From: a virus
Length of the DNA: 64,000 nucleotides
Virus record (IMG/VR): IMGVR_UViG_3300042895_001344
Span: 124,001 to 188,000 of that record
Direction: 5' to 3' (one strand)
In this document: positions 1 through 64,000 of the stretch, piece by piece
Layout of the letters: every line of letters begins with the position of its first letter
Numbering within the stretch: position 1 is the stretch's first letter
The notes under the pieces: model-generated
Seen by the model: only the letters and a program-made list of their open reading frames with translations
Told to the model about the DNA's origin: nothing
Databases searched by the model: none
Translations under genes and position numbers: made by a program

Positions 1-3
1 GGC

Positions 4-207
4 TTAATCTTGTAATAATTGTCTACCGTCATTGGTAATATATCTTTTGTTTATTCTTTCAACGATACCGTCTTTTTCTCTGATTGTATAACATTCTCCT
101 GTTACTAAATCACATTCTTCTCTTTCCATACCATCATTAGATACGTTTTTAACCTTTTTAGGGTTTAAAAACTGATCCATGGTATTATTTAATCTATTAT
201 TTTCCAT
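4..207 (-). CDS. Small conserved-type phage protein, function unknown
   Basis: This 67-residue reading frame lies downstream of the giant baseplate gene on the same strand, 43 nt after its stop. I chose the ATG at 205-207 (MENNRLNNTM) because the frame upstream of it overlaps the preceding gene and reads as low-complexity sequence. The protein is charged, with a central Cys pair (ECDLVTGEC) and a C-terminal TNDGRQLL segment. There is no signal peptide or membrane segment. Its position at the end of the tail operon suggests a virion-associated or assembly role, but I do not recognise the family. Confidence 0.6.
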   Translation of the reverse strand: MENNRLNNTMDQFLNPKKVKNVSNDGMEREECDLVTGECYTIREKDGIVERINKRYITNDGRQLLQD

Positions 208-250
208 AATATTTGTTTTATTACTATAAATATCCCAAGTTTTATTAATA

Positions 251-3200
251 TTACACTTTCTCCAATTTAAAATAAACAATATCACCATCTTGTAAATCTA
301 AATCTTTCATCAATTTAGGTGATAGAGCAATTCCATATTCTTTTTCATCCCTAATATTGTCAATTGGACCTATAGCTATTGGTTTAGTTTTATCTGAACT
401 ATCTTGATGATTTACTGTTATATTTTTATTTTTATTTGGATTTAGGAAAAGTGTTTTATAATCTGTTAATGTTTCATTAACATCCATTTTATCTAAAATA
501 AATCTGGTTGAATAGAAATAATTTTTATCACTAAATTGTCTAATATTACCCCAAGTAAACGCTGGATCTTGTTTAAAATTAGATTTAGTTATTAAAGACA
601 TACTGTCCGTATCGTTCATCGAATAATTTGATTCTCCCATTCTAACCACCTGTGCTCTTAACCATTTATCACCTTTATATTCAACTTGAACAATATATCT
701 AAATTCATTAAATCCATTATATGGTATTCCATTTACGGTTACTCCCACATCGTCTAAAGTAACCTTTTCTCCCGGTACTTTCTTTTTATCAGGACCCATA
801 TCATATGTGTATTGACTACCGTCGGCAGTTACAATTGATGCACTTGTTTCCGTAACTTTATCTGAACCATTAACCCTATTGATCGCCTTTTGTTGTAGTT
901 TATCAAATAATGTTCTATAACTTGACATAAATGAATCTGTCAAATCAGGTAATGCTGTATATGGCATTCTCGATCCTTTAAATTTGGTTACAATATTATT
1001 ATTCCTAATTTCATGACCAACTTCAGTTATCCAATATGTTCCTTTAAACATAGGGATATTTTTCAAATAGAAAAACATCGTAGGTTGTATCATAACATTA
1101 CCCATACAAGTTATTTCACATGTGTATGCCGCTTGTCTATAATACTCATATAAACCAATATCAACATTATGTGATGATGAACCCGATTCACTTCTAGCTA
1201 AGTTTTCTAATACGTAAAATGACTCTGTTGTATTTTTAATTGATGCCTGATCTAAACTAATACCTTTAAAAATACTTTGATTTTGATCTCCAAAACTTAC
1301 TTCAAATGCAACTACTTTATTTGTTTTAGATAAATCTCCCGTTTGAAATACTTTAGGTAAAGTAATCATAACTGGGTTATTATTAGTATTACCAATATTA
1401 AAACTATCGTCAGTAAATCTATATTTTTTATTATCTGACATGTCAGGTCTTGTCGAATTTTTACCTACATATTGTACTATAATTTTAGGTGATGATTCTT
1501 GATAATCAACTTCTAAGAATGTTCCAAATATATTTTGTGCTATTTTTTTGGATGGTGTTAATTTAGGTGTGTTTGAAAAATTTGTTCCATAGAAATTAAT
1601 ATAAGCTGGTAATGCTCTTAGATCAAAACCTGTATCTTGTAATAATATTGATATTGAACTGAATAAATTTTGTTTAATGTTTTCGGGTTCTCCTAAATTG
1701 AGTAATCGTGATATGTCTATAAAATATTCATTGCCTATGTCTTTATTAGCCTTATCTAAAAATAAAAACTCTTCTAAAAGTGACCTTTGACCTATAGAAT
1801 TTCCTGCAATCCATTTATCGTTCATAGATTTAAAGAAATTATATAACTCAACCTTTAATGGTTTATTATTATAACCATCAAAAAAATCTATTTTACTTTT
1901 AGATTCTTCAATATTAAAAGATGAAAATTGAGGTATCAAAGTACTAAAGAATAATGACATTCTATTATTTAGACCTGTATTATTTTCACTATTAAAAATA
2001 ATATTTTTATATAGATATTGTTGGAATGTATATTTGTCTCGTGTTCCACCATTTTTTATATATCCCGCGTAAATGTATATTAATGATCTAAACATTAATA
2101 CGTTTGATTCATTTAATTTAACATTATTATCTTTAAAGAAATCTAAATATTCATTATCTAAATATTCATTATTTAAAGACGTTCCAGTTACATACGGTCC
2201 TACATATAATTGAATATATTTTGTGTCTCCCGATTGTGCGGTCAAATCGTAAGTATCGTATTTAAATTTATCTGTTTTATTAATGTCAATAAAACCATTA
2301 ATTACATGTGGGTCTAACTCTTTTGGGTTTCCAATTGTTATATTTATTAAATCATTATTTGATAATAATGAAGTTGTAATTGTTTTTAACTTTTCAGATT
2401 GTTTCTTTTTTAAATTCTGAATTTGAGTATCAATGTTATCAGAATCACTATTTTTATCATATGAAAGGTTTACTATGTCTCTTAATACTTCTTGAAACTT
2501 ACCATATTTTGTTAAACTAAACGATTTATCAGAATAATTTAAATTAACTTTTTCAGATGCGAAGTTTAAAAAGTGAGTTTCAAAATCTTCTAACATTTGT
2601 GGATTAAAAGTCGCAATTAAATCAAATACCTTTTTATTGTTACTACTTAAATTATAAAAATTACCTATTGTTCTGTTATATTCTTCCGGTGAGAAAAATG
2701 TCTTACCACTATATGTGTTATTAATATATTCATCTTCCCAAATAATTCTAAAATTATTTTGTTCTTCTAACGCAAAAGAATTATCACTAAATGGTGTGTC
2801 ATTATTTACTAATGATTGTTTTTTACCGTGATGTAAGTTACCACCTGTGGACGGTAATAAAGTATATCCATTATTTCCATTATTAACATATTGTGTCCAA
2901 TAATTAATTTTGTTGGTTCCTCTACTATCGTATTTTTTTAATTTTAATTTTCCATTTGTAATTGCGGTTGTATAATTTTCAGTGGCACCACTTAAATATA
3001 TGAAGAAACTATCGTTGTTTACTACATTATAAAAAATATTATCATAATAAGGATGTATACCAACATCACTATAACCACTAGTGTCACCTGTATATCTAAC
3101 AGGTTGAGTCCCTCCTGAATTAGTAAAAAATGTTAAGTTATTTTGATTATCAAAAAATCTACTTCCATTTATATTTGTCGTTGTAAATCCCGTTACACCA

Positions 3201-6085
3201 CTATGTGAGGTAATACCGGTTATGATACAACCTTCATTTAGATTTTTTTGTTGACTTAATATATCTTTACCTTCTAATATATATTTTTTGTATCTGTGAT
3301 AAATTGACCCCCATTTCAACATTAAGAAATAAGGAACATATTGCGACGTACTAATTTCTCTAAATAATGATGAAACCATTATAATCATCCCATCATAATT
3401 TACATTATCATCCAAATCAACAAAAGGTAAAGAATTTAAAAATAAATAAGCCGATGCTGTATATCTACCATTTGGTCCGTTAACATCTGTATCCATAAAA
3501 TCCGCAAACAATTGTTTATGAAAATATGGGGTGTTTAATATGTTAGTTTTATTATTATCAACATTAATTGGCATTGAAAATAAATTAGTAGTATAACCTT
3601 GTTTAACCCAAAATTTTGAGTCCTTTTTTCCAGATATTAATCCTTGTGTTGTATCGATTTCTAAAAACCCTTGGTATGTAAAATTATCTACTCCGAATTT
3701 TTCAACGGAAGATCCATTAAGATTTAAATAACTTAAATATTTTGTTGAACTAAATGGATATATGTTCGTCCTATAATCATCAACTCTATAATTTAATAAA
3801 TTATTTTTTAATTTTGGGTATACTTCAACGTCATTAAATGTACGGATCGGAAAATATTGTTTAATGGAATATGATTGTGAATAAAATGATTTTAAATAAT
3901 CTGTTGTTGGTAAACTATCTAAATAATAATTATAACTCTCAAATGGTGCAATTTTCTGTAATTGTAATAAAAGATCAGTTTGACTTTTAATACTATCTTT
4001 TAATAATTTTCTTAGATTATTATCTCCTTTTACCGATTCTAATATATTTTGAAATTCAATATTCGCCAATTCTTTAATTGTATCTTTATTAAATGTATCG
4101 ACTAAATTATATGTTAATGCTCTTTCATAAATTTCATATACAAATGATGATGGTGTTTTATTTATATAAGGTAATATATTAGTGATCGAATTAGCCGTAT
4201 TGATTTTCTTTATTTTATTAACATCAGTATCAGTTTCAAATTGTGTTTTATTTTTATCAACTCCACTCTCTTTATTTGTTAATGAATCCACTTTATTTGT
4301 TGATATTCCAATATATGTTTCAATAAACTCAACTTCAGGCCATCTAACTGGATTATCCGAACCTAATCTAACATGAAAATCAGGATCGCCAGGATAAATA
4401 ATTGTATTTTCTTTACCTAAAATAGTTGATTTTAATTCCGGCCACGGATATATCGACTCTCCTTTTGATTCTTTAGAAAATTCACCTACTACTTTTTTTC
4501 TTGTGTCCGCCTGATCAATTGCTCTTCTGTGTACGTCTTTCATTAAACGTATTAGAACTTCAGCATTGGCTAATATAACTGCAAAAATATTTCTAATTGT
4601 GGGTTCAAATCCAAAACCGTTCTTTTTATTACGAACAATTTCGTTCATTTTTTTCTCCACATCATTTTCCAATCTATTTCTTTGTTGTTCAAAACTTCTT
4701 CTAACGTCTCGAATATCATCAACTAATTTCTCAATTGCAACCGCAACAAATTTTTGGTCATCGGTTGTGGTATAACCACTTATTCCCTCTATTTTGTTAA
4801 TACCTAAACTATTTTTTGAAAAAACAGAAGTTGTATTATTAATTAAAGATGGTTGTTGTGGTTTACTTGATAAAAAATTAGTAAACATCTGATTTTCATT
4901 TATTTTTTTATCATATAATTTTAATAAATTTTCTAATGTTCCATTACCATCACCTATTACTTGTGTTGTTTTCTTTTTGTCCTCGTTATTAACATAAAAA
5001 TATTGAACTATTGTACCGTTCGGTTGCTTGGAGTTTAATGAATTTACAGGAGTGTTAATTAAATTACTTGATGCCCACGATCTAACTGACTTTTCATATT
5101 CATCTATAGTTTCACCAAATTCTTTTGTGGCAGCAAATAATCTCATGTCAACCACTTGATCAAATATTTGTTTTTCCAATAAAGAATCTAAATTAGATGC
5201 AATAGTTAAAATTTCTCTAACTGTCTTTACAGGAAAATCTTTTGGTATAAGTCCTTTTAATTTATATTCATTATAAACTGTCTTTAATATTTCGTACCCT
5301 CTTGAAGATTTTTTTAATTCTTCTTTTTCTAATCCTAAAGTTTCATTAAAACGAGTTGTTCGTGTTGACTCATTAGGAAAAAGATATGGGGCATTTAATA
5401 TTCCTTGTAATGGAATATCGGACAACCACGCATATGTTGATCCAACGAATGTTGTACTAACTTCAAAATTACCACTAGATTCATTAAATTTACTTGTAAA
5501 CTTAACTAAATGAAGTCTATATTTGATCGCTTTACCATAATAACCTTTTACCGTTAAATAAAATATTGGCCAAGGTATATGAAAGAATGCTTTATATGGT
5601 GAATTTTCAGGTGATTCAAATAATGTTTTACCTCTTACATCAATAAAATTTATTCGAACTTGTGGTATCGCATTAAATCCTTTAATTTCTATTGAAATAC
5701 TATCGATACCAAAGGACTGTCCAGTTTTATCTGATTGAAAAAATTCACCTGTTGGATTACCTTTATTATCTTTTTTTTCTTCTGTATTTAAAAATGAGTC
5801 AGTCCATGTTGTATCATAGTCTTGTCCGTCTCCATTTTTTAGAAAATTAAGGGTTCCACTTGCAATACTTGTTAACGTGTTTGTTTCATTATCTGATACT
5901 AAAATAGATCTTGGAACGATGTCCGCCTCTAAATTAACATACATGATTAACTTTTCCGCTTGTATGTTTCTTGGGTTTACATTTCCATCCGCGTCAACAG
6001 TTGAGTTTGGGTCAATATAAATTAAATTATTTTGATCAACTTTTACTTGTATATCTTCAGTATTTGTTACGTTATTTTTCACCAT
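251..6085 (-). CDS. Giant tail/baseplate protein (1944 aa), hub-like
   Basis: At 1944 residues this is the longest protein in the window and lies at the distal end of the tail operon. An N-terminal region (about residues 125-235) carries a pattern I associate with baseplate proteins of marine and Bacteroidota T4-like phages: a DVRG segment, SPYKAFF, and LTVKGYYGKA followed by a strand-rich stretch. The C-terminal part (about 1630-1720) has a hub-like pattern, CEITCMGNVMIQPTMFFYLK then GTYWITEVGHEI, reminiscent of gpD/gp27-type tail hub folds. The middle is Asn/Lys/Ser-rich with no motif I can name. Its start overlaps the stop of the LysM/gp53-like gene by 14 nt, so the two are probably translationally coupled. 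T4 has no single protein of this size in its baseplate; fusion of several baseplate functions is an inference. Structural role is fairly sure, exact subunit is not. Confidence 0.6.
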   Translation of the reverse strand: MVKNNVTNTEDIQVKVDQNNLIYIDPNSTVDADGNVNPRNIQAEKLIMYVNLEADIVPRSILVSDNETNTLTSIASGTLNFLKNGDGQDYDTTWTDSFLNTEEKKDNKGNPTGEFFQSDKTGQSFGIDSISIEIKGFNAIPQVRINFIDVRGKTLFESPENSPYKAFFHIPWPIFYLTVKGYYGKAIKYRLHLVKFTSKFNESSGNFEVSTTFVGSTYAWLSDIPLQGILNAPYLFPNESTRTTRFNETLGLEKEELKKSSRGYEILKTVYNEYKLKGLIPKDFPVKTVREILTIASNLDSLLEKQIFDQVVDMRLFAATKEFGETIDEYEKSVRSWASSNLINTPVNSLNSKQPNGTIVQYFYVNNEDKKKTTQVIGDGNGTLENLLKLYDKKINENQMFTNFLSSKPQQPSLINNTTSVFSKNSLGINKIEGISGYTTTDDQKFVAVAIEKLVDDIRDVRRSFEQQRNRLENDVEKKMNEIVRNKKNGFGFEPTIRNIFAVILANAEVLIRLMKDVHRRAIDQADTRKKVVGEFSKESKGESIYPWPELKSTILGKENTIIYPGDPDFHVRLGSDNPVRWPEVEFIETYIGISTNKVDSLTNKESGVDKNKTQFETDTDVNKIKKINTANSITNILPYINKTPSSFVYEIYERALTYNLVDTFNKDTIKELANIEFQNILESVKGDNNLRKLLKDSIKSQTDLLLQLQKIAPFESYNYYLDSLPTTDYLKSFYSQSYSIKQYFPIRTFNDVEVYPKLKNNLLNYRVDDYRTNIYPFSSTKYLSYLNLNGSSVEKFGVDNFTYQGFLEIDTTQGLISGKKDSKFWVKQGYTTNLFSMPINVDNNKTNILNTPYFHKQLFADFMDTDVNGPNGRYTASAYLFLNSLPFVDLDDNVNYDGMIIMVSSLFREISTSQYVPYFLMLKWGSIYHRYKKYILEGKDILSQQKNLNEGCIITGITSHSGVTGFTTTNINGSRFFDNQNNLTFFTNSGGTQPVRYTGDTSGYSDVGIHPYYDNIFYNVVNNDSFFIYLSGATENYTTAITNGKLKLKKYDSRGTNKINYWTQYVNNGNNGYTLLPSTGGNLHHGKKQSLVNNDTPFSDNSFALEEQNNFRIIWEDEYINNTYSGKTFFSPEEYNRTIGNFYNLSSNNKKVFDLIATFNPQMLEDFETHFLNFASEKVNLNYSDKSFSLTKYGKFQEVLRDIVNLSYDKNSDSDNIDTQIQNLKKKQSEKLKTITTSLLSNNDLINITIGNPKELDPHVINGFIDINKTDKFKYDTYDLTAQSGDTKYIQLYVGPYVTGTSLNNEYLDNEYLDFFKDNNVKLNESNVLMFRSLIYIYAGYIKNGGTRDKYTFQQYLYKNIIFNSENNTGLNNRMSLFFSTLIPQFSSFNIEESKSKIDFFDGYNNKPLKVELYNFFKSMNDKWIAGNSIGQRSLLEEFLFLDKANKDIGNEYFIDISRLLNLGEPENIKQNLFSSISILLQDTGFDLRALPAYINFYGTNFSNTPKLTPSKKIAQNIFGTFLEVDYQESSPKIIVQYVGKNSTRPDMSDNKKYRFTDDSFNIGNTNNNPVMITLPKVFQTGDLSKTNKVVAFEVSFGDQNQSIFKGISLDQASIKNTTESFYVLENLARSESGSSSHNVDIGLYEYYRQAAYTCEITCMGNVMIQPTMFFYLKNIPMFKGTYWITEVGHEIRNNNIVTKFKGSRMPYTALPDLTDSFMSSYRTLFDKLQQKAINRVNGSDKVTETSASIVTADGSQYTYDMGPDKKKVPGEKVTLDDVGVTVNGIPYNGFNEFRYIVQVEYKGDKWLRAQVVRMGESNYSMNDTDSMSLITKSNFKQDPAFTWGNIRQFSDKNYFYSTRFILDKMDVNETLTDYKTLFLNPNKNKNITVNHQDSSDKTKPIAIGPIDNIRDEKEYGIALSPKLMKDLDLQDGDIVYFKLEKV

Positions 6086-6398
6086 AATATAGATTATACA
6101 ATTCTACACCTCTTTTATAATCTTGTAAAGAGCTAATTAATGGGTACGGTATTCTTATGAAGAAATTATCTGGTATATCAAATTCTAAACTTCCCGCCTG
6201 TGGATTTGCTAACATAATTAACCATCCAAAAGTGGGTCCACCATAATATTCTTGTGACATTTTATCTAATCTGTCTTTACCTTTCTTAAATAAAATATAC
6301 TTATCCGTTCCTTTAATTGGGATTTCAATTCCCGGTACAATTCTAAATGTACCATCATCTATAAAAAACTGATACCTATCAAAATAATCCCTACTCAT
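6072..6398 (-). CDS. gp53/gpX-like baseplate protein with LysM-like fold
   Basis: This 108-residue protein has the signature of small LysM-like tail proteins (P2 gpX, T4 gp53): DKYILFKKGKDRLDKMSQEYYGG, then WLIMLANP, then a hydrophobic IPDNFFIRIPYP segment. In the family the LysM-like domain helps join tube or hub to the wedge rather than acting as an enzyme. It overlaps the upstream 1587-residue gene by 4 nt (ATGA) and the downstream giant gene by 14 nt, so the three look like a coupled baseplate unit. T4 gp53 is longer (196 aa), so this resembles its minimal core. There is no SD sequence; coupling probably drives initiation. Confidence 0.65.
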   Translation of the reverse strand: MSRDYFDRYQFFIDDGTFRIVPGIEIPIKGTDKYILFKKGKDRLDKMSQEYYGGPTFGWLIMLANPQAGSLEFDIPDNFFIRIPYPLISSLQDYKRGVELYNLYYGEK

Positions 6399-9300
6399 TT
6401 TCTATAATAGTTTAATTTATCTGTCACATTATTTGATGATCCGAATAACTTTTTAACTTCATCTATAGTTACCACATCTTCTGGAGATTCTCCCATTGGT
6501 TCCAAATCAATCTTAATTTGTTTGTCATTTTTACGAACCGGATCTTTACTAAATTTAATATTAATTTCTGATGGTTGGTATAGTGATTGATTTAATTTTT
6601 TAGTTATTCTATCCAAAAGATCATTATCCGTTGTAGATAAAGTAGTTCCTATTTTACTAACTATAGATGATTTATCATCGTAAAATAATACTCTTATAAT
6701 ATCTTCAGCAATTTCAAATGTATATTGTATATTTAAAAAGTTAATTGAAGTATCTAATTTAGAATACATCTTTTCGGTATTCTTTTTTATATGTTCAATA
6801 CAATCACTATAATTTGAATAGAAGCTTACTTTTCTTTGTTCATCTGTTGTTCCGTCTAATTTATATATATTCTTTGTTACTTTTTCTTTTTCAATTTTAA
6901 CATCTCTAGCGTATTTTGTAATAAAATTAACATTATCAATAGATTTAATTAATTCATTTCTATTATTTTCAAAATCTGTAATATTTTTAAATGTTGATAA
7001 ATCAATCATTTTTGATGGTATTTGTTCTATCACATACGAGTGTAGAACATTAGCAACATCATCTTTTATATTTAATGGAATGGTGTCCTCAAGTTTCAAT
7101 ATCTTTAAAATATAATACTTATCTGATAAGAAGTTAAGGTCATTTAAATAAGTTTTTAACGAATCGGCGGTGTGATTACATAGTGAAGGTAAACTAGAAT
7201 TATTAGGATATAATCCAAATAAATTTAAAGTTGTTGCAGCTCCGCCGGTTTCCACATCATAAACATTTATTTTACGATAATCTTTATTAAAAACTAAATT
7301 TGTTAAATGTTTACCATATTTTGTTAGAGTACTATTATAAAAACTTTCATATGAGACAAAATATTGACTTGTATTTTTATAAAGATTATCAATAACGGTC
7401 GTATAATCTAATGCTGATCCATCTATCAAAGCACCAATATATTGTCCTTCAGATACGTTATTTTTACTAGGACTATCTTTTAATAATGTTGGTGGAAATA
7501 ATTTATTATTTAAACCTTGTATGAATTCTTTTGTAAATTCATTTGCATCCATACCTCCTATTTTTGTACTAGTTGATTCAGATCTTTCATCATACATTTC
7601 GGTATTTGCATAGAAATTAGATGATAATGCGTTTTGTAATCTTTCGATAGGTCTTTCTAAACCTTGTCCACCTAAGAAATTCAATTGTATTGTGACAGTT
7701 GCAATCATAGGTTGTATTCCAATACCTTCAGAATTCAAATCCCATACGTTTTCTTCAAATTGAATATTAAGATCTCTAATCACAACTTTTGAATTATAGA
7801 AATCACCAACTCTCATTACACAAACAGGTGGAGGTCCAAATGTTGTATTTCTCGCATTTATATCGGAATCATCAGATGATCCTTTTATTGGTATTGTGTT
7901 GCCCGGTCTTAAACATTGTTGTAAAAACGTCAATCGTGAGTTCAAACCTTCAGGAGTCATTGAGTGAAATCCAGGATGAAAATATCTTAATTTTTCTTTT
8001 AATGAACTATAAATCATTGGAGACGTTTCTTCTAATTTCTTAAAATAAAACTCTTCAGATAATGTTTTCATTATGATTTTTTTCATCAAATCAATAGGTG
8101 GTTTAGTTTTGTTAGTACTAACATTACCCGTAGGTGACATTCTTATACTAGACACGTTTGAAGGTCCATCTACATTCGTTTTAGTATCATAATCGATTGA
8201 TACAGTAGATTGTCTACATCCATATGATAATGGTGAAAATTTGTTTAAATTTGGAGTCTCGTACGTTACTTTACCACAGTCAACATTATCTACATTTTTT
8301 TGCTTTCCATAATTAATTGTTCTAAAAATTATAGACTTATCTAAACCATCAAAACCTAAATCTTTATTCAAGGTATAATCAACTTCAATTGGGAATACTT
8401 CAAATCCTGGTGAAAACTCTTTCGATGTTACGTTTTTAAACTCCCATTTATCTTTTACATTTGATTTTAATGTTTCAATAACATATCTAACAATAGAATG
8501 TGATCTTCTCATAGATAAGTTATAATCACTAACATCATCTCCTGTAGCTGAAGTTGTAGATCCAATTAAAATAACAATATCGCTATTTATATTTTTATTT
8601 TCTATATTTGTTTTTAATTTTTCAATTGCAGTTTTAAAACTATTAAAGTTTGTTTCTTGATTTTCAAAAACTTTTAACAAATCATCTTTAACATTTTGAA
8701 TTGATTGTGTTGATTCTGGTCCACTTATATTATCTTTTCCAAATACATTAACTAAATCTTTTTTATCGTTTTGACTAATAATAGTGATTAATGCGGTCTC
8801 TAATCTAGCTAATGCAGTTTGTTGACTTGTTGTTCCACTTAAACTTTGGGCAATATCATTATAATTCTGAATTGATTTAAAACTTGTTCCACTATCACTA
8901 TCTGGATCTGAATTAGGGAATATTAATTTTACCTTTAATGATTCATTTTTCTTATTAGCGTCGTTTGTTGAACTTCCTTCAGGATTATTCCCCACTATAG
9001 TCGGAACAGCATCTTTTAATCGATTAATGTCATTTGGATTTTTATTGGTGTTTAAATAATTCTGTATTGCAGTAATATCATCTTCATTTAAATTTGCATA
9101 TGTTCTTATTAAACTATAAAAATCAATATCTTTTGCTCCCGCAAAAAATGAATTAATATAATCATCCGCCTGTTCGTCGTTTAAATTTTTAAAATGTTCT
9201 CTAACAAGTAAATTCATAATACTTGGGTGATCCACAACAATTTTAAAATTTAATGTTCCACTTCTTTCAGTATTTTGATATGTATAAATTGGTTCGGGTC

Positions 9301-11158
9301 TACCTAAAAACGTATTAGATTCCCATTTAGCACTATTTTGTTCAGATACTTTTAAATCATATGGTGGAAACCACATTACTCTACCTCCGTTAGGTCCTCT
9401 TTCTGAGAAAGGTAAATCATTTACTGTATAACCTGGTAATGTTGATGAACCCCATGCTAAATTTTCAATTGACAACATATACTTTTTAGCATAAAAATTT
9501 TTCTCTCCTCTAACAATATTTGTTGAACCTGGAAATTCAGGGTTAGTCGTTCCGTCCGACATAGGAGCCATATTCAAATTCCATGTGTCTGACATAACAC
9601 TTCCATCAAAACGTCTTATACCTTTTCTTCTAAATGGTGTTTCTCCTCCCTTATAATATGGTTTATCTTCCGTTTCCTTATAAAACGGCATCGTATTACC
9701 ATAATTAAAATATGGTCTATCTTTAGTCCATACTCTTGCATATTCAACCCCTATATCTCTACCCGAATTATCTATATATTTTACACCTGAACCTCTTGAT
9801 ATTAATGTGTCTCCATCTTTAAAATATCTACTTGTTTGATCTATAACGTGACCGATATGTGCTAAAGAATCTCCACCATTTTGTGGTTTTGAATCCAATA
9901 TTTGTTGAGTAATTTCTAAAATTGAATCTGGCCTAAATTTATATCTTGTAGATAAATCTTCATTAATATTTTGTAAATTTACACCTTTGGTTGTTCCATT
10001 TTTACTAGCCCATGTTAATTTACCACCTATTTTACCTCCCTGTGTAATATTTTTATTACTATGAAAAAGTTCAGCAGCAATCGTATCAAACATTAATGAA
10101 AGATAATAACTACTTCTTATTGGTCTACCACTAAATAAATCGGTAGTGGCGTTTTTAACATTATTTGCTCTATCATCTCCAATATATGCAGCTCCGGCTG
10201 GTGCCTCAACACCTAATATACTTTTAACACCTTGAGCAACCATACTCGGTATTCTACCTAATCCGGTTGACATTTGAGATCTTGCACCTGTTGTATAGTT
10301 AGGAGCATAAGCGTTGAAACTTAATAAATCAAATAATCTATACTTTGTGGCGTCTCCCATATTTTCAATTAATATGTCGGACGGTTTTCTTGATGGTAAA
10401 GGTCTTCTTTGAATACCTACAATTGAACCTAATACCCCCGTTAAATCTTGCCATACCTTAGTTCCCGTAGAAACGTCTGTAGGTCTTACATTAATGGGTG
10501 CTCTTGGGTTTGTTAAGTAATCACCAGGTATTGTACTAAACGGTAATTGTGTTCCCGCCACGGTACCTAAAAAATCAATTCCTTTACCTAATATACTTCT
10601 AGATGCGGTAATTTTTTCATTACCCTCAATTAAAGGTTGTTTACCTCTAATAATGTTTATTAGTGTGTTAGTATTACCTAATAATGCTTCTCCTATTTTA
10701 TTTTTAGCAACCGTTGCGGTGTATAAATTTTGATTAATTCTTGCTAAAACGGGACCATTACTATTGGTTCTGATATTATGTGCCGCGAACTTAAATAATT
10801 CGGATTCCGTATCATAACTTCTAGTAGCCATAATACTAATCAAATTTTCGTCCGTCTTTACAAAATATGGATATAAATTTAAATTTGCTCTTCTTGGTAA
10901 ATCTGCAATTGTTTCTTTAATGAAATATTCAGTTGGTTTAAAAATATTAGATTTTTGTGGAACCAAAAGATCGTTCTTTCTATTGTCGTCGACTTGAGGA
11001 AGTAATAGATTTGGACTGTCTCCTAATGTTTGAATACTATAATCATCACTTTTAAAGGTTTTAGGAGACGGACTTCTTCCGTAAACAGGATCTAAGGTCC
11101 TATTTAACATTCTATCTCTAATGTCCTTAGTAGCGTCAAAACTTAAGTATTTTGGCAT
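6395..11158 (-). CDS. Large baseplate protein (1587 aa) with embedded OmpA-like domain
   Basis: This protein has a tail-protein N-terminus and several strand-rich blocks. Around residues 565-640 it reads like baseplate proteins of related phages (WFPPYDLKVSEQ, then FKIVVDHPSIMNLLVREHF). Around residues 1145-1205 the pattern WDLNSEGIGIQPMIATV followed by GQGLERPIERLQNAL recurs in such proteins. At about residues 858-900 there is an OmpA-type peptidoglycan-binding pattern: SDIVILIGSTTSATG, a short acidic loop, YNLSMRRSHSIVRYVIE. This keeps the Asn/Asp and Arg spacing of OmpA domains. The gene is preceded 14 nt upstream by the TATTTATA box and followed by the LysM-like gene, so two potential peptidoglycan-binding folds sit side by side. 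A baseplate location is inferred from context. The name of the T4 equivalent is uncertain. Confidence 0.6.
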   Translation of the reverse strand: MPKYLSFDATKDIRDRMLNRTLDPVYGRSPSPKTFKSDDYSIQTLGDSPNLLLPQVDDNRKNDLLVPQKSNIFKPTEYFIKETIADLPRRANLNLYPYFVKTDENLISIMATRSYDTESELFKFAAHNIRTNSNGPVLARINQNLYTATVAKNKIGEALLGNTNTLINIIRGKQPLIEGNEKITASRSILGKGIDFLGTVAGTQLPFSTIPGDYLTNPRAPINVRPTDVSTGTKVWQDLTGVLGSIVGIQRRPLPSRKPSDILIENMGDATKYRLFDLLSFNAYAPNYTTGARSQMSTGLGRIPSMVAQGVKSILGVEAPAGAAYIGDDRANNVKNATTDLFSGRPIRSSYYLSLMFDTIAAELFHSNKNITQGGKIGGKLTWASKNGTTKGVNLQNINEDLSTRYKFRPDSILEITQQILDSKPQNGGDSLAHIGHVIDQTSRYFKDGDTLISRGSGVKYIDNSGRDIGVEYARVWTKDRPYFNYGNTMPFYKETEDKPYYKGGETPFRRKGIRRFDGSVMSDTWNLNMAPMSDGTTNPEFPGSTNIVRGEKNFYAKKYMLSIENLAWGSSTLPGYTVNDLPFSERGPNGGRVMWFPPYDLKVSEQNSAKWESNTFLGRPEPIYTYQNTERSGTLNFKIVVDHPSIMNLLVREHFKNLNDEQADDYINSFFAGAKDIDFYSLIRTYANLNEDDITAIQNYLNTNKNPNDINRLKDAVPTIVGNNPEGSSTNDANKKNESLKVKLIFPNSDPDSDSGTSFKSIQNYNDIAQSLSGTTSQQTALARLETALITIISQNDKKDLVNVFGKDNISGPESTQSIQNVKDDLLKVFENQETNFNSFKTAIEKLKTNIENKNINSDIVILIGSTTSATGDDVSDYNLSMRRSHSIVRYVIETLKSNVKDKWEFKNVTSKEFSPGFEVFPIEVDYTLNKDLGFDGLDKSIIFRTINYGKQKNVDNVDCGKVTYETPNLNKFSPLSYGCRQSTVSIDYDTKTNVDGPSNVSSIRMSPTGNVSTNKTKPPIDLMKKIIMKTLSEEFYFKKLEETSPMIYSSLKEKLRYFHPGFHSMTPEGLNSRLTFLQQCLRPGNTIPIKGSSDDSDINARNTTFGPPPVCVMRVGDFYNSKVVIRDLNIQFEENVWDLNSEGIGIQPMIATVTIQLNFLGGQGLERPIERLQNALSSNFYANTEMYDERSESTSTKIGGMDANEFTKEFIQGLNNKLFPPTLLKDSPSKNNVSEGQYIGALIDGSALDYTTVIDNLYKNTSQYFVSYESFYNSTLTKYGKHLTNLVFNKDYRKINVYDVETGGAATTLNLFGLYPNNSSLPSLCNHTADSLKTYLNDLNFLSDKYYILKILKLEDTIPLNIKDDVANVLHSYVIEQIPSKMIDLSTFKNITDFENNRNELIKSIDNVNFITKYARDVKIEKEKVTKNIYKLDGTTDEQRKVSFYSNYSDCIEHIKKNTEKMYSKLDTSINFLNIQYTFEIAEDIIRVLFYDDKSSIVSKIGTTLSTTDNDLLDRITKKLNQSLYQPSEINIKFSKDPVRKNDKQIKIDLEPMGESPEDVVTIDEVKKLFGSSNNVTDKLNYYRK

Positions 11159-11172
11159 TATCTTCTTTTATC

Positions 11173-11180
11173 TATAAATA
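11173..11180 (-). promoter_or_regulatory. TATTTATA box, candidate late promoter element
   Basis: The coding strand reads TATTTATA, ending 14 nt before the ATG of the 1587-residue baseplate gene. It is one of 16 perfect copies placed upstream of genes in this window, always in the same orientation as the gene. Confidence 0.5.
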
Positions 11181-11198
11181 GATAATATATGATTTTAA

Positions 11199-13079
11199 TT
11201 ATTTTTTATTGTGTAACATAATATAAGGAGTTCCTTTAACATTAACCGCTGGTTCCATGTTAAATCCTTTATTCGTAACTTCTATCTGTGATTTTATAAC
11301 AAATTCGTTTGTTTTAGGATTCGATCTTTCATAATAATCTTTTTTCTCTTTATCGTAACCCTCAAGTCCTTTTCTTCCGGTTTCATCTCCCATAAGAAAT
11401 TTTCTCAATCTGTCGTTTTCTTTTTTGATCTGATTCTCCAAATCTTTGGTTGCAGATATTAAACCGTCAGTATACTTAGTCATTTCTTTACCGAAATTTG
11501 TCGCAACACCTTTTAATGTTTTATCCGAAAAATCTGTTGCCCATTTTAAATTTTCTTGTGCTATTTTTTCTAATGGAATTGCACCTTTGTATTTTGGATC
11601 ATCTCCTACATATTCATTTCTTCCAAATGCTCTATCTTTTGCTGTCTTAACACTTTTTAAACCCGCACCTTGTAACATATTTTCAATATTTTTAACTGAT
11701 GAAAATTGTTGTTTAGCAATTTGTTCAGGATTCATATCTTCAAAAGCCTTCCTATTAGCCTTTAATACATCTATTTGTGATTGTGTTAAGGAATCTAATG
11801 TAACTTCTGTTTGTTTACCAAATTTATCTGTTAAACTTTCAGGTATGGTAATTGACATTTTACCATCCTTCATTTGTGACATATTTGTAAGAAATTCTCT
11901 GTCATTTTTACTCATATCAAACCCTTTAGCTAATAAAACGTTATTAGCTTGTATTCTTTCTTGAGCAGCAATTGCTGTTTTATTTAGTTCTCCAGTTGTC
12001 ATACCTAATTGAGCTGCCATCTCTTTCGCTCTTCTTAAATTTGCACCCGTAACTTCAAACTTTTTTTGTTCATTATTGTATGTTGCTAAACCACCTGCAG
12101 CACCAATTAACGCATCTTGTAAACCCTCAACATTATTCGTTGCCATATACATTAACTTAAGTGGATCATTAAAATCACCAATTGCACCACCTAATACTTG
12201 TAAATTTGCGGTTAATTCAATTGCACTATCAGGACTCATAACTTTATCCGCAATCTTAAATACGTCATTCATATTCGTTCTAAATTCAAGAGATTTTTGT
12301 ATCATTCTATTTAATCCTTGAACACCGTTAGAAAACCCGTATTCGTTTAATTTACCTATATCTGTTTTCAACATTTCTGTTGTTTTCTTTGCATTTAAAC
12401 CTAAAGAAATTGACGATCTACCTGCCGTATCAATTTTTAATAAAGTATCGGCAGCACCAAATCCCACTTTTTCAAATTCACTCATTGTCTCCGACATATC
12501 TCTTAAAGAACTACCAAATGCTCTAGTTGTTACTAAAGAATTTTCCATCGTTTTTTGAGATAATAAGTTAAATCTACCAGATTTTTCACCTAACCCAGTA
12601 ACTAAATCACCCAAATTTTCCATATCAAATCCTAAAGTTGCTGCCATAGGAACGGTCTCTAATATGATATCTCTATATGCTCTTGATAGTTCTCCCGTAA
12701 TACCTATTTTTTCATTAATAGTTGTATGTAATTGAGACTCTCTTTCTAATTGTTTGAATATTTCATTTTGAAGTGCTGAGGCCGCAGTTTTGTAATTTGT
12801 TAACCCCTCCATATTAACTTTAAATTCACCACCCATTTCTGATTTTGATGAAACACCTTTTGCCATTGCTTTCGCAACATCTATTGGGTTAGTTAAACTT
12901 CTATTTGCACTTTGTGTGGTTGATGTAGTATTTGATTGTATTGATCTTCCGTATCTAGATTGATTACCGATCCAACTCTGTGTTGCAGGATCTCTTCCAC
13001 CATCATTTATATAAGCACCAACAGCAGAATTTTTATCTGCATAATTGTTTACGTAATATTCTTTATCTCTTACCGACAT
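11199..13079 (-). CDS. Probable tail tape-measure protein
   Basis: This 626-residue, mostly helical protein has a Ser/Thr/Gln-rich N-terminus and long Ala/Gly/Lys/Glu-rich helical stretches. Examples are the region with MAATLGFDMENLGDLVTGLG near residues 140-160 and NLQVLGGAIGDFNDPLKLMY near 290-310, typical of phage tape-measure proteins. Length is close to T4 gp29 (590 aa). It directly follows the gp26-like chaperone and its small overlapping partner. That is the canonical position of the tape measure in myoviruses and siphoviruses, where the chaperones coat it during tail assembly. No transmembrane segment or lytic domain was seen. The TATTTATA box ends only 3 nt before the ATG, so any transcript from it would have almost no leader. 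Confidence 0.65.
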   Translation of the reverse strand: MSVRDKEYYVNNYADKNSAVGAYINDGGRDPATQSWIGNQSRYGRSIQSNTTSTTQSANRSLTNPIDVAKAMAKGVSSKSEMGGEFKVNMEGLTNYKTAASALQNEIFKQLERESQLHTTINEKIGITGELSRAYRDIILETVPMAATLGFDMENLGDLVTGLGEKSGRFNLLSQKTMENSLVTTRAFGSSLRDMSETMSEFEKVGFGAADTLLKIDTAGRSSISLGLNAKKTTEMLKTDIGKLNEYGFSNGVQGLNRMIQKSLEFRTNMNDVFKIADKVMSPDSAIELTANLQVLGGAIGDFNDPLKLMYMATNNVEGLQDALIGAAGGLATYNNEQKKFEVTGANLRRAKEMAAQLGMTTGELNKTAIAAQERIQANNVLLAKGFDMSKNDREFLTNMSQMKDGKMSITIPESLTDKFGKQTEVTLDSLTQSQIDVLKANRKAFEDMNPEQIAKQQFSSVKNIENMLQGAGLKSVKTAKDRAFGRNEYVGDDPKYKGAIPLEKIAQENLKWATDFSDKTLKGVATNFGKEMTKYTDGLISATKDLENQIKKENDRLRKFLMGDETGRKGLEGYDKEKKDYYERSNPKTNEFVIKSQIEVTNKGFNMEPAVNVKGTPYIMLHNKK

Positions 13080-13082
13080 ACC

Positions 13083-13090
13083 TATAAATA
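13083..13090 (-). promoter_or_regulatory. TATTTATA box 3 nt before the tape-measure start
   Basis: The coding strand reads GTATTTATAGGT directly followed by ATG. This is the shortest box-to-start spacing in the set, shared only with two one-mismatch copies at 38985 and 46165. Confidence 0.5.
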
Positions 13091-13234
13091 CTATTGAGTA
13101 TTATTTTCCAACTCAATTATGTAATTTACATAATATCTACGTAAGTGAACCGGCATTGTTAATAAATCGCCGTAAGAAAACCCTTTTTTAATTAAAAATA
13201 AAATTTCGTCTAACTGTCCTTTCTTATATTCCAT
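13091..13234 (-). CDS. 47-residue overlapping tail-assembly partner (gp51 position or frameshift product)
   Basis: This short frame reads MEYKKGQLDEILFLIKKGFS and continues YGDLLTMPVHLRRYYVNYI to a TAG stop. It starts inside the last codons of the gp26-like gene in the +1 frame (11-nt overlap) and ends 11 nt before the tape-measure ATG. The sequence has amphipathic helix character and an RRYYVNY segment. Position between chaperone and tape measure matches T4 gene 51 and the C-terminal parts made by frameshifting in other tail chaperone pairs. It can be made from its own ATG or as an extension of the upstream protein by +1 slippage. It is too small to assign by sequence alone. Confidence 0.55.
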   Translation of the reverse strand: MEYKKGQLDEILFLIKKGFSYGDLLTMPVHLRRYYVNYIIELENNTQ

Positions 13235-13973
13235 AGAAAGGGCGAAAAAACTCTACCCCAAATCCAATTCTAACTTGGACATCTTCTCCTGATGGGGTTC
13301 TTACTGTTTGGGTTAAATCTAACCCGGGTTTATTATCTTTTACAAATTTCCTAAAATCTTGTGAATCTTTAATTGGCATGGTTTCAATAAAACCTCTAAT
13401 TTTTAATGCGTCTCTCACCCCACCAACAGATTTAATCATCATCTCAAGTTGTTTGGTTATAACAGGTGCAACACCATTACCATTCCAACTCTCTTTAATT
13501 TTTTCAATTTCATCTTCTTGTTTTTGTGTTAAAAACTTGAACGTGATTTCCGTTTTACTTTTTTCTAAATAATGACCATATTCACCGTTTGTATCTTCTA
13601 CTAAATTAAAATCTTTTATTTTTAATGAACCTAAATCTACCTCAACGGTAAATTCATTTCCAGTTTTATCGTCTGTAATTGTTAAATTATAATCAGAACC
13701 AAATGCGGTATTTCTTAAAAAGATTAAAATTGCTTGTCTATCTTCCTCAACAATTTCTTCTATGTTTAAATCTTTATCTAAAATTTTTCTTTTTAAAAGT
13801 TCAGTAATAACGGTATTTGTATTTAAAAAACTTGGGGACGATAAAATGTTCTCATCTGAAGCCGTTAAATAAGCTACTCTTACCGATTTTTTCTTATTAG
13901 TATAATGAATACCTTTACTTGGTAATTCTATTACATCATAGGCAATCGCCGGGTCAATTCTAGTTTCTTCCAT
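13224..13973 (-). CDS. T4 gp26-like baseplate hub assembly protein/chaperone
   Basis: This 249-residue protein matches the pattern I know for the T4 base-plate protein family (gp26): YDVIELPSKGIHY near residue 13, KSVRVAYLTASDE near 29, and AILIFLRNTAFGSDYNL near 81-97. An acidic helical C-terminal half follows. Family members help assemble the hub and interact with the tape measure. The gene lies between the tube gene and the tape measure, as expected. Its end is overlapped by the 47-residue frame, and codons TTT TTT CGC just before the overlap could allow +1 slippage. No SD sequence precedes the ATG and the TATTTATA box is absent, so expression may depend on a more distant promoter. Confidence 0.7.
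   Translation of the reverse strand: MEETRIDPAIAYDVIELPSKGIHYTNKKKSVRVAYLTASDENILSSPSFLNTNTVITELLKRKILDKDLNIEEIVEEDRQAILIFLRNTAFGSDYNLTITDDKTGNEFTVEVDLGSLKIKDFNLVEDTNGEYGHYLEKSKTEITFKFLTQKQEDEIEKIKESWNGNGVAPVITKQLEMMIKSVGGVRDALKIRGFIETMPIKDSQDFRKFVKDNKPGLDLTQTVRTPSGEDVQVRIGFGVEFFRPFYGI
13244..13250 (-). other. Possible +1 ribosomal slippage site
   Basis: In the zero frame of the gp26-like gene the coding strand reads GAG TTT TTT CGC. A Phe-tRNA on the second TTT could move one base to pair with TTC, entering the frame of the 47-residue gene before the zero-frame TAA at 13224-13226. The +1 frame is open from the AGT codon immediately upstream, because a TAG lies just before that. Confidence 0.3.
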
Positions 13974-14018
13974 AATACTATAATTTACTTAATAACTAGT
14001 TCAAAGTAAAGTTTTTAA

Positions 14019-14055
14019 AAAAGAAAAACCGATAATCTTGTGAACTATCGGTTTT
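14019..14055 (-). terminator. Intrinsic terminator after tail tube gene
   Basis: On the minus strand a 10-bp stem (AAAACCGATA paired with TATCGGTTTT, 11-nt loop) is followed by a T-rich run (TTTTTCTTTTTT). It begins about 20 nt past the stop of the tube gene. It separates the tube from the gp26-like gene. Confidence 0.8.
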
Positions 14056-14076
14056 CGTATATGAAAATCTGTAATA

Positions 14077-14565
14077 TTAGTATATCAAAATACATCTATC
14101 CATTCTCAAAGAACATGTAATATTAGCTAATTCATCTCTGTTATAGTCTAATTCACCAAAGTTCAAGTCAGTTAAGAAACAGTTTTCTAATAACCATTTT
14201 TCAACTACTACTCCTGTTGGGTCTAACATCTCCAATTCAATATCCTTTTTATAACCTGCAGCATAACCCATACGACCTGTTACAGATTCAGCATGTAAAC
14301 GGAACCATTCCATTAAAGCTTGAGAAGCTGAAGGTCCAATTGGATCTCTAAAAGTCATTTTAATTTCATTCCACTCAAATCTACCTGCAACATATGTTGA
14401 TGTGTTCAGGAAAGGAATTGCAACTGAATTGATTTTAGCACTTGGTCTTGACGCTGCAGATACATACCATTCGTTTATACCCAAAGATGAGTTGAATCTT
14501 ACGATAAATCGGTTGACCCTTTTTGGTTCGTAAGGTGTCGGCATTTTCATTAATAAATCGGCCAT
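14077..14565 (-). CDS. Tail tube protein, gp19-like
   Basis: At 162 residues this is almost exactly the length of T4 gp19 (163 aa). It shows the family layout: an N-terminal PKRVNRFIVRFNSSLGINEW, a central segment FEWNEIKMTFRDPIGPSASQ followed by an ALMEWFRLHAES helix, and a C-terminal DLNFGELDYNRDELANITCS. These proteins stack as hexamers to form the inner tail tube. The gene follows the sheath gene, as in T4 (18 then 19), but here a 320-nt gap containing hairpins and a terminator separates them. It has its own terminator downstream, so it is probably a single, strongly expressed unit. A one-mismatch TATTTATT box lies 39 nt upstream. Confidence 0.9.
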   Translation of the reverse strand: MADLLMKMPTPYEPKRVNRFIVRFNSSLGINEWYVSAASRPSAKINSVAIPFLNTSTYVAGRFEWNEIKMTFRDPIGPSASQALMEWFRLHAESVTGRMGYAAGYKKDIELEMLDPTGVVVEKWLLENCFLTDLNFGELDYNRDELANITCSLRMDRCILIY

Positions 14566-14604
14566 ATTGTGTGTTTGTTAAGTTTTGTTAGTTATTTACT
14601 TTCT

Positions 14605-14612
14605 AATAAATA
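14605..14612 (-). promoter_or_regulatory. TATTTATT, one-mismatch late-box candidate for tube gene
   Basis: On the coding strand the sequence is TATTTATT, 39 nt before the tube ATG. It differs from the common TATTTATA box only in the last base. Confidence 0.35.
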
Positions 14613-14701
14613 TATCCAAAAGGAAAATAATTTTATTTTAAATTAATTATCTGAAAAAGGTTGTTTATGTCAATTATTTTTCGTAGTTTTTTACAGGCCC
14701 C

Positions 14702-14785
14702 AGTATCTAGTTCCAGTTTAATACTCTACTTTAATAAATAATATATCATTAATAAATACTAGAATATCTAGTTCCAGTATTCTGG
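14702..14785. repeat. Twin hairpins sharing the loop core TCTAGTTCCAG
   Basis: The 14-mer TATCTAGTTCCAGT occurs at 14704-14717 and again at 14765-14778, 61 nt apart. Each copy lies in an inverted repeat. The first has stems AGTAT/ATACT (14702-14725). The second has CTAGAATA paired with TATTCTGG (14759-14785, one G-T pair) around an 11-nt loop. They lie downstream of the sheath terminator on the sheath strand. Confidence 0.6.
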
Positions 14786-14816
14786 GTAAAGTATAATTAT
14801 TTTTTTGTTATACATA

Positions 14817-14832
14817 TGTTCCACGTGGAGCA
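14817..14832. promoter_or_regulatory. parS-like palindrome
   Basis: The sequence TGTTCCACGTGGAGCA is a near-perfect palindrome. It differs at one position from the symmetrical parS form TGTTCCACGTGGAACA bound by chromosomal ParB proteins. No parB gene is visible in the window. Function is unproven. Confidence 0.35.
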
Positions 14833-14834
14833 TT

Positions 14835-14862
14835 AAAAAAGGGTACCATTTCTGATACCCTT
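14835..14862 (-). terminator. Intrinsic terminator after tail sheath gene
   Basis: On the minus strand a 7-bp stem (AAGGGTA/TACCCTT, 10-nt loop) is followed by TTTTAA. It starts about 25 nt beyond the sheath stop codon. Confidence 0.7.
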
Positions 14863-14886
14863 CTTATTTTTATATCTCCTTTTAGA

Positions 14887-17871
14887 TTAGATATTTTCAA
14901 ATGAAGCTCCTGTTGGAGTAATAATGAATTCCACATCGATGTATTCAAGAGAACGAGTTGGTTTGATGTAAATCTTACCTCTCATTGTGTTTGCGTCGAT
15001 GTCTTCAGGATCGTTAGAAACTGTTACACGGAAGTCATACAAACCTCTTTCTTTCTTAATTGCATCCAAGATAGGGTTTACCAATCTTAAGAATTCATTT
15101 CTTACTTGGTCATCGTTTTGTTCAAACAATAATCTTACAGAAACTGCAGAAATTAACTTTCTTGCTCTTAATAACAATCTTCTTACGTTGATTCTATCCA
15201 AAGCGGATTCTCTAACTTGTAACGTTTTGTTACCCCAAATAATAGTACCTGTATCAGAGAATGTAGCGATTGGGTTAATTCTGTTCTTATATAATACGTC
15301 TCTATCGTCTAAAGTCAATTTTTTAGTTGCTTTGATAGCATTTATCAAACCTCTACTATAACCCGCAACTGCGAACCAAGGATAAGACACGTTGTCAGTT
15401 AAAGCAATATTCTTAACAACCTCACCTGTTGGTGGGATATATAATTGTGTTGCATTATCTGTATCTCTTACTTGAATCCAAGGCCAATATGTTGCCGAGT
15501 AGTTAGAATCTATACCTGCATTATCTAAAGCAGTAACAATATCAGTCGTTGCTGAAGGACCTGTGATATTTGGTGAGTTCATAATATATAATGAATCTGC
15601 TCTTTCAGTTTCAATCATATCAATCGCTTGATTAACTAATGAACTATGACGATCAAAGTTAATACCAGGTGTAGCAAATACGTTAATATCTACCGCTTCA
15701 GGATTTGAATATGTTTCAATACCTTGTAAGTAAGCGTAATAGTCAGAATTACCTACTGATTCACTAAACACTCCTCCGGGGGTTGTATGTCCTAACTTAT
15801 AAATAGATTTACCAAAAATATAACGATCGTCGTTAGTTCTTTCTGATCTGTATATATCCCAACCGTCTCTACCTCCGTAAACCGAAAAAGTGAATTTACG
15901 GAAATTAATATTAGTTAATTTATTATTACCATTATTATTAAGCTCATCTTGACCTTCTAAATCATATGGTGTTGTTTGGAAAGTTGTTGTTCCAGTAATT
16001 GTAGAGGCGTTTACAGACAAATGGAAACCAAATGTTTCTGTTGTTGCCATCTCACCTTTATATTTTAATAAATCTCTATCGAATCCAACAGCATCAGATA
16101 AACCTAACATAACTTTTCTTACCTTATCTCCACCTTCAATATTAGGTGAACCATTCACATCGTAAGTTTCAACATCACCCGCATCGTTATATTTTGTTTT
16201 GAATATTACATTACCTAATCCCATATTAATTCCTGATACAGTACCAAAGTTTTTGTTGTTTGCAAAACCTCTAAAACCAGCAGGAATAGCATCTACAGGT
16301 GCTCCGTCCGCCATAAGCAACATAATTCTTTTAGAAACTAACGCGTATTCACCATCAGATGTACCGATTTTTTTAGCTATATAACCTGGAGTATCTGGAT
16401 TCATAGAACATCTTGAATATTTTTCAAGAGCTACTTGATTCTCATCAGTATCGTTAAAATCACGAACCACTAAATCAAACTCCATAGTTTCTAAATTAAT
16501 ATTTTGAATATTGATTTTTACTTCAAAGTTAGCGGCCTCTCCATCGGAGATTGTAATAACTTGAAATAAATCAGCAACATTACCACCACGAACTTCAGAA
16601 ACAACCATCGGTGAAATTGTTGTATCCCATGGTTTTAAGTAATTATATGAATTAGAATCTTCTTCTGATTCATATGAAACGTCCATAGAAATACCTCTTA
16701 CTAATCCTCTTTCAAAGGCGGTTCCTAAATAATTAGGATATGATTCATGTACATATACCGGATAGTCACCTTTATCTTTATCAAATACATCAGTTCCTAA
16801 AACTTTAGAAATATATTTTGATGATGATCGATTTAATGAACAAACAAATTGTTTAACTCCACTTGTTGTACCTGTTACGTTGATTGAAAACTCACCCATT
16901 GGGTTTGTATTCATATCAGATCCCGTAACACCTGATAATATGAATTTATTATCATCCTTAACTTCATGTATTAATGTTTGTCCGCTATATATACCTCTTG
17001 ATCTTATTGCTGCAACCACTACATTATGGTATTCATCGGCTAAAAGTGCTTCCCAATCAAATTGAGTAATTGACCATTTGTTAGTTGAATTTGTAAATGT
17101 GAATAAATAAGAATAAATACCATTTACACCGTCACCGTCTGGAGGAGTGACCAAACCATCAGATTGGTGATGCATTGTATTCCACCATTCTTTTGTATTA
17201 TTACTACTACTATATTTTTCTCCAGATAATGGAGAAACTAATTCTGTACCATTTCCAACAATTGCACTATCTTCTGTTCCTTCCGTATTTCTTCCTATCC
17301 AAAAATATTCATTAGTTGATCCAGTAGTTGAACCTTCATAATCACCGTAAATATCTTTTAAATATGTTACAATATCAGTACCATCAACAGATGTTACACC
17401 TGACAAATGAGCAATAATTTCATTTAATGAATTTATTGAAGATCCGGTTTCTGTTGTTGTAATTCCTGTTGTTGTAATTGTTACACTACCAACTTCATTA
17501 GTTACGCCAGAATACCCTTCTAAAATTACACCACCTACGGTTTTAATACCGAATGTTTTATATGGTCTATAACCTGTAAGACCCAATACTCTCGTTACGA
17601 ATAATTGATTAGATTCTTGTAAATATGATTTTGCAACATATCCTAATTCATATTTTGGATTACCATCACTGTACTTTTCAGGTGAAGTAGATCCAAAATA
17701 CAATTTGAATTCGTCAAAATTTGAAATTAAAATAGGTTCGAAAGCTGGACCTTTTAAAGTCTCACCAGCTAAACCTAATGTTGTAACACCTACACTCTGT
17801 GCTACAAATGTTAAATCGAGCTCGGATGTATAAACACCTGGAGACACGAAAACTCTGTTATTACTTGCCAT
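14887..17871 (-). CDS. Tail sheath protein, gp18-like
   Basis: This 994-residue protein opens with the typical sheath start, VFVSPGVYTSELDLTFVAQS, and closes with the conserved C-terminal domain. That domain runs through PWFAVAGYSRGLI, a NKTLQVRESALDRINVRRL segment, FEQNDDQVRNEFLRLVNPIL and FRVTVSNDPEDIDANTMRG. These C-terminal features are shared by contractile sheaths and form the interlocked arms of the sheath mesh. T4 gp18 is 659 aa, so this one carries about 330 extra residues, mainly inserted in residues 100-480, likely surface-exposed domains. The TATTTATA box lies 37 nt upstream and a terminator follows, consistent with a strongly expressed late single-gene unit. Confidence 0.92.
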   Translation of the reverse strand: MASNNRVFVSPGVYTSELDLTFVAQSVGVTTLGLAGETLKGPAFEPILISNFDEFKLYFGSTSPEKYSDGNPKYELGYVAKSYLQESNQLFVTRVLGLTGYRPYKTFGIKTVGGVILEGYSGVTNEVGSVTITTTGITTTETGSSINSLNEIIAHLSGVTSVDGTDIVTYLKDIYGDYEGSTTGSTNEYFWIGRNTEGTEDSAIVGNGTELVSPLSGEKYSSSNNTKEWWNTMHHQSDGLVTPPDGDGVNGIYSYLFTFTNSTNKWSITQFDWEALLADEYHNVVVAAIRSRGIYSGQTLIHEVKDDNKFILSGVTGSDMNTNPMGEFSINVTGTTSGVKQFVCSLNRSSSKYISKVLGTDVFDKDKGDYPVYVHESYPNYLGTAFERGLVRGISMDVSYESEEDSNSYNYLKPWDTTISPMVVSEVRGGNVADLFQVITISDGEAANFEVKINIQNINLETMEFDLVVRDFNDTDENQVALEKYSRCSMNPDTPGYIAKKIGTSDGEYALVSKRIMLLMADGAPVDAIPAGFRGFANNKNFGTVSGINMGLGNVIFKTKYNDAGDVETYDVNGSPNIEGGDKVRKVMLGLSDAVGFDRDLLKYKGEMATTETFGFHLSVNASTITGTTTFQTTPYDLEGQDELNNNGNNKLTNINFRKFTFSVYGGRDGWDIYRSERTNDDRYIFGKSIYKLGHTTPGGVFSESVGNSDYYAYLQGIETYSNPEAVDINVFATPGINFDRHSSLVNQAIDMIETERADSLYIMNSPNITGPSATTDIVTALDNAGIDSNYSATYWPWIQVRDTDNATQLYIPPTGEVVKNIALTDNVSYPWFAVAGYSRGLINAIKATKKLTLDDRDVLYKNRINPIATFSDTGTIIWGNKTLQVRESALDRINVRRLLLRARKLISAVSVRLLFEQNDDQVRNEFLRLVNPILDAIKKERGLYDFRVTVSNDPEDIDANTMRGKIYIKPTRSLEYIDVEFIITPTGASFENI

Positions 17872-17908
17872 TGATTTTTGTTTGGTTAATTAATTTTATT
17901 ACTTATCT

Positions 17909-17916
17909 TATAAATA
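17909..17916 (-). promoter_or_regulatory. TATTTATA box upstream of sheath gene
   Basis: The coding strand reads ATATTTATAAG, with the box ending 37 nt before the sheath ATG. A plus-strand TATCTTTG (17915-17922) overlaps it and could serve as the -7 element of the divergent 52-residue gene, although no well-spaced -33 partner is visible. Confidence 0.45.
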
Positions 17917-17986
17917 TCTTTGTTTTTATCAAAGATTTCCCAACTTTTCTTAAAAAGATAGTTATTTATCTTTTAATATCTTTTAT

Positions 17987-18145
17987 ATGGAAAACACTCA
18001 AAAAAACGTTAAAATAAGTGGGAAACACCACGAAATGTTAAAAAATTACTGTGATAAAAACGGTTTAAAAATCTATAAAGTTTTAGAAAAACATATAGAA
18101 GAACTTTGTAAACCTAAAAAGAAGGACATATACGGGGATGATTAA
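17987..18145 (+). CDS. 52-residue ribbon-helix-helix-like protein
   Basis: This small plus-strand frame is embedded in an otherwise minus-strand tail module. It begins MENTQKNVKISGKHHEMLKN, continues YCDKNGLKIYKVLEKHIEEL, and ends in a Lys/Asp-rich tail. The layout (one short strand, VKISGKHH, then two helices split by NGLK) matches small Arc/CopG-type DNA-binding proteins. Its stop codon overlaps the stop of the convergent tail gene by 2 nt, which argues against an accidental frame. If it binds DNA, it might repress its own promoter or the divergent sheath promoter. The fold is inferred only from the pattern. Confidence 0.5.
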   Translation: MENTQKNVKISGKHHEMLKNYCDKNGLKIYKVLEKHIEELCKPKKKDIYGDD

Positions 18146-19404
18146 TAAAGATAAACAAAATCTAAAGTGGCACCGAATACAGGAGCACTTGTTAGTGTTA
18201 TTTGTTTTTGTCCTGTTATTTCATATCCCTCATCACTAAATTCAATAAGTCCATTTGTGGTAACACTAATAACACTATTAATCTTTTCTTGTAGATCAAA
18301 AACTAAGTTGACTCCATTGAAATTAAAACTTTCACGACCAACCTGTAGTTCATTACCGTTTTGGTCATACATTTTGTTATTTCTACCTTTATAGTAACTT
18401 ACAACAATTACATCACCTTGTAATGGGGTTCCGCTAAAATTTATGTTTGATAATCCCCCAAAATGAGAATGTGAATAATGTACGTCTTTTTCCTGTACAA
18501 TTCCATTAATTGATACGTTAAATAAAACTGTTATATTCTCACCTACACTATATATTGTACTAGTACCATTTGATATTAATGTGGCTAACGTTATATCAAT
18601 TGTTTTAGATATATATTTTTTAGTTAAACTACCTCCACCTTTCATCGATTCATTTACGATAAACGCTCGACTAATAGCTGGTTTAACCTCAAATTCATCA
18701 CTATCAATTAAAAACCCTAACATAGTACATTTATATGTTTGCATATAAAATCTACGACCATCAATTGTTTCCATAGGTGTATTGTCTTCTATTGTGTCTA
18801 AAACAATTGGAATATAATGACCTTTAACTTGAGTGTAATCTTGTCTAGATGAAAAATTTTGTAAAACTAATTTATTAAATTTATTTAAATCTCTAAACTT
18901 ATTACAAACAATAGTAATGTCGTATGTAATATCACATGGAATCGGTTGTGGTATTTTATAAATGTCAGCCCCCATAGAATTACCATTCCAAGTTGGAACC
19001 GTTGCATAGTGAAACTGATGTCTATCGGGAATAGTTCTTTGTATTGATGGGTTTGTACCAAACTGTACGTCAGGTTTTCTAATGATTGTAATAAATGGTA
19101 ATTTTACATTACCGTCAGAATCTGAAAATTCCCAATTGTTTGAAAATTCACCCCATCTTTGAATTGTTAATATTTTATCAATAACAGGTATTTGTACACC
19201 ATCAGATACAACTTTAAATGTATTTTTTACATAATCCAACATACCCCTATCTAAATCATCATGTAAAATAGAGTCAGGTAGAAAAGAATCGGATTTTGTA
19301 ATCATATCCAATAATTCCTCTCTTCTTTTTAATATACCTTCACCTTGGTAAGTATCCTTACCGCCGTAAACGTTGATCATGTTTTTTCTTTTAGGTATTC
19401 CCAT
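18142..19404 (-). CDS. Tail completion/sheath stabiliser-type protein (gp15 position)
   Basis: I place the start at 19402-19404 (MGIPKRKNMINVYGG), one base past the stop of the upstream neck gene; a longer frame would run back into that gene. The N-terminal half resembles T4-like tail completion proteins: ITIIRKPDVQFG, TIPDRHQFHYATVPTWNG, and IPCDITYDITIVCNKFRDLN. The C-terminal half (about residues 270-420) looks like an added beta domain of 'INGIVQEKDVHYS' type that often decorates tail proteins. T4 gp15 is 272 aa, so this 420-residue protein is extended. Placement next to the sheath and a neck protein fits a role at the head-proximal end of the tail. The AGAGGAG before the start is simply coding sequence of the previous gene. 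Confidence 0.6.
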   Translation of the reverse strand: MGIPKRKNMINVYGGKDTYQGEGILKRREELLDMITKSDSFLPDSILHDDLDRGMLDYVKNTFKVVSDGVQIPVIDKILTIQRWGEFSNNWEFSDSDGNVKLPFITIIRKPDVQFGTNPSIQRTIPDRHQFHYATVPTWNGNSMGADIYKIPQPIPCDITYDITIVCNKFRDLNKFNKLVLQNFSSRQDYTQVKGHYIPIVLDTIEDNTPMETIDGRRFYMQTYKCTMLGFLIDSDEFEVKPAISRAFIVNESMKGGGSLTKKYISKTIDITLATLISNGTSTIYSVGENITVLFNVSINGIVQEKDVHYSHSHFGGLSNINFSGTPLQGDVIVVSYYKGRNNKMYDQNGNELQVGRESFNFNGVNLVFDLQEKINSVISVTTNGLIEFSDEGYEITGQKQITLTSAPVFGATLDFVYLY

Positions 19405-19405
19405 A

Positions 19406-19918
19406 TTAAACTCCTCTAAATTCACCTTCTTGTGTTGGAGCACAAACTATACTTCTATAATGTGGTTTGTACCCAAACATTTTATGTTTATTGTCCGATG
19501 TAATTCTACCGTCATTTGTAACGGTATAATATCTCAATTTTTCTTCTGAATCTGCATAACCAATATAATCACCATATCTAATGTCTACCCCCAATTCATT
19601 AAGGTGTGTAATGTAAACCGATAATATCATATTACCTGGCTCATTATATCTCAATAATCCTTTAGTATAAGTTGAATTTTTTGGTTCCTCAATTTTAACC
19701 AATGCATTAAACTCAACGGGAGGAAAAAACTTAATCTCATCCATACCCGCCTCGGCGTATACGTCGTCATTATCGGTCTTTTGTCTATCAACACGATATA
19801 AGACCAATTTCATATTTAAATCCCCGTGTAGATACTCCTGACCCATCTGAATGTTAATATCAAAGTCATCTTGAGAGAAGAATTTACCTAAACGAGTAAT
19901 TGGTAGTTTATTGTTCAT
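19406..19918 (-). CDS. Neck / head-tail connector protein (gp14-like position)
   Basis: This 170-residue protein begins MNNKLPITRLGKFFSQDDFD and contains LVLYRVDRQKTDNDDVYAEA, MDEIKFFPPVEFNALVKIEE and a strand-rich C-terminus ending in an EGEFRGV tail. I have seen this arrangement in neck proteins of T4-like phages from marine and Bacteroidota hosts, though T4 gp14 is larger (256 aa). It sits directly upstream of the tail completion protein, with a 1-nt gap, supporting a connector function. A one-mismatch TATTTATT box ends 6 nt before the ATG. Confidence 0.55.
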   Translation of the reverse strand: MNNKLPITRLGKFFSQDDFDINIQMGQEYLHGDLNMKLVLYRVDRQKTDNDDVYAEAGMDEIKFFPPVEFNALVKIEEPKNSTYTKGLLRYNEPGNMILSVYITHLNELGVDIRYGDYIGYADSEEKLRYYTVTNDGRITSDNKHKMFGYKPHYRSIVCAPTQEGEFRGV

Positions 19919-19924
19919 ATCCTA

Positions 19925-19932
19925 ATAAATAG
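19925..19932 (-). promoter_or_regulatory. TATTTATT, one-mismatch late-box candidate
   Basis: The coding strand reads CTATTTATTAGG, with the box ending 6 nt before the ATG of the neck gene. Confidence 0.35.
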
Positions 19933-19972
19933 TTTAATCTTCCATTCTATTTAGTTATATTATATATAATAG

Positions 19973-21724
19973 ATGGAAAAGAAAATACCTGAGGTTGAAG
20001 CAAGGGAAATATTAAATGAATATGACGGATCTAATAATGTTTTATTAGAATACAAACGTAAATTTGTGGAAGTTAAAAACTTTAAATTAACTCGTCCACA
20101 GTCGGAATACGTCATCAAATATAAAGACACTGCCCCTAAAGTTGCTCGTAAACATATCAATATCGTTTCAACATTTGGTGAGAAATTAATGGAAGAAATG
20201 TTATTACCATTACCACCCGAAAAAGTATGGTGTGAAAAATTGTTATGTGAATCTGATAAGGCATTTCATATTTGGGGTAAAGTAATTGACAGTCAACAAA
20301 ACCACGCGATGTGGTTACCTAAATCCGCAATCGTTCAAGAAGAGAAAAAGTTAAATCGCGTAATTGATTATAGTCCGTATGATAATCGTCCTCCTATGGA
20401 ACATCAGAAGGTCGCCATTGAGAAATTATTAGCGAACAATAAGTTTATATTGGCCGATGACATGGGTCTTGGAAAAACGACGGCAGCCGTTATTGCGTCA
20501 ATGGAAAGCGGAGCTAAAAAAGTTTTAATTGTTTGTCCTGCATCTCTTAAAATAAATTGGGATAGAGAGATTAAAAATTACACAGATAGAAAAGTATTAA
20601 TAGTGGAAGGTCGTAAATGGGGTTCTACTTTTGACTACTACATTATCAATTATGATATATTAAAAAATTATCACACCACAGAAAAAAGTGAAGATAGTGA
20701 CGATTATAAATTATTAGTAAATGAAAAGTTTGATTTGGCAATTGTGGATGAAGCACATTATGTTAGTAATAGTACCGCAAATAGAACTCGTTTATTAAAT
20801 GATGTATTGGAAACCATACCACGAGTTTGGTTATTAACGGGAACGCCAATGACATCAAGACCAATAAATTATTTCAACTTATTAAAGATTGTTGACTCAC
20901 CTTTAACATTAAATTGGCAATCATACGTTCGTCGTTATTGTAAAGGTTATCAATTCACGGTTGGAAATAGAAAAGTGTGGAACACAAGTGGCGCAAGTAA
21001 TTTGGATGAGTTAAGAGAAAGAACAAAGTCATATGTTCTTCGTAGAATGAAAACAGATATTTTAGATTTACCTGAAAAAATTGTTACACCTGTATTTGTA
21101 GAGTTAAGTAGTAAAATGTATGACGAGGAGTTAGAAGAGTTTACAAGAATAAGTAATGATAATAAAGATAAAGAAACATTAAGTGTAACATTAAATCGTT
21201 TAATGAAAATTAGACAACTTATTGCTTATGAAAAAATTCCATACACTTGTGAGATTATAGATAAATGTTTAGACCAAGGAAAAAAAGTAATCGTATTCAC
21301 CAACTTTACGATGTCATTAGATATGTTACATGAGAAATATAAAAAGAACTCTGTAATATTAAATGGTAGTATGTCTAAAGAAAAGAAACAAGAGAGTGTT
21401 GATAGATTTCAAAATGAAGATAAAATAAAAATATTTATTTCAAATATTATTGCAGGTGGTGTTGGTATTACATTAACTGCGGGTGAAGTTGTGGTTATGA
21501 ATGATTTATCATTTGTTCCAGCTCATCATAGTCAAGCTGAAGATAGAGCATATCGTTACGGACAACAGAATAGTGTGTTAGTTTATTATCCCGTGTTTGA
21601 GAATACGGTTGAGAAAATTATATATAATATATTACAAAAGAAAAAGAACGTCATTGACCAAGTAATGGGTGACGGAGAATATTCCGAATCGTTCAGTAAA
21701 GACCTACTTAAAAGTCTCTTTTAA
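19973..21724 (+). CDS. SNF2-family DNA helicase/translocase
   Basis: This 583-residue superfamily 2 ATPase has the complete set of SNF2 motifs. They are motif I ADDMGLGKTTA (about residue 160), motif Ia VCPASLKINWDRE, the DEAH box in IVDEAHYVSN (about 256), motif III LLTGTPM, and C-lobe motifs FTNF, FISNIIAGGVGITLTAG (about 488) and QAEDRAYRYGQ (about 521). The 120-residue N-terminal region (with a PLPPEKVWCEKLL stretch) resembles the accessory region of SMARCAL1/annealing-helicase types. In a T4-like phage it may replace or complement UvsW in fork remodelling or recombination. It starts the plus-strand block divergently from the neck gene, and its 3' end overlaps a convergent small gene by 21 nt. 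No late box precedes it, consistent with earlier expression. Confidence 0.88.
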   Translation: MEKKIPEVEAREILNEYDGSNNVLLEYKRKFVEVKNFKLTRPQSEYVIKYKDTAPKVARKHINIVSTFGEKLMEEMLLPLPPEKVWCEKLLCESDKAFHIWGKVIDSQQNHAMWLPKSAIVQEEKKLNRVIDYSPYDNRPPMEHQKVAIEKLLANNKFILADDMGLGKTTAAVIASMESGAKKVLIVCPASLKINWDREIKNYTDRKVLIVEGRKWGSTFDYYIINYDILKNYHTTEKSEDSDDYKLLVNEKFDLAIVDEAHYVSNSTANRTRLLNDVLETIPRVWLLTGTPMTSRPINYFNLLKIVDSPLTLNWQSYVRRYCKGYQFTVGNRKVWNTSGASNLDELRERTKSYVLRRMKTDILDLPEKIVTPVFVELSSKMYDEELEEFTRISNDNKDKETLSVTLNRLMKIRQLIAYEKIPYTCEIIDKCLDQGKKVIVFTNFTMSLDMLHEKYKKNSVILNGSMSKEKKQESVDRFQNEDKIKIFISNIIAGGVGITLTAGEVVVMNDLSFVPAHHSQAEDRAYRYGQQNSVLVYYPVFENTVEKIIYNILQKKKNVIDQVMGDGEYSESFSKDLLKSLF

Positions 21725-21907
21725 TTCTTTAATTTTATCAGTTAATAACTGATCAAACTCCTTATCTTCAATATCGGGAATATTAACTACGATGGTTTTA
21801 GGGTCTAAAGTATAGTCTATATAGTTAGTTTCTCCCTCTTTTTGTAAGTGGAACACAAAATCGTTAATCCCACAGATACTGAATAATTCGTTTAGTTTCT
21901 CGTTCAT
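21704..21907 (-). CDS. Small acidic protein of unknown function
   Basis: This 67-residue minus-strand gene is wedged between two plus-strand genes. The protein begins MNEKLNELFSICGINDFVFH and ends in an EFDQLLTDKIKELKETFK helix. It has a beta-rich middle (NYIDYTLDPKTIVVNI). Its end overlaps the helicase stop region by 21 nt in the convergent sense. Codon use and amino acid composition look normal for the genome. I do not recognise the family, and a spurious frame cannot be excluded. Confidence 0.5.
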   Translation of the reverse strand: MNEKLNELFSICGINDFVFHLQKEGETNYIDYTLDPKTIVVNIPDIEDKEFDQLLTDKIKELKETFK

Positions 21908-21922
21908 AATAGAAATATAAGA

Positions 21923-21930
21923 TATTTATA
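21923..21930 (+). promoter_or_regulatory. TATTTATA box upstream of gp13-like neck gene
   Basis: The sequence GATATTTATAAG ends 15 nt before the ATG. It is a plus-strand copy, oriented with its gene. Confidence 0.5.
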
Positions 21931-21945
21931 AGAATAAATCAAATT

Positions 21946-23061
21946 ATGTCTCAAATTATTTCACAAGCGGAAAAAGATAAATTATATACTCAGGTATTCC
22001 ACCTTTTAGGTATGCCTGTTCGTGGTATTGAACTTACCGAAGAACAAATGGATACCTTCATGGAATTGGCTTTATCTGAATACGAACAATACGTTAGTGA
22101 TTGGTTGATTGAATCTCAATGGTCGGCACTTGCGGGATTAGATATAGATACACAATCATTATCAAGAGCGTTTACAACAAGAAGTTTAGATTACGAAACA
22201 CAATATACTCACTCATACTCCAAAATTGTAGGTTTACAAGCTGGTGGTGATTGGGAACTAAAAAAGGATTATTTTACACTTTCAGGAGAAACCCAAGTTT
22301 ATGAAATTCCTGCTGGTCGTGAAGTAAATGAATTATTATGGTTTGCTCGTGCTGAATTAAGTGATTCATTTGTTGATCCGTTTATGGCGGGATTTGGTGG
22401 TCTTGGTGGATTAGGTTTCGGTGGTGCCGGTGGATTTGCACAGATGGGTAATGCTGGTTCTTATTTTATGACGCCAGCATTTGACTTATTATTAAGAATG
22501 CAAGATAGAAGTATTAAAAATAGACTAATTGGTGGTGATTTGACTTATAGAATAACTGCGGGTCCTGAAGGTAAAAAATTAGTTCATTTATATAATGTAC
22601 CGGGTGGTAAATTTGATTTTGGTTCAATAAAACAAAAAAATTATAATGTTTGGTATTGGTATTATGATACTATGGATAGAGACACCTGTCTTAAAGATAA
22701 TAAGGATGTAATTAAATTACCGTCCGATGTTGATACTGAACAATTGGTATGGGAAAACTTAAATAAACCAGCTCAAAACTGGGTTAGAAAGTATTTGATT
22801 GCTTATTCTAAAGAAGGTTTAGGTCGTATTTGGGGTAAATTTTCGGGTGATTTACAAGTTCCTGACAGTCAAGTTAAGTTAGATTATCAATCTTTAATTA
22901 CGGAAGGTAAAGATGAGAAATCTAAATTAGTTGAAGAACTTATGGCGAGATTGGAAAGACTCCGCCCCGACAAACTTCTTGAAAGAAAAGGTGCCGAAGC
23001 GGAGAATCTTAATAAGGCACTTAAGTTTAGAGCGATGCCTTCATCTATTATTGTTATCTAA
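21946..23061 (+). CDS. Neck protein, gp13-like
   Basis: This 371-residue protein has a helical N-terminal adaptor pattern: VFHLLGMPVRGIELTEEQMD, then ALSEYEQYVSDWLIESQWS. A central beta region and a Gly-rich loop (FMAGFGGLGGLGFGGAGGFA, about residues 148-167) follow. The C-terminal helical part includes NWVRKYLIAYSKEGLGRIWG followed by KVKLDY-type strands and DEKSKLVEELMARLERLRP. This order matches T4-like gp13 neck proteins known to me, which close the portal after packaging. It is encoded on the opposite strand to the other neck genes, with the helicase between them. Its stop overlaps the polymerase stop by 4 nt. Confidence 0.65.
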   Translation: MSQIISQAEKDKLYTQVFHLLGMPVRGIELTEEQMDTFMELALSEYEQYVSDWLIESQWSALAGLDIDTQSLSRAFTTRSLDYETQYTHSYSKIVGLQAGGDWELKKDYFTLSGETQVYEIPAGREVNELLWFARAELSDSFVDPFMAGFGGLGGLGFGGAGGFAQMGNAGSYFMTPAFDLLLRMQDRSIKNRLIGGDLTYRITAGPEGKKLVHLYNVPGGKFDFGSIKQKNYNVWYWYYDTMDRDTCLKDNKDVIKLPSDVDTEQLVWENLNKPAQNWVRKYLIAYSKEGLGRIWGKFSGDLQVPDSQVKLDYQSLITEGKDEKSKLVEELMARLERLRPDKLLERKGAEAENLNKALKFRAMPSSIIVI

Positions 23062-25955
23062 ATTTCAATCGCGTGAAACGCATAATCGTGATTGTTATTT
23101 TCAATTATTTCTTCTTCATTTGATTTGGTACTTTCAGCTTGAAGTGTAACAACTTTTCTATTATGTTCCACCCAATATTGGTCTGCAAGTTCTAAACTAT
23201 TTTCAACATACATGAAGTAAGGATCACGTCCAACTCTATTCCAAAAAATCACTTCACTATCAGACAAAGTCATAACTTCATCTAATTTATCTTGACCTTC
23301 TTCTTTTAATGGAAAACCATTAACTAAATCACATTGTGCTTTTGTAAAGTATTGTCTATCTTTTGGGTCTTCAATTAGTATATCTTCTCTGATTGCCGGA
23401 TTGAAAACAACTAATAAAGGTTCAACACGTTTGTTAAAATTATTAAGATAACGAGGAACATTATAATCACCTTTTAAATCAGGATTATTTAATATTTCTT
23501 TTTCATCAATCATATAACAATTCACTTCTATGTAATCATTTGGCATCGGGTAACCATTCTTCGCTGTGAATTCTTCTTGTTGTTTCTTAGTTGGTTTAGC
23601 AATCTTTTGTACGTCACCTGATGATTTCTTCGTACCGTTATTTACATAATAAATTGTATCACCTAAACCCGCAGGATAATCACTATTCATAATTAATTCC
23701 ATATGTGCTTGACGAGACATTAATGAACCAGCCTTAGTAGTTTTCATAACATACTTTTTATATTCATTAATACTTTGTTTAACACGCGCTTTGTTTGCAA
23801 TTTTTGATAATGGAATTTCTTTATCAAATATCTTCGTTACATAATCATAATACAATTCCACAAACGAATGACCATCTCCATTTAACAAATACTTTAATCC
23901 TTCATCTAAGAACTCAACAATATATGTTTGTAATTTTTTAGATTTAATTGTATTACCCGTTAATTTAATTTTCTCTTTTCCTTTCTTTATAATTTTAATA
24001 ATATAGTTCTTACGAGAAACATTAATACAAGCTGGTGCAACATAGTCAATATCTAATCCCATTTCACCTCTCATAAAAATATCATTGAACTCTGCAGTAT
24101 GTGCTTCAATACCTACATATTCTTTTCCTTCTGTAACTAATTCATTTAATCCTTTACCAACGTATATTGCATCTTTTGCACTCTCAGGTGTTTCAAAGTT
24201 CACACCATCCGTATCCATTACGAGAGGTTTATAACCCTTCTTCATGTAGAACATAATCATCATACGTAAACACTGACGACCAATACAGGTAATGGTTTCA
24301 CCTGAATTCATTTCACCCCAAGGAAATACATGTGGTGCGGATAAACTACCGAAATATGCGTTGATAAAAATCTTGATTGGTAATTGTTTACGATCATATA
24401 CCTCCGACATTGCAGGATCACTATTCTTTAATTCACCCGATAAGTTTTTATATTTTATACGAATGTTTCTGAAATATTTTAACATTGATTTCTGAACTCC
24501 CATAACATCACAATCAGGAAACACATCATACACTAATTGAATAGACGGATAGAGTGATGAATAGTCAAACTTAACAATGTTCTTTGCAAATCCCACATTT
24601 AATAAACGAGATAGACCTCCTGTGAAAGCACGTTTCTCATCTTTTGCTGGTATTGCCAAGTTGTGTTCGTATGACCACGCTAACATGATAATTTTCCACA
24701 GTGTTGCAGTTCCCATAGTTGCAATTCTTTCATACGTGGTAGGAACCAATTTAGAAAGTAAAAATGTTGATTGAGAGAAACTATCATCTACGATCATAGT
24801 CTCATACAAATCATCATCAAGATATTGTTCTACAATTTTTCTTCCCGTCCATATCTCAAACTTGCCAGGATATTTCTGTGTTAAATTTTCTGTACCGGGT
24901 TCACCAATTTGTTTATAACCACCCGTCTTTGGATTTACATAATAACTTTCGTTCTCCAAATATATTTTGGAAATCTTTGCACCATCTACGTATACACGAT
25001 TAGGTTTTTCTTTCTCCAAATATGTTGTAATATATTTTAATCCCCAACTTTTAATTTCAGAGTTAATAGCTTGTGCTCTACGAACTGAATGTGCAATATC
25101 AATAATATTAAATCCCCAAATAACGTGTTGTTTATATGGTTCAATTTCATTTGCAAGTTTTAACATTCCCTCTTTCTCTTTCATTCCTTGTGTTGTAAAG
25201 ATTTGTGTTAAACCATCAACATCAACACCAAGAATTTCTGCACGTTTTAATATAAAAGGCCAATCAAAAAACGCTGAGTTATAACCTGCAACAATAGTTG
25301 GTTTTAAATCTTTAATATACTTAAAAAATCTTTCTATACATTTCTTTTCACCGTCTTCACCAAACGCTGGAATTGTTTCATTCATACCACGATTGTCTTT
25401 TACTCCAATCAATATAATAACACAAGTCTCAGGATCCAAACCTGTGGTCTCAATATCAAATACAAATCTATTGACTCCACCGTAATCTTCAATACCTTTA
25501 AATAATCTTTTTTTCTTTTGTATAAGGTATTGTTCAACAGGGTTTAAGATTGTAAAATTATGTCTAACTTTTTCGTCCCATGGATTTAATCCACCCATTC
25601 TAAAGAACGAAACTAAATCCGTATATGATTTAATACTCTTAACGATATGGGTCATACCATTTTCTAAACGTTCGTTTCCGTGTGTGTCTAACTTTTCAAT
25701 TAATATACCAAACTCACCCATACGTTTCTTTTGCATGGCTTTTGAGTTGTTATAGAAATTTAAACCTGTTAAATCACCCACCCATAAAAACGGAGTAAAT
25801 GTATCAGTTTTAATAATTTTACCCTCAATTGGGTCCTGAATAATCTTGTAGATTGTGTTGGTTGGGTAGTCGTATTCAACTCCGACGATATACATTTCAT
25901 CGTCTCCACCATTAAGGAAGCCTTCAATAACTTCCTGAGAGATAACCTCTTTCAT
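23058..25955 (-). CDS. Family B DNA polymerase with 3'-5' exonuclease, gp43-like
   Basis: This 965-residue replicative polymerase carries Exo I FVFDIETTGLD (about residue 165), Exo II GYNSAFFDWPF (about 222), motif A FDYSSLYPSI (about 462), motif B within KIFINAYFGSLSAP (about 523) and motif C MDTDGVNF (about 578). All key aspartates are present, so both polymerase and proofreading activity are expected. T4 gp43 is 898 aa. No intein or split is visible. The C-terminus lacks an obvious clamp-binding peptide that I can name. The gene has no TATTTATA box, unlike the virion genes, suggesting earlier expression. A small hairpin lies 30-47 nt upstream of its start codon. Confidence 0.95.
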   Translation of the reverse strand: MKEVISQEVIEGFLNGGDDEMYIVGVEYDYPTNTIYKIIQDPIEGKIIKTDTFTPFLWVGDLTGLNFYNNSKAMQKKRMGEFGILIEKLDTHGNERLENGMTHIVKSIKSYTDLVSFFRMGGLNPWDEKVRHNFTILNPVEQYLIQKKKRLFKGIEDYGGVNRFVFDIETTGLDPETCVIILIGVKDNRGMNETIPAFGEDGEKKCIERFFKYIKDLKPTIVAGYNSAFFDWPFILKRAEILGVDVDGLTQIFTTQGMKEKEGMLKLANEIEPYKQHVIWGFNIIDIAHSVRRAQAINSEIKSWGLKYITTYLEKEKPNRVYVDGAKISKIYLENESYYVNPKTGGYKQIGEPGTENLTQKYPGKFEIWTGRKIVEQYLDDDLYETMIVDDSFSQSTFLLSKLVPTTYERIATMGTATLWKIIMLAWSYEHNLAIPAKDEKRAFTGGLSRLLNVGFAKNIVKFDYSSLYPSIQLVYDVFPDCDVMGVQKSMLKYFRNIRIKYKNLSGELKNSDPAMSEVYDRKQLPIKIFINAYFGSLSAPHVFPWGEMNSGETITCIGRQCLRMMIMFYMKKGYKPLVMDTDGVNFETPESAKDAIYVGKGLNELVTEGKEYVGIEAHTAEFNDIFMRGEMGLDIDYVAPACINVSRKNYIIKIIKKGKEKIKLTGNTIKSKKLQTYIVEFLDEGLKYLLNGDGHSFVELYYDYVTKIFDKEIPLSKIANKARVKQSINEYKKYVMKTTKAGSLMSRQAHMELIMNSDYPAGLGDTIYYVNNGTKKSSGDVQKIAKPTKKQQEEFTAKNGYPMPNDYIEVNCYMIDEKEILNNPDLKGDYNVPRYLNNFNKRVEPLLVVFNPAIREDILIEDPKDRQYFTKAQCDLVNGFPLKEEGQDKLDEVMTLSDSEVIFWNRVGRDPYFMYVENSLELADQYWVEHNRKVVTLQAESTKSNEEEIIENNNHDYAFHAIEI

Positions 25956-25985
25956 GTTTTATATTTTTTTAATGTGACGTATTAG

Positions 25986-26002
25986 CTTGTGGAAAACCAC
26001 AG
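25986..26002 (-). promoter_or_regulatory. Hairpin in the polymerase leader
   Basis: The minus strand reads CTGTGGTTTTCCACAAG, a 5-bp stem TGTGG/CCACA with a TTTT loop. It lies 30-47 nt before the polymerase ATG and has no T tract after it, so it is not a terminator. T4 polymerase represses its own translation through a leader hairpin; an analogous role here is only a suggestion. Confidence 0.25.
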
Positions 26003-26045
26003 TTTGCCTTGTTTACATTAATAAGTATAAGAAAAAAAGGGGGTA

Positions 26046-26402
26046 TTAAAAAATATTGATGTATAATTTTTCTTTAACGGGTAGGATAAGAATATTTCCA
26101 TTATCAAATGTAATCGTTATCTTACCCTCAAATCTACCAACTTGTGATGTGTGTTCAGTTGTAAATCTATGTGTGATATAATATTCGTCAGTTGTATAGT
26201 TATACTTCTTTGTTCTATTGGTTAAAAGACATTCAGATCCTAAAACCATAGGTTCTCCCGTTGTCACATCAGACATTTCAAAGGTGATTGTTGTACCACT
26301 TGCTAACATTTCATTGAATGATGACTTATCGTTTTTACCGTCGTCAATCATTCTCATCTTTAATATTGGGTCAGTTGCCCCTTGTCTTATGTGAAATTCC
26401 AT
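26046..26402 (-). CDS. Small structural-type phage protein, unknown function
   Basis: This 118-residue beta-rich protein begins MEFHIRQGATDPILKMRMID and contains TTITFEMSDVTTG, an EYYITHRFTTEHTSQ segment and ends in LPVKEKLYINIF. The pattern 'IRQ..T.PILK..L.DDG' and a C-terminal 'V.EKL.I' are shared by immunoglobulin-like phage baseplate proteins (BppU N-terminal type) as I remember them. A TATTTATA box ends 4 nt before the ATG, matching late virion genes. It lies between the polymerase and the 2OG oxygenase. Assignment to the virion is an inference. Confidence 0.5.
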   Translation of the reverse strand: MEFHIRQGATDPILKMRMIDDGKNDKSSFNEMLASGTTITFEMSDVTTGEPMVLGSECLLTNRTKKYNYTTDEYYITHRFTTEHTSQVGRFEGKITITFDNGNILILPVKEKLYINIF

Positions 26403-26406
26403 ATGT

Positions 26407-26414
26407 TATAAATA
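26407..26414 (-). promoter_or_regulatory. TATTTATA box 4 nt before a structural-type gene
   Basis: The coding strand reads GTATTTATAACAT and then ATG, with the box ending 4 nt before the start codon. Confidence 0.5.
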
Positions 26415-26445
26415 CATTAAGAACCGAATGTTGTTTATGTTTGGT

Positions 26446-27090
26446 TTAATTGGTGGTTTCTAATGTTTTCTGAAAATACCTTTCAATTCTTTTACTTAAT
26501 CGGACTCTTACATCGGTTGTGGTTCTACCCACCACATCGTATGGTAATATAAAACCAAAACTTAGGAAAACTCTTCTTGATTTGAATTCGTTTGTCCAAT
26601 GTTTGTATAACGATGCCTCAAATCCGTATAAATCACCTTCATTTATTTTTATAACATCTTTATCTAAAAACAATTCGTAATCCTCCGATAAAACACTAAT
26701 ATTACATTTATAATTAACATGTCCTTCAACTGCCGCATCATAGTGAGGATTTATCTTTCCACCACTATTCATATCTACCGCTTGTAAAAAGATATGGTTT
26801 TTAGGAAATTCAAATTCTTCCGAAATTCTATCAATAATGGTATCAATAAAATCAGGTAGTTTATCTTTTGAAACATCTGATACCGCTTGAAACTTTGTAA
26901 TATAATTTGTAAAAGGTGTATCCGAAATATCAAACATATAAGTTTTACCTTTTAGTTCTTTTGATAATTCCGAAAGATGGTGATTAGCACCATTACCACT
27001 ATGGTCAATTGAGTCTATCCAATTTATTATTTGTTTGGACTCGGATGGTGTAATAAATCCCCTTTTAATTTTATAATTATTATTTTCCAA
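26446..27090 (-). CDS. 2-oxoglutarate/Fe(II)-dependent oxygenase
   Basis: This 214-residue protein has the 2-His-1-carboxylate iron site: H116 and D118 in NPHYDAAVEGH and the distal H164 in YKHWTNEFKS. Arg172 or Arg173 before VFLSFGF would bind 2-oxoglutarate. The jelly-roll core is predicted by the surrounding strands (YKCNISVL, YELFLD). Phages of this kind carry such enzymes often; possible substrates include proteins, nucleobases or small metabolites, and the sequence does not decide. The start overlaps the preceding 82-residue gene by 11 nt, so the two are likely co-translated. Confidence 0.8.
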   Translation of the reverse strand: MENNNYKIKRGFITPSESKQIINWIDSIDHSGNGANHHLSELSKELKGKTYMFDISDTPFTNYITKFQAVSDVSKDKLPDFIDTIIDRISEEFEFPKNHIFLQAVDMNSGGKINPHYDAAVEGHVNYKCNISVLSEDYELFLDKDVIKINEGDLYGFEASLYKHWTNEFKSRRVFLSFGFILPYDVVGRTTTDVRVRLSKRIERYFQKTLETTN

Positions 27091-27328
27091 TTTTTTTCAA
27101 ATTATGTTTTGCTAAAAACTCTTTTGGGTTCATCGCCTCTATTATAGTTAATTCAGCAGAATCCATCATCTGTTTAGCCTTTTCTTCCGTAACCGCCATT
27201 ACACACAATTTGTGAGTTGAAGGTAATTCTCCGTTTGGTGATAAATCTATTTTTAAGATATTATCATCTTTCATTTTTTCTTTTGCTTGCTGAACTTTGG
27301 AGTCCTCACATAATATACATATTCTCAT
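27080..27328 (-). CDS. Small hypothetical protein coupled to the oxygenase
   Basis: This 82-residue protein has an alpha/beta look: MRICILCEDSKVQQAKEKM, LSPNGELPSTHKLCVMAV, and a C-terminal NPKEFLAKHNLKKIGK. I have seen the 'SP.GELP.TH...' and 'NPKEFL...NL' patterns in other T4-like phages without a known function. It overlaps the oxygenase start by 11 nt and follows the beta-solenoid gene. A role in the oxygenase pathway is possible from the coupling but unproven. Confidence 0.6.
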   Translation of the reverse strand: MRICILCEDSKVQQAKEKMKDDNILKIDLSPNGELPSTHKLCVMAVTEEKAKQMMDSAELTIIEAMNPKEFLAKHNLKKIGK

Positions 27329-27343
27329 ATTTCTTTTGTTTTA

Positions 27344-29623
27344 TTAGTCGTCTATAGCTTCAGTGATTGCCGATGATATATACCAGTTACCATTATTATC
27401 TAATGCAGTTAATATAGGTGTTCCATCAAACCTTCTTTGAATAGTTTTGTTATAATATTCATAAACCATTGGGGTTGCACCAATCGTATCTACCGTCAAA
27501 ACTAAATCACTCGTTCCACCAAATGAACCAGAAGCAATTGTTATTGTATCACCTGTTAGGTATAGTTTTCCAATAGTTGAAGTTTCAACATCACTAACAA
27601 AACTTGACGCAACAGTGATAGTAAATACTGAATCTACTCCTGCACCTGATGATGTTCCAGTTACACCTGTATAAACTCCATCGGTTCCAGCAGTTGATGT
27701 GTATGAATAAGGACCAATAGGGTTTCCTAAATATGTGGTAAAATCCGTAGAACTGACAGGAGTTTCTATTCTATTAAATTGAAAATCGTTACCTATTGTA
27801 TTGTTTTCAAACTCATCTCCAATATTATTATTATAGAAATATTCCCCAATTGTGTTGGCATTAAAATAGTTTCCAATTACATTACCTCTACTATTGCTTC
27901 CACCATATCCAAAACCTTCACCGATGTTGTTACTATAAAAACTATTTCCAATTTGATTATATCTAAAATCATCTGTTATTCCGTTATCAAAAAAATTATT
28001 TAATATAAAATTATTTTGAAAATATGATCCTATATCGTTTGAATAAAAGTCGTTTCCAATGTTATTATTTTCAAAATAATTTTCAATCTCATTTCCCCCA
28101 AAGTCGTTCCCAATTTTATTATCATCAAACTGACCCACTATTAAATTCGCCTTAAAATCATTACCAATATGATTGTCCTCAAAAGTTGAACTATTATTAA
28201 TTGTCCCTAATGTATTATTGTGAAAACCAAACCCAATTGTATTCCTATAAAAAGAGTGATAAATATTATTTGTATAGAAATTATCCCCCACCGTGTTATT
28301 ATTAAAATCATTTTTAATAAAATTACTGTAAAAATTACCAACTACGTTATCATCAAAACTATATTGTATAATATTATTATAAAAATAGGATTTTAATATG
28401 TTATTGGCGAAAGAGTCGTCACCAGTGTAAAAATTACCATAGAATGATCCCATTATTAAATTATAATCAAAATCATTTGAGTCATTATCACCTAAATTGT
28501 TGTTATAAAAATCATTTTGAATAATATTATTTGTGAAATCACATATAATTATGTTATCGTAAAAATCCGAAGATATTGTGTTGTAATCAAAATCATTATC
28601 AATTATGTTACCATAGAAATTACCACTAATTGTATTATTTCCACAACTATCATTAAAGGTATTGTTTCTAAAATTACTTCCAAAAGAGTTATCTCTATAT
28701 GGGCCACTTCTAAAAACATTATTTGAAAGTAAGAAAGTATCTTCATTTTCTATAGTGTTTGCAACTCTATTACCACAAGTATTGTTAAAACATTCATCAT
28801 AACTTGTGAATGTATTGTATTGGCTAAATCCTGTGTTAGAAAAGATATTATTTTGTTTGTAAGACATTCCATTATCGGTTACACTGTCAGTATAGAAAGT
28901 GTCATTGACGCTATAAATTGTACGTCCCGTAACAGTCATACTCGTTTCTGCATCAATAGAAACAATTTCATAAAAATTTACACCATACGCCGTATTTGGA
29001 TTCACGATACCTATAACTTCTCCGGTAGTTCTACCTGTAAAATTTGTTCCTACACCCGTTACAACACCAACACTATTAATACTTACTTTTCCGTCATAAA
29101 TTTCCTCGGCACTATATGCGTTATATCTCTTGAATAATACTTCTCTAAAGTCATAATCAAAAGCATTTCCTTTATCGTCAATTCTGTATGTTATTCTACC
29201 AAACGCAGCACCCGCGGTAACTTCAGTAGATGTAAAATATGGATCATATTGTATTGTATCACCTGAATATTCTGGTTGATATGCGTGTTCTGAAATTTTA
29301 TCAACATCAGTTGCCAACACAAGTATAGGTGCCACATTACCTTGTTTGTAATTACCCGTTTCAATTGTACTACCAGTGTGGTCATAATCAGGTTGGTCAT
29401 AACAAGTTTTGAAATCTGTAATTAAATAATGTTTACCTGGTGTTAATGTTGCACCTGTTAAAAGAGAATATAACTCACTATGTGTTACTTCCTCATATAT
29501 TGAGACACTTAGTAAATTACTTACGCTTACTTTTTTAGTTTCTCCGTTGTTAACTATTGGTAACATATCTCCCGATAAAGGTTCGGTAAGTTCATTTAAT
29601 AGTGAAATTTTTTGATCTGCCAT
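27344..29623 (-). CDS. Tail fibre-like protein with Asn-rich beta-solenoid
   Basis: This 759-residue protein has three parts. The N-terminus (1-60), MADQKISLLNELTEPLSGD, looks like a fibre attachment segment. Residues about 60-260 form a beta-rich domain with LTPGKHYLITDFKTC. From about residue 270 to 615 the sequence is made of short repeats of the type N-x-I-G-x-x-F-x-x-N, with Asn and aromatic residues at fixed intervals (about 10 residues per step). This strongly suggests a parallel beta-solenoid shaft. A C-terminal domain with Ser/Thr/Gly strands closes it. The TATTTATA box lies 21 nt upstream. Beta-solenoid shafts are typical of receptor-binding fibres or polysaccharide depolymerases; no catalytic residues can be picked out. 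Confidence 0.65.
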   Translation of the reverse strand: MADQKISLLNELTEPLSGDMLPIVNNGETKKVSVSNLLSVSIYEEVTHSELYSLLTGATLTPGKHYLITDFKTCYDQPDYDHTGSTIETGNYKQGNVAPILVLATDVDKISEHAYQPEYSGDTIQYDPYFTSTEVTAGAAFGRITYRIDDKGNAFDYDFREVLFKRYNAYSAEEIYDGKVSINSVGVVTGVGTNFTGRTTGEVIGIVNPNTAYGVNFYEIVSIDAETSMTVTGRTIYSVNDTFYTDSVTDNGMSYKQNNIFSNTGFSQYNTFTSYDECFNNTCGNRVANTIENEDTFLLSNNVFRSGPYRDNSFGSNFRNNTFNDSCGNNTISGNFYGNIIDNDFDYNTISSDFYDNIIICDFTNNIIQNDFYNNNLGDNDSNDFDYNLIMGSFYGNFYTGDDSFANNILKSYFYNNIIQYSFDDNVVGNFYSNFIKNDFNNNTVGDNFYTNNIYHSFYRNTIGFGFHNNTLGTINNSSTFEDNHIGNDFKANLIVGQFDDNKIGNDFGGNEIENYFENNNIGNDFYSNDIGSYFQNNFILNNFFDNGITDDFRYNQIGNSFYSNNIGEGFGYGGSNSRGNVIGNYFNANTIGEYFYNNNIGDEFENNTIGNDFQFNRIETPVSSTDFTTYLGNPIGPYSYTSTAGTDGVYTGVTGTSSGAGVDSVFTITVASSFVSDVETSTIGKLYLTGDTITIASGSFGGTSDLVLTVDTIGATPMVYEYYNKTIQRRFDGTPILTALDNNGNWYISSAITEAIDD

Positions 29624-29644
29624 TTTGTGTTTGTTTTTCTTTTA

Positions 29645-29652
29645 TATAAATA
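29645..29652 (-). promoter_or_regulatory. TATTTATA box upstream of the solenoid fibre gene
   Basis: The coding strand reads CTATTTATATAAAAG; the box ends 21 nt before the ATG. Confidence 0.5.
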
Positions 29653-29688
29653 GTTTTATTTTTTGTCTATTACTTAGTATTTTTATTA

Positions 29689-32667
29689 TTAACTACCGAA
29701 TGTTATTGATATTGGGTCGGCATATACAAATGGATTAGCCGATGTTACTGTTTGTGTGGCAGGTCCCGTTTGTATTGTAAAGATTCCGCCAATAGTATCA
29801 GCAAAGAACGTACCTGGTGTTGTACTTGTGTATGTTACAGTGTTAGCACCTTGTGTTATAGATATTGTACCACCATTAGTTGCCAATTCAGTAAATTGAG
29901 TTGTGTAGTTGGTACCATTACTATCATCTAAATTGAAATAAATTTCATTAACACCGTTTGATTTATTTGGATTAAATGTTTCAGTTACTTCATTAGTTTC
30001 ATTATTTCTTATTAAAAATATAGAATTACCATCTGATAACGGTGGTTGTGCATCAAAAATACCTCCTTCATCACTATAGAAATACCACGCACCTATTCCT
30101 CCACCTATTGATGTTGGTGTGGGTGTCGGTGTTGGTCCTCCTAATCCTATACCTACAACGACATCAATCGAACCGCCAGACCATGTGTAAGTATATGTTC
30201 CATTAGTTAAACCTAAACTCGATAATGTTTGACCTGTAAATGTTTGACTACTTGAAATGTTCGCACCTGATGTGTATCCTGTTGGTACAATCAATAAGTA
30301 TGGTGGTGCCATATTCATGATTACACCAAACGCCTGTCCAGTACCTGAACTATGTGGTAATCCAGAACCACTTCCGAAATTACTTGGTACAGATGTGAAT
30401 CCACTATATGAACTACCTGATGAACCACTAGCCCCACAAACAAATGTTGCATTACTAATACCTAAACCTCCATTTCCAAATGGTCCAGCACTTGATGATA
30501 CTAAAGTTAATCCACTAAGGTCAACTGTTCCCGATGCAGACATAACAACATTAGAACCTACTTCAGTTATAGTAACTGTCATTGGTGCCGAACCAGATGT
30601 TGGTGTTGGAGTTGGTGTACTTGTTGCCGGTAAAGGTGTTGCAGTACTTGTCGGTTCTGGTGTTGGTGTACTTGTTGCAGCTAAAGGTGTTGGTGTAGGT
30701 GTATCTGTTGGTACTCCTGTTGGTGCTGGTGTCGCCGTTGCAGGTTCAGGTGTACTTGTTGCCTCAGGTGTTGGTGTAGGTGTGTCTGTTGGAACGTTTG
30801 TTGGTTCTGTTGTAGACGTAGGTGTTGGAGTTGGTGTCGATTGACCTGAAACTAATATATCTATATAGAAAACCTCCCCAAATGTAAATGTAGAAACGGG
30901 CGAACTTTGTACTAATGATAATTTAGTTGAATCTAAAAAATACGAACTATTACTACCGTCATATACCATGGCAATATTTGTACCTGAATATATTGCACTA
31001 TTTCCATTTTGACATAATGTTACAGTAAATGAAGTACCTACTGCATTTCCGAAGTATGTTGTTTGGTCTGTTCCATCATTATCAATTTCATTAAAATATA
31101 ATACCGAAGAATTAGTACCTAATATATTAACGAGATTTAATGCTGTTGCCGGCATTGTACTTGATATCCAAAGTGACTCACCTGAACTTGGTGTTGTTAA
31201 TAAATTTGACAACACATAAGGTTTACCACTACATGATGCAACTGTTGTTGGTGTAGGGGTTGGTGTTTCAGTAGGTGTCGGTGTTGGTGTTGCGGTTGAT
31301 GAAACTACTGTTGGTGTAGGTGTTGGTGTCATTTCAGGGAACACAGCTTTTAATGTTGCTGTATCACCAGTAATAGTTACAATGGTGTTAGATGAATTAG
31401 GTACAGGTAAATTAACATTAGTACCCTCCCAATTTTGGAATAACCCACTACCACTAAACGCAGTAATAGAATATTGTTGATTTTTAACAACACTGATTGT
31501 TGTATCTGATGTATATGTGACTCCACCGAATGAAATACCATCATAACCCATAACTATATCAATAAATAACGACGCCATTTCTGGTGTTGGTGTTGGTGTA
31601 GCGGTTGGACCTGGTGTTGGTGTTGGTGTAGGTGTATTTGATGGAATACAGTTAACAATATCCACAAATTGACTATTGGTAAACTGAGATAAGAAATAAA
31701 ATCCACTACCATCGGTAAGAATGTAATACCCATCAAATAGTAATGAAACTGTTTCATTTGAATTTGAACTTACGTAAACATAATCAAAAATTTCACCATC
31801 GACATAACCGATAATTGAATCCTGTGCGGAACAACTTGAATTCATTAAACAATCAAGTGCACTACAAGCGGTGGTTAAATCATTAAAAAATGGACCCGTA
31901 TTATCGGTATTACCAATTATTGTAATTTGATATGGATGATTAATTGGTTCATTCGTTGCCGTTGGTGTACTTGTTGCCGGTAAAGGTGTATCTGTTGGTA
32001 CGGGAGTTGGTGTACTTGTTGCCGGTAAAGGTGTAGGAGTATCAGTTGGTACCGATGTTGAATCTGGCGTTGGTGTAGGAGTTGGGGTTGTTGATGTAGA
32101 TTCTAATAAAATATTATCCCCATTTTCTTGTAATAAACTATCACCATTCTCTTGTAATAAACTATCACCTAAATTATCTGTCGGTGTTGGTGTAGGTGTT
32201 GCTGTAGCTGGTAACGGAGTTGGAGTACTAGTTGCCGGTAAAGGAGTAGGTGTTGCCGTTGGTAAATTTGTAGGTGTAGGGGTTGGTGTTGGTAAATCTT
32301 CACCATATGTTGTAAAATAACCGTTATTATTTAACCAAGTTTTAGCATCACTACCATTTGTAAATGGTTCTAAACCATCTGTTATTGGTAAAACGTTTAA
32401 TAAATCTAATAAAGATTGTTCGGTTAAATCTGTTGATCTCCAAAAATTAATATAGGAATCTTCATCCACCGGTGTCGGATGATCTCCCGTTGGTACTTGG
32501 TTGGCAATAACATAACCTAACTCTTCATCGGGTCCCATCCACCATTTAACCCCACCTGGATCTTGTGAATAATCTTGATCTGAAACACCTATTGCGATGT
32601 TTCCAATTTGTATTGTTCCGTCTATGGTGGTACCTGTGTTGTATGCGAAGGGTCTTGTTGTTGCCAT
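29689..32667 (-). CDS. Modular adhesin/tail fibre with Thr-Pro linkers
   Basis: This 992-residue protein starts with a compact domain (MATTRPFAYNTGTTIDGTIQ, about 1-120). It then alternates Thr-Pro-rich linkers (TPTPTPT and [10 protein letters not shown] units) with beta domains. These include a domain with FFNDLTTACSALDCLMNSSC and others with Ig-like strand patterns. A late domain (about 690-830) starts MTVTITEVGSNVVMSASGTV and has a layout like the extracellular domain in bacterial PEP-CTERM proteins. Linkers are extended and flexible, suggesting domains strung along a fibre for binding cell-surface sugars. A tandem DSLLQENG repeat sits at about 166-181. No signal peptide is seen, as expected for a virion protein. 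The TATTTATA box ends 7 nt before the ATG. Recurrent near-identical linker DNA makes this locus recombinogenic. Confidence 0.65.
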   Translation of the reverse strand: MATTRPFAYNTGTTIDGTIQIGNIAIGVSDQDYSQDPGGVKWWMGPDEELGYVIANQVPTGDHPTPVDEDSYINFWRSTDLTEQSLLDLLNVLPITDGLEPFTNGSDAKTWLNNNGYFTTYGEDLPTPTPTPTNLPTATPTPLPATSTPTPLPATATPTPTPTDNLGDSLLQENGDSLLQENGDNILLESTSTTPTPTPTPDSTSVPTDTPTPLPATSTPTPVPTDTPLPATSTPTATNEPINHPYQITIIGNTDNTGPFFNDLTTACSALDCLMNSSCSAQDSIIGYVDGEIFDYVYVSSNSNETVSLLFDGYYILTDGSGFYFLSQFTNSQFVDIVNCIPSNTPTPTPTPGPTATPTPTPEMASLFIDIVMGYDGISFGGVTYTSDTTISVVKNQQYSITAFSGSGLFQNWEGTNVNLPVPNSSNTIVTITGDTATLKAVFPEMTPTPTPTVVSSTATPTPTPTETPTPTPTTVASCSGKPYVLSNLLTTPSSGESLWISSTMPATALNLVNILGTNSSVLYFNEIDNDGTDQTTYFGNAVGTSFTVTLCQNGNSAIYSGTNIAMVYDGSNSSYFLDSTKLSLVQSSPVSTFTFGEVFYIDILVSGQSTPTPTPTSTTEPTNVPTDTPTPTPEATSTPEPATATPAPTGVPTDTPTPTPLAATSTPTPEPTSTATPLPATSTPTPTPTSGSAPMTVTITEVGSNVVMSASGTVDLSGLTLVSSSAGPFGNGGLGISNATFVCGASGSSGSSYSGFTSVPSNFGSGSGLPHSSGTGQAFGVIMNMAPPYLLIVPTGYTSGANISSSQTFTGQTLSSLGLTNGTYTYTWSGGSIDVVVGIGLGGPTPTPTPTSIGGGIGAWYFYSDEGGIFDAQPPLSDGNSIFLIRNNETNEVTETFNPNKSNGVNEIYFNLDDSNGTNYTTQFTELATNGGTISITQGANTVTYTSTTPGTFFADTIGGIFTIQTGPATQTVTSANPFVYADPISITFGS
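32121..32168 (-). repeat. Two tandem 24-bp repeats inside fibre gene
   Basis: Two 24-nt units differing by one base encode DSLLQENG twice in tandem. A degraded third copy follows in the protein (DNILLEST). This is a recent in-frame duplication within a Thr-Pro linker region. Confidence 0.8.
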
Positions 32668-32674
32668 TATGTTA

Positions 32675-32682
32675 TATAAATA
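32675..32682 (-). promoter_or_regulatory. TATTTATA box before Thr-Pro fibre gene
   Basis: The coding strand reads GTATTTATATAAC; the box ends 7 nt before the ATG. Confidence 0.5.
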
Positions 32683-32709
32683 CTTTTATTTTCTGTCTAT
32701 TTTAATTTT

Positions 32710-34131
32710 TTAGTGTAATCTTTCTATTGAAATAAAGTTATTAAGATAAGTGTCACCGATTATCAAAATAATTCTATATACTCTATTGTTTGTATCATCT
32801 CTTAAAATGTAGGTAGATGTATCACCTTGTCCAGTAAAGTTCCAATTAAACATTGATGCAGTTGCGGTTGTTGATAATGAAGTTGAACTAACACTTCCCG
32901 ATGAAGAACCTCCAAAAGCTTGATAATGTGCCGAAATAAATCCTGTAACAGTATCAGATACTGTTGCGACACTCAACCCCCTATTACCGCTTGATGTTAG
33001 AGTTGCTTTAATATTATCTAATGTTACAAATGTTCCAGCATTTACTATTCCACTTGATTTACACGTCAATTCACCACTAACGCCGGCGGGTGACTTACTT
33101 AAATCAAGATATACACCTCTTGCACCTCCACCTTGTTCAAAAATTCTTAATCTATTTTGATAAGAATCAATTGTAATTCCACTACCTGTAAGTGAGTTGT
33201 TTGTTTGTGATTTTGCTAATAAAATTTCTCCACCTTCATCACCACTTCCAGTTCCAATTTGTAATGCAGTTGTTATTATATTCATTGAACCACTTATTAT
33301 TACCGAACCTGTAATATTTTGAGTTGTTGAAATTGAACCTGTTGTAATTAAACCCGTATAACTAACAACTCCACTAGTTCCTGATGAACCATTAGAACCC
33401 GATGTTCCACTACTACCATTAGAACCTGATGTACCACTTGTACCTGACCAACCATTTATTTGGGTTACCATCATAAAACACTGATTTGTGCTAAACCCAC
33501 CAGTTGAATTACTAAAAGTACTTCTTAGGGCTACTTGTGTCGTTCCTGTTGTGACAATAATTGCCTCCGCCAATGGTTGCCAAGCTGCAGGAGCGACACT
33601 ATTAACAACTATTACACCTGCTAGATTTCCTATTAAAGTATTACTTGTGGTTACATTTATCCATTGATATTGTGTTTCAGCATTGTTTATATTATTTGCC
33701 AATGCAAAACTAGCATTAAGTTTATATGTCTTATTTGCTGCTAAGGTTATAATACCCGTAGATTGATTATAAGATACCGAACCATTTGATATTGTGGTAC
33801 CCGATAATATAAAATTATTTCCCGTTGATGGTATGGTTGCAGTTGATGGTGTAAAATATAACCAATCATTGTCTACGTAACCTGATGTTCCCGATGACCC
33901 TGAACTACCGTTTGAACCTGACGAACCCGAAGAACCGTTAGACCCCGATGTTCCCGATGAACCGGCAGTTCCTGAAGAACCTAAATCAAGAAATGGTTGA
34001 CTTGATACCAAATCTTCAATTGATATGCGATTTGATGTGTACCCACTACCGCTGGTTGAGGATATCATTAATATATCATCAATTTTTACGGAACCCGTAC
34101 TAGTTAATTCTGAAACTTTTATTAGTGCCAT
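32710..34131 (-). CDS. Collagen-like tail fibre with C1q-like domain
   Basis: This 473-residue protein starts with MALIKVSELTSTGSVKIDDI, a segment common in phage fibre bases. Two collagen-like Gly-X-Y blocks follow, made of GSSGTSGSNG-type triplets (about 51-86 and 230-255). Between them lies a beta domain (about 90-225) with a C1q/TNF-like strand pattern, beginning after YVDNDWLYFTP and including KTYKLNASFALANN. The C-terminus has strands typical of fibre tips (RLRIFEQGGGARGVYLDLS and later YRIILIIGDTYLNNFIS). Collagen repeats form trimeric shafts, so this is probably a trimeric fibre with a globular head. It lacks a sense-strand TATTTATA box. Confidence 0.65.
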   Translation of the reverse strand: MALIKVSELTSTGSVKIDDILMISSTSGSGYTSNRISIEDLVSSQPFLDLGSSGTAGSSGTSGSNGSSGSSGSNGSSGSSGTSGYVDNDWLYFTPSTATIPSTGNNFILSGTTISNGSVSYNQSTGIITLAANKTYKLNASFALANNINNAETQYQWINVTTSNTLIGNLAGVIVVNSVAPAAWQPLAEAIIVTTGTTQVALRSTFSNSTGGFSTNQCFMMVTQINGWSGTSGTSGSNGSSGTSGSNGSSGTSGVVSYTGLITTGSISTTQNITGSVIISGSMNIITTALQIGTGSGDEGGEILLAKSQTNNSLTGSGITIDSYQNRLRIFEQGGGARGVYLDLSKSPAGVSGELTCKSSGIVNAGTFVTLDNIKATLTSSGNRGLSVATVSDTVTGFISAHYQAFGGSSSGSVSSTSLSTTATASMFNWNFTGQGDTSTYILRDDTNNRVYRIILIIGDTYLNNFISIERLH

Positions 34132-34155
34132 TTTTATTTATATTTTTATAATTTT

Positions 34156-34479
34156 TTATTCAGGTATTAGTATGTTTCCATTTTCATCTGAAATTATGTA
34201 AACACCGTTTTCGGTTATTATACCAAACTCATTCGGAGTTGGACTTGGTGTATTTGTTATTGTAGGAGTTGGTGTAGGTGTAATTGTTGGAGTGGCAGTT
34301 GGTGGAACAGGGGTAGATGTTGGCGTTGGTGTTGGTGTATCTGTTGGTACCGGTGTTGGTGTACTTGTAGCTGGTAAAGGTGTATCGGTAATTGACGGCG
34401 TCGGCGTAGGTGTCCCCGTTGGTGGGGATGTTTGGTTTTTTGGGACTAAAATGAATTTACCGTTTATCTGCCAAGACAT
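34156..34479 (-). CDS. Short Thr-Pro linker protein, possible fibre adaptor
   Basis: This 107-residue protein is an N-terminal segment ([16 protein letters not shown]), then about 65 residues of Thr/Pro repeats, then a short hydrophobic tip ([20 protein letters not shown]). It has no folded core large enough for a domain. It sits between two larger fibre genes and shares linker DNA with them. It may be a free linker/adaptor subunit or the remnant of a larger modular gene whose binding domain was lost. The composition makes homology by eye unreliable. Confidence 0.5.
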
Positions 34480-34504
34480 ACATTAAATATTTTGTTTTAT
34501 GAAA

Positions 34505-36232
34505 TTATATTGGTGTAGGGGTTGGAGTTGGTAAAGTATTCTGATCTACGAATCCAAAACAAACCGTACAATAGTTTTCTGTTTCAGTGTAATTAAAACT
34601 TACGCTACTTACCGTACCATCTATACGGATAATATTAAACCCTTCAATTCCTGTAAATTGAGTATATTGAGTTCCATTTACTGGGTTTTGGTATGTTGTA
34701 TCTAGTTCCCAAATTGGTGTGAATGGTGCGGAAACGATAACCGGAACGGATGTAATTGAATTACCCACACTAGCAAAGGCAATCAAAGGATTTGTAACTG
34801 GTTGACTAAATGTTGCGGTAAACACACCCATCGATGTATTTCGTATTTGAGTTCCACTAACCGGAACATTATATTCTTGAGGGAACGTTGTACCCTCATA
34901 CATACCTGAACTCTGTATTCCCATACCACCTACACTTTGTGTAACTGCAATAGTAATACCATTTTGACCTATACCTGATGCGGTTGAATCGGTAACTGAG
35001 TTAATAGTCATCCATTGAAATCCTAAACTTACAGGTGTTGCTGTAGGTGTAACAGTTGGCGTAGGAGTTGGACTTGGTGTCGATGTAGGAACCGGAGTTG
35101 GTGAAGGTGTTACTGTTGGTGTTGCCGTTGGTGGAACATATGCTCTCACGTCATCAACACAAGGTGCATTACATATTTCAAAAGTATATCCTGTTAATGT
35201 TCTAAAATTATGTTTAACGTGAATAAAATCTAATGGTTCTTCATAATATAATGCCGATTTAATATTAAACCCACATGTTTTTGATGTATTACCAAAATAA
35301 GTGTAGTTATATCCTCCACCCCAAGATTGTATTAAAGTTTGTTCGTCTCTATATGACGGTATAATCTCTTCCCAATTAGTTTCGGTATAAATTAAATTAC
35401 CATTTAAATAAAACTTTAAATCACCCAATCTCATATCTCTTTGTTCCGCCCATTTTTTATTTAATTCTTCAACATACTCAGTTGTAATTGTACCACCCGT
35501 AACCCAATCTTCTATTGTATTGGTAATTGTGTATCCTGTTGTGATTTGTGTTGATGTCATTGCGGTGACACCTGTTAATGGTTTAATAAATTCTACCGCA
35601 TGTGGACCTCTAATTAAATTGTTAAATCCACCCACATTATCCAAATCACAATCTGTAAATTCTTTATATCTATTAAAAACTATCGTTAAATTAAAATCAC
35701 TCGTATTTCCTGTTACACATAATACAGGTGTTTGACCATTTAAAAGACTATGTGTCTCAGTATAACCCGTAGTATTACAATAACCTGAATAATGATATGA
35801 AACCCACTTTACCCTACCATCATTTGTAAATTGAAATGATAAGTTATTATCCAAATAATTTGTATATGTAGTATCACCATCAACCCCGATATAGTAAAAA
35901 ATCGTACCTCCAGACCAATTTACTGAGTTTCTATTGAATACAAAATCCAACGTCCAACCCTTTTCTGTTCTTCTTCTAACCGTAAAATCACAGGTATCTC
36001 CCGTGTAACGACTAGCAACCGGAACAACCCATGGTTTCTGATCGTTTAAAGGTGTGGTTAAACAACTTGAGTCAATTGTAAGAGCACTATATGTGATTGG
36101 GGTAGTTAAATCTAACACATCTGTATCGTAATCAACCTCATTTGTGGTTAATTGATAGTCATAAAGTTCCGATGAATCTAACTTCAAATCCAATTTAGAT
36201 CCGTAATAGTTTAAAATATTCTGTCTATTCAT
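34505..36232 (-). CDS. Fibre/adhesin with carbohydrate-binding-like domain ending in a Thr-Pro tail
   Basis: I start this gene at the ATG 36230-36232 (MNRQNILNYYGSKLDLK), because the TATTTATA box lies 5 nt upstream of it. A frame continuation to 36253 adds seven residues over the box. The N-terminal half (about 60-370) has a lectin-like beta-sandwich pattern, with TEKGWTLDFVFNRNSVNWSG, a LSFQFTNDGRVKWVSYHYSG strand run and EEIIPSYRDEQTLIQSWGGG. A Thr-Pro linker (about 365-405) joins a second beta domain. The protein then stops right after TPTPTPI, that is, inside what is normally a linker to another domain. Its counterpart downstream begins with a new start codon, so a distal domain may have been split off. 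Confidence 0.6.
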   Translation of the reverse strand: MNRQNILNYYGSKLDLKLDSSELYDYQLTTNEVDYDTDVLDLTTPITYSALTIDSSCLTTPLNDQKPWVVPVASRYTGDTCDFTVRRRTEKGWTLDFVFNRNSVNWSGGTIFYYIGVDGDTTYTNYLDNNLSFQFTNDGRVKWVSYHYSGYCNTTGYTETHSLLNGQTPVLCVTGNTSDFNLTIVFNRYKEFTDCDLDNVGGFNNLIRGPHAVEFIKPLTGVTAMTSTQITTGYTITNTIEDWVTGGTITTEYVEELNKKWAEQRDMRLGDLKFYLNGNLIYTETNWEEIIPSYRDEQTLIQSWGGGYNYTYFGNTSKTCGFNIKSALYYEEPLDFIHVKHNFRTLTGYTFEICNAPCVDDVRAYVPPTATPTVTPSPTPVPTSTPSPTPTPTVTPTATPVSLGFQWMTINSVTDSTASGIGQNGITIAVTQSVGGMGIQSSGMYEGTTFPQEYNVPVSGTQIRNTSMGVFTATFSQPVTNPLIAFASVGNSITSVPVIVSAPFTPIWELDTTYQNPVNGTQYTQFTGIEGFNIIRIDGTVSSVSFNYTETENYCTVCFGFVDQNTLPTPTPTPI

Positions 36233-36237
36233 TATAA

Positions 36238-36245
36238 TATAAATA
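36238..36245 (-). promoter_or_regulatory. TATTTATA box that helps decide a fibre gene start
   Basis: The coding strand reads ATATTTATATTATA and then ATG at 36230-36232, with the box 5 nt before it. This supports the downstream start codon for this gene. Confidence 0.5.
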
Positions 36246-36262
36246 TCTTTCATAACATTTGA

Positions 36263-36270
36263 TATTTATA
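36263..36270 (+). promoter_or_regulatory. TATTTATA box upstream of plus-strand virion cluster
   Basis: GATATTTATATAAAAG ends 15 nt before the first gene of the plus-strand block. Together with the box at 36238 it forms a divergent pair 17 nt apart. Confidence 0.5.
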
Positions 36271-36285
36271 TAAAAGTCTATTTAG

Positions 36286-37035
36286 ATGAATAATTTTATA
36301 AAACAGGTAATTGAGGAGAAATTTGCTTCAAAAGCACAACAAAGGTTCTTCTACGCTAAGGCGAATGAAAAGGGTAAACCCAAGAAAGAAAAGAAGAAAT
36401 GGTCTAAATGGGCTAAGGAGTTCTCCGATAAAACAGATTATGATGAAATCCCCGATAAAGTAGAGAAAGAGGAAGAAGTAGATGAAATCGTGGACGGTGC
36501 CGGTAATTTTGCTAAAAGTAAAAAACCAACTAACTCAAGAGCTGAAGTAACATCAAATTCAACAACTGATGAATTTGTATTAACAGGAGCGGGTCAATCG
36601 TCTATATCACCAAAATTAGGTATGGGTTTTAGAAGATATTGGGGTGAGTCTGATATGAGTAAAGCATTAGGTGCTGAAGATACAATTATGGATGATGCTA
36701 ATTATGAAGAAGCTAAAAAGAAATTTATTGAGTTGGGTGTAACTGACCCAAAGGAATTGGAAGATAGATTAGGACAAATGGGATATGATCCAAAATTACC
36801 AGACGATAAGGTGAGATTGGTAGAAAACCCTAAAAAATTCATGGAAGAATACATAGATAATCTTTTAAAACAAAAAGGAAAAGATAATGATGTATTACCC
36901 AAAGAAGAAGAGGTTGAGGAGATTGAAATCAATCCAATAGTTGTAAAACAAATAAAATCACTTAAAAATAGTATGAAAACTTATGGTCTTAAACCAGACC
37001 ATATTTTGAAAGGACTTAAAGACGATAATGAATAA
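36286..37035 (+). CDS. Probable internal virion protein, unknown function
   Basis: This 249-residue charged protein opens with MNNFIKQVIEEKFASKAQQR. The first 11 residues form an amphipathic helix ending in V-I-E, a sequence that fits prohead-protease cleavage sites of T4-like phages ([I/L/V]-x-E). The SKAQQRFFYA motif that follows is seen in phage proteins of unknown role. The rest is Lys/Glu-rich and ends with a helical C-terminus (VKQIKSLKNSMKTYGLKP). It starts a block of four genes joined by overlaps or short gaps. A function inside the head is inferred from the leader peptide and neighbours; no enzyme motif is present. Confidence 0.6.
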   Translation: MNNFIKQVIEEKFASKAQQRFFYAKANEKGKPKKEKKKWSKWAKEFSDKTDYDEIPDKVEKEEEVDEIVDGAGNFAKSKKPTNSRAEVTSNSTTDEFVLTGAGQSSISPKLGMGFRRYWGESDMSKALGAEDTIMDDANYEEAKKKFIELGVTDPKELEDRLGQMGYDPKLPDDKVRLVENPKKFMEEYIDNLLKQKGKDNDVLPKEEEVEEIEINPIVVKQIKSLKNSMKTYGLKPDHILKGLKDDNE

Positions 37036-37519
37036 AGAGTTAAAAAATAGGGACTTTGATTTACCACAGAACATTTTAGATAAGATCAACCACACGGTTA
37101 CAGGTCTTAACGGTCAAAATGTGCATGGGGTAATGAGAGCAAAAAAACTTTTAACCGATAAAAAAGTAACATATGGTCAACTTAAACGTATTATTCATGA
37201 CATACAAGGTATGGATAAAGTTGCTGATAAAATTAGGTATGACTTGGCTGGTGGTGATTTAATGGATACGTGGTCAAAACAATATCTTCAGGGTGAGAGA
37301 GATTTAATTCAAAATAGAAAAGAAGGTAGAAAACAGGCTGATGATATTTCAAGTACAACGGGAGAAAGAAAAAATAGTTTCTTAACGAAACATACAAAAA
37401 AATCAAGTTGGTTACCGTCATTTAAATTTAATTCTAATTCAGAAAAAAATTCAGTGGCGTCAATAAAATTAACAGGTTTATTTGAACAAGTTAATAGAAT
37501 AAAAAAATTAATGTTATAA
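37028..37519 (+). CDS. Small helical virion-type protein, unknown function
   Basis: This 163-residue protein overlaps the previous gene by 8 nt. It is Lys-rich and mostly helical (NILDKINHTVTGLNGQN, then VTYGQLKRIIHDIQGMDKVA). The C-terminus ends in LFEQVNRIKKLML, a version of a short motif (R-I-K-x-L/M-M) that reappears at the ends of several other genes in this block and in the scaffold protein. A role in head assembly is possible from that motif only. Confidence 0.55.
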   Translation: MNKELKNRDFDLPQNILDKINHTVTGLNGQNVHGVMRAKKLLTDKKVTYGQLKRIIHDIQGMDKVADKIRYDLAGGDLMDTWSKQYLQGERDLIQNRKEGRKQADDISSTTGERKNSFLTKHTKKSSWLPSFKFNSNSEKNSVASIKLTGLFEQVNRIKKLML

Positions 37520-37520
37520 T

Positions 37521-38213
37521 ATGGCAACAAAATTAGATCAAATATCAGAACAGTTTAGAAAAGAATCTATTACAAGAAATTCTTATAACGAAAAGAATTT
37601 ATATAATAGTCAAAATATTAATGCATTATCTAACGGAGATGAAAAAGGTAAAGGTCAAATTGGTGACAGCGATAAAATCGGTTCAACCACTGACATTCAA
37701 AATAGAATTTCAAGTTTAGGTAGAAACACTTACAATGAAAATAATCAATATAGTTTAACTAATCCAAATGCATTAGCAGATGGAGATGAAAAAGGAAGAG
37801 GTCAAAAAGAAGATAATGTTGCAATTGGAACATCTGTAGATATTGCAAATAGAAATTTATTATTAAGTAAAAACACATATAAATTAAATAATAAATATGG
37901 TGTTAACAATCCTAATGCAATGTCCGACGGTGATGAAAAAGGTAAGGGACAAAAAGGTGAAACAGGTGAGGTTGGTTCAAGAACTGACGTGTTAAAAAGA
38001 ACTGAAAATTTAGTAAAAAATAAGTTTAATAAAAAGAATTTATATAATAGTACAAATCCTGATGCAATTTCTGACGGAGATGAAAATGGTAAAGGACCTA
38101 AAGATGAAAATGGAACTGTTGGTTCTAAAACTGATATTTTAAAAAGAACCGAAAATACTGGTAAGAATAGTTATAACTCTAAAAAAGAATATAATAGACA
38201 TCCAACAGAATAA
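37521..38213 (+). CDS. Tandem 49-residue repeat protein
   Basis: This 230-residue protein has a short N-terminus (MATKLDQISEQFRKESITR), then four 49-residue units at residues 20-68, 69-117, 118-166 and 167-215, and a partial fifth to the end. Each unit runs N-[ST]-[YF]-N, then NPNA[LM]SDGDEKGKGQ, then GS-x-TD-[IV]-x-x-R. The DGDEKGKG segment resembles a calcium-binding or phosphate-binding loop, but the family is unknown to me. It overlaps the next gene by 1 nt and the previous gene ends 1 nt before it. Repeat numbers probably vary between relatives. A structural, internal virion role is inferred from the neighbours. Confidence 0.6.
   Translation: MATKLDQISEQFRKESITRNSYNEKNLYNSQNINALSNGDEKGKGQIGDSDKIGSTTDIQNRISSLGRNTYNENNQYSLTNPNALADGDEKGRGQKEDNVAIGTSVDIANRNLLLSKNTYKLNNKYGVNNPNAMSDGDEKGKGQKGETGEVGSRTDVLKRTENLVKNKFNKKNLYNSTNPDAISDGDENGKGPKDENGTVGSKTDILKRTENTGKNSYNSKKEYNRHPTE
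37578..38165 (+). repeat. Four tandem 147-bp repeats
   Basis: Four in-frame 147-nt units, each encoding 49 residues, make up most of the 230-residue protein. DNA identity between units is lower than protein similarity, suggesting an old duplication. Confidence 0.75.
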
Positions 38214-38962
38214 TGAGTTTTACAAATACAATCTTCAAAATACTTGAAGAACAAAATATTTTAAGGACATCAAAAACTAAACCTATAGTTGATTCAATCA
38301 AAAATAGGAATAAGATTTCTTTTTTTTATACTGGTCCAAGAAAACCTGCAAAAGATAGTGTTAAACCTGGTAAAAGAATTGATGCCGAAGCAGTGGCTTT
38401 AGGGTTAAGTAAAAGAGGTAATTTAGTTATTCGTGCATATGTCCAACCACCTTCAGTATCCAAAAAAGGATTTGATAAAACAGGTTGGAGAACTTTTATG
38501 GTTAGTAGAATGAGTGATTTAAGAATTAGCGATGAAAAATTTGATCAGAAGAGACCCGACTATAAAGAAGGTGATGATAAATCAATGAGTGTTACTTACG
38601 TAACAACAGATTGGACAAATAAACCTGAGGTTAAGAAACCAAGGATTGTTAAACCAAAACCAAGTGTCCCTTCGGCAACTGCAACAACTCAATCAACTCC
38701 AAGTGTTGACCCGACAACAACAACTACACCTGAGGAACCAAAAACAACAGAACTACCACAACCAAAAACTCAAACTAAACCTGAGAAAGTTGTACCAAAA
38801 CCTGAACCAACAAAAACAGAACCTGAAACAACAGAACCTAAAACACAAGAATTACCTCAACCAAAACAAACAGAAAAACCAGTTGCAAATCCTGAAGAGG
38901 ATGAGGAAAATAAAAATTTACAAGAAAGTATTAAAAATATTAAGCGTTTAATGTTTTCTTAA
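38213..38962 (+). CDS. WYL-like domain protein with Pro/Thr/Lys tail
   Basis: Residues about 25-125 of this 249-residue protein fit a WYL-type pattern: IKNRNKISFFYTG, an R-I-D-A-E-A-V-A-L-G segment, NLVIRAYVQP, and GWRTFMVSRMSDLRISDE. WYL domains bind ligands or nucleic acid and occur in regulators and phage proteins. A long Pro/Thr/Lys/Gln-rich region (about 140-225) follows, and the protein ends in NLQESIKNIKRLMFS. The N-terminus MSFTNTIFKILEEQNILR is amphipathic and includes I-L-E, a possible prohead-protease site. Its place in the virion cluster and these termini suggest a packaged protein rather than a simple regulator. A different beta-barrel fold is possible. Confidence 0.55.
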   Translation: MSFTNTIFKILEEQNILRTSKTKPIVDSIKNRNKISFFYTGPRKPAKDSVKPGKRIDAEAVALGLSKRGNLVIRAYVQPPSVSKKGFDKTGWRTFMVSRMSDLRISDEKFDQKRPDYKEGDDKSMSVTYVTTDWTNKPEVKKPRIVKPKPSVPSATATTQSTPSVDPTTTTTPEEPKTTELPQPKTQTKPEKVVPKPEPTKTEPETTEPKTQELPQPKQTEKPVANPEEDEENKNLQESIKNIKRLMFS

Positions 38963-38984
38963 AATAGTTTATTATAATATAAAA

Positions 38985-38992
38985 TATTTATT
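38985..38992 (+). promoter_or_regulatory. TATTTATT, one-mismatch late-box candidate
   Basis: AATATTTATTAAC ends 3 nt before the ATG of the 189-residue gene. Confidence 0.35.
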
Positions 38993-38995
38993 AAC

Positions 38996-39565
38996 ATGTC
39001 ACAACAAGGATCAATATCATCTAACGATTTAATGAAAAAGTTAGTACAAGCAAAAAAAGTAATGAATAAAGTTGATGGTGGAAATTATGAAAGAGGTCAT
39101 GTTAATAGTGAAATGTTAAGATCTGATCCTTCAGAATTAATGGAAATGCAAACACCTCAACAACCTAATACAAGACCTGTGGGTGGTAATATGAGTATTG
39201 ATAAAATACAAAATTCAAAATTACCTGACGCAATTAAAAAAGCAATGATGGAAAACCCAATTCAACAAATTTCTTTAAATGATACTTTAGATATGGATTT
39301 CGTTAAAGGAGCAAAACGTTTAATGGAACAAGAAGGTGTTGCAACAAGACCGTCGGCACAACCAAAACAAACTATTGTTAATAATAATATTGACATGAAC
39401 GCAATCGCAGTTCTTATTGAAAATACAGTTCGTAAAGTAATGGATGAAAAATTAAATCAAATCCTTACAGCATCCACAACATCATCTATTAATGAAAATT
39501 TAGTACTGAAGGTGGGAGACTCTATTTTCAAGGGTAAAATTACAGGAGTAAATAAAGCCAAGTAA
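38996..39565 (+). CDS. Unknown virion-type protein with coiled-coil features
   Basis: This 189-residue protein begins MSQQGSISSNDLMKKLVQAK, contains the motif FVKGAKRLMEQEG (a relative of the R-I-K-x-M-M motif), and a helical stretch NNIDMNAIAVLIENTVRKVM near residue 130. The C-terminus is beta-like (ENLVLKVGDSIFKGKITGVN). A one-mismatch late box precedes it at 3 nt. The function is unknown; similarity to scaffold-associated proteins of T4-like phages is plausible from the helical stretch. Confidence 0.5.
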   Translation: MSQQGSISSNDLMKKLVQAKKVMNKVDGGNYERGHVNSEMLRSDPSELMEMQTPQQPNTRPVGGNMSIDKIQNSKLPDAIKKAMMENPIQQISLNDTLDMDFVKGAKRLMEQEGVATRPSAQPKQTIVNNNIDMNAIAVLIENTVRKVMDEKLNQILTASTTSSINENLVLKVGDSIFKGKITGVNKAK

Positions 39566-39597
39566 TTTTGTTTTTCCAATTTTTTTAGTTATATTTT
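39566..39597 (+). promoter_or_regulatory. Bacteroidota-type sigma-A promoter candidate
   Basis: TTTTG (39566-39570), a 19-nt spacer, then TATATTTT (39590-39597), a near match to the TAnnTTTG -7 element. It lies about 20 nt upstream of the first glycosyltransferase. The spacing fits the Bacteroidota consensus, so this could be read by host RNA polymerase early. Confidence 0.45.
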
Positions 39598-39617
39598 AGA
39601 CATATAAGTTAATTTAA

Positions 39618-40838
39618 ATGTCAAAAATTAGAATTTTAGCAATTCCATCGGATAAGCATGGTGTAGGTAAGTTTAGAATGATGGATCCATTTGTATTCAT
39701 TTCAGATAAACATTCGGAAGATATTCACGTAGATATTTCGTATAATGCGGAAGATAGAGATGATTATTTTTTAAACTACGATATTGTAGTTTTTCATACT
39801 TTTATCCATCAAACAAATCACGAACATAACATTAAAAGAATTAATTGGTTAAAATCCAAAGGTATTATTACTATTATGGATATTGATGACCTATGGTTTG
39901 TTGATCAAAGACATCCAATGTATCATGCAATTAAAATGAATAAAGTTGGTGAGATGAAAATTGACATGTTAAAGACAGTTGATTATGTTAGTACTACCAC
40001 TCCAATATTTGCAAAAACAATTAAAGATAAATTAAAAGTTAATAATGTTGTTGTTTTTCCAAATGCGGTAAATGAAGATGAACCACAGTTTCAAAATAAA
40101 CCTGTTCAATCAGATAAAGTTAGATTTGGTTGGTTAGGTGGGTCTTCTCATTTACATGATTTAGAGTTATTGTCTAATGGAATTTCTTCCACATATAATT
40201 TATTTAAAGATAAAGTACAATTTGTTTTATGTGGGTTTGATACAAGAGGTAGTGTTACTGTGATTGATCAGAGTGGTAAACAACAACAAAGACCTATACA
40301 ACCAACTGAAACAGTATGGTACAAATATGAAGGATTTTTCACAGATGATTTTAAAGTATTAAGTTCTGAATATAAAAATTATTTAGGAACATTTACTCAA
40401 GGAGATTACAACGACATAGATGAACCATATAGAAGAAGATGGACAAAAGATATTAACAGTTATGCAACAAACTATAACACGTTTGACGTATCATTAGCAC
40501 CGTTAGTTGATTCGGTATTCAACGCAAATAAATCACAATTAAAAGTAATTGAAGCGGGATTTTTTAAGAAGGCAATCATTGCAAGTGATGTTGATCCATT
40601 TACAATCGATTTAATTTCTGCGGTTGATGAAGGTAAGTTTAATGATAAAGGAAACGCATTATTAGTAGGTTCTAAAAAGAACCATAAAGATTGGGCAAAA
40701 CATATGAAACGTTTAGTTGAAAATCCTAATATGATTGAAGACTTAGGTAATCGTTTATATGAAACAGTTAAAGACACATACTCATTAAAGAAAGTATGTA
40801 AAGATAGAGTAGAATTTTTTAAATCAATAATAAAATAA
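39618..40838 (+). CDS. Glycosyltransferase, GT-B fold
   Basis: This 406-residue protein has two Rossmann-type domains. Domain 1 has KIRILAIPSDKHGVGKFRMM and an IITIMDIDDLWFVDQRHPMY segment. Domain 2 begins near residue 165 with VRFGWLGGSSHLHDLELL and closes with the nucleotide-sugar binding region SQLKVIEAGFFKKAIIASDV. This order is typical of GT-B glycosyltransferases. Likely substrates are host or virion carbohydrates, or modified DNA bases; the sequence cannot decide. It heads a plus-strand run of early-type genes behind a Bacteroidota promoter candidate. Confidence 0.7.
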   Translation: MSKIRILAIPSDKHGVGKFRMMDPFVFISDKHSEDIHVDISYNAEDRDDYFLNYDIVVFHTFIHQTNHEHNIKRINWLKSKGIITIMDIDDLWFVDQRHPMYHAIKMNKVGEMKIDMLKTVDYVSTTTPIFAKTIKDKLKVNNVVVFPNAVNEDEPQFQNKPVQSDKVRFGWLGGSSHLHDLELLSNGISSTYNLFKDKVQFVLCGFDTRGSVTVIDQSGKQQQRPIQPTETVWYKYEGFFTDDFKVLSSEYKNYLGTFTQGDYNDIDEPYRRRWTKDINSYATNYNTFDVSLAPLVDSVFNANKSQLKVIEAGFFKKAIIASDVDPFTIDLISAVDEGKFNDKGNALLVGSKKNHKDWAKHMKRLVENPNMIEDLGNRLYETVKDTYSLKKVCKDRVEFFKSIIK

Positions 40839-40844
40839 AACAAC

Positions 40845-41081
40845 ATGCATTATTTAGTTACAATCGGTTATGAGACCGAACAAATGGACAGAGAAGGAAA
40901 CCCTCGTGTTAAAAAGTACAAGTACATTATCGAGGCAGAATCAGTAGAAGAAGCAACCATTGTTGCATCAAAATACAGAGCTGGTGACACACGTTCAAGT
41001 GAAAGTATTTCAGTTGCAAAAATGGCAATTGAATGTATCATTGACAGTAAGAACACACCCGAGTATTACAAAAGTAAATAA
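40845..41081 (+). CDS. Small protein resembling DUF4494 family
   Basis: This 78-residue protein starts MHYLVTIGYETEQMDREGNP, followed by KYIIEAESVEEATIVASKYR. Beta-strand, short turn and helix in this order recall DUF4494, a Bacteroidota-associated family of unknown role, but the match is by general pattern. It follows the glycosyltransferase by 6 nt, so it is in the same transcription unit. Confidence 0.5.
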   Translation: MHYLVTIGYETEQMDREGNPRVKKYKYIIEAESVEEATIVASKYRAGDTRSSESISVAKMAIECIIDSKNTPEYYKSK

Positions 41082-41100
41082 CAATTAAACACCAACTGAT

Positions 41101-41316
41101 ATGGAATTTTATAGTCGTGAGATACAAATTATGCGTCAATCACAAAGTAAAATGGCATTGGAATATGTAACATCAGTTGGTGTTTCTGTTACTCTTGAGG
41201 AGTTGGTAAGGATTACCGATTTATTTGTGGAGATATGTTTACGTCCACAAGATGATAATCTTAAACAAAGAATTAAGGCATTAGATAAATGGTTAGAAGA
41301 AAAGAAAAATAAATAA
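41101..41316 (+). CDS. Small helical protein, unknown function
   Basis: This 71-residue protein, beginning MEFYSREIQIMRQSQSKMAL, is helical with a VTLEELVRITDLFVEICL stretch and a charged C-terminus (KALDKWLEEKKNK). It has an SSB-like or regulator-like size but no motif. It ends 1 nt before the dUTPase start, so the two are likely co-expressed. Confidence 0.55.
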   Translation: MEFYSREIQIMRQSQSKMALEYVTSVGVSVTLEELVRITDLFVEICLRPQDDNLKQRIKALDKWLEEKKNK

Positions 41317-41317
41317 A

Positions 41318-41950
41318 ATGGACCAAAAAGAAGCTGAAGAATATTTAAAAAAATTAGAAGATTTTGAAAAAACAATCGGAACCGATAATGAAGATGATTT
41401 AGATTTAAATTTTATGTCGGAGTTAAATGAATTGTTGACAAAATTACAAGAAGAATTACAACCAATTCAACCTGTTACTGAACAAAATATAATTAACACT
41501 CAACCAACGATGACGGGTGGGGGTGTTTTAGTTAAAGTAAAAAAATTAGATACAAATGCGGTTATTCCTTCATATTCAAAAGTTGGTGATGCTGGTATGG
41601 ATTTAACAATCACAAAAGAAATTGAAAATACATCATTTAGTGTATCGTATGGTTTTGGTATTGCAATGGAAATTCCTAAAGGTTATGTTGGGTTAGTATT
41701 TCCTCGTTCATCAGTTAGAAATCAAGATTTAATATTATCAAATTGTGTTGGTGTTATTGATAGTGGATATAGAGGTGAATTACAAGCAACATTTAAGAAA
41801 ACTCAAGGTTTGGATTCAATTAAATATAAAGTGGGTGAAAGAGGTGCACAGATTATCATATTACCTTATCCTACTATATATATGACTGAAGTTCCTGAAT
41901 TATCAGATACTGAAAGAGGTAGTGGTGGATTTGGATCTACGGGAAAATAG
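41318..41950 (+). CDS. dut: dUTPase (deoxyuridine triphosphate nucleotidohydrolase)
   Basis: All five trimeric dUTPase motifs are present: I DAGMDL (91-96), II PRSSV (129-133), III GVIDSGYRGE (145-154), IV GERGAQII (173-180), and V RGSGGFGSTG (200-209). The enzyme hydrolyses dUTP to dUMP and pyrophosphate, keeping uracil out of phage DNA and providing dUMP for thymidylate synthesis. The first 65 residues are an unusual acidic, Leu/Glu-rich helical extension (EEYLKKLEDFEKTIG) not seen in simple dUTPases. It may be a protein-binding arm. The ATG choice follows from the 1-nt gap to the previous stop. Confidence 0.93.
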   Translation: MDQKEAEEYLKKLEDFEKTIGTDNEDDLDLNFMSELNELLTKLQEELQPIQPVTEQNIINTQPTMTGGGVLVKVKKLDTNAVIPSYSKVGDAGMDLTITKEIENTSFSVSYGFGIAMEIPKGYVGLVFPRSSVRNQDLILSNCVGVIDSGYRGELQATFKKTQGLDSIKYKVGERGAQIIILPYPTIYMTEVPELSDTERGSGGFGSTGK

Positions 41951-41953
41951 TGA

Positions 41954-41961
41954 TATTTATA
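41954..41961 (+). promoter_or_regulatory. TATTTATA box upstream of phoH
   Basis: TGATATTTATAAAC ends 32 nt before the TTG start of the PhoH-like gene. Confidence 0.4.
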
Positions 41962-41993
41962 AACAATAAACGGATCATTTAAAACTATCAACT

Positions 41994-42725
41994 TTGGCGT
42001 ATAAAACAAAAACCAAGACAACCAACCACCCACCCGTATTAGTAGAAGAAAAGAAAGTATCACATAAAGATAGGATTAGACAAATCATCAAACGTCCTAA
42101 AGAAAAGTTCCTAACCAAAAACCAAGAAACCTATTGGAATATTCTTGGAGAAAATCAAATTACATTATGTTTCGGTCCCGCAGGTGTAGGTAAATCCTAC
42201 ATAGCAATGAAACGTGCAGTAGACCTATTATACGACGATTCTAACAAGTATGAGAAGATTATCATAGTAAGACCCGCAGTTGAAGCTGAGGAGAAATTAG
42301 GGTCACTTCCAGGGGGATTAGAAGAGAAATTAGATCCATACATATACCCATCATATTATCTATTAAATAAGATTATCGGGAAAGAGGCTCGTGAAGAACT
42401 AAAAGATCAAGGTTATATCGAAGTTGCTGCCCTTGCTTACATGAGAGGTTGGAACGTAGATAATACTATCCTTGTTTTTGAAGAAGCTCAAAATGCTACA
42501 CCATCTCAAATTAAGTTATTATTAACTCGTATCGGTTTTAATTCTAAATTCTTTATTTCGGGTGATCTTGAACAATCAGACAAATATCGCGACAAAACAA
42601 AATCAGGACTTTACGATGCTAAAATGAGATTACAAGATGTTAAAGGAATTGGTTTATTTGAATTCGGAATGCAAGATATTGTAAGGAACCCTATCATCGG
42701 TGAAATATTGAATAGATACGATTAG
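41994..42725 (+). CDS. phoH: PhoH-like ATPase
   Basis: This 243-residue protein has the PhoH core: Walker A GPAGVGKS (61-68), IVRPAVEAEEKLGSLPG (91-107), an AYMRGWNVDN segment, and Walker B ILVFEEAQN (159-167). PhoH-like proteins are widespread in phages, and their role is still debated (RNA metabolism or phosphate stress). The start is TTG at 41994: no in-frame ATG occurs between the upstream stop and the Walker A motif. The gene is preceded by a late-type box. Confidence 0.9.
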   Translation: MAYKTKTKTTNHPPVLVEEKKVSHKDRIRQIIKRPKEKFLTKNQETYWNILGENQITLCFGPAGVGKSYIAMKRAVDLLYDDSNKYEKIIIVRPAVEAEEKLGSLPGGLEEKLDPYIYPSYYLLNKIIGKEAREELKDQGYIEVAALAYMRGWNVDNTILVFEEAQNATPSQIKLLLTRIGFNSKFFISGDLEQSDKYRDKTKSGLYDAKMRLQDVKGIGLFEFGMQDIVRNPIIGEILNRYD

Positions 42726-42762
42726 TATTTACTTATAATTCAATTCGTTGTATATTTTTACA

Positions 42763-43449
42763 ATGGAAATATATATTAGTATTGATGGTGTTTTAAGAAA
42801 TACAATTCAAAAGTTTGATTATCATTATAATGAATCATATTTCAATAGTGATATTACAATTGAAGATGAAGAAGAAAACACATTTGAATATGCAGTTACT
42901 GAACCTATTCAAAATGATAATCTTTTAAATTCTTACAAATTTCAATCACAAGAAGAGTTTGAAAACTTTTTATTCATTGAATACCCAATTGAAATATTTG
43001 GTCATGCTGGATTAAGTTATTCAACTACATTTACCGATTTACATAAAATTTTATTTGATAATCCCGAACATAATTTTACATTAGTTGGGTTGGACGAATT
43101 AGGTAAATCTAAACCTGCAACATTATTCTTTTTATCTAAAAATGGTTTTCTTGGTAATAATATTAAATTTATTAAAACAAAAGATATTGAAGATAATTGG
43201 AAACAATGCGATGTGTGGATCACCGACAATAAAAAGATTATTGACTTAATTCCTGAGAATAAAACTGGAATCAAATTCAATACCACTTATAATCAATTCT
43301 TTACTTATGGTAAAGAAATATCTAAATTAATAGAAATAAACGAACCATGGTTGAAATCTTTGGAAAAAACTACTACATTGACCTTGACGGAATCACAGAG
43401 AAGTGTAGAACAGGAGGAACCATCCCAGACGAAGACGGAACTGAAGTAA
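42763..43449 (+). CDS. HAD-like protein with a degenerate first motif
   Basis: The ATG at 42763 (MEIYISIDGVLRN) is preferred over an upstream in-frame TTG. The sequence shows a HAD-phosphatase pattern. The N-terminal strand IYISIDGVLRN aligns with motif I (hhhDxDG), but Ser replaces the nucleophile Asp. TLVGLDELGKSKPATLFFLS supplies a central helix/strand, and DVWITDNKKIIDLIP near residue 175 fits the acidic motif IV. Without the nucleophile a phosphatase is unlikely, so it may be a binding protein. It is overlapped at its 3' end by 103 nt of the next gene, so the last 34 residues of this protein (Glu/Thr/Gln-rich) are constrained by two frames. Confidence 0.5.
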   Translation: MEIYISIDGVLRNTIQKFDYHYNESYFNSDITIEDEEENTFEYAVTEPIQNDNLLNSYKFQSQEEFENFLFIEYPIEIFGHAGLSYSTTFTDLHKILFDNPEHNFTLVGLDELGKSKPATLFFLSKNGFLGNNIKFIKTKDIEDNWKQCDVWITDNKKIIDLIPENKTGIKFNTTYNQFFTYGKEISKLIEINEPWLKSLEKTTTLTLTESQRSVEQEEPSQTKTELK

Positions 43450-43631
43450 CCGAAGTAAACATATTCAAATACGAAATTATAAAAATGTGTTTGGATAGAG
43501 TTTTAGGTGAAATTGACGAAGTTGACGAAGGGCTTGGAAAATTTGCACAAGAAGGAACATCAGTATCTTTCAGAATTGCATTTAACACATTAATAAAAAA
43601 TCAAATTTTAATAGAAGACGAAGATGAGTAA
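43347..43631 (+). CDS. Small acidic protein overlapping the previous gene
   Basis: This 94-residue protein begins MVEIFGKNYYIDLDGITEKC. A YYIDLDGITEKC stretch, a Thr/Asp-rich segment and VNIFKYEIIKMCLDRVLGEI read like a family common in T4-like phages, though I do not know its role. Its first 103 nt lie within the preceding HAD-like gene in another frame. The good match of its N-terminus to the remembered pattern supports this start rather than a later Met. It overlaps the next gene by 8 nt. Confidence 0.6.
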   Translation: MVEIFGKNYYIDLDGITEKCRTGGTIPDEDGTEVTEVNIFKYEIIKMCLDRVLGEIDEVDEGLGKFAQEGTSVSFRIAFNTLIKNQILIEDEDE

Positions 43632-44679
43632 AGAAAACATAGAAAAACTTGAATCAGCCTTAGGAAGGTTAGAAACAAAAGAAAACGTTATATATTTTTT
43701 AACGTACGATACTAAAAATAATGCGAGAGCAGCGATTAAACATATCTATGATATGGCTTTAACGTTAAAAGAAAATGGACACACTCCAAAAATTTTAACA
43801 GAAGATAAATCATATATTAGACCTGAATGGTTAGGTGAAAAATATGATGATTTAGAACTTGTTTCAATTAAAGAAGACAAAATCAATATTCAAATTGATG
43901 ATGTGATTGTTGTTCCTGAATATTATTCAAATGTACTACAACAATTATCAAATGTAAGATGTACTAAAGTTATGTTGATACAACAAAAAGAATATATTTT
44001 TGAAACATTACCAGTTGGTAGTCGTTGGAGTGATTATGGATTTGATCGTGTAATCGTAACCACCGAGTCAACTAAAAAATATGTACAAGAATTATTTCCA
44101 GAATCTTTAGTTCATATTATCCCACCAATTATTGGTGATAATTTTAAACCTACTGAAGGTATTGTAAAACCTTACATTGCAATTAGTTGTAGAGATAGAG
44201 TTAAACATAGAAAATTCATTTCTGAATTTTATATCAAATATCCTCATTTACGTTGGATCACATTTAAAGATATGGTTCAAATGACATATGAAGAATTCTC
44301 AGAAGGACTAAAAGATTGTATGGTTTCATTATGGGCCGATGACGAATCAACATTTGGTACGTTCCCATTAGAATCAATGAAATCGGGTGTTCCGATTATT
44401 GGTAAAATACCAAGTACAGAACCTGATTGGTTAAATGAAAATGGTATGTGGACTTATGATGAAAATAAATTAGTTGACATTTTAGGGACATTTGTTTTAG
44501 CTTGGTTAGATGGTGTTGAATTAACTGATGAAGTTAAACAAAAAATGAAAGATACTTTATTACCATATGATACTGAAATAACTAAAAATAATATCTTATC
44601 AATTTTCAATTCATTTACCAATAAAAGAGTTGAGACTTTATCGAAGGCATTAGAAAATCTAAAAAAAGAACAAGAATAA
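43624..44679 (+). CDS. Glycosyltransferase-like protein, GT-B type
   Basis: This 351-residue protein shows a GT-B pattern: an N-terminal domain with VIYFLTYDTKNNARAAIKHI and a KVMLIQQKEYIFETLPVGSR segment, and a C-terminal domain with VKPYIAISCRDRVKHRKFIS, a SLWADDESTFGTFPLESMKS stretch and IIGKIPSTEPDWL. The ESMKSGVPIIG pattern is typical of the donor-binding site. Its place between small genes and a GT-A enzyme suggests a sugar-modification cassette. The acceptor is unknown. Confidence 0.65.
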   Translation: MSKENIEKLESALGRLETKENVIYFLTYDTKNNARAAIKHIYDMALTLKENGHTPKILTEDKSYIRPEWLGEKYDDLELVSIKEDKINIQIDDVIVVPEYYSNVLQQLSNVRCTKVMLIQQKEYIFETLPVGSRWSDYGFDRVIVTTESTKKYVQELFPESLVHIIPPIIGDNFKPTEGIVKPYIAISCRDRVKHRKFISEFYIKYPHLRWITFKDMVQMTYEEFSEGLKDCMVSLWADDESTFGTFPLESMKSGVPIIGKIPSTEPDWLNENGMWTYDENKLVDILGTFVLAWLDGVELTDEVKQKMKDTLLPYDTEITKNNILSIFNSFTNKRVETLSKALENLKKEQE

Positions 44680-44680
44680 T

Positions 44681-45460
44681 ATGAAAAATATAACAGTAAT
44701 TTTACCTGTACATAGACTAGATGGCATTTATAAAGAAATGTTAGATAATTCGATTAAATCAGTTGAACAATTTCATAATGATGTTAACTTATCAATAGTA
44801 TGTCCACCATCATTAAAAACAGAATTAGTAAATTTATCTGAAGTTTTAGAAATTGAAGTTATTTCTAACAATGGTAAAACTGATTTTTGTTCTCAAGTAA
44901 ATTTGGGAATTGAAAAATGTAAAACTGAATGGTTTAGTATTTTAGAAATTGATGATGAGTATAAATCAATTTGGTTAAAATCAACAAACGAATATGTTAA
45001 AACATATACCGATGTTGATGTATTTTTACCTGTAGTTAAGGATATTAATGTTGATGGAAATTTTGTAAGTTTTACAAATGAATCAACTTGGGCATATGGG
45101 TTTACTGAAAAACAAGGTATATTGGATAATGAAGTTTTATTAGATTTTCAAAACTATCAAATTAGTGGTGGACTTTATAAAACACAAGTTATTAAAGATA
45201 ATGGTTCATTAAAAGAAAATATCAAGTTAACATTTGGTTATGAGTTTTTATTAAGATTAACACATAACAATATTAAGGTTATGACCGTACCAAGAGTAGG
45301 ATATCAACACTTAAACTTTAGAGAGGATTCGTTATTTTGGTCATATAAAAACGATGAAACTAATAAGATTAGTGAAGATGAGGCTAAGTTTTGGTTGGAG
45401 ACGGCAAAGAAGGAATTTTTCTTTAAAAATAAACGAGATGTAAATTATGAAATAGCTTAA
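44681..45460 (+). CDS. GT-A (family 2-like) glycosyltransferase
   Basis: This 259-residue protein opens with NITVILPVHRLDGIYKEMLD, the standard GT2 first strand and loop. EWFSILEIDDEYKSIWL near residue 87 gives the metal-binding region: EIDDEY stands where family members have a DxD motif. GGLYKTQVIKDNGSLKENIK follows. The gene starts 1 nt after the GT-B gene and ends overlapping the sigma factor start by 1 nt, so the three are probably expressed together. It may act with the two GT-B enzymes, making three glycosyltransferases within 6 kb. Confidence 0.7.
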   Translation: MKNITVILPVHRLDGIYKEMLDNSIKSVEQFHNDVNLSIVCPPSLKTELVNLSEVLEIEVISNNGKTDFCSQVNLGIEKCKTEWFSILEIDDEYKSIWLKSTNEYVKTYTDVDVFLPVVKDINVDGNFVSFTNESTWAYGFTEKQGILDNEVLLDFQNYQISGGLYKTQVIKDNGSLKENIKLTFGYEFLLRLTHNNIKVMTVPRVGYQHLNFREDSLFWSYKNDETNKISEDEAKFWLETAKKEFFFKNKRDVNYEIA

Positions 45461-46161
45461 TGCCAAGACCAAGAACCCAAAAAATATATTTTGGGGAGGA
45501 TCAAGAGAAGGCGGTAGTCAATTACTTAGAAAGTACTGATGAAGCAGAAAAAAATAAGATATTCAATGAATATTTACGTGAACCCCTAATTATAATGGTC
45601 GAATCAATTATTCGACGTTATAAACTTTATAGAAAAGATATGGAATTTGAAGAGATTCATACAGACACCATGTCCTTTCTTATAACAAAGATCAACAAGT
45701 TTGATCATACCAAGAATACCAAAGCATATTCTTATTTTGGTACCATCTGTAAAAACTACCTTATGGGTGCAATACAGAAGGATACAAAGGAACAAAACAG
45801 ACAAGTATCGTATGATGATATATCCTCAGATTTTGAAGATAGTAAAGACCTTTCATATGTAATTGACGAATTCGTAGTTGATTACGCATCTGTAATTGTA
45901 AAACTTACCGTGGATTTAGAAAATTTTGTGGAAAAGGAAAAAAACCTATCTGATAATGAAAGAAAACTGGGTTATGCATTATTAGAAATTTTTGGAAACT
46001 TCGATAAGATATTTCAAGTAGGAGATGGTAATAAATTCAATAAGAACCTCATTTTACTCTCTTTAAGAGAAATGACCTCATTATCAACAAAAGAGATTAG
46101 AGTCTCCCTAAAACGTTACAAGAAATTATATGACGGTATTTTGGGTGGGTTTTTAGAATAA
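45460..46161 (+). CDS. Late-transcription sigma factor, gp55-like
   Basis: This 233-residue protein has a sigma-70 region 2 pattern: LIIMVESIIRRYKLYRKDME near 43-62, then FLITKINKFDHTKNTKAYSY (72-91) and FGTICKNYLMGAIQKD (92-107). Such sigma factors recruit RNA polymerase to phage late promoters in T4 (gp55). The C-terminal half is helical (GYALLEIFGNFDKIFQVGDG) without a clear region 4, as in gp55. The probable target is the TATTTATA box in front of many virion genes. It starts on the last base of the glycosyltransferase stop region. Confidence 0.75.
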   Translation: MPRPRTQKIYFGEDQEKAVVNYLESTDEAEKNKIFNEYLREPLIIMVESIIRRYKLYRKDMEFEEIHTDTMSFLITKINKFDHTKNTKAYSYFGTICKNYLMGAIQKDTKEQNRQVSYDDISSDFEDSKDLSYVIDEFVVDYASVIVKLTVDLENFVEKEKNLSDNERKLGYALLEIFGNFDKIFQVGDGNKFNKNLILLSLREMTSLSTKEIRVSLKRYKKLYDGILGGFLE

Positions 46162-46164
46162 ATC

Positions 46165-46172
46165 TATTTATT
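46165..46172 (+). promoter_or_regulatory. TATTTATT, one-mismatch late-box candidate
   Basis: CTATTTATTGAT ends 3 nt before the ATG of the 126-residue gene. Confidence 0.35.
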
Positions 46173-46175
46173 GAT

Positions 46176-46556
46176 ATGAGAACACAAAGAAACAATATTA
46201 CATTAGATGTTGATTCGGCGTTAGCCTTAATGCAGGAGATCTACAACGATGTCGTTGAGAATAGAAATACCGCATCCACCATTTTGAGAAAAATGATGAG
46301 TTTTATGAAGGACGCTGAAGATATGAGTACAATCGGACCTGTTATTAAAGAACAACAGAAGATCCTTAACGATTGTACCGAGAAGAAAATTTCATTAGTT
46401 AAATTACAAAGTGTTTTACTTAAACAAACCACCGGTGGGTCTGGTGGTGGAGGTGGTTCTATGGGTAAATTGACTTTATCTGACGAAGATCGTGAGATTT
46501 TGGATAGATTGGTTAATGATGGAAATGATAATAAATCAACTAACTATTCATTATAA
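46176..46556 (+). CDS. Small protein downstream of the late sigma factor, unknown function
   Basis: This 126-residue protein begins MRTQRNNITLDVDSALALMQ. It is helical (IYNDVVENRNTASTILRKMM), with a Gly-rich break (GGSGGGGGS) near residue 91-99 and a C-terminal LTLSDEDREILDRLV helix. Size and position beside the sigma gene recall T4 co-activator gp33, but no motif supports that. A one-mismatch late box sits 3 nt before the ATG. It overlaps the following structural gene by 1 nt. Confidence 0.5.
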   Translation: MRTQRNNITLDVDSALALMQEIYNDVVENRNTASTILRKMMSFMKDAEDMSTIGPVIKEQQKILNDCTEKKISLVKLQSVLLKQTTGGSGGGGGSMGKLTLSDEDREILDRLVNDGNDNKSTNYSL

Positions 46557-48490
46557 TGTTTGACAAATTAAAGACCAAAATTGATTTAATTCAGAAAAGT
46601 GTTGATAGTGCATCAGTTAAAATGGAAATTAATTCTGATGACTTTATTAAAAAACATGCTCCTAAATTACCAAATTTAGATGCTAAATTAGAACAGTTTA
46701 AATCTAAATTAGCAAACAAAAAAAAGAAAAAACAAAATCAAAAAAATATTTTTGAGGAAGTTATTAGTGTAGTAAATAAATTTTTAGAAGCGGGTAGAAA
46801 AGTTAATGATTCAAGTAGATTTCAATCTACTCAAAGATTAAGACAACACGTTATTGATTCTGTAGAAGTCACATCTAATTCCGCAAAACAAATTTTAATG
46901 GATTGCGTTAAAAGTGCGTTTTTTGCAAATGGAGGAATATGTGGTACTGATCGATTTCTTACAGGTGCCGATATGGACTCTGTAGTTATTTCACCAAAAG
47001 AGATTGATTTTTTAAATATGTTTAGAGTTCCACCAAAAAGTGATTATGGTGCAATAATGTATGAAAACCCCAAAAGAACGGGGGGTAATAAAGTTCAAGT
47101 AAATACAGGACTATATAATTCATTTACAGGAGGAACATTTGAATATGAAACACCAAGTAATAAAACATTATTTACATCAACTTGGAATACAAGTGATCAA
47201 ACATTTCAAATAAGTGGATTAACACAGGGTCCAGGTCTTGGACAATATGGTATTATTAAAGTAGAAGATTTCTTTAATGATTATTATTCAAATATAGAAA
47301 TGCCAGATTTAAATGAAATTGTAAAGAAAGCGATGTTACTTACTTTAAAGGCGGCTAGTGTCAGTGCAGATAAAACCGGTGTAAAAGTCGGAGGATCTGC
47401 AACAGGAATGGAAAATCCTTTAGATTTTACCCCTTCATTAGATGAGGCAATTAATAACTTGGAAAGAATGTTAAATAAATTGTTTGCTTTTTGTAATAAC
47501 CAAACCGAACAATTGAGTGGACAAACTCCAACAAATCTATTTCACGAAAATGAAGAACCCGATGAATTTTATTTTGATTTTGATGACGTTGAAGGAATTG
47601 ATATAGATTCTGAAGATGCGAGAAGAAGAAAAGTTTTAAAATTTGTGGACTGTAACAACTTTGAGGTTCCTTATAATACGGTTCATATTGAGGACTTTAT
47701 TTATTTAGAAGATAAAACGGATCTAAGAACATTGATAGACGGTGCATTAAATAAAGCTGCGTCAGATGCATATGAACAATCTAATTTTGCAATTGACTTA
47801 CCTAGTTTTCAATTATCCATAAATTTATCTTTTATCTTCAATATACCTAAGGCCTTAATAATGAGTGTAATATCACCTAAGATGTTTTTACCATTTGTAA
47901 TAATTTATAAATTATTCACAGCGGGAGCAAAACAATTGATATTCGATGTAAAAACAATAATGAAATTATTGAAAAAGATTTTCTTATGTACAATTAACCA
48001 ATTGTTTTGGAAATTTTTACGTGAGTTTTGGAAAAGAGTTAAAGCCGACCTTAAGAATTTTTTAAAAAGAATAATACAAAAAATATTAAGAGATAAGTTT
48101 AGAAGATATTATATAGTAATTGCCGCGTTGATTGCATTATTAAAAAGAATAATTGAAACTGGTATAAATAACTGTGCGGATTTAATTGGTGCAATTGGTG
48201 CTGCAATTGACGGCGCATTAAGTGCATCGGGGGGTTTAAACATACCAAACGTCCTTTTATTAATTGCAGATAAATTACCTGGTTTTAGTGCGGTTAAAAC
48301 ATCTATGGACGTTAATGAAAAAATGGAAGCGATGGGGATTCCAACAGGAGATGTAAATGGAGAACCTAACTATCACCTACTATCACATTCAGCGGCGATA
48401 GAGGGACTCGCCGATAATTTAGCAAAAACACCATTTATATCAATACCTAAAGCATCAGGTATACCGGTTGGTGCATTAATGAAACATTAA
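46556..48490 (+). CDS. Large virion-type protein with hydrophobic C-terminal region
   Basis: This 644-residue protein opens with a Lys-rich helical N-terminus (MFDKLKTKIDLIQKSVDSAS). Residues 95-260 include NSAKQILMDCVKSAFFANGG and an SPKEIDFLNMFRVPPKSDYG segment. From about residue 420 to 530 it is hydrophobic and basic, with alternating strongly hydrophobic (ALIMSVISPKMFLPFVIIYK) and Lys/Arg-rich helices, then YIVIAALIALLKRII near 521-535. This could be membrane-interacting, as in tail pilot proteins, or internal head protein. It has no N-terminal signal peptide. It precedes the gp5-like hub gene, hinting at the baseplate or DNA delivery. Confidence 0.5.
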   Translation: MFDKLKTKIDLIQKSVDSASVKMEINSDDFIKKHAPKLPNLDAKLEQFKSKLANKKKKKQNQKNIFEEVISVVNKFLEAGRKVNDSSRFQSTQRLRQHVIDSVEVTSNSAKQILMDCVKSAFFANGGICGTDRFLTGADMDSVVISPKEIDFLNMFRVPPKSDYGAIMYENPKRTGGNKVQVNTGLYNSFTGGTFEYETPSNKTLFTSTWNTSDQTFQISGLTQGPGLGQYGIIKVEDFFNDYYSNIEMPDLNEIVKKAMLLTLKAASVSADKTGVKVGGSATGMENPLDFTPSLDEAINNLERMLNKLFAFCNNQTEQLSGQTPTNLFHENEEPDEFYFDFDDVEGIDIDSEDARRRKVLKFVDCNNFEVPYNTVHIEDFIYLEDKTDLRTLIDGALNKAASDAYEQSNFAIDLPSFQLSINLSFIFNIPKALIMSVISPKMFLPFVIIYKLFTAGAKQLIFDVKTIMKLLKKIFLCTINQLFWKFLREFWKRVKADLKNFLKRIIQKILRDKFRRYYIVIAALIALLKRIIETGINNCADLIGAIGAAIDGALSASGGLNIPNVLLLIADKLPGFSAVKTSMDVNEKMEAMGIPTGDVNGEPNYHLLSHSAAIEGLADNLAKTPFISIPKASGIPVGALMKH

Positions 48491-48493
48491 GAT

Positions 48494-48697
48494 ATGGAAA
48501 GTCAAAAATTAATTGAAATTGCAAACGATGTAGAAAATAAATCTAATAAAGATTTAATGATTGTTGCGGATGAATTAAATGAGGAATTTGAAAAAACTAA
48601 AGAATTAATTATTGATTTAACCAGACATTTAGATGGTGTTGAAAGTTTATATAATAAGGTTAATAAAGAAATAGAAAAAAGATATACAGGGAAATGA
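48494..48697 (+). CDS. Small coiled-coil protein
   Basis: This 67-residue, acidic, helical protein (MESQKLIEIANDVENKSNKD, then LTRHLDGVESLYNKVNKEIE) is probably a coiled coil. It sits 3 nt after the preceding stop and overlaps the hub gene start by 4 nt (ATGA), so translation is coupled. Likely a baseplate assembly partner of the hub by position; the family is not recognised. Confidence 0.6.
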   Translation: MESQKLIEIANDVENKSNKDLMIVADELNEEFEKTKELIIDLTRHLDGVESLYNKVNKEIEKRYTGK

Positions 48698-50208
48698 AAA
48701 TAATAGATATTGGTAAATGTATTGATAATGTTGATCCTTTAGGTATTGGTAGAATAAGGGTTAGTCGTTATAACGAATATACGGGACAGAAAGAAGGTGC
48801 GATCGACTATGAACCATGGAGTGATAGAGATTTATTTATTGCCAATCCTTTCTTACCTTCTAATGTCAATTTTATTCCTGAGATTAATCAATCTGTAAAA
48901 ATAATACAATACAATACTGATAAAGATACAGTAAACGTTGAGTACATTGCCGGTCCATTTACAACGATGTATGATTATAACGGACAAACATTCTCACAAC
49001 AAATTGCAAATACCACTTATGGTACTAACGTTAAACATAAAGCTAATATTAGAAATTCGACAGGTGAATATATAAATAAAAAATCTGAAAATACATTTGC
49101 AAAAGAAAAAGATTTTGCAATATATGGTAAGAGTGGTTCTGATGTTCTTTTTACAGAAAATGGATTACAATTGAGAGGTGGTAAATTATTATCCAAAGAG
49201 GCGGCCAGTACTGTGAATAGACAAACTATGTTAGATTATCCTTTAATGGCTAAAAAGTCATCAAGGATTTATTTGAAAAAATTCCCTAAAAAAATGAACT
49301 TAGAGGAGGTTTTAACTACCGAAAATATAAGTGAAAACAAAGATTTAAATTATATTATTGAATATGATGTAAATAGTTTTGTAAATGATGCAACGGGTTA
49401 TACTATTAGTTTGTATGTTTATAAAGTAAACGGGGCGTTAGGTGATCTATTTAAAACAAATTATTTTACCGAAAATACCGAGGTTCAATCTTCTTTAATT
49501 AAGTTAATTAATGATGACAACACGAACACAACACCCACTTATCAAATAACTGTAACATCAATATCCGACATATATAGAGAAATAAGAGATAAAATATTTT
49601 TAGTACACGACAAAGGATTAAATGAATTAAACACTCAATATCCTTCAGATGATATACATCCGTTCTTTTTTAGGCCATACACTAATTTTAAAAGATCTTT
49701 ATCGACTACGGACGAATTAAATAATAAACAAACTATTTTGAATGGAATTAACGTATTAAGAATTGGTCCTGGTGCTGGTTTAATATGGTCAGCAACAAGA
49801 GCAAAGGCGGAAGTTAATCCTGTTAATTCGATTGAGAAGGTTGCTAAAATTGATAATAATACTGCCGAACAAACATTTGGAGCTATGTTAGTGGATAAAC
49901 TTTATCTATTATCAACTGATTTAGGTACAAACGAATCTACCAATCCTGTACCATTTGTCGATTTAAATGGTTATGAATTATCTCAACAAGATTATATAGA
50001 AAAAATTGAACCTTCAACCTTTTCAACGGTAAGAGGTGAAAATCTATTAAAATTACTTAGTAAAATGATAGAAGTTATTTTTACTCATAGACATAATCCA
50101 TTAATGCCAATATCGGGTCAATATGATTACGATCATGGTAATGAACTTAAGGAACTTTTTAAGACTATTGAAAATGACATTTTAAATAAATCGATTAGAA
50201 TCAACTAA
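48694..50208 (+). CDS. Baseplate hub/spike protein with OB domain, gp5-like
   Basis: This 504-residue protein begins with a gp5/VgrG-type OB-fold pattern: IGKCIDNVDPLGIGRIRVSR, then SVKIIQYNTDKDTVNVEYIA. In this family the domain connects hub and spike. The middle is unlike T4 gp5 lysozyme; no catalytic Glu/Asp/Thr triad of T4-type lysozyme is visible, so cell-wall digestion is not assured. The C-terminus (LSKMIEVIFTHRHNPLMPIS) recalls the end of other phage baseplate proteins. It is translationally coupled to the small coiled-coil gene. Note that the tail operon lies 30 kb away on the other strand. Confidence 0.6.
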   Translation: MKIIDIGKCIDNVDPLGIGRIRVSRYNEYTGQKEGAIDYEPWSDRDLFIANPFLPSNVNFIPEINQSVKIIQYNTDKDTVNVEYIAGPFTTMYDYNGQTFSQQIANTTYGTNVKHKANIRNSTGEYINKKSENTFAKEKDFAIYGKSGSDVLFTENGLQLRGGKLLSKEAASTVNRQTMLDYPLMAKKSSRIYLKKFPKKMNLEEVLTTENISENKDLNYIIEYDVNSFVNDATGYTISLYVYKVNGALGDLFKTNYFTENTEVQSSLIKLINDDNTNTTPTYQITVTSISDIYREIRDKIFLVHDKGLNELNTQYPSDDIHPFFFRPYTNFKRSLSTTDELNNKQTILNGINVLRIGPGAGLIWSATRAKAEVNPVNSIEKVAKIDNNTAEQTFGAMLVDKLYLLSTDLGTNESTNPVPFVDLNGYELSQQDYIEKIEPSTFSTVRGENLLKLLSKMIEVIFTHRHNPLMPISGQYDYDHGNELKELFKTIENDILNKSIRIN

Positions 50209-50213
50209 TTTGA

Positions 50214-50221
50214 TATTTATA
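50214..50221 (+). promoter_or_regulatory. TATTTATA box upstream of a structural gene
   Basis: TGATATTTATAATAAA ends 11 nt before the ATG. Confidence 0.5.
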
Positions 50222-50232
50222 ATAAAAAAGAG

Positions 50233-51654
50233 ATGTCATATATACGTTCCTATTTTGAGAAGAATAACACAATTATAAAGGGTTCAACCACAAATACCGC
50301 TAAAAATCCAACCACGGAGATTTATTACGGTAATAGCACTTTTTCTAAATTTATATTTAAGGTTGATTTCACAGATTTAATTGGAAAATTAAGTAATGGA
50401 GAATTGACTCTTACAGATATTGGTGTTAGTGGTAATACTGTATCACATACATTACACCTAACAAATTGTATATTTGGTGATGAGGGGTTTAAAGGTCAGG
50501 GTAGAAGTACTGGTAGACAAAGAGCGACCTCTTTTGATCTAATATTATTTGAAATTACCGAAGAATGGGATGAGGGTGTTGGTTTTGACTATGTGAATGC
50601 TCCCTCAGATACTACAGACGATAGTACAATTTTTGATCAAAACCCATCAAATTGGTACAGTAGAACGACTTTAGACGCTTGGTCAACATCAGGAATTTAT
50701 GCTGAAAACCCAACTGTGATAGGGACAATACATTTTGATAATGGAAATGAAAATATTGATTTTGATTTAACAACTTATATTAATCAAAAATTAAGAAATG
50801 AGGTATTAAATTTCGGTACTAAATTAAGTCAAATTAAGGGATTTGGATTGGCGTTTTCTTTACCTTATCAAGATCTCACACCTGAATATGATAAGTCAGT
50901 TTCGTTCTTTACAAAATATACACAAACATTTTTTGAACCTTACGTCGAGACATTTGTAAATGATAGAATTAACGATAATAGAACAAACTTTGCTGCGGGT
51001 GTTTATAATTACTTATATCTTTATGTTACTAAAGGTTCTAATTTTTATAATTTAGACACTATGCCGATAGTTAATGTTTTAGATTCAAATAACAACGTTA
51101 TTGATGGTTTAGGTAATCAACAAGAGGTTTCTAGAGTTAAAAAAGGTGTTTATAAAGTAAAATTAGGTATTGATGGTGATTTGTGTGACGGTAAAAAATT
51201 CTTTTACGATCAGTGGACAAACCTTTCGATTGACGGGGTTGAAATTGATGATGTGAAACAAAAATTTGTTCCTAAACCATTTACCTCACAATATACAATT
51301 GGGGAAAATCAAACGGAATTACAAAGATATAAAATACAATACTTTGGTATAAAACAAAACGAAAAGATTGTAAGAGGTGAATTGAGAAAAGTAGTTGTAA
51401 CCATTAAATCTATAGATATTCAAAAAGCCAACTTGTTTGATGAGGTTTATTTTAGAATGTTTATTAAGGAAGGTACTACAAATGTAAATGTACATGATTG
51501 GACATTGTTAGATAAAACTAATGAAAATTCGTTTCATTTTGACACTTCAGTTTATATCCCAAGAGAATATTTTATTGAAATTAAAGCTAAAACTCACACT
51601 GAAGAAATATTCTATAATGAACATATTAAATTTGAGATTGTCTCAGAAAAATAA
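50233..51654 (+). CDS. Beta-rich structural protein, unknown subunit
   Basis: This 473-residue beta-rich protein begins MSYIRSYFEKNNTIIKGSTT. The first 130 residues have the look of a beta-sandwich with an ending of LILFEITEEWDEGVGFDYVN, which recalls DNRLRE-type domains of surface proteins. Later domains include strand runs such as FAAGVYNYLYLYVTKGSNFY and IVRGELRKVVVTIKSIDIQ. A TATTTATA box supports late expression. It may be a tail fibre attachment or baseplate protein; no specific match. Confidence 0.5.
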   Translation: MSYIRSYFEKNNTIIKGSTTNTAKNPTTEIYYGNSTFSKFIFKVDFTDLIGKLSNGELTLTDIGVSGNTVSHTLHLTNCIFGDEGFKGQGRSTGRQRATSFDLILFEITEEWDEGVGFDYVNAPSDTTDDSTIFDQNPSNWYSRTTLDAWSTSGIYAENPTVIGTIHFDNGNENIDFDLTTYINQKLRNEVLNFGTKLSQIKGFGLAFSLPYQDLTPEYDKSVSFFTKYTQTFFEPYVETFVNDRINDNRTNFAAGVYNYLYLYVTKGSNFYNLDTMPIVNVLDSNNNVIDGLGNQQEVSRVKKGVYKVKLGIDGDLCDGKKFFYDQWTNLSIDGVEIDDVKQKFVPKPFTSQYTIGENQTELQRYKIQYFGIKQNEKIVRGELRKVVVTIKSIDIQKANLFDEVYFRMFIKEGTTNVNVHDWTLLDKTNENSFHFDTSVYIPREYFIEIKAKTHTEEIFYNEHIKFEIVSEK

Positions 51655-51657
51655 AAC

Positions 51658-51665
51658 TATTTATA
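51658..51665 (+). promoter_or_regulatory. TATTTATA box 4 nt before an I-x-E leader gene
   Basis: ACTATTTATATATT ends 4 nt before the ATG of the 217-residue gene. Confidence 0.5.
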
Positions 51666-51669
51666 TATT

Positions 51670-52323
51670 ATGAAAGTAATTAAACTAAAAGAAAACGATC
51701 TTAGAAAATATATTGCTAAGATTATAAAGGAAAATCAATCAACCGAAAACTATATGTTTTTCAGTAATTTACAACAAATACATAGACAATGTGAGATGTT
51801 GATGAAAATGGATCCACAAGAGTTAGATCAAATTATTAAAAACGGTCACGATTGGGCGGACGATCATGTATCTGAAGCTAAGAACAATATGGATCAAGTT
51901 TTTGATTTCTTTATGAATGAAACTAAAAGTAAAGATAAACAAGATGTTACTGCCGATATGGATCAGTTTAGTATGAACGAAGAAGGACAACTTGACGAAA
52001 AATGTTGGGATGGGTATAAACAAGTTGGTAGTAAGAAAAAAGGTGGAAAAATGGTACCGAATTGTGTACCTGTAAGTGAAGCAAGTAGTCCTGCACAACA
52101 AGCTGCAATTGCAATCAATATGAAGAAAAAGGGTGTTGAACCTAAAAATGAGTCATACGGTGAAATAGACGAAAGTAAGAACTGTCCAACAGACCCTGCG
52201 AAGTGGGCAGCATCAAAGGCTAAAGCTAAATCTAAATTTGACGTCTATCCTTCAGCATATGCAAATGGATTCGCGGCGAAAGATTATAAAGCAAAAGGTG
52301 GTGGTTGGAGAAAATGTAAATAG
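51670..52323 (+). CDS. Probable capsid-targeted protein with KCWDGY motif
   Basis: This 217-residue protein starts with MKVIKLKENDLRKYIAKIIK and then E-N-Q. This kind of N-terminal peptide (charged, helical, ending I-x-E) recurs on other virion-type proteins in this phage group. A central Cys-containing motif, EKCWDGYKQVGSKKKGGKMV then PNCVPVSEA, is familiar from phage proteins near the scaffold or structural genes. The C-terminus has a K/A/Y/G-rich end (YANGFAAKDYKAKGGGWRKC). If cleaved after I-K-E the mature protein would lose its first 21 residues or so. Probably internal to the head. Confidence 0.55.
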   Translation: MKVIKLKENDLRKYIAKIIKENQSTENYMFFSNLQQIHRQCEMLMKMDPQELDQIIKNGHDWADDHVSEAKNNMDQVFDFFMNETKSKDKQDVTADMDQFSMNEEGQLDEKCWDGYKQVGSKKKGGKMVPNCVPVSEASSPAQQAAIAINMKKKGVEPKNESYGEIDESKNCPTDPAKWAASKAKAKSKFDVYPSAYANGFAAKDYKAKGGGWRKCK

Positions 52324-53085
52324 ATGAATTTAGAAGAGAACATACAAAGAATTAAACAAATGATGATTTCTGAGGAGATGGTACAATCTGATGCTTGGAA
52401 GTCTTTAAAGAAGACATTAGATGTTCTTAAAAAGAAGAAAAAAGTTTTACTATTAAGTTGTTCTAATAGACACAATTGGGACGAAAATGATATTGATATA
52501 CCAAAATCTAAAATGATTGCGATGTATCTTAACGAAGAATTAGGTGACAAATCCGTTTTAATAGATGTACCTGAACTTAAGATATTTCCTTGTGAAGGTA
52601 ACGTATCAAGAAAAGACGGAGATTCATGTGGAGTATTAAAATCTAAACTTGAAGACAAGGACAAAAATCCTTCAGGTCATCATAGATGTTGGGCAAGTAT
52701 AAACAACAAATCAGATGAACTTTGGAAAATATCTAAAGAACTATTTGAATCGGACGCGGTTATATTTTTTAGTTCAATAAGGTGGGGACAGACAAATATG
52801 TATTATCAAAATCTAATTGAAAGACTTAATTGGATTGAAAATAGACATACAACACAAAATGAATCAAACATAGTAAAAGATATTGAATCTGGATATATTT
52901 GTACGGGACATAATTGGAATGGAAGTAACGTTGTTGATCTACAAAAACAAGTTCATTCATTTTATGGATTCAAACCAAACGATGATATATATTGGAATTG
53001 GCAGTATACTAAAGATATTAACGACGAAAGTCAAAAATCATATAAAGATTCTCATGATAAATTCATAAAAGACACTAAATTATAA
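52324..53085 (+). CDS. Flavodoxin-like NAD(P)H:FMN reductase family protein with phage leader
   Basis: After an N-terminal segment (MNLEENIQRIKQMMISEEMV), the sequence has the flavodoxin-like core: KKVLLLSCSNRHNWDENDID (about residue 38), then SVLIDVPELKIFPCEGNVSR, and SDAVIFFSSIRWGQTNMYYQ (about 140-160). This matches NADPH-dependent FMN reductases that bind FMN at the strand-1 loop. The leader includes the RIKQMM motif and an I-S-E site, unlike host enzymes. It abuts the preceding stop directly, without any gap, so both genes are co-expressed. Whether it is packaged into virions is an inference. The reaction would be flavin or quinone reduction. Confidence 0.65.
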   Translation: MNLEENIQRIKQMMISEEMVQSDAWKSLKKTLDVLKKKKKVLLLSCSNRHNWDENDIDIPKSKMIAMYLNEELGDKSVLIDVPELKIFPCEGNVSRKDGDSCGVLKSKLEDKDKNPSGHHRCWASINNKSDELWKISKELFESDAVIFFSSIRWGQTNMYYQNLIERLNWIENRHTTQNESNIVKDIESGYICTGHNWNGSNVVDLQKQVHSFYGFKPNDDIYWNWQYTKDINDESQKSYKDSHDKFIKDTKL

Positions 53086-53086
53086 T

Positions 53087-53365
53087 ATGAGAATAATAAT
53101 AACCGAAGACCAAAAAAATAAAATTATGAATAGTAATGATTGGGTGGAAACAAACGGTAAATTAATTAAAACATTTTATTTTAAAGATTATAAGGAAGTT
53201 ATGTCATTTGCTAATGAGGTGATGAAAATTGCCAACAAACAAAATCATCACCCCGATATGACGGTTCATTATGATAATGTAAAGTTATCAATTACAGACC
53301 ACGATAAGGGTAAGGTGTCCGATAAGTGTCATAAATTTGTTAATGAGGTAAATAAAATTATATAA
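53087..53365 (+). CDS. Pterin-4a-carbinolamine dehydratase homolog
   Basis: This 92-residue protein fits PCD/DCoH: FYFKDYKEVMSFANEVMKIA, then the signature KQNHHPDMTVHY (51-62) with H54-H55-P56-D57, then VKLSITDHDKG. The family dehydrates 4a-hydroxytetrahydrobiopterin in aromatic amino acid hydroxylation, or helps recycle pterins. The N-terminus MRIIITEDQKNKIMNSNDWV is longer than usual and resembles the leaders of neighbouring genes. It sits 1 nt after the flavin reductase stop, suggesting both act together in pterin or flavin reactions. Confidence in the fold is good; confidence in substrate is lower. Confidence 0.75.
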   Translation: MRIIITEDQKNKIMNSNDWVETNGKLIKTFYFKDYKEVMSFANEVMKIANKQNHHPDMTVHYDNVKLSITDHDKGKVSDKCHKFVNEVNKII

Positions 53366-53366
53366 C

Positions 53367-54119
53367 ATGAAAATTATTGTTTCAAAGGAAGATAAAGAAT
53401 ATATAAACGAATGTCTTAAATCAGGTGAGGTTTTAAAAGAAGATCTTACAAGGTGGTTTAAAGAGAAGTGGGTAGATGTTAGTAAAAAGGTAGATGGTAA
53501 ACACCCACCTTGTGGTAGAAAAGATGCTGATGGTAAATCGTATCCTAAATGTAGACCTTCTAAAAAAGTGTCTAAAGAAACTCCAAAAGTTGCCTCTTCA
53601 TATGATAAAAAAGAAAAGAAAGCAATGACTTCACAAAAAAGAAGAGCAGAAAAGAAAGACCCTAAAGTGGGTAAGGGTAATAAACCAACAATGACTAAAT
53701 TTGATGAGAATATGGAAAAGAGAACAATAATTCAAATATCTGAAGATCAATTCGAAAGACTATTTGAATACAACGAAGAAACTCCTGTATTGATATATGA
53801 GGATGAGTTTGGATCAATAGAAAATACTAAATTTGAATACGACTTAGGTCTTTTAAATGAGGCTGAGTATCAAGGACGTAAAGTTCAACTTGGTAAAATC
53901 ATGCAAGGGGACGTAAAGAAATCAAAAGTTTATGTTAAGAACGATAAAGGTAAAGTCGTTAAAGTAAACTTTGGTTTTGGTGGTAAATCCGCTAAAGGTA
54001 AACGAATGGTTATTAAGAAAAATAACCCTGCAAGACGTAAATCATTTAGAGCACGTATGAATTGTGATAATCCAGGTCCTCGTTGGAAACCAAGATATTG
54101 GGCTTGTAGAACTTGGTAA
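53367..54119 (+). CDS. DUF5872-like protein with C-terminal Cys/Trp motif
   Basis: This 250-residue protein begins MKIIVSKEDKEYINECLKSG. A DUF5872-like segment follows at about 30-110: KWVDVSKKVDGKHPPCGRKD, YPKCRPSKKVSKETPKVASS and KEKKAMTSQKRRAEKK. A second part contains VYVKNDKGKVVKVNFGFGG and ends in FRARMNCDNPGPRWKPRYW then ACRTW. Both parts carry Cys residues that could bind zinc (CGRK, CRPS, NCDN, ACRT). I know both segments from phage proteins of unknown function. The internal RTIIQISEDQFERLF (about 126-140) repeats the leader theme. It closes the plus-strand block, 1 nt before the convergent gene. Confidence 0.6.
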   Translation: MKIIVSKEDKEYINECLKSGEVLKEDLTRWFKEKWVDVSKKVDGKHPPCGRKDADGKSYPKCRPSKKVSKETPKVASSYDKKEKKAMTSQKRRAEKKDPKVGKGNKPTMTKFDENMEKRTIIQISEDQFERLFEYNEETPVLIYEDEFGSIENTKFEYDLGLLNEAEYQGRKVQLGKIMQGDVKKSKVYVKNDKGKVVKVNFGFGGKSAKGKRMVIKKNNPARRKSFRARMNCDNPGPRWKPRYWACRTW

Positions 54120-54416
54120 TTAAATTAATTTTTGATTAGATATAAAGTATACCCTATCGGACGCATAGAGACCTTTATAGGACGCCTCTTTCTTTTCCAC
54201 TAACTTACCCATCTGTATTAAATGAAGACCGTTTTTAAGGTCTATTCCCACTAATAAACGACCTTGCCACTTTTCGTAGGTTGTTTCACGCACATATTTT
54301 CCCTCATCGTCCATTTTGAGGTGTTCAATCATCACTTCTTTTTTAATTTTACACGTAATCCCCCTCTCATCTATGAGTTTGGTTAAGACGTCTAATCGTA
54401 GATTTTCGTATTCCAT
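54120..54416 (-). CDS. Small hypothetical protein
   Basis: This 98-residue protein (MEYENLRLDVLTKLIDERGI at the start) is beta-rich: IEHLKMDDEGKYVRETTYEK, then WQGRLLVGIDLKNGLHLIQM and a DRVYFISNQKLI end. No family is recognised. It converges on the end of the DUF5872-like gene with the two stop codons adjacent. It starts about 40 nt from the MCP terminator, on the same strand. Confidence 0.55.
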   Translation of the reverse strand: MEYENLRLDVLTKLIDERGITCKIKKEVMIEHLKMDDEGKYVRETTYEKWQGRLLVGIDLKNGLHLIQMGKLVEKKEASYKGLYASDRVYFISNQKLI

Positions 54417-54456
54417 AACACAAATATACTATATTTTTTAGAATATACCAAAAATA

Positions 54457-54484
54457 AAAAACCCCCGATTTCTCGAGGGTTTTT
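54457..54484 (-). terminator. Intrinsic terminator after the major capsid gene
   Basis: On the minus strand a GC-rich stem (AAAAACCC then TCG, pairing with CGA then GGGTTTTT, one mismatch) has a 4-nt loop. A long T-rich run (TTTTTTATTTTT) follows. It begins about 20 nt downstream of the capsid stop. Confidence 0.85.
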
Positions 54485-54503
54485 CGTGATATTCCTATTA
54501 AGA

Positions 54504-56261
54504 TTATCTTAATGTATCTAAACCAAACACTTGGATACCTTGTACATCGATTACACCGAAGTAACGGTTGTTCACCATTTTCTTTGCGTAACGTGTCATG
54601 ATACCTTTGATTGGAGTCATGTTGAATGGATTGTACATTGTAGGAGTTAATTGTAATGGCACATATGGTGCGTATACATAACCTGCATCTAACAATGATT
54701 TTCCTTTATGACCGATCAAGATTTTGTTAGCTGGGAAGTAAGGATCACGATACACTTGGTAACGACCACCTACTGTACCGATTTTCTCGATACCCATGTT
54801 ATATTGATCTTGTTCTGGTTCTGCGTTAGAAACGTGGAAATACTCTAAATCATCGAATACTGCAGAAACTTCTGAAGAAACAACGATCCAGTTAGCACCA
54901 CCTCTTAACGTAGTTTTGTGGATTTGAGCAGAAATTTGGTTGATTTTTGTAACCAAAGTTTGGTTCCAATCTTTTTGAGTGTAACCTTGTAAAGTTGAGT
55001 TTCCAGATCCACCGTATTTCCATCCATTGTAATCCCATTTAGCTTTCCATGCTGCACCTTTACGTAAGTCACGTAAGATTTCACGGTCAACCTCAGCAGC
55101 GATTTGCTCTGATAATAAAGCTGTCAATTCAGCTTCAGCGTCGATGTTGTGGAACGCACTAACATCTTGTGCTAATTCTGGAGACCAGCTAGCTCTTAAT
55201 TTTCTTTCAGTTACAGAAACTGTTACTGATTCTAAATCAAAAGATACTTCACCAATTTGATCTTCAAACTCCAAAGTATCGTACTTGCGATAAGAAGCGT
55301 TGAATTCTGTTCTTGCTAAAGTTGAACCTGTTACTTCGTAATCAGAAAAACCCGAAGTTGGGTCGTATTTTTGTAAATCTACTTGTACATAGATTTTACC
55401 GTCAGTATCACAAATATCGTAGAAATTTTGTGTTGCGTTAGTTGTTTTAGCACCGTATTCTACAATACCTTTACCGTACTTTTGAGTAACGATATTGATT
55501 GGTAATGAAGTACCTGTAGTTGCACCTAAGAAAGCTAATAAGTTAGCATCTGAAGTGAAAACTTGTAATGAAGCTAAGAATTCTTCAGAATCCATTTCAT
55601 TACCGTCTGGTCCTTTCAATTTACCTGCACCTGCAGATTCAAATCCTTCTAATTCTAAAATTACATAAGATTTAGTTGTACCGGTATTAATAGCAGATGT
55701 ACTTGTAGTAACTTCACCGTTAGAGAAAGTTGTGAAACCATTTACAGTTAATGCGCTAACAGAATAAGCACCTTTTGAATAATCAAAAAGACCTTGTTCT
55801 AAGTCGTCATTAGCTTCGTAGAAACGATCGTAAAGATTCTTAGCACCTGTATTATAACCTGCTGTTGCAGCGTCAGAGTTACCTGGCATACCGTAAGGAG
55901 AGTAATGACCGTTAGCGTCAGTTCTCTCTTGGATTTTAGGTACGAAGAAGAACAATTTACCGATTGGTAAGTTCATAGCTTGTACAGACACGATGTCGTT
56001 AGCTAATAATTTAGAGAATACACGACGAATGATAGGGAAAACTACAGTCTCGAAAGAACCAGACGCATCAGCTACTGCTGCTTCGTTGATTAAGTAAGAC
56101 GCTTGGTTTTCATACAATTGCGCGATGTTATCTTTTTGGTGACCACCAAGACCCTCTAAGAATCCTAATTCGTCCCATTTTTTAATGGTATCTTCTTTGA
56201 TAACTCTAAGGTGCTTAAGACCTATGTTACCAACCATACCGCTTTCTAATAATGCTCCCAT
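54504..56261 (-). CDS. Major capsid protein, gp23-like
   Basis: This 585-residue protein has the T4-like capsid order: a cleaved N-terminal part, then FETVVFPIIRRVFSKLLAND (69-88), VQAMNLPIGKLFFFVPKIQE, a long insertion region, LRASWSPELAQDVSAFHNID, and a C-terminal domain with GRYQVYRDPYFPANKILIGH and ALTKGIMTRYAKKM-like ending (IKGIMTRYAKKMVNNRYFGV). T4 gp23 is 521 aa. The N-terminal YLINE60-AAVAD junction gives the prohead-protease consensus (I/L-x-E). T4 cleaves its capsid protein after Glu65, so the position fits well. The scaffold gene is 22 nt upstream, and a strong terminator follows. Confidence 0.93.
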   Translation of the reverse strand: MGALLESGMVGNIGLKHLRVIKEDTIKKWDELGFLEGLGGHQKDNIAQLYENQASYLINEAAVADASGSFETVVFPIIRRVFSKLLANDIVSVQAMNLPIGKLFFFVPKIQERTDANGHYSPYGMPGNSDAATAGYNTGAKNLYDRFYEANDDLEQGLFDYSKGAYSVSALTVNGFTTFSNGEVTTSTSAINTGTTKSYVILELEGFESAGAGKLKGPDGNEMDSEEFLASLQVFTSDANLLAFLGATTGTSLPINIVTQKYGKGIVEYGAKTTNATQNFYDICDTDGKIYVQVDLQKYDPTSGFSDYEVTGSTLARTEFNASYRKYDTLEFEDQIGEVSFDLESVTVSVTERKLRASWSPELAQDVSAFHNIDAEAELTALLSEQIAAEVDREILRDLRKGAAWKAKWDYNGWKYGGSGNSTLQGYTQKDWNQTLVTKINQISAQIHKTTLRGGANWIVVSSEVSAVFDDLEYFHVSNAEPEQDQYNMGIEKIGTVGGRYQVYRDPYFPANKILIGHKGKSLLDAGYVYAPYVPLQLTPTMYNPFNMTPIKGIMTRYAKKMVNNRYFGVIDVQGIQVFGLDTLR

Positions 56262-56283
56262 TTTTAATATTGGTTTTAATTTT

Positions 56284-57582
56284 TTATTTTATTTTTCTCA
56301 TCATTTCTTTAATTCTACTGAATTGAGGATTTTCATAAGCTTTTGACTCAGATAATACCTCTGTAGAAGAAGATGTTGATGGAGTGTTAGAGATTTTTTT
56401 CGCAACTGATTCGGTAACCGTAGTTTTTGAACCTAATTCAGTTTTGATTGTTGAGAATAAAGACTTAGCTTCATTCATAGTAGAAACTGTATCAAATCTC
56501 TTTAATATATTCAATTTCTCTTGTTTTGTAGTTGAATGTTCAGTAAACAAACGTGTAGCGTAAGCTAAGTTTGCATTGAATACTGCAACTTCATTTAGTT
56601 TATCCTTGAATAATACTAACGCCTTTTTATATTCAGCATTTTGTTTTTTCAATGTTTCAACTTGTTCGTTGATACCTGAACCCGCTTTGTACATTTTTTT
56701 AGATGGTAAACCAGCTCTTTTCATACCGTTCTTGTTTCCATGAGGGTTTGATTTTGTACGTGCAGCTTCTGTAGCTTCAACTTTTTTAGGTTCTTCAACC
56801 TCGTCTTCCTCGTCTAATTCGATTTCATAGATAGTTTCTTCGTCAGCTTCTAATTCGTCTTCAGCATCAACATCTTCCATATCGGTTTCTGTATCAACAT
56901 CAGATTCTAAATCAGAATCAACGTCTGTATCCATTCCACTCATATCAACGTCGGAATCAACGTCAGAATCAACATCTGTATCTAAGTCAGCTCCCATGTC
57001 CATTCCAGTATCAAGATCAGAATCTTCACTATCTAATTTGATAATGTATTCATTTTCTCCGTCACCGAATTCGACATTGTTACCGTCTTTTTTAACTACA
57101 ATACCATCTTCTGGTTTCATAGCCTTGAATACTTTAAGAACTTCATCGTCTGAAGCACCTGTCATATCCATAACGTCTTCATCATCCATTGAACCTTCGT
57201 CACTCATAGATTCCATATCAGTACCCATATCGGTACCCATGTCATCCATGTCAACATCAGTGTCAACATCCGAATCAACGTCATCTGTTGAGTCTAAGTT
57301 ATCGAGGTCTGTATCTGTATCAACATCTGTATCAACGTCTTCTTCAGATTCATCATCTGTGTCTTCGTCGTCAGCTGTTACATCTTGTTCTGCCTCTTCT
57401 TCAGGTTTAGCAACTTCTTCATCAGTTGTTGTTTCTTCCTCTTCTTCCAATGATTCTTTTAGCAAATCTTTAAGTTCTTCCTTCATTGTTGAAGCAAGTA
57501 TACCTTTTGCATTTTGCTTTACGGCCTCTTCAAGATTTTGTACTTGAAGTAACGCTTGTTCTAAAATTGATTTTTCGCTCAT
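56284..57582 (-). CDS. Prohead scaffold/core protein, gp22-like
   Basis: This 432-residue protein begins MSEKSILEQALLQVQNLEEA. Residues about 50-270 are extremely acidic, made of D/V/S/T/M repeats (VDTDVDTDTDLDNLDS and DVDSDVDMSGMDTDVDS). The C-terminal third is helical (LKKQNAEYKKALVLFKDKLN) and ends in SRIKEMMRKIK. Its place directly upstream of the capsid gene and downstream of the protease, its acidic centre and helical end fit T4 gp22, the major prohead core protein removed by proteolysis. T4 gp22 is 269 aa, so the acidic block makes this one larger. A TATTTATA box lies 27 nt upstream, so scaffold and capsid may be made from one late transcript. Confidence 0.8.
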   Translation of the reverse strand: MSEKSILEQALLQVQNLEEAVKQNAKGILASTMKEELKDLLKESLEEEEETTTDEEVAKPEEEAEQDVTADDEDTDDESEEDVDTDVDTDTDLDNLDSTDDVDSDVDTDVDMDDMGTDMGTDMESMSDEGSMDDEDVMDMTGASDDEVLKVFKAMKPEDGIVVKKDGNNVEFGDGENEYIIKLDSEDSDLDTGMDMGADLDTDVDSDVDSDVDMSGMDTDVDSDLESDVDTETDMEDVDAEDELEADEETIYEIELDEEDEVEEPKKVEATEAARTKSNPHGNKNGMKRAGLPSKKMYKAGSGINEQVETLKKQNAEYKKALVLFKDKLNEVAVFNANLAYATRLFTEHSTTKQEKLNILKRFDTVSTMNEAKSLFSTIKTELGSKTTVTESVAKKISNTPSTSSSTEVLSESKAYENPQFSRIKEMMRKIK

Positions 57583-57609
57583 TGTGAAAATTAATTGTTT
57601 TTATTACCT

Positions 57610-57617
57610 TATAAATA
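57610..57617 (-). promoter_or_regulatory. TATTTATA box upstream of scaffold-capsid unit
   Basis: The coding strand reads AGTATTTATAAGG, 27 nt before the scaffold ATG. It is the nearest box upstream of both scaffold and capsid genes. Confidence 0.5.
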
Positions 57618-57671
57618 CTACGATTTATTAAAAAATCGTGTTTTTTAATGTTCCTGCCCCTAAAAAGTTTA

Positions 57672-58355
57672 TTATTTAGATAGAAATGTATCTAAATTGC
57701 CCATAAGTTTAGACATTCTACTGTCAAGTGTTGGTTTCTTAATTTCCGCTTCTTGATATTGGTCTCTTTCTGATGGGTCTTTAAAAATATAAGCACCGGG
57801 AGTTGATGGTGATGATACTAAATCAAAACAAACTAATTCGAAATCATCTTGTACGATGTTTTCTCCTTTAACTTGTTTAAGTGATCCTACACCACGTGAA
57901 GAGATACCTAAAGTTGCCCCGTTCATTAATAACATCGCAGCTTGATCTCCTTTGGTTGAAACGATACCCATCTTCTTCCATCCAGGAGAAGTGAATAACT
58001 TGATTTTACCCATAAGGATTCTACCGTCCCACCAAGTTTCTAAAATTGAATGTGATACTCGATCTAAATCGATTAGTGAAGATGAAGGGTGATTTAATTC
58101 ATTTAATGCTCCACCCTTTTTAATTAGTGATTGATATTTTTCGTTTTCTCTCTTAAGTAACATTTCAGGATATATCCTTCCGTTCTTATTTGGAGTATCG
58201 AATTTTTGTAAAACAGCATAAAGGATTAGATCTTCAGAGAAGTCCACACCCTTCATTTCCTGTATAATTTTTTTATTCTCTTCTGGAGATACGTGTCCTG
58301 CGTCGTATTCTATTAAAATTCCTGTTCCAAGTTCTTTGGGTCCTAATATCTTCAT
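57672..58355 (-). CDS. Prohead maturation protease, gp21-like
   Basis: This 227-residue serine protease shows the T4 gp21 (family S77-like) plan. It has LILYAVLQKFDTPNKNGRIY (43-62), the catalytic His89 in NELNHPSSSLIDLD, and the catalytic Ser (152 or 153) in GATLGISSRGVGS. ELVCFDLVSSPSTPGAYIFK follows. Length is close to T4 gp21 (212 aa). It cleaves core and capsid proteins at (I/L)-x-E. It lies upstream of the scaffold gene, as in T4, with the box 16 nt before its ATG. Confidence 0.88.
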   Translation of the reverse strand: MKILGPKELGTGILIEYDAGHVSPEENKKIIQEMKGVDFSEDLILYAVLQKFDTPNKNGRIYPEMLLKRENEKYQSLIKKGGALNELNHPSSSLIDLDRVSHSILETWWDGRILMGKIKLFTSPGWKKMGIVSTKGDQAAMLLMNGATLGISSRGVGSLKQVKGENIVQDDFELVCFDLVSSPSTPGAYIFKDPSERDQYQEAEIKKPTLDSRMSKLMGNLDTFLSK

Positions 58356-58371
58356 TTATAGATTTTATTAC

Positions 58372-58379
58372 TATAAATA
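58372..58379 (-). promoter_or_regulatory. TATTTATA box upstream of prohead protease
   Basis: The coding strand reads GTATTTATAGTAAT, 16 nt before the ATG of the protease gene. Confidence 0.5.
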
Positions 58380-58393
58380 CATCGATATCCCTA

Positions 58394-58819
58394 TTATTTT
58401 TTGGATTTGTAGAAATTGAATAGATTTTTGTCAGAAAGTCCATCTTCTATTACCATAGATAGAATATCTTTTACGTTATTTTTAATTTCTTTTGATTTAA
58501 CGTCGAACTGTTTATCAACATATAATGTGATTTCTAAGTTCATAAAAGATCTTTTTTCTAATTTAATTCCCTTTGTTCTAATATCTAAATCAACAATAGA
58601 TTGTTGTTTAAAATAAGGGTTCTTAAGATTATAAATTATTTCTTTAACCTTTCGTCTTGATTTATGAATCATATGATCAAAATCATCAGTCTCATTTTCG
58701 GCTTGTACCCATGAGTTTAATTTCAAATAAATGGTTTTAAGATTCTTAAAATCTACGGTACCATAACCGATCTTTACATCATTGTAAATCCCTAATGGGA
58801 TATACTTACCTGTTTTCAT
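58394..58819 (-). CDS. Prohead core protein candidate (gp68 position)
   Basis: This 141-residue protein begins MKTGKYIPLGIYNDVKIGYG. It has a helical middle (DFDHMIHKSRRKVKEIIYNL) and beta strands (FMNLEITLYVDKQFDVK). Its length equals that of T4 gp68 (141 aa), and it sits exactly where gene 68 sits, between portal-side genes and gp21. Sequence alone does not prove homology. It has no late box, so it may be read from further upstream, past the bS21 gene on the other strand. Confidence 0.5.
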   Translation of the reverse strand: MKTGKYIPLGIYNDVKIGYGTVDFKNLKTIYLKLNSWVQAENETDDFDHMIHKSRRKVKEIIYNLKNPYFKQQSIVDLDIRTKGIKLEKRSFMNLEITLYVDKQFDVKSKEIKNNVKDILSMVIEDGLSDKNLFNFYKSKK

Positions 58820-58872
58820 TAATATTTCATATTATTATTTCTTATGGTGTTTTTAAAAAATAACTAAAATAC

Positions 58873-58904
58873 TTGGAATAACCAAAAATAATTTCATATA
58901 TTTG
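58873..58904 (+). promoter_or_regulatory. Bacteroidota-type promoter of the bS21 gene
   Basis: TTG (58873-58875), a 21-nt spacer, then TATATTTG (58897-58904), a perfect match to TAnnTTTG. The start codon is only 17 nt beyond, so the transcript would have a leader of about 10 nt. This would be recognised by the host sigma factor. Confidence 0.6.
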
Positions 58905-58921
58905 TTGTATATTTATTATAT

Positions 58922-59113
58922 ATGATTATTATAGACTTATCTAAAGAAAAAAGTATTGAGACAGCGTTAAGAACTTATAAACAAAAAGTTCAAAAAACAA
59001 AGCAAGTTCAAAAATTGAGGGAAAGACAACAGTTCGTAAAACCTTCCGTTAAAAAAAGAACTGAAAAATTAAAAGCAGTTTATTTACAACAAAAAAGAAA
59101 TGGACTTAGTTAA
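58922..59113 (+). CDS. rpsU: Ribosomal protein bS21 homolog
   Basis: This 63-residue basic protein matches bS21 over its whole length: IIIDLSKEKSIETALRTYKQ, then LRERQQFVKPSVKKRTEKLK and AVYLQQKRNGLS. Conserved features are the SIETALRTYK helix, the RQxFxKPSxKKR core and the C-terminal basic helix. In Flavobacteriia bS21 holds the 3' end of 16S rRNA (anti-SD) together with bS18 and bS6. A Tyr54 that I recall as part of that contact is also Tyr54 here. It is the only plus-strand gene in the head module, has its own host-type promoter, and its end overlaps the convergent gene by 8 nt. It could replace host bS21 to alter mRNA choice during infection. Confidence 0.88.
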   Translation: MIIIDLSKEKSIETALRTYKQKVQKTKQVQKLRERQQFVKPSVKKRTEKLKAVYLQQKRNGLS

Positions 59114-59843
59114 GTCCATTTTTTAATTCGTTTAATCTGTAGTAATTGTATCTCGACGGAAACATTTGATTTACTTCATCTTTAACAGCATTTAATTTAT
59201 TTATTAAATCCGTTTCATTTGATTCACTTAAAAGTGTTGATACTTGACTTACAATTGATTCTTTTAATTCAGTTGTTTTGGTGATGATCTCATCATAAGG
59301 AATAGATAAGATATTTTTTAATTCTTCTTTTTGTGATTCTGATAATGTATTAGAATAAAGAGCGTTAAAATTGTTTGTTAACACCGCATTTAATAAATTT
59401 TCATTTGGTATCAAGGTTGAATCTTTAGATTCTTTAATTTCTTTTTTGGTTGTTAAATGATTTACTAAATTCTTTTTTGCATTAACCTTCTTTTCAATAT
59501 TTGATAGACTATCTTTTTCAATTAAGATATCTAATGAATTGTATATTTCATTTTCATTAATTGCCTCTACGTTTATCATTTTATTTAATGATGTACAAAA
59601 TGTAGTTAAATCATCCATTTGTTGTTTTAAGATACTAATAACTCCCTCGACGTATAACTTTGCGGTTTCTTTATCGTCAATATATTTGTTTTCAATTTCT
59701 TCATAAAACAAATACATTTCTTTAAAATTTTTATTTTCTTTAATTGTTGTTAAAATATTTTTAATCTCACCTTTATTTTCATTGGTGTAAGATTCAGTTA
59801 ACTTGTTTAATAATTTGGTTTTAATGACCCCGAATTTGTTCAT
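59106..59843 (-). CDS. Helical protein at the gp67 position, unknown
   Basis: This 245-residue, Asn/Lys/Glu-rich helical protein begins MNKFGVIKTKLLNKLTESYT. It contains long helices such as EMYLFYEEIENKYIDDKETA and KLNAVKDEVNQMF near the end. It starts 2 nt after the portal stop, as T4 gene 67 follows gene 20, but gp67 is only 80 aa, so homology is doubtful. Relatives of this type occur in other phages without known function, as I recall. A prohead core or portal-assembly role is a guess from position. Confidence 0.55.
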   Translation of the reverse strand: MNKFGVIKTKLLNKLTESYTNENKGEIKNILTTIKENKNFKEMYLFYEEIENKYIDDKETAKLYVEGVISILKQQMDDLTTFCTSLNKMINVEAINENEIYNSLDILIEKDSLSNIEKKVNAKKNLVNHLTTKKEIKESKDSTLIPNENLLNAVLTNNFNALYSNTLSESQKEELKNILSIPYDEIITKTTELKESIVSQVSTLLSESNETDLINKLNAVKDEVNQMFPSRYNYYRLNELKNGLN

Positions 59844-59845
59844 GT

Positions 59846-61687
59846 TTAATCGTTTAAGATATCATTTATTTTTGTCTCTATTTCATAAATATTCTGTTGA
59901 GCTTTTTCCATATCAAACAGAATATTAAAATCTTCTTTTTCTTCACCTAACATACCAAGTATTTTAGATTTTTTTGATTTTTTAGCTAATGTAGATTCAC
60001 TCAAAGGTTCCTCTCCTCCACCCGCTGGTGGCGGTGGTGCTCCACCTCCCATATCCATTCCTCCACCTCCCATATCCATTCCTCCACCCGCTTCTGCTCC
60101 TGCGGCTTCCATTGCCTTTTCTCTATCCTCTTCAGGAATACCATACTTAGCATCTACCTCATCAAATACACCTGAACGTTTAATAACATTCTGAGTATTC
60201 GTTAATTCAAATCCTAATGCACGTTCTAAACGTTGTTGTTGTAAGTCTAACATAACTTCACTATCACTAAATCCAAGGATATTTTTCTTAGCCCATGTAT
60301 GTGATACTGGTAAGATACCCACTTGAGATTGATCCGATGTTGCGTCTTTATAAAGTGTTACTTTTTCTTTCCATTGTTCAATACGTAATAAATCAGATTG
60401 TGCTGATGGGTTAGTTAATGATAATGAGAAATTATTTAATTCATCCTCCATACCTAAAAGGTATAATTGAATTAATGCAATTTTATTTAATTCTTGAATA
60501 ACAGATTTTTGAATTCTATTAATAGTTCTAGCAAAACGAATATCCATTAAAGCTAAACTCTTACCTTCACCGACAACTTCTTCAAATCCTAAGAACGCTT
60601 TAGGTATACGTAATGCGGCTAACATCTTCTTTTGAATGTATTCAATATCAGCAATCTCTCCTAAGTTTTGTGCTCCTGGTAATGTTTCAATTGGATTAGA
60701 TTGTGATGGATCACGAACAGGAATAAAATAATCCTGATCAACAGCCATTTGATTATATCTCATATCGACTTGACCGTTACGTGGATCTGAAATCTGATCT
60801 CTTTTAAATTTGTTTGCAACACGTTGTACGTAAGATTCAATATCCTTATCATCCATATTACCAACGAATACTTTGAATACACGTCTTTCAGGTGCTCTTG
60901 ATGTTCTATAGATTAACATGGCATCTTCAGCAAGTAAAAGTTGTTTCCAAATACGTCTAATTTTATCTAACATAGAAGTACCGTAAGGTAACTTTCTATC
61001 ATCACCTAATAATCTAAAGTGAGCAATTTCCCATGCTTGAAATTCCAAATCTTTGTTCTTCCATTGAAAACGTAATTCTCTTGATGGAACTTTTAAATCT
61101 CTATTTTGTGTTGTGGTCTTACCCGCGGCACCTTCAATTCTTTCAATTTCAATATTTGGTAATTGTTGACATCCGATGATACCTTTTTCGGGATCTAACT
61201 TTAAATAAACAAAGTTGTCACCATACTTACAAACACCTCTAGTCCACATTTGTAAGTTAGTATTAACGTCTAATCTGTTATTAAATAAATCTTCTAATAT
61301 TTCTTTAATTCTATCTGATTCAGAATAGATCGTTAAAATTTGACCCTTTTCAGACATTGTAGTGGATTCTTCCGCATATATGTCTAACGCTGCAGATATT
61401 TCAGGAGTAAACTCCATCGCCTCATAATCGTAATAAGCTGCTAATCTATTTGGTTCATAATAAACCGATTGGTTATAGAGAGATTGGTCTAATTTAGTCC
61501 ATTTATCAGCGATGTATTGACTCTGTTGAGCCTGTAACATTGCCTTATCATAATCTTCTTTGTTATCTGTTTTTAATAATTCATCTTTACTGAAATTAAA
61601 TGAAGGTGCCTGTGTTACCTGAGGTTTCCCTGGGTACCCAAACATCTTTGTTAATTTCTGAAATACAGTTAAATTTTGATTTGCCAT
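59846..61687 (-). CDS. Portal protein, gp20-like
   Basis: This 613-residue protein has the T4-like portal pattern: YYEPNRLAAYYDYEAMEFTP, then ISAALDIYAEESTTMSEKGQ, KYGDNFVYLKLDPEKGIIGC, an EFQAWEIAHFRLLGDDRKLP segment, LLAEDAMLIYRTSRAPERRV and IPKAFLGFEEVVGEGKSLAL. T4 gp20 is 524 aa; the extra length is a C-terminal acidic/Gly/Met-rich tail (GGGMDMGGGGMDMGGGAPPP). Portal forms the dodecameric DNA entry vertex. The TATTTATA box ends 4 nt before the ATG, and the gene follows the terminase by 55 nt. Confidence 0.92.
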   Translation of the reverse strand: MANQNLTVFQKLTKMFGYPGKPQVTQAPSFNFSKDELLKTDNKEDYDKAMLQAQQSQYIADKWTKLDQSLYNQSVYYEPNRLAAYYDYEAMEFTPEISAALDIYAEESTTMSEKGQILTIYSESDRIKEILEDLFNNRLDVNTNLQMWTRGVCKYGDNFVYLKLDPEKGIIGCQQLPNIEIERIEGAAGKTTTQNRDLKVPSRELRFQWKNKDLEFQAWEIAHFRLLGDDRKLPYGTSMLDKIRRIWKQLLLAEDAMLIYRTSRAPERRVFKVFVGNMDDKDIESYVQRVANKFKRDQISDPRNGQVDMRYNQMAVDQDYFIPVRDPSQSNPIETLPGAQNLGEIADIEYIQKKMLAALRIPKAFLGFEEVVGEGKSLALMDIRFARTINRIQKSVIQELNKIALIQLYLLGMEDELNNFSLSLTNPSAQSDLLRIEQWKEKVTLYKDATSDQSQVGILPVSHTWAKKNILGFSDSEVMLDLQQQRLERALGFELTNTQNVIKRSGVFDEVDAKYGIPEEDREKAMEAAGAEAGGGMDMGGGGMDMGGGAPPPPAGGGEEPLSESTLAKKSKKSKILGMLGEEKEDFNILFDMEKAQQNIYEIETKINDILND

Positions 61688-61691
61688 TCTA

Positions 61692-61699
61692 TATAAATA
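61692..61699 (-). promoter_or_regulatory. TATTTATA box 4 nt before the portal start
   Basis: The coding strand reads GTATTTATATAGA then ATG. The box ends 4 nt before the start codon. Confidence 0.5.
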
Positions 61700-61741
61700 C
61701 TTTTCTTTATAATATAAACTAAAATAATGATAAACTAAACA

Positions 61742-63520
61742 TTATCTACGTTTACCAAATAACCAAGAATTCTCTTGATATGTTTGTTTACTGACATTCA
61801 TATTATTATCTCGATAATATAAATTATTATTATCCGTTCCCATTGAACCTATTTGATCAAATGCGGTACCATATGAATAGAATGATTTACTTGTCTCATA
61901 TGATCTTTCACTCATAGTCCAAGAATCTAACATTGCTTTGTTCGCATTTTCGTTCTTTTGTAATAAATTAAATGATACATCCGCAGCATATAAAGCCATT
62001 GACATACCCATAATAGCATCATCATGTGTTCCTTTCATATGATCAGGTCTACCGTTCATATAAACAAACGTGTTAAGTTCGTTTAATAATCTTGCAGATC
62101 TAACAATAAATCCTTTTCTAAGTTGTTCCTCAAATGCTGCAACAATTTGAGTTCTTTTGTTGTTAAAGTTAAGACCTGGTATTTTCTCCATCGCCTTAGC
62201 GTTATAGTCCCAAATGTTTTGAGTATTAACACCCTCAACGTATACGTTTTTGTAATTTAACTCAGTTAATTTTCTTGATGTTGCAACTCCCATTCCACCT
62301 GTAATATCCGTTACAATAAACGCATTACCATATAGGATAGCCCATTTGTATGCAACTGCCGCTAAGTCATCGGGAGGTATTTTACCAATATATTCTGCAA
62401 CCTGTTCCCTATCATCAAAATCTATAATTGATATAGCCGAAAAATCCTCACTATCTCCTCTACTAACATCCACACCCATAATATAACGATGACCAATTAT
62501 TGGTTCTTTCCATTGCCAAAACGTAGCCTGCATGTATTTTTCAATAGGTTCTCTAATCATGTTTTTAGCAATATTCTCTTGAATATCACCAGGGATAACA
62601 CCATCTCCCGAACCTAAGAAATCACATTCCAACTCCTGAGCAATTTTACGTCTATCGTATTTAAATTTCTTAGACATTGACTCAAACCACGAAGAAAATG
62701 GTTTATAACCATCCTCTAAAAGTTTGTTATATTCTTTCATATCAAAATCATGTAAAACAACTTCATCGTCATTATATTGTTCTCTATTCAACATGTAATG
62801 ACAGATGTCCTGACATTTAACCCAATGTAAATCTTTGGTGTAACGAGGGTCTTTAAACCACCTTAAATCTGTTATATGGAAATCATTGATTCCACGTAAT
62901 GCTTGGTCGTAAACACCGTAATAGATAGGGTCATAACCATTTGGAGTGGAGATAAGAATAATCTTACCACCCGTTGATAGGGACGCCATAGATGCTGCCC
63001 AAAAATCATCACCTGCTTCAATATATGCTGCCTCATCAAATACAAGTATGGTAGGTGTATAACCACGAAGGGCATCCGCTGAAGTTGCAACCGCCTTAAC
63101 CTCACAACCATTATTTAATCTAAATCTACTCTCTGAGTTTTTATCAGGTGAGAACCCAACATTTAACCATTCAGGCCATTGTTCCAAGAAGTGTCTAACC
63201 TTATTAGCCATCTCCACCGCAGTATCACGTTTGTTTGCAATAAGTAGAACTCTCTCAGGATTATCGGGTTTTGCTAATTGTAATTTTTTTGATAACCATG
63301 CGGCCGTTACTGTTGTTACACCCGCCTGTCTATATTTTCTTGTAATGTTTTCGTTGTAATCTTCGTAGTCCTTTATTAGTTGAATTTGATCTTCAAACAG
63401 GTCCATTGGGACATACTTCTTCTGTGTATTATCGAATGTTTGTAAATACGTTCTAAGTGCATACGGAGTATCTTTTATAATCTTTGCATACTCAATTAAT
63501 TGTTCCGTTCTGGTATTCAT
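61742..63520 (-). CDS. Terminase large subunit, gp17-like
   Basis: This 592-residue packaging motor has an ATPase and a nuclease domain. In the ATPase part a P-loop-like RKYRQAGVTTVTAAWLS (about 59-75), an adenine-side DNPERVLLIANKRDTAVEMA, and Walker B TILVFDEAAYIEAGDDFW (about 153-170) are seen. IILISTPNGYDPIYY gives the coupling motif. The nuclease acidic residues are in MGVDVSRGDSEDF (about 348), FIVTDITGGMG (about 402) and GTHDDAIMGMS (about 497). The usual Walker A Lys is replaced by Val (RQAGVTT, against SRQLGKTT in T4). T4 gp17 is 610 aa. The box is 5 nt upstream and a terminator lies between it and the upstream gene. Confidence 0.93.
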   Translation of the reverse strand: MNTRTEQLIEYAKIIKDTPYALRTYLQTFDNTQKKYVPMDLFEDQIQLIKDYEDYNENITRKYRQAGVTTVTAAWLSKKLQLAKPDNPERVLLIANKRDTAVEMANKVRHFLEQWPEWLNVGFSPDKNSESRFRLNNGCEVKAVATSADALRGYTPTILVFDEAAYIEAGDDFWAASMASLSTGGKIILISTPNGYDPIYYGVYDQALRGINDFHITDLRWFKDPRYTKDLHWVKCQDICHYMLNREQYNDDEVVLHDFDMKEYNKLLEDGYKPFSSWFESMSKKFKYDRRKIAQELECDFLGSGDGVIPGDIQENIAKNMIREPIEKYMQATFWQWKEPIIGHRYIMGVDVSRGDSEDFSAISIIDFDDREQVAEYIGKIPPDDLAAVAYKWAILYGNAFIVTDITGGMGVATSRKLTELNYKNVYVEGVNTQNIWDYNAKAMEKIPGLNFNNKRTQIVAAFEEQLRKGFIVRSARLLNELNTFVYMNGRPDHMKGTHDDAIMGMSMALYAADVSFNLLQKNENANKAMLDSWTMSERSYETSKSFYSYGTAFDQIGSMGTDNNNLYYRDNNMNVSKQTYQENSWLFGKRR

Positions 63521-63525
63521 ATATG

Positions 63526-63533
63526 TATAAATA
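63526..63533 (-). promoter_or_regulatory. TATTTATA box 5 nt before the terminase start
   Basis: The coding strand reads GTATTTATACATAT then ATG. The box ends 5 nt before the start codon and directly follows the terminator of the upstream gene. Confidence 0.5.
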
Positions 63534-63534
63534 C

Positions 63535-63564
63535 AAAAAAAGGTGGTTATTGTAAACCACCTTT
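63535..63564 (-). terminator. Intrinsic terminator upstream of terminase
   Basis: On the minus strand a perfect 10-bp stem (AAAGGTGGTT/AACCACCTTT, 6-nt loop) is followed by TTTT. It begins 4 nt past the stop of the upstream gene. Transcription of the terminase would have to restart at the adjacent TATTTATA box. Confidence 0.85.
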
Positions 63565-63567
63565 GTA

Positions 63568-64000
63568 TTATTTCGTAGGTCTGTCTAACCCTAACTCGTC
63601 AAATAGACTGTCATCATCATCTTCTTCATCATTACCACCACTTGGTAAATCAACACCTAAATTATTTAAAAAACCCTTTAATTCATCGTTATCAGTTTCA
63701 TCACTTATACCTGTTAAGTCCTCGTCAAATTCCGCCATCGTTTGTTCGTAATCGTAATTGTTGATGTCCTCTTCAATTGCACGAACCAATGTTTCCATTA
63801 AACGATTTCCATTCTCAGAATTAGAAACTATTTCTTTCATGAATACTAAGAATTCCTTTGCTGGTTTTTTGAATATATGTTGGAATACCATTAATTGAAT
63901 AATTCCTTTATCTTCATCTGTCAATACATCTTCAGGGAATTTAGATCTAATTCTATCCCAAATTGCAGGTCCTAAACGTAAATCCCACATTTCTTTTTCC
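63568..64000 (-). CDS. Protein upstream of terminase, 5' end outside the window (possible small terminase)
   Basis: The visible 140 residues from the Met at 63988-63990 read MWDLRLGPAIWDRIRSKFPE, FKKPAKEFLVFMKEIVSNSE and an acidic C-terminus (GGNDEEDDDDSLFDELGLD). The frame stays open to the window edge (three more codons, E-K-E), so the true start may be further upstream. Its location just before the large terminase suggests the gp16-like small subunit, but the size and the acidic tail do not prove it. Confidence 0.55.
   Translation of the reverse strand, partial: EKEMWDLRLGPAIWDRIRSKFPEDVLTDEDKGIIQLMVFQHIFKKPAKEFLVFMKEIVSNSENGNRLMETLVRAIEEDINNYDYEQTMAEFDEDLTGISDETDNDELKGFLNNLGVDLPSGGNDEEDDDDSLFDELGLDRPTK

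Follow-up and report, generated by a model that had tools for sequence, protein, structure and literature searches.

Phages are reported to carry bS21 far more often than any other ribosomal protein (PMC9976891). The closest described systems are those of Chen et al. 2022 (PMC9723584), who reported 47 phage genomes in which the bS21 gene runs counter to the head block around it, and inferred Bacteroidetes hosts. All of the phage bS21 proteins in that study have Tyr54 or another aromatic residue there, bS21 is the only ribosomal protein reported for these phages, and its RNA appeared late, alongside capsid RNA, in lake samples. In Flavobacterium johnsoniae, bS21 holds down its own production by way of the exceptionally strong Shine-Dalgarno (SD) sequence of rpsU (McNutt et al. 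2023, PMC9976891). Ribosomes without bS21 or its C-terminus initiate worse on SD-less mRNAs, and bS21-lacking ribosomes initiate better on rpsU (PMC9976891). Tyr54 of Flavobacterium bS21 is reported to stack on A1534 and help to sequester the anti-SD (PMC9976891; PMC9723584). Finally, bS21 of the pelagiphage HTVC008M enters E. coli ribosomes (Mizuno et al. 2019, PMC6375957).

Here we describe a bS21 gene in a window of 64,000 nucleotides, bases 124001-188000 of a virus record totalling 217,142 bases. The kind of locus is already published: Bacteroidota phages with a reverse-strand, late-expressed bS21 bearing Tyr54 (Chen et al. 2022). Compared by architecture only, it matches clades a-e of that study (PMC9723584) in having bS21 on the strand opposite to the terminase (TerL), portal, protease and major capsid protein (MCP) genes. 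It also shares hypothetical genes of the same two kinds on the flanks, Tyr54 and a Bacteroidota-like bS21, whereas the published genomes are complete at 293-331 kb and the present record is a 217-kb piece. New here are conserved upstream elements, the absence of an SD, the contrast with rpsU and a hairpin shared with the neighbouring gene. The text of Chen et al. 2022 contains neither 'promoter' nor 'terminator', and the lack of an SD and the shared hairpin go undiscussed there (PMC9723584). Relative to F. johnsoniae bS21 (7jil; PMC9976891), the phage protein has the same fold family, length, Tyr54 and RxxFxKPS core, but its gene lacks SD-based autoregulation, its N-terminal helix is changed and it ends in NGL(S/N/D). 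The bS21 of Pelagibacter phage HTVC008M (PMC6375957) is likewise borne by a myovirus but belongs with another host phylum, and the phage matches with E values up to 1 did not include it.

Identity, origin and setting of the phage bS21 gene

The bS21 gene is the sole plus-strand gene within a T4-type head module whose other genes all lie on the minus strand. In gene order, the module comprises:

61742-63520, minus strand: terminase (TerL)
59846-61687, minus strand: portal
59106-59843, minus strand: 245-aa neighbour, convergent with bS21, its stop overlapping bS21 by 8 nt; it sits where Chen et al. place bS21_CN
58922-59113, plus strand: bS21 gene, 63 codons plus stop, ATG start, matching PF01165, TIGR00030, PHROG 21469 and PDB 7jil
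58394-58819, minus strand: 141-aa gene on the other flank of bS21
57672-58355, minus strand: prohead protease
56284-57582, minus strand: scaffold-like acidic protein, so named from position and composition only
54504-56261, minus strand: MCP

A reading made from the sequence alone (hereafter the sequence-only reading) had proposed a 63-residue bS21 homolog as a lone plus-strand gene in a minus-strand head module. Both points were borne out: every flanking gene is on the minus strand, and the open reading frame passed the curated cut-offs of Pfam PF01165 (1.1e-11, 44.7 bits; cut-off 27) and NCBIfam TIGR00030 (1.1e-9, 38 bits; cut-off 28.95). It also matched PHROG 21469, 'ribosomal protein S21' (8.8e-7), and the closest solved chain in a PDB search was 7jil, F. 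johnsoniae bS21 (1.2e-10, residues 1-62 aligned). The segments picked out in that reading are all present, with SIETALRTYK at residues 11-20, the RQxFxKPSxKKR core at 35-46 (RQQFVKPSVKKR) and Tyr at 54, and the contact it gave for Tyr54 is the A1534 stacking and aid to sequestration reported in PMC9976891 and PMC9723584. An aromatic residue at position 54 is a Bacteroidia-type mark, and the window gene carries it as Tyr54. The reading also noted that phage bS21 had been reported elsewhere; both locus and idea are in Chen et al. 2022 (PMC9723584).

Scanning IMG/VR with the bS21 protein returned 193 relatives, and we kept the best 80. Together with the window, these best 80 of 193 gave 41 distinct proteins, all of 63 aa and all with Tyr54; the KPS core and Tyr54 are retained across all phage bS21 relatives found. 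Median dN/dS was about 0.13 (54 distinct coding sequences), indicating purifying selection. On the profile scores, conservation and dN/dS we rejected a chance open reading frame. Host contamination was rejected because the record has no 16S match and the relatives retain its phage neighbours.

A tree built from 94 bS21 proteins places all phage sequences in a single clade (100/100) on a long stem among Tyr54-type Bacteroidia; the sequence-only reading had named a Bacteroidota-specific clade position as support for its idea. With 64 columns, the exact sister group of the phage clade does not resolve. This placement supports acquisition from a Bacteroidota host, and on the tree bS21 was probably acquired once and long ago.

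Where a locus had room to tell, the 245-aa neighbour lay beside bS21 in 77/77 cases and the 141-aa gene on its opposite flank in 78/78. Conversely, when loci were fetched by the 245-aa gene alone, and thus with no selection for bS21, bS21 was encoded on the opposite strand and again overlapped by 8 nt in 76 of 76, and four further loci end too early to judge. A family search found none for the 245-aa protein and no convincing family for the 141-aa protein. AlphaFold predicts the 245-aa protein to be all-helical at low confidence (mean pLDDT 58). Its gene comes directly after the portal gene; in T4, the position directly after portal is the place of prohead-core genes. Its tie to bS21 may be a shared terminator and not function. 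Elsewhere in the window, a 406-aa open reading frame (39618-40838, plus strand) matches the phage glycosyltransferase family phrog_7162 (4.1e-40).

Upstream elements and the shared hairpin

Around the bS21 gene and further along the window lie the following elements:

58873-58875, plus strand: TTG, proposed as a -33 element; present, not conserved
58897-58904, plus strand: TATATTTG, a -7 promoter element of Bacteroidota type lying 25 nt ahead of the ATG
58910-58916, plus strand: TATTTAT, an element resembling a late promoter, 12 nt ahead of the bS21 ATG
59095-59124, either strand: terminator-like hairpin of 13 bp in which bS21 and the 245-aa gene both have their stop codons; T runs occur on both strands
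45460-46161, plus strand: late sigma factor homologue, candidate reader of TATTTAT (phrog_234, late sigma transcription factor, 1.1e-4)

The sequence-only reading had placed a host-type promoter, TTG-21 nt-TATATTTG, before the gene. Both elements are exactly where it put them, but only one is conserved. Among 51 distinct 60-nt sequences upstream of phage bS21, TAnnTTTG begins 23-28 nt before the ATG in 46, whereas TTG at a spacing of 18-22 nt occurs in only 14 of the 51, and we rejected it as a -33 element. Of the two elements of the Bacteroidota primary-sigma promoter, the window has the -7 TAnnTTTG, at 58897-58904, and in place of the -33 TTTG only TTG. Promoters of F. johnsoniae have a nearly invariant -7 element, with transcription starting 4-5 nt downstream of it, and a weak -33 element (PMC6847099). 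Because TAnnTTTG alone is no commoner in the window than in shuffled sequence, the promoter case rests on its conservation. The conserved pattern is consistent with a promoter of host type and, with the start spacing of PMC6847099, predicts a leader of 12-13 nt, somewhat longer than the 10 nt or so first suggested. The host-type label stands for the -7 element but gives only part of the picture: a second, late-type element accompanies it.

Two further features of these upstreams can be noted. CCAAAA (58883-58890, minus strand) lies 3-14 nt upstream of the bS21 TAnnTTTG in 43/51 sequences. The complement at 58883-58890 reads TATTTTTG, so the 141-aa gene may have a promoter back to back with that of bS21; the TA is not retained in all relatives. 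Five relatives (L047, L052, L059, L066 and L081) have no exact TAnnTTTG before bS21, and L047 and L059 have a different leader, AAAGAG(A/G)AATCCTTT.

The second element, TA[ACT]TTAT, is present in 47/51 bS21 upstreams (TATTTAT in 23, TACTTAT in 20, TAATTAT in 4). Genome-wide, TATTTAT lies at most 60 nt upstream of 44 of the 216 predicted genes, against 11.6 +- 3.3 expected from a second-order Markov control (100 runs, maximum 21). Among the relatives, TerL (21/21), portal (29/29) and protease (29/29) always have it upstream. It is missing before MCP (0/24) and before the 245-aa gene (0/35), both of which sit close behind an upstream gene. Its presence before the first three and absence before the close-following genes make it look like a promoter and not a translation signal. 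The bS21 gene therefore has a host-type and a late-type element, the latter more variable than its counterparts at the structural genes. A longer form, [ACG]TATTTAT[AT], precedes the minus-strand genes starting at 63520, 61687, 58355, 57582, 13079 and 11158, among others genome-wide.

The candidate reader at 45460-46161 also matched Sigma70_r2 (4.4e-5), at a score under that family's cut-off. A second sigma-70-like protein is encoded outside the window (G000:C1:81755-81961, minus strand; Sigma70_r2 1.9e-17, 284-aa open frame). The arrangement resembles T4-type late promoters and their gp55-like late sigma in having a single short AT-rich element near late genes and a gp55-like phage protein, but the coding-strand element differs, being TATTTATA in this phage and TATAAATA in T4. 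In 20 of the 44 cases, 4-8 nt separate the end of TATTTAT from the start codon. If the late promoter-to-start spacing of T4 holds, such mRNAs would be nearly leaderless.

At the other end of the gene, the convergent bS21 and 245-aa genes overlap by 8 nt within the shared hairpin, which folds at -13.9 kcal/mol (z -6.0). All of its pairs are kept among 19 distinct variants, with one pair flipping between U-A and A-U (11 vs 8). Covariation is slight, with double changes at two pairs only and a shuffle control that ignores relatedness; an insertion variant, L036, can still pair and points toward conservation of the hairpin. Synonymous difference falls to 0.18 in bS21 codons 59-63, compared with 0.54 elsewhere, and in nearly all cases both the bS21 and the 245-aa proteins terminate in NGL plus one residue. 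Since the last codons lie inside the shared hairpin, the phage bS21 C-terminus may owe more to a nucleic-acid element than to protein function. Chen et al. interpreted the conservation of this C-terminus differently, as pointing to protein function.

Shine-Dalgarno sequences in phage and host

SDs were scored by the energy with which the 25 nt preceding each start codon pair with AUCACCUCCUUUCU, and those below -13 kcal/mol counted as very strong. No phage bS21 upstream reached -8 kcal/mol (0/51; median 0.8, minimum -6.3), so the mark of an autoregulated rpsU, an SD below -13 kcal/mol, was absent from all 51. In the genome at large, none of 192 phage genes (ATG-initiated and 80 codons or longer) had an SD at or below -13 kcal/mol, and the four at or below -8 are about as many as in shuffled sequence. 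With no SD enrichment, we rejected the idea that a changed bS21 unlocks phage SDs. Phage bS21 genes further afield vary: that of a 735-kb phage is preceded by an SD of moderate strength (-12.1), and the others examined have weaker ones or none.

Host genes look different. In the sampled Bacteroidota genomes, 13 of 14 F. johnsoniae-like (MLIIP type) rpsU genes were at or below -13 kcal/mol, typically -17 to -20, as were 15/28 rpsU genes of the Tyr54 type overall. Because its own mRNA has no SD, phage bS21 should escape the rpsU feedback wherever the host uses that loop. Hosts whose rpsU has no strong SD fall outside this expectation, and with a strong SD in only 15 of the 28 the escape may not apply here.

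A proposed role for phage bS21

Taking as established the family, its conservation and purifying selection, the fixed locus, the two upstream elements, the absence of an SD and the shared hairpin, we propose that a late-expressed, feedback-free phage bS21 keeps 30S subunits complete and their anti-SD sequestered for SD-less phage mRNAs, an account we think somewhat more probable than its negation. A functional bS21 of Bacteroidia origin would be expressed with the late genes and would enter host 30S subunits, where its Tyr54-bearing C-terminal part would keep the 16S 3' tail sequestered. Ribosomes would then stay complete and initiate well on SD-less phage mRNAs, presumably to the benefit of late mRNAs. 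Without an SD, the bS21 mRNA would be free of the loop that limits host rpsU and, in hosts that use this loop, the filling of bS21-vacant subunits would lower rpsU translation. This account is supported by the identity of the protein, Tyr54, dN/dS, the tree, the absence of an SD in contrast to host rpsU, and the late-type element with its late-sigma homologue. Published work adds the late RNA in lakes, the behaviour of bS21-lacking ribosomes and the entry of a pelagiphage bS21 into E. coli ribosomes. Against it, the long stem of the phage clade allows a changed function, and the late-type element is looser at bS21 than at structural genes. More tentatively, at rather less than even odds in our estimate, the protein, made from an SD-less late mRNA, could fill vacant 30S subunits, shut off SD-dependent translation of host rpsU, take over the bS21 pool and keep the sequestered state that late phage mRNAs, SD-less and nearly leaderless, need.

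The sequence-only reading had offered two functions, keeping sequestration on during infection or changing which mRNAs are translated. The former fits better, given the lack of SD usage in the phage genome. A form of the latter was put forward by Chen et al. 2022, in which phage bS21 replaces the host protein and an altered N-terminal helix makes 30S subunits prefer phage mRNAs. R21, F23, D25 and T28 of F. johnsoniae are indeed Q, V, K and Q in the phage, at positions that Chen et al. call divergent, and late expression (PMC9723584) is in keeping with the idea. However, a changed helix is not in itself evidence of selection, and we found no distinguishing signal on phage mRNAs, which lack SDs and have A-rich upstreams of the sort that aid F. 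johnsoniae initiation; we regard such specialised ribosomes as unlikely.

Other roles appear less probable again. Phage bS21 might replace a host copy that has been lost or destroyed, or counter a stall in phage protein synthesis, a role suggested by Chen et al. given that Bacteroidota reportedly impose such stalls (PMC9723584); McNutt et al. speculated about a protease that removes host bS21 (PMC9976891). We consider this quite improbable: nearby genes hold no pointer to it, and it overlaps with the completeness account, as both need a functional bS21. The invariant position between head genes could instead mean that bS21 is used in head assembly or packaged with the capsid, and packaging was raised as a possibility by Chen et al. 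(PMC9723584). Yet the ribosome-relevant Tyr54 and KPS core are retained in all relatives, and the gene lies on the opposite strand with upstream elements and a terminator of its own, which leaves a virion part very improbable indeed.

The host circuit in Flavobacterium is understood biochemically, and reporters and mutants exist for it. Because F. johnsoniae-like rpsU has a strong SD whereas the phage gene, like the rest of the phage genome, has none, the role of phage bS21 becomes a testable choice between a protein that keeps ribosomes complete and one that reselects mRNAs, and that choice can be tested without a phage isolate.
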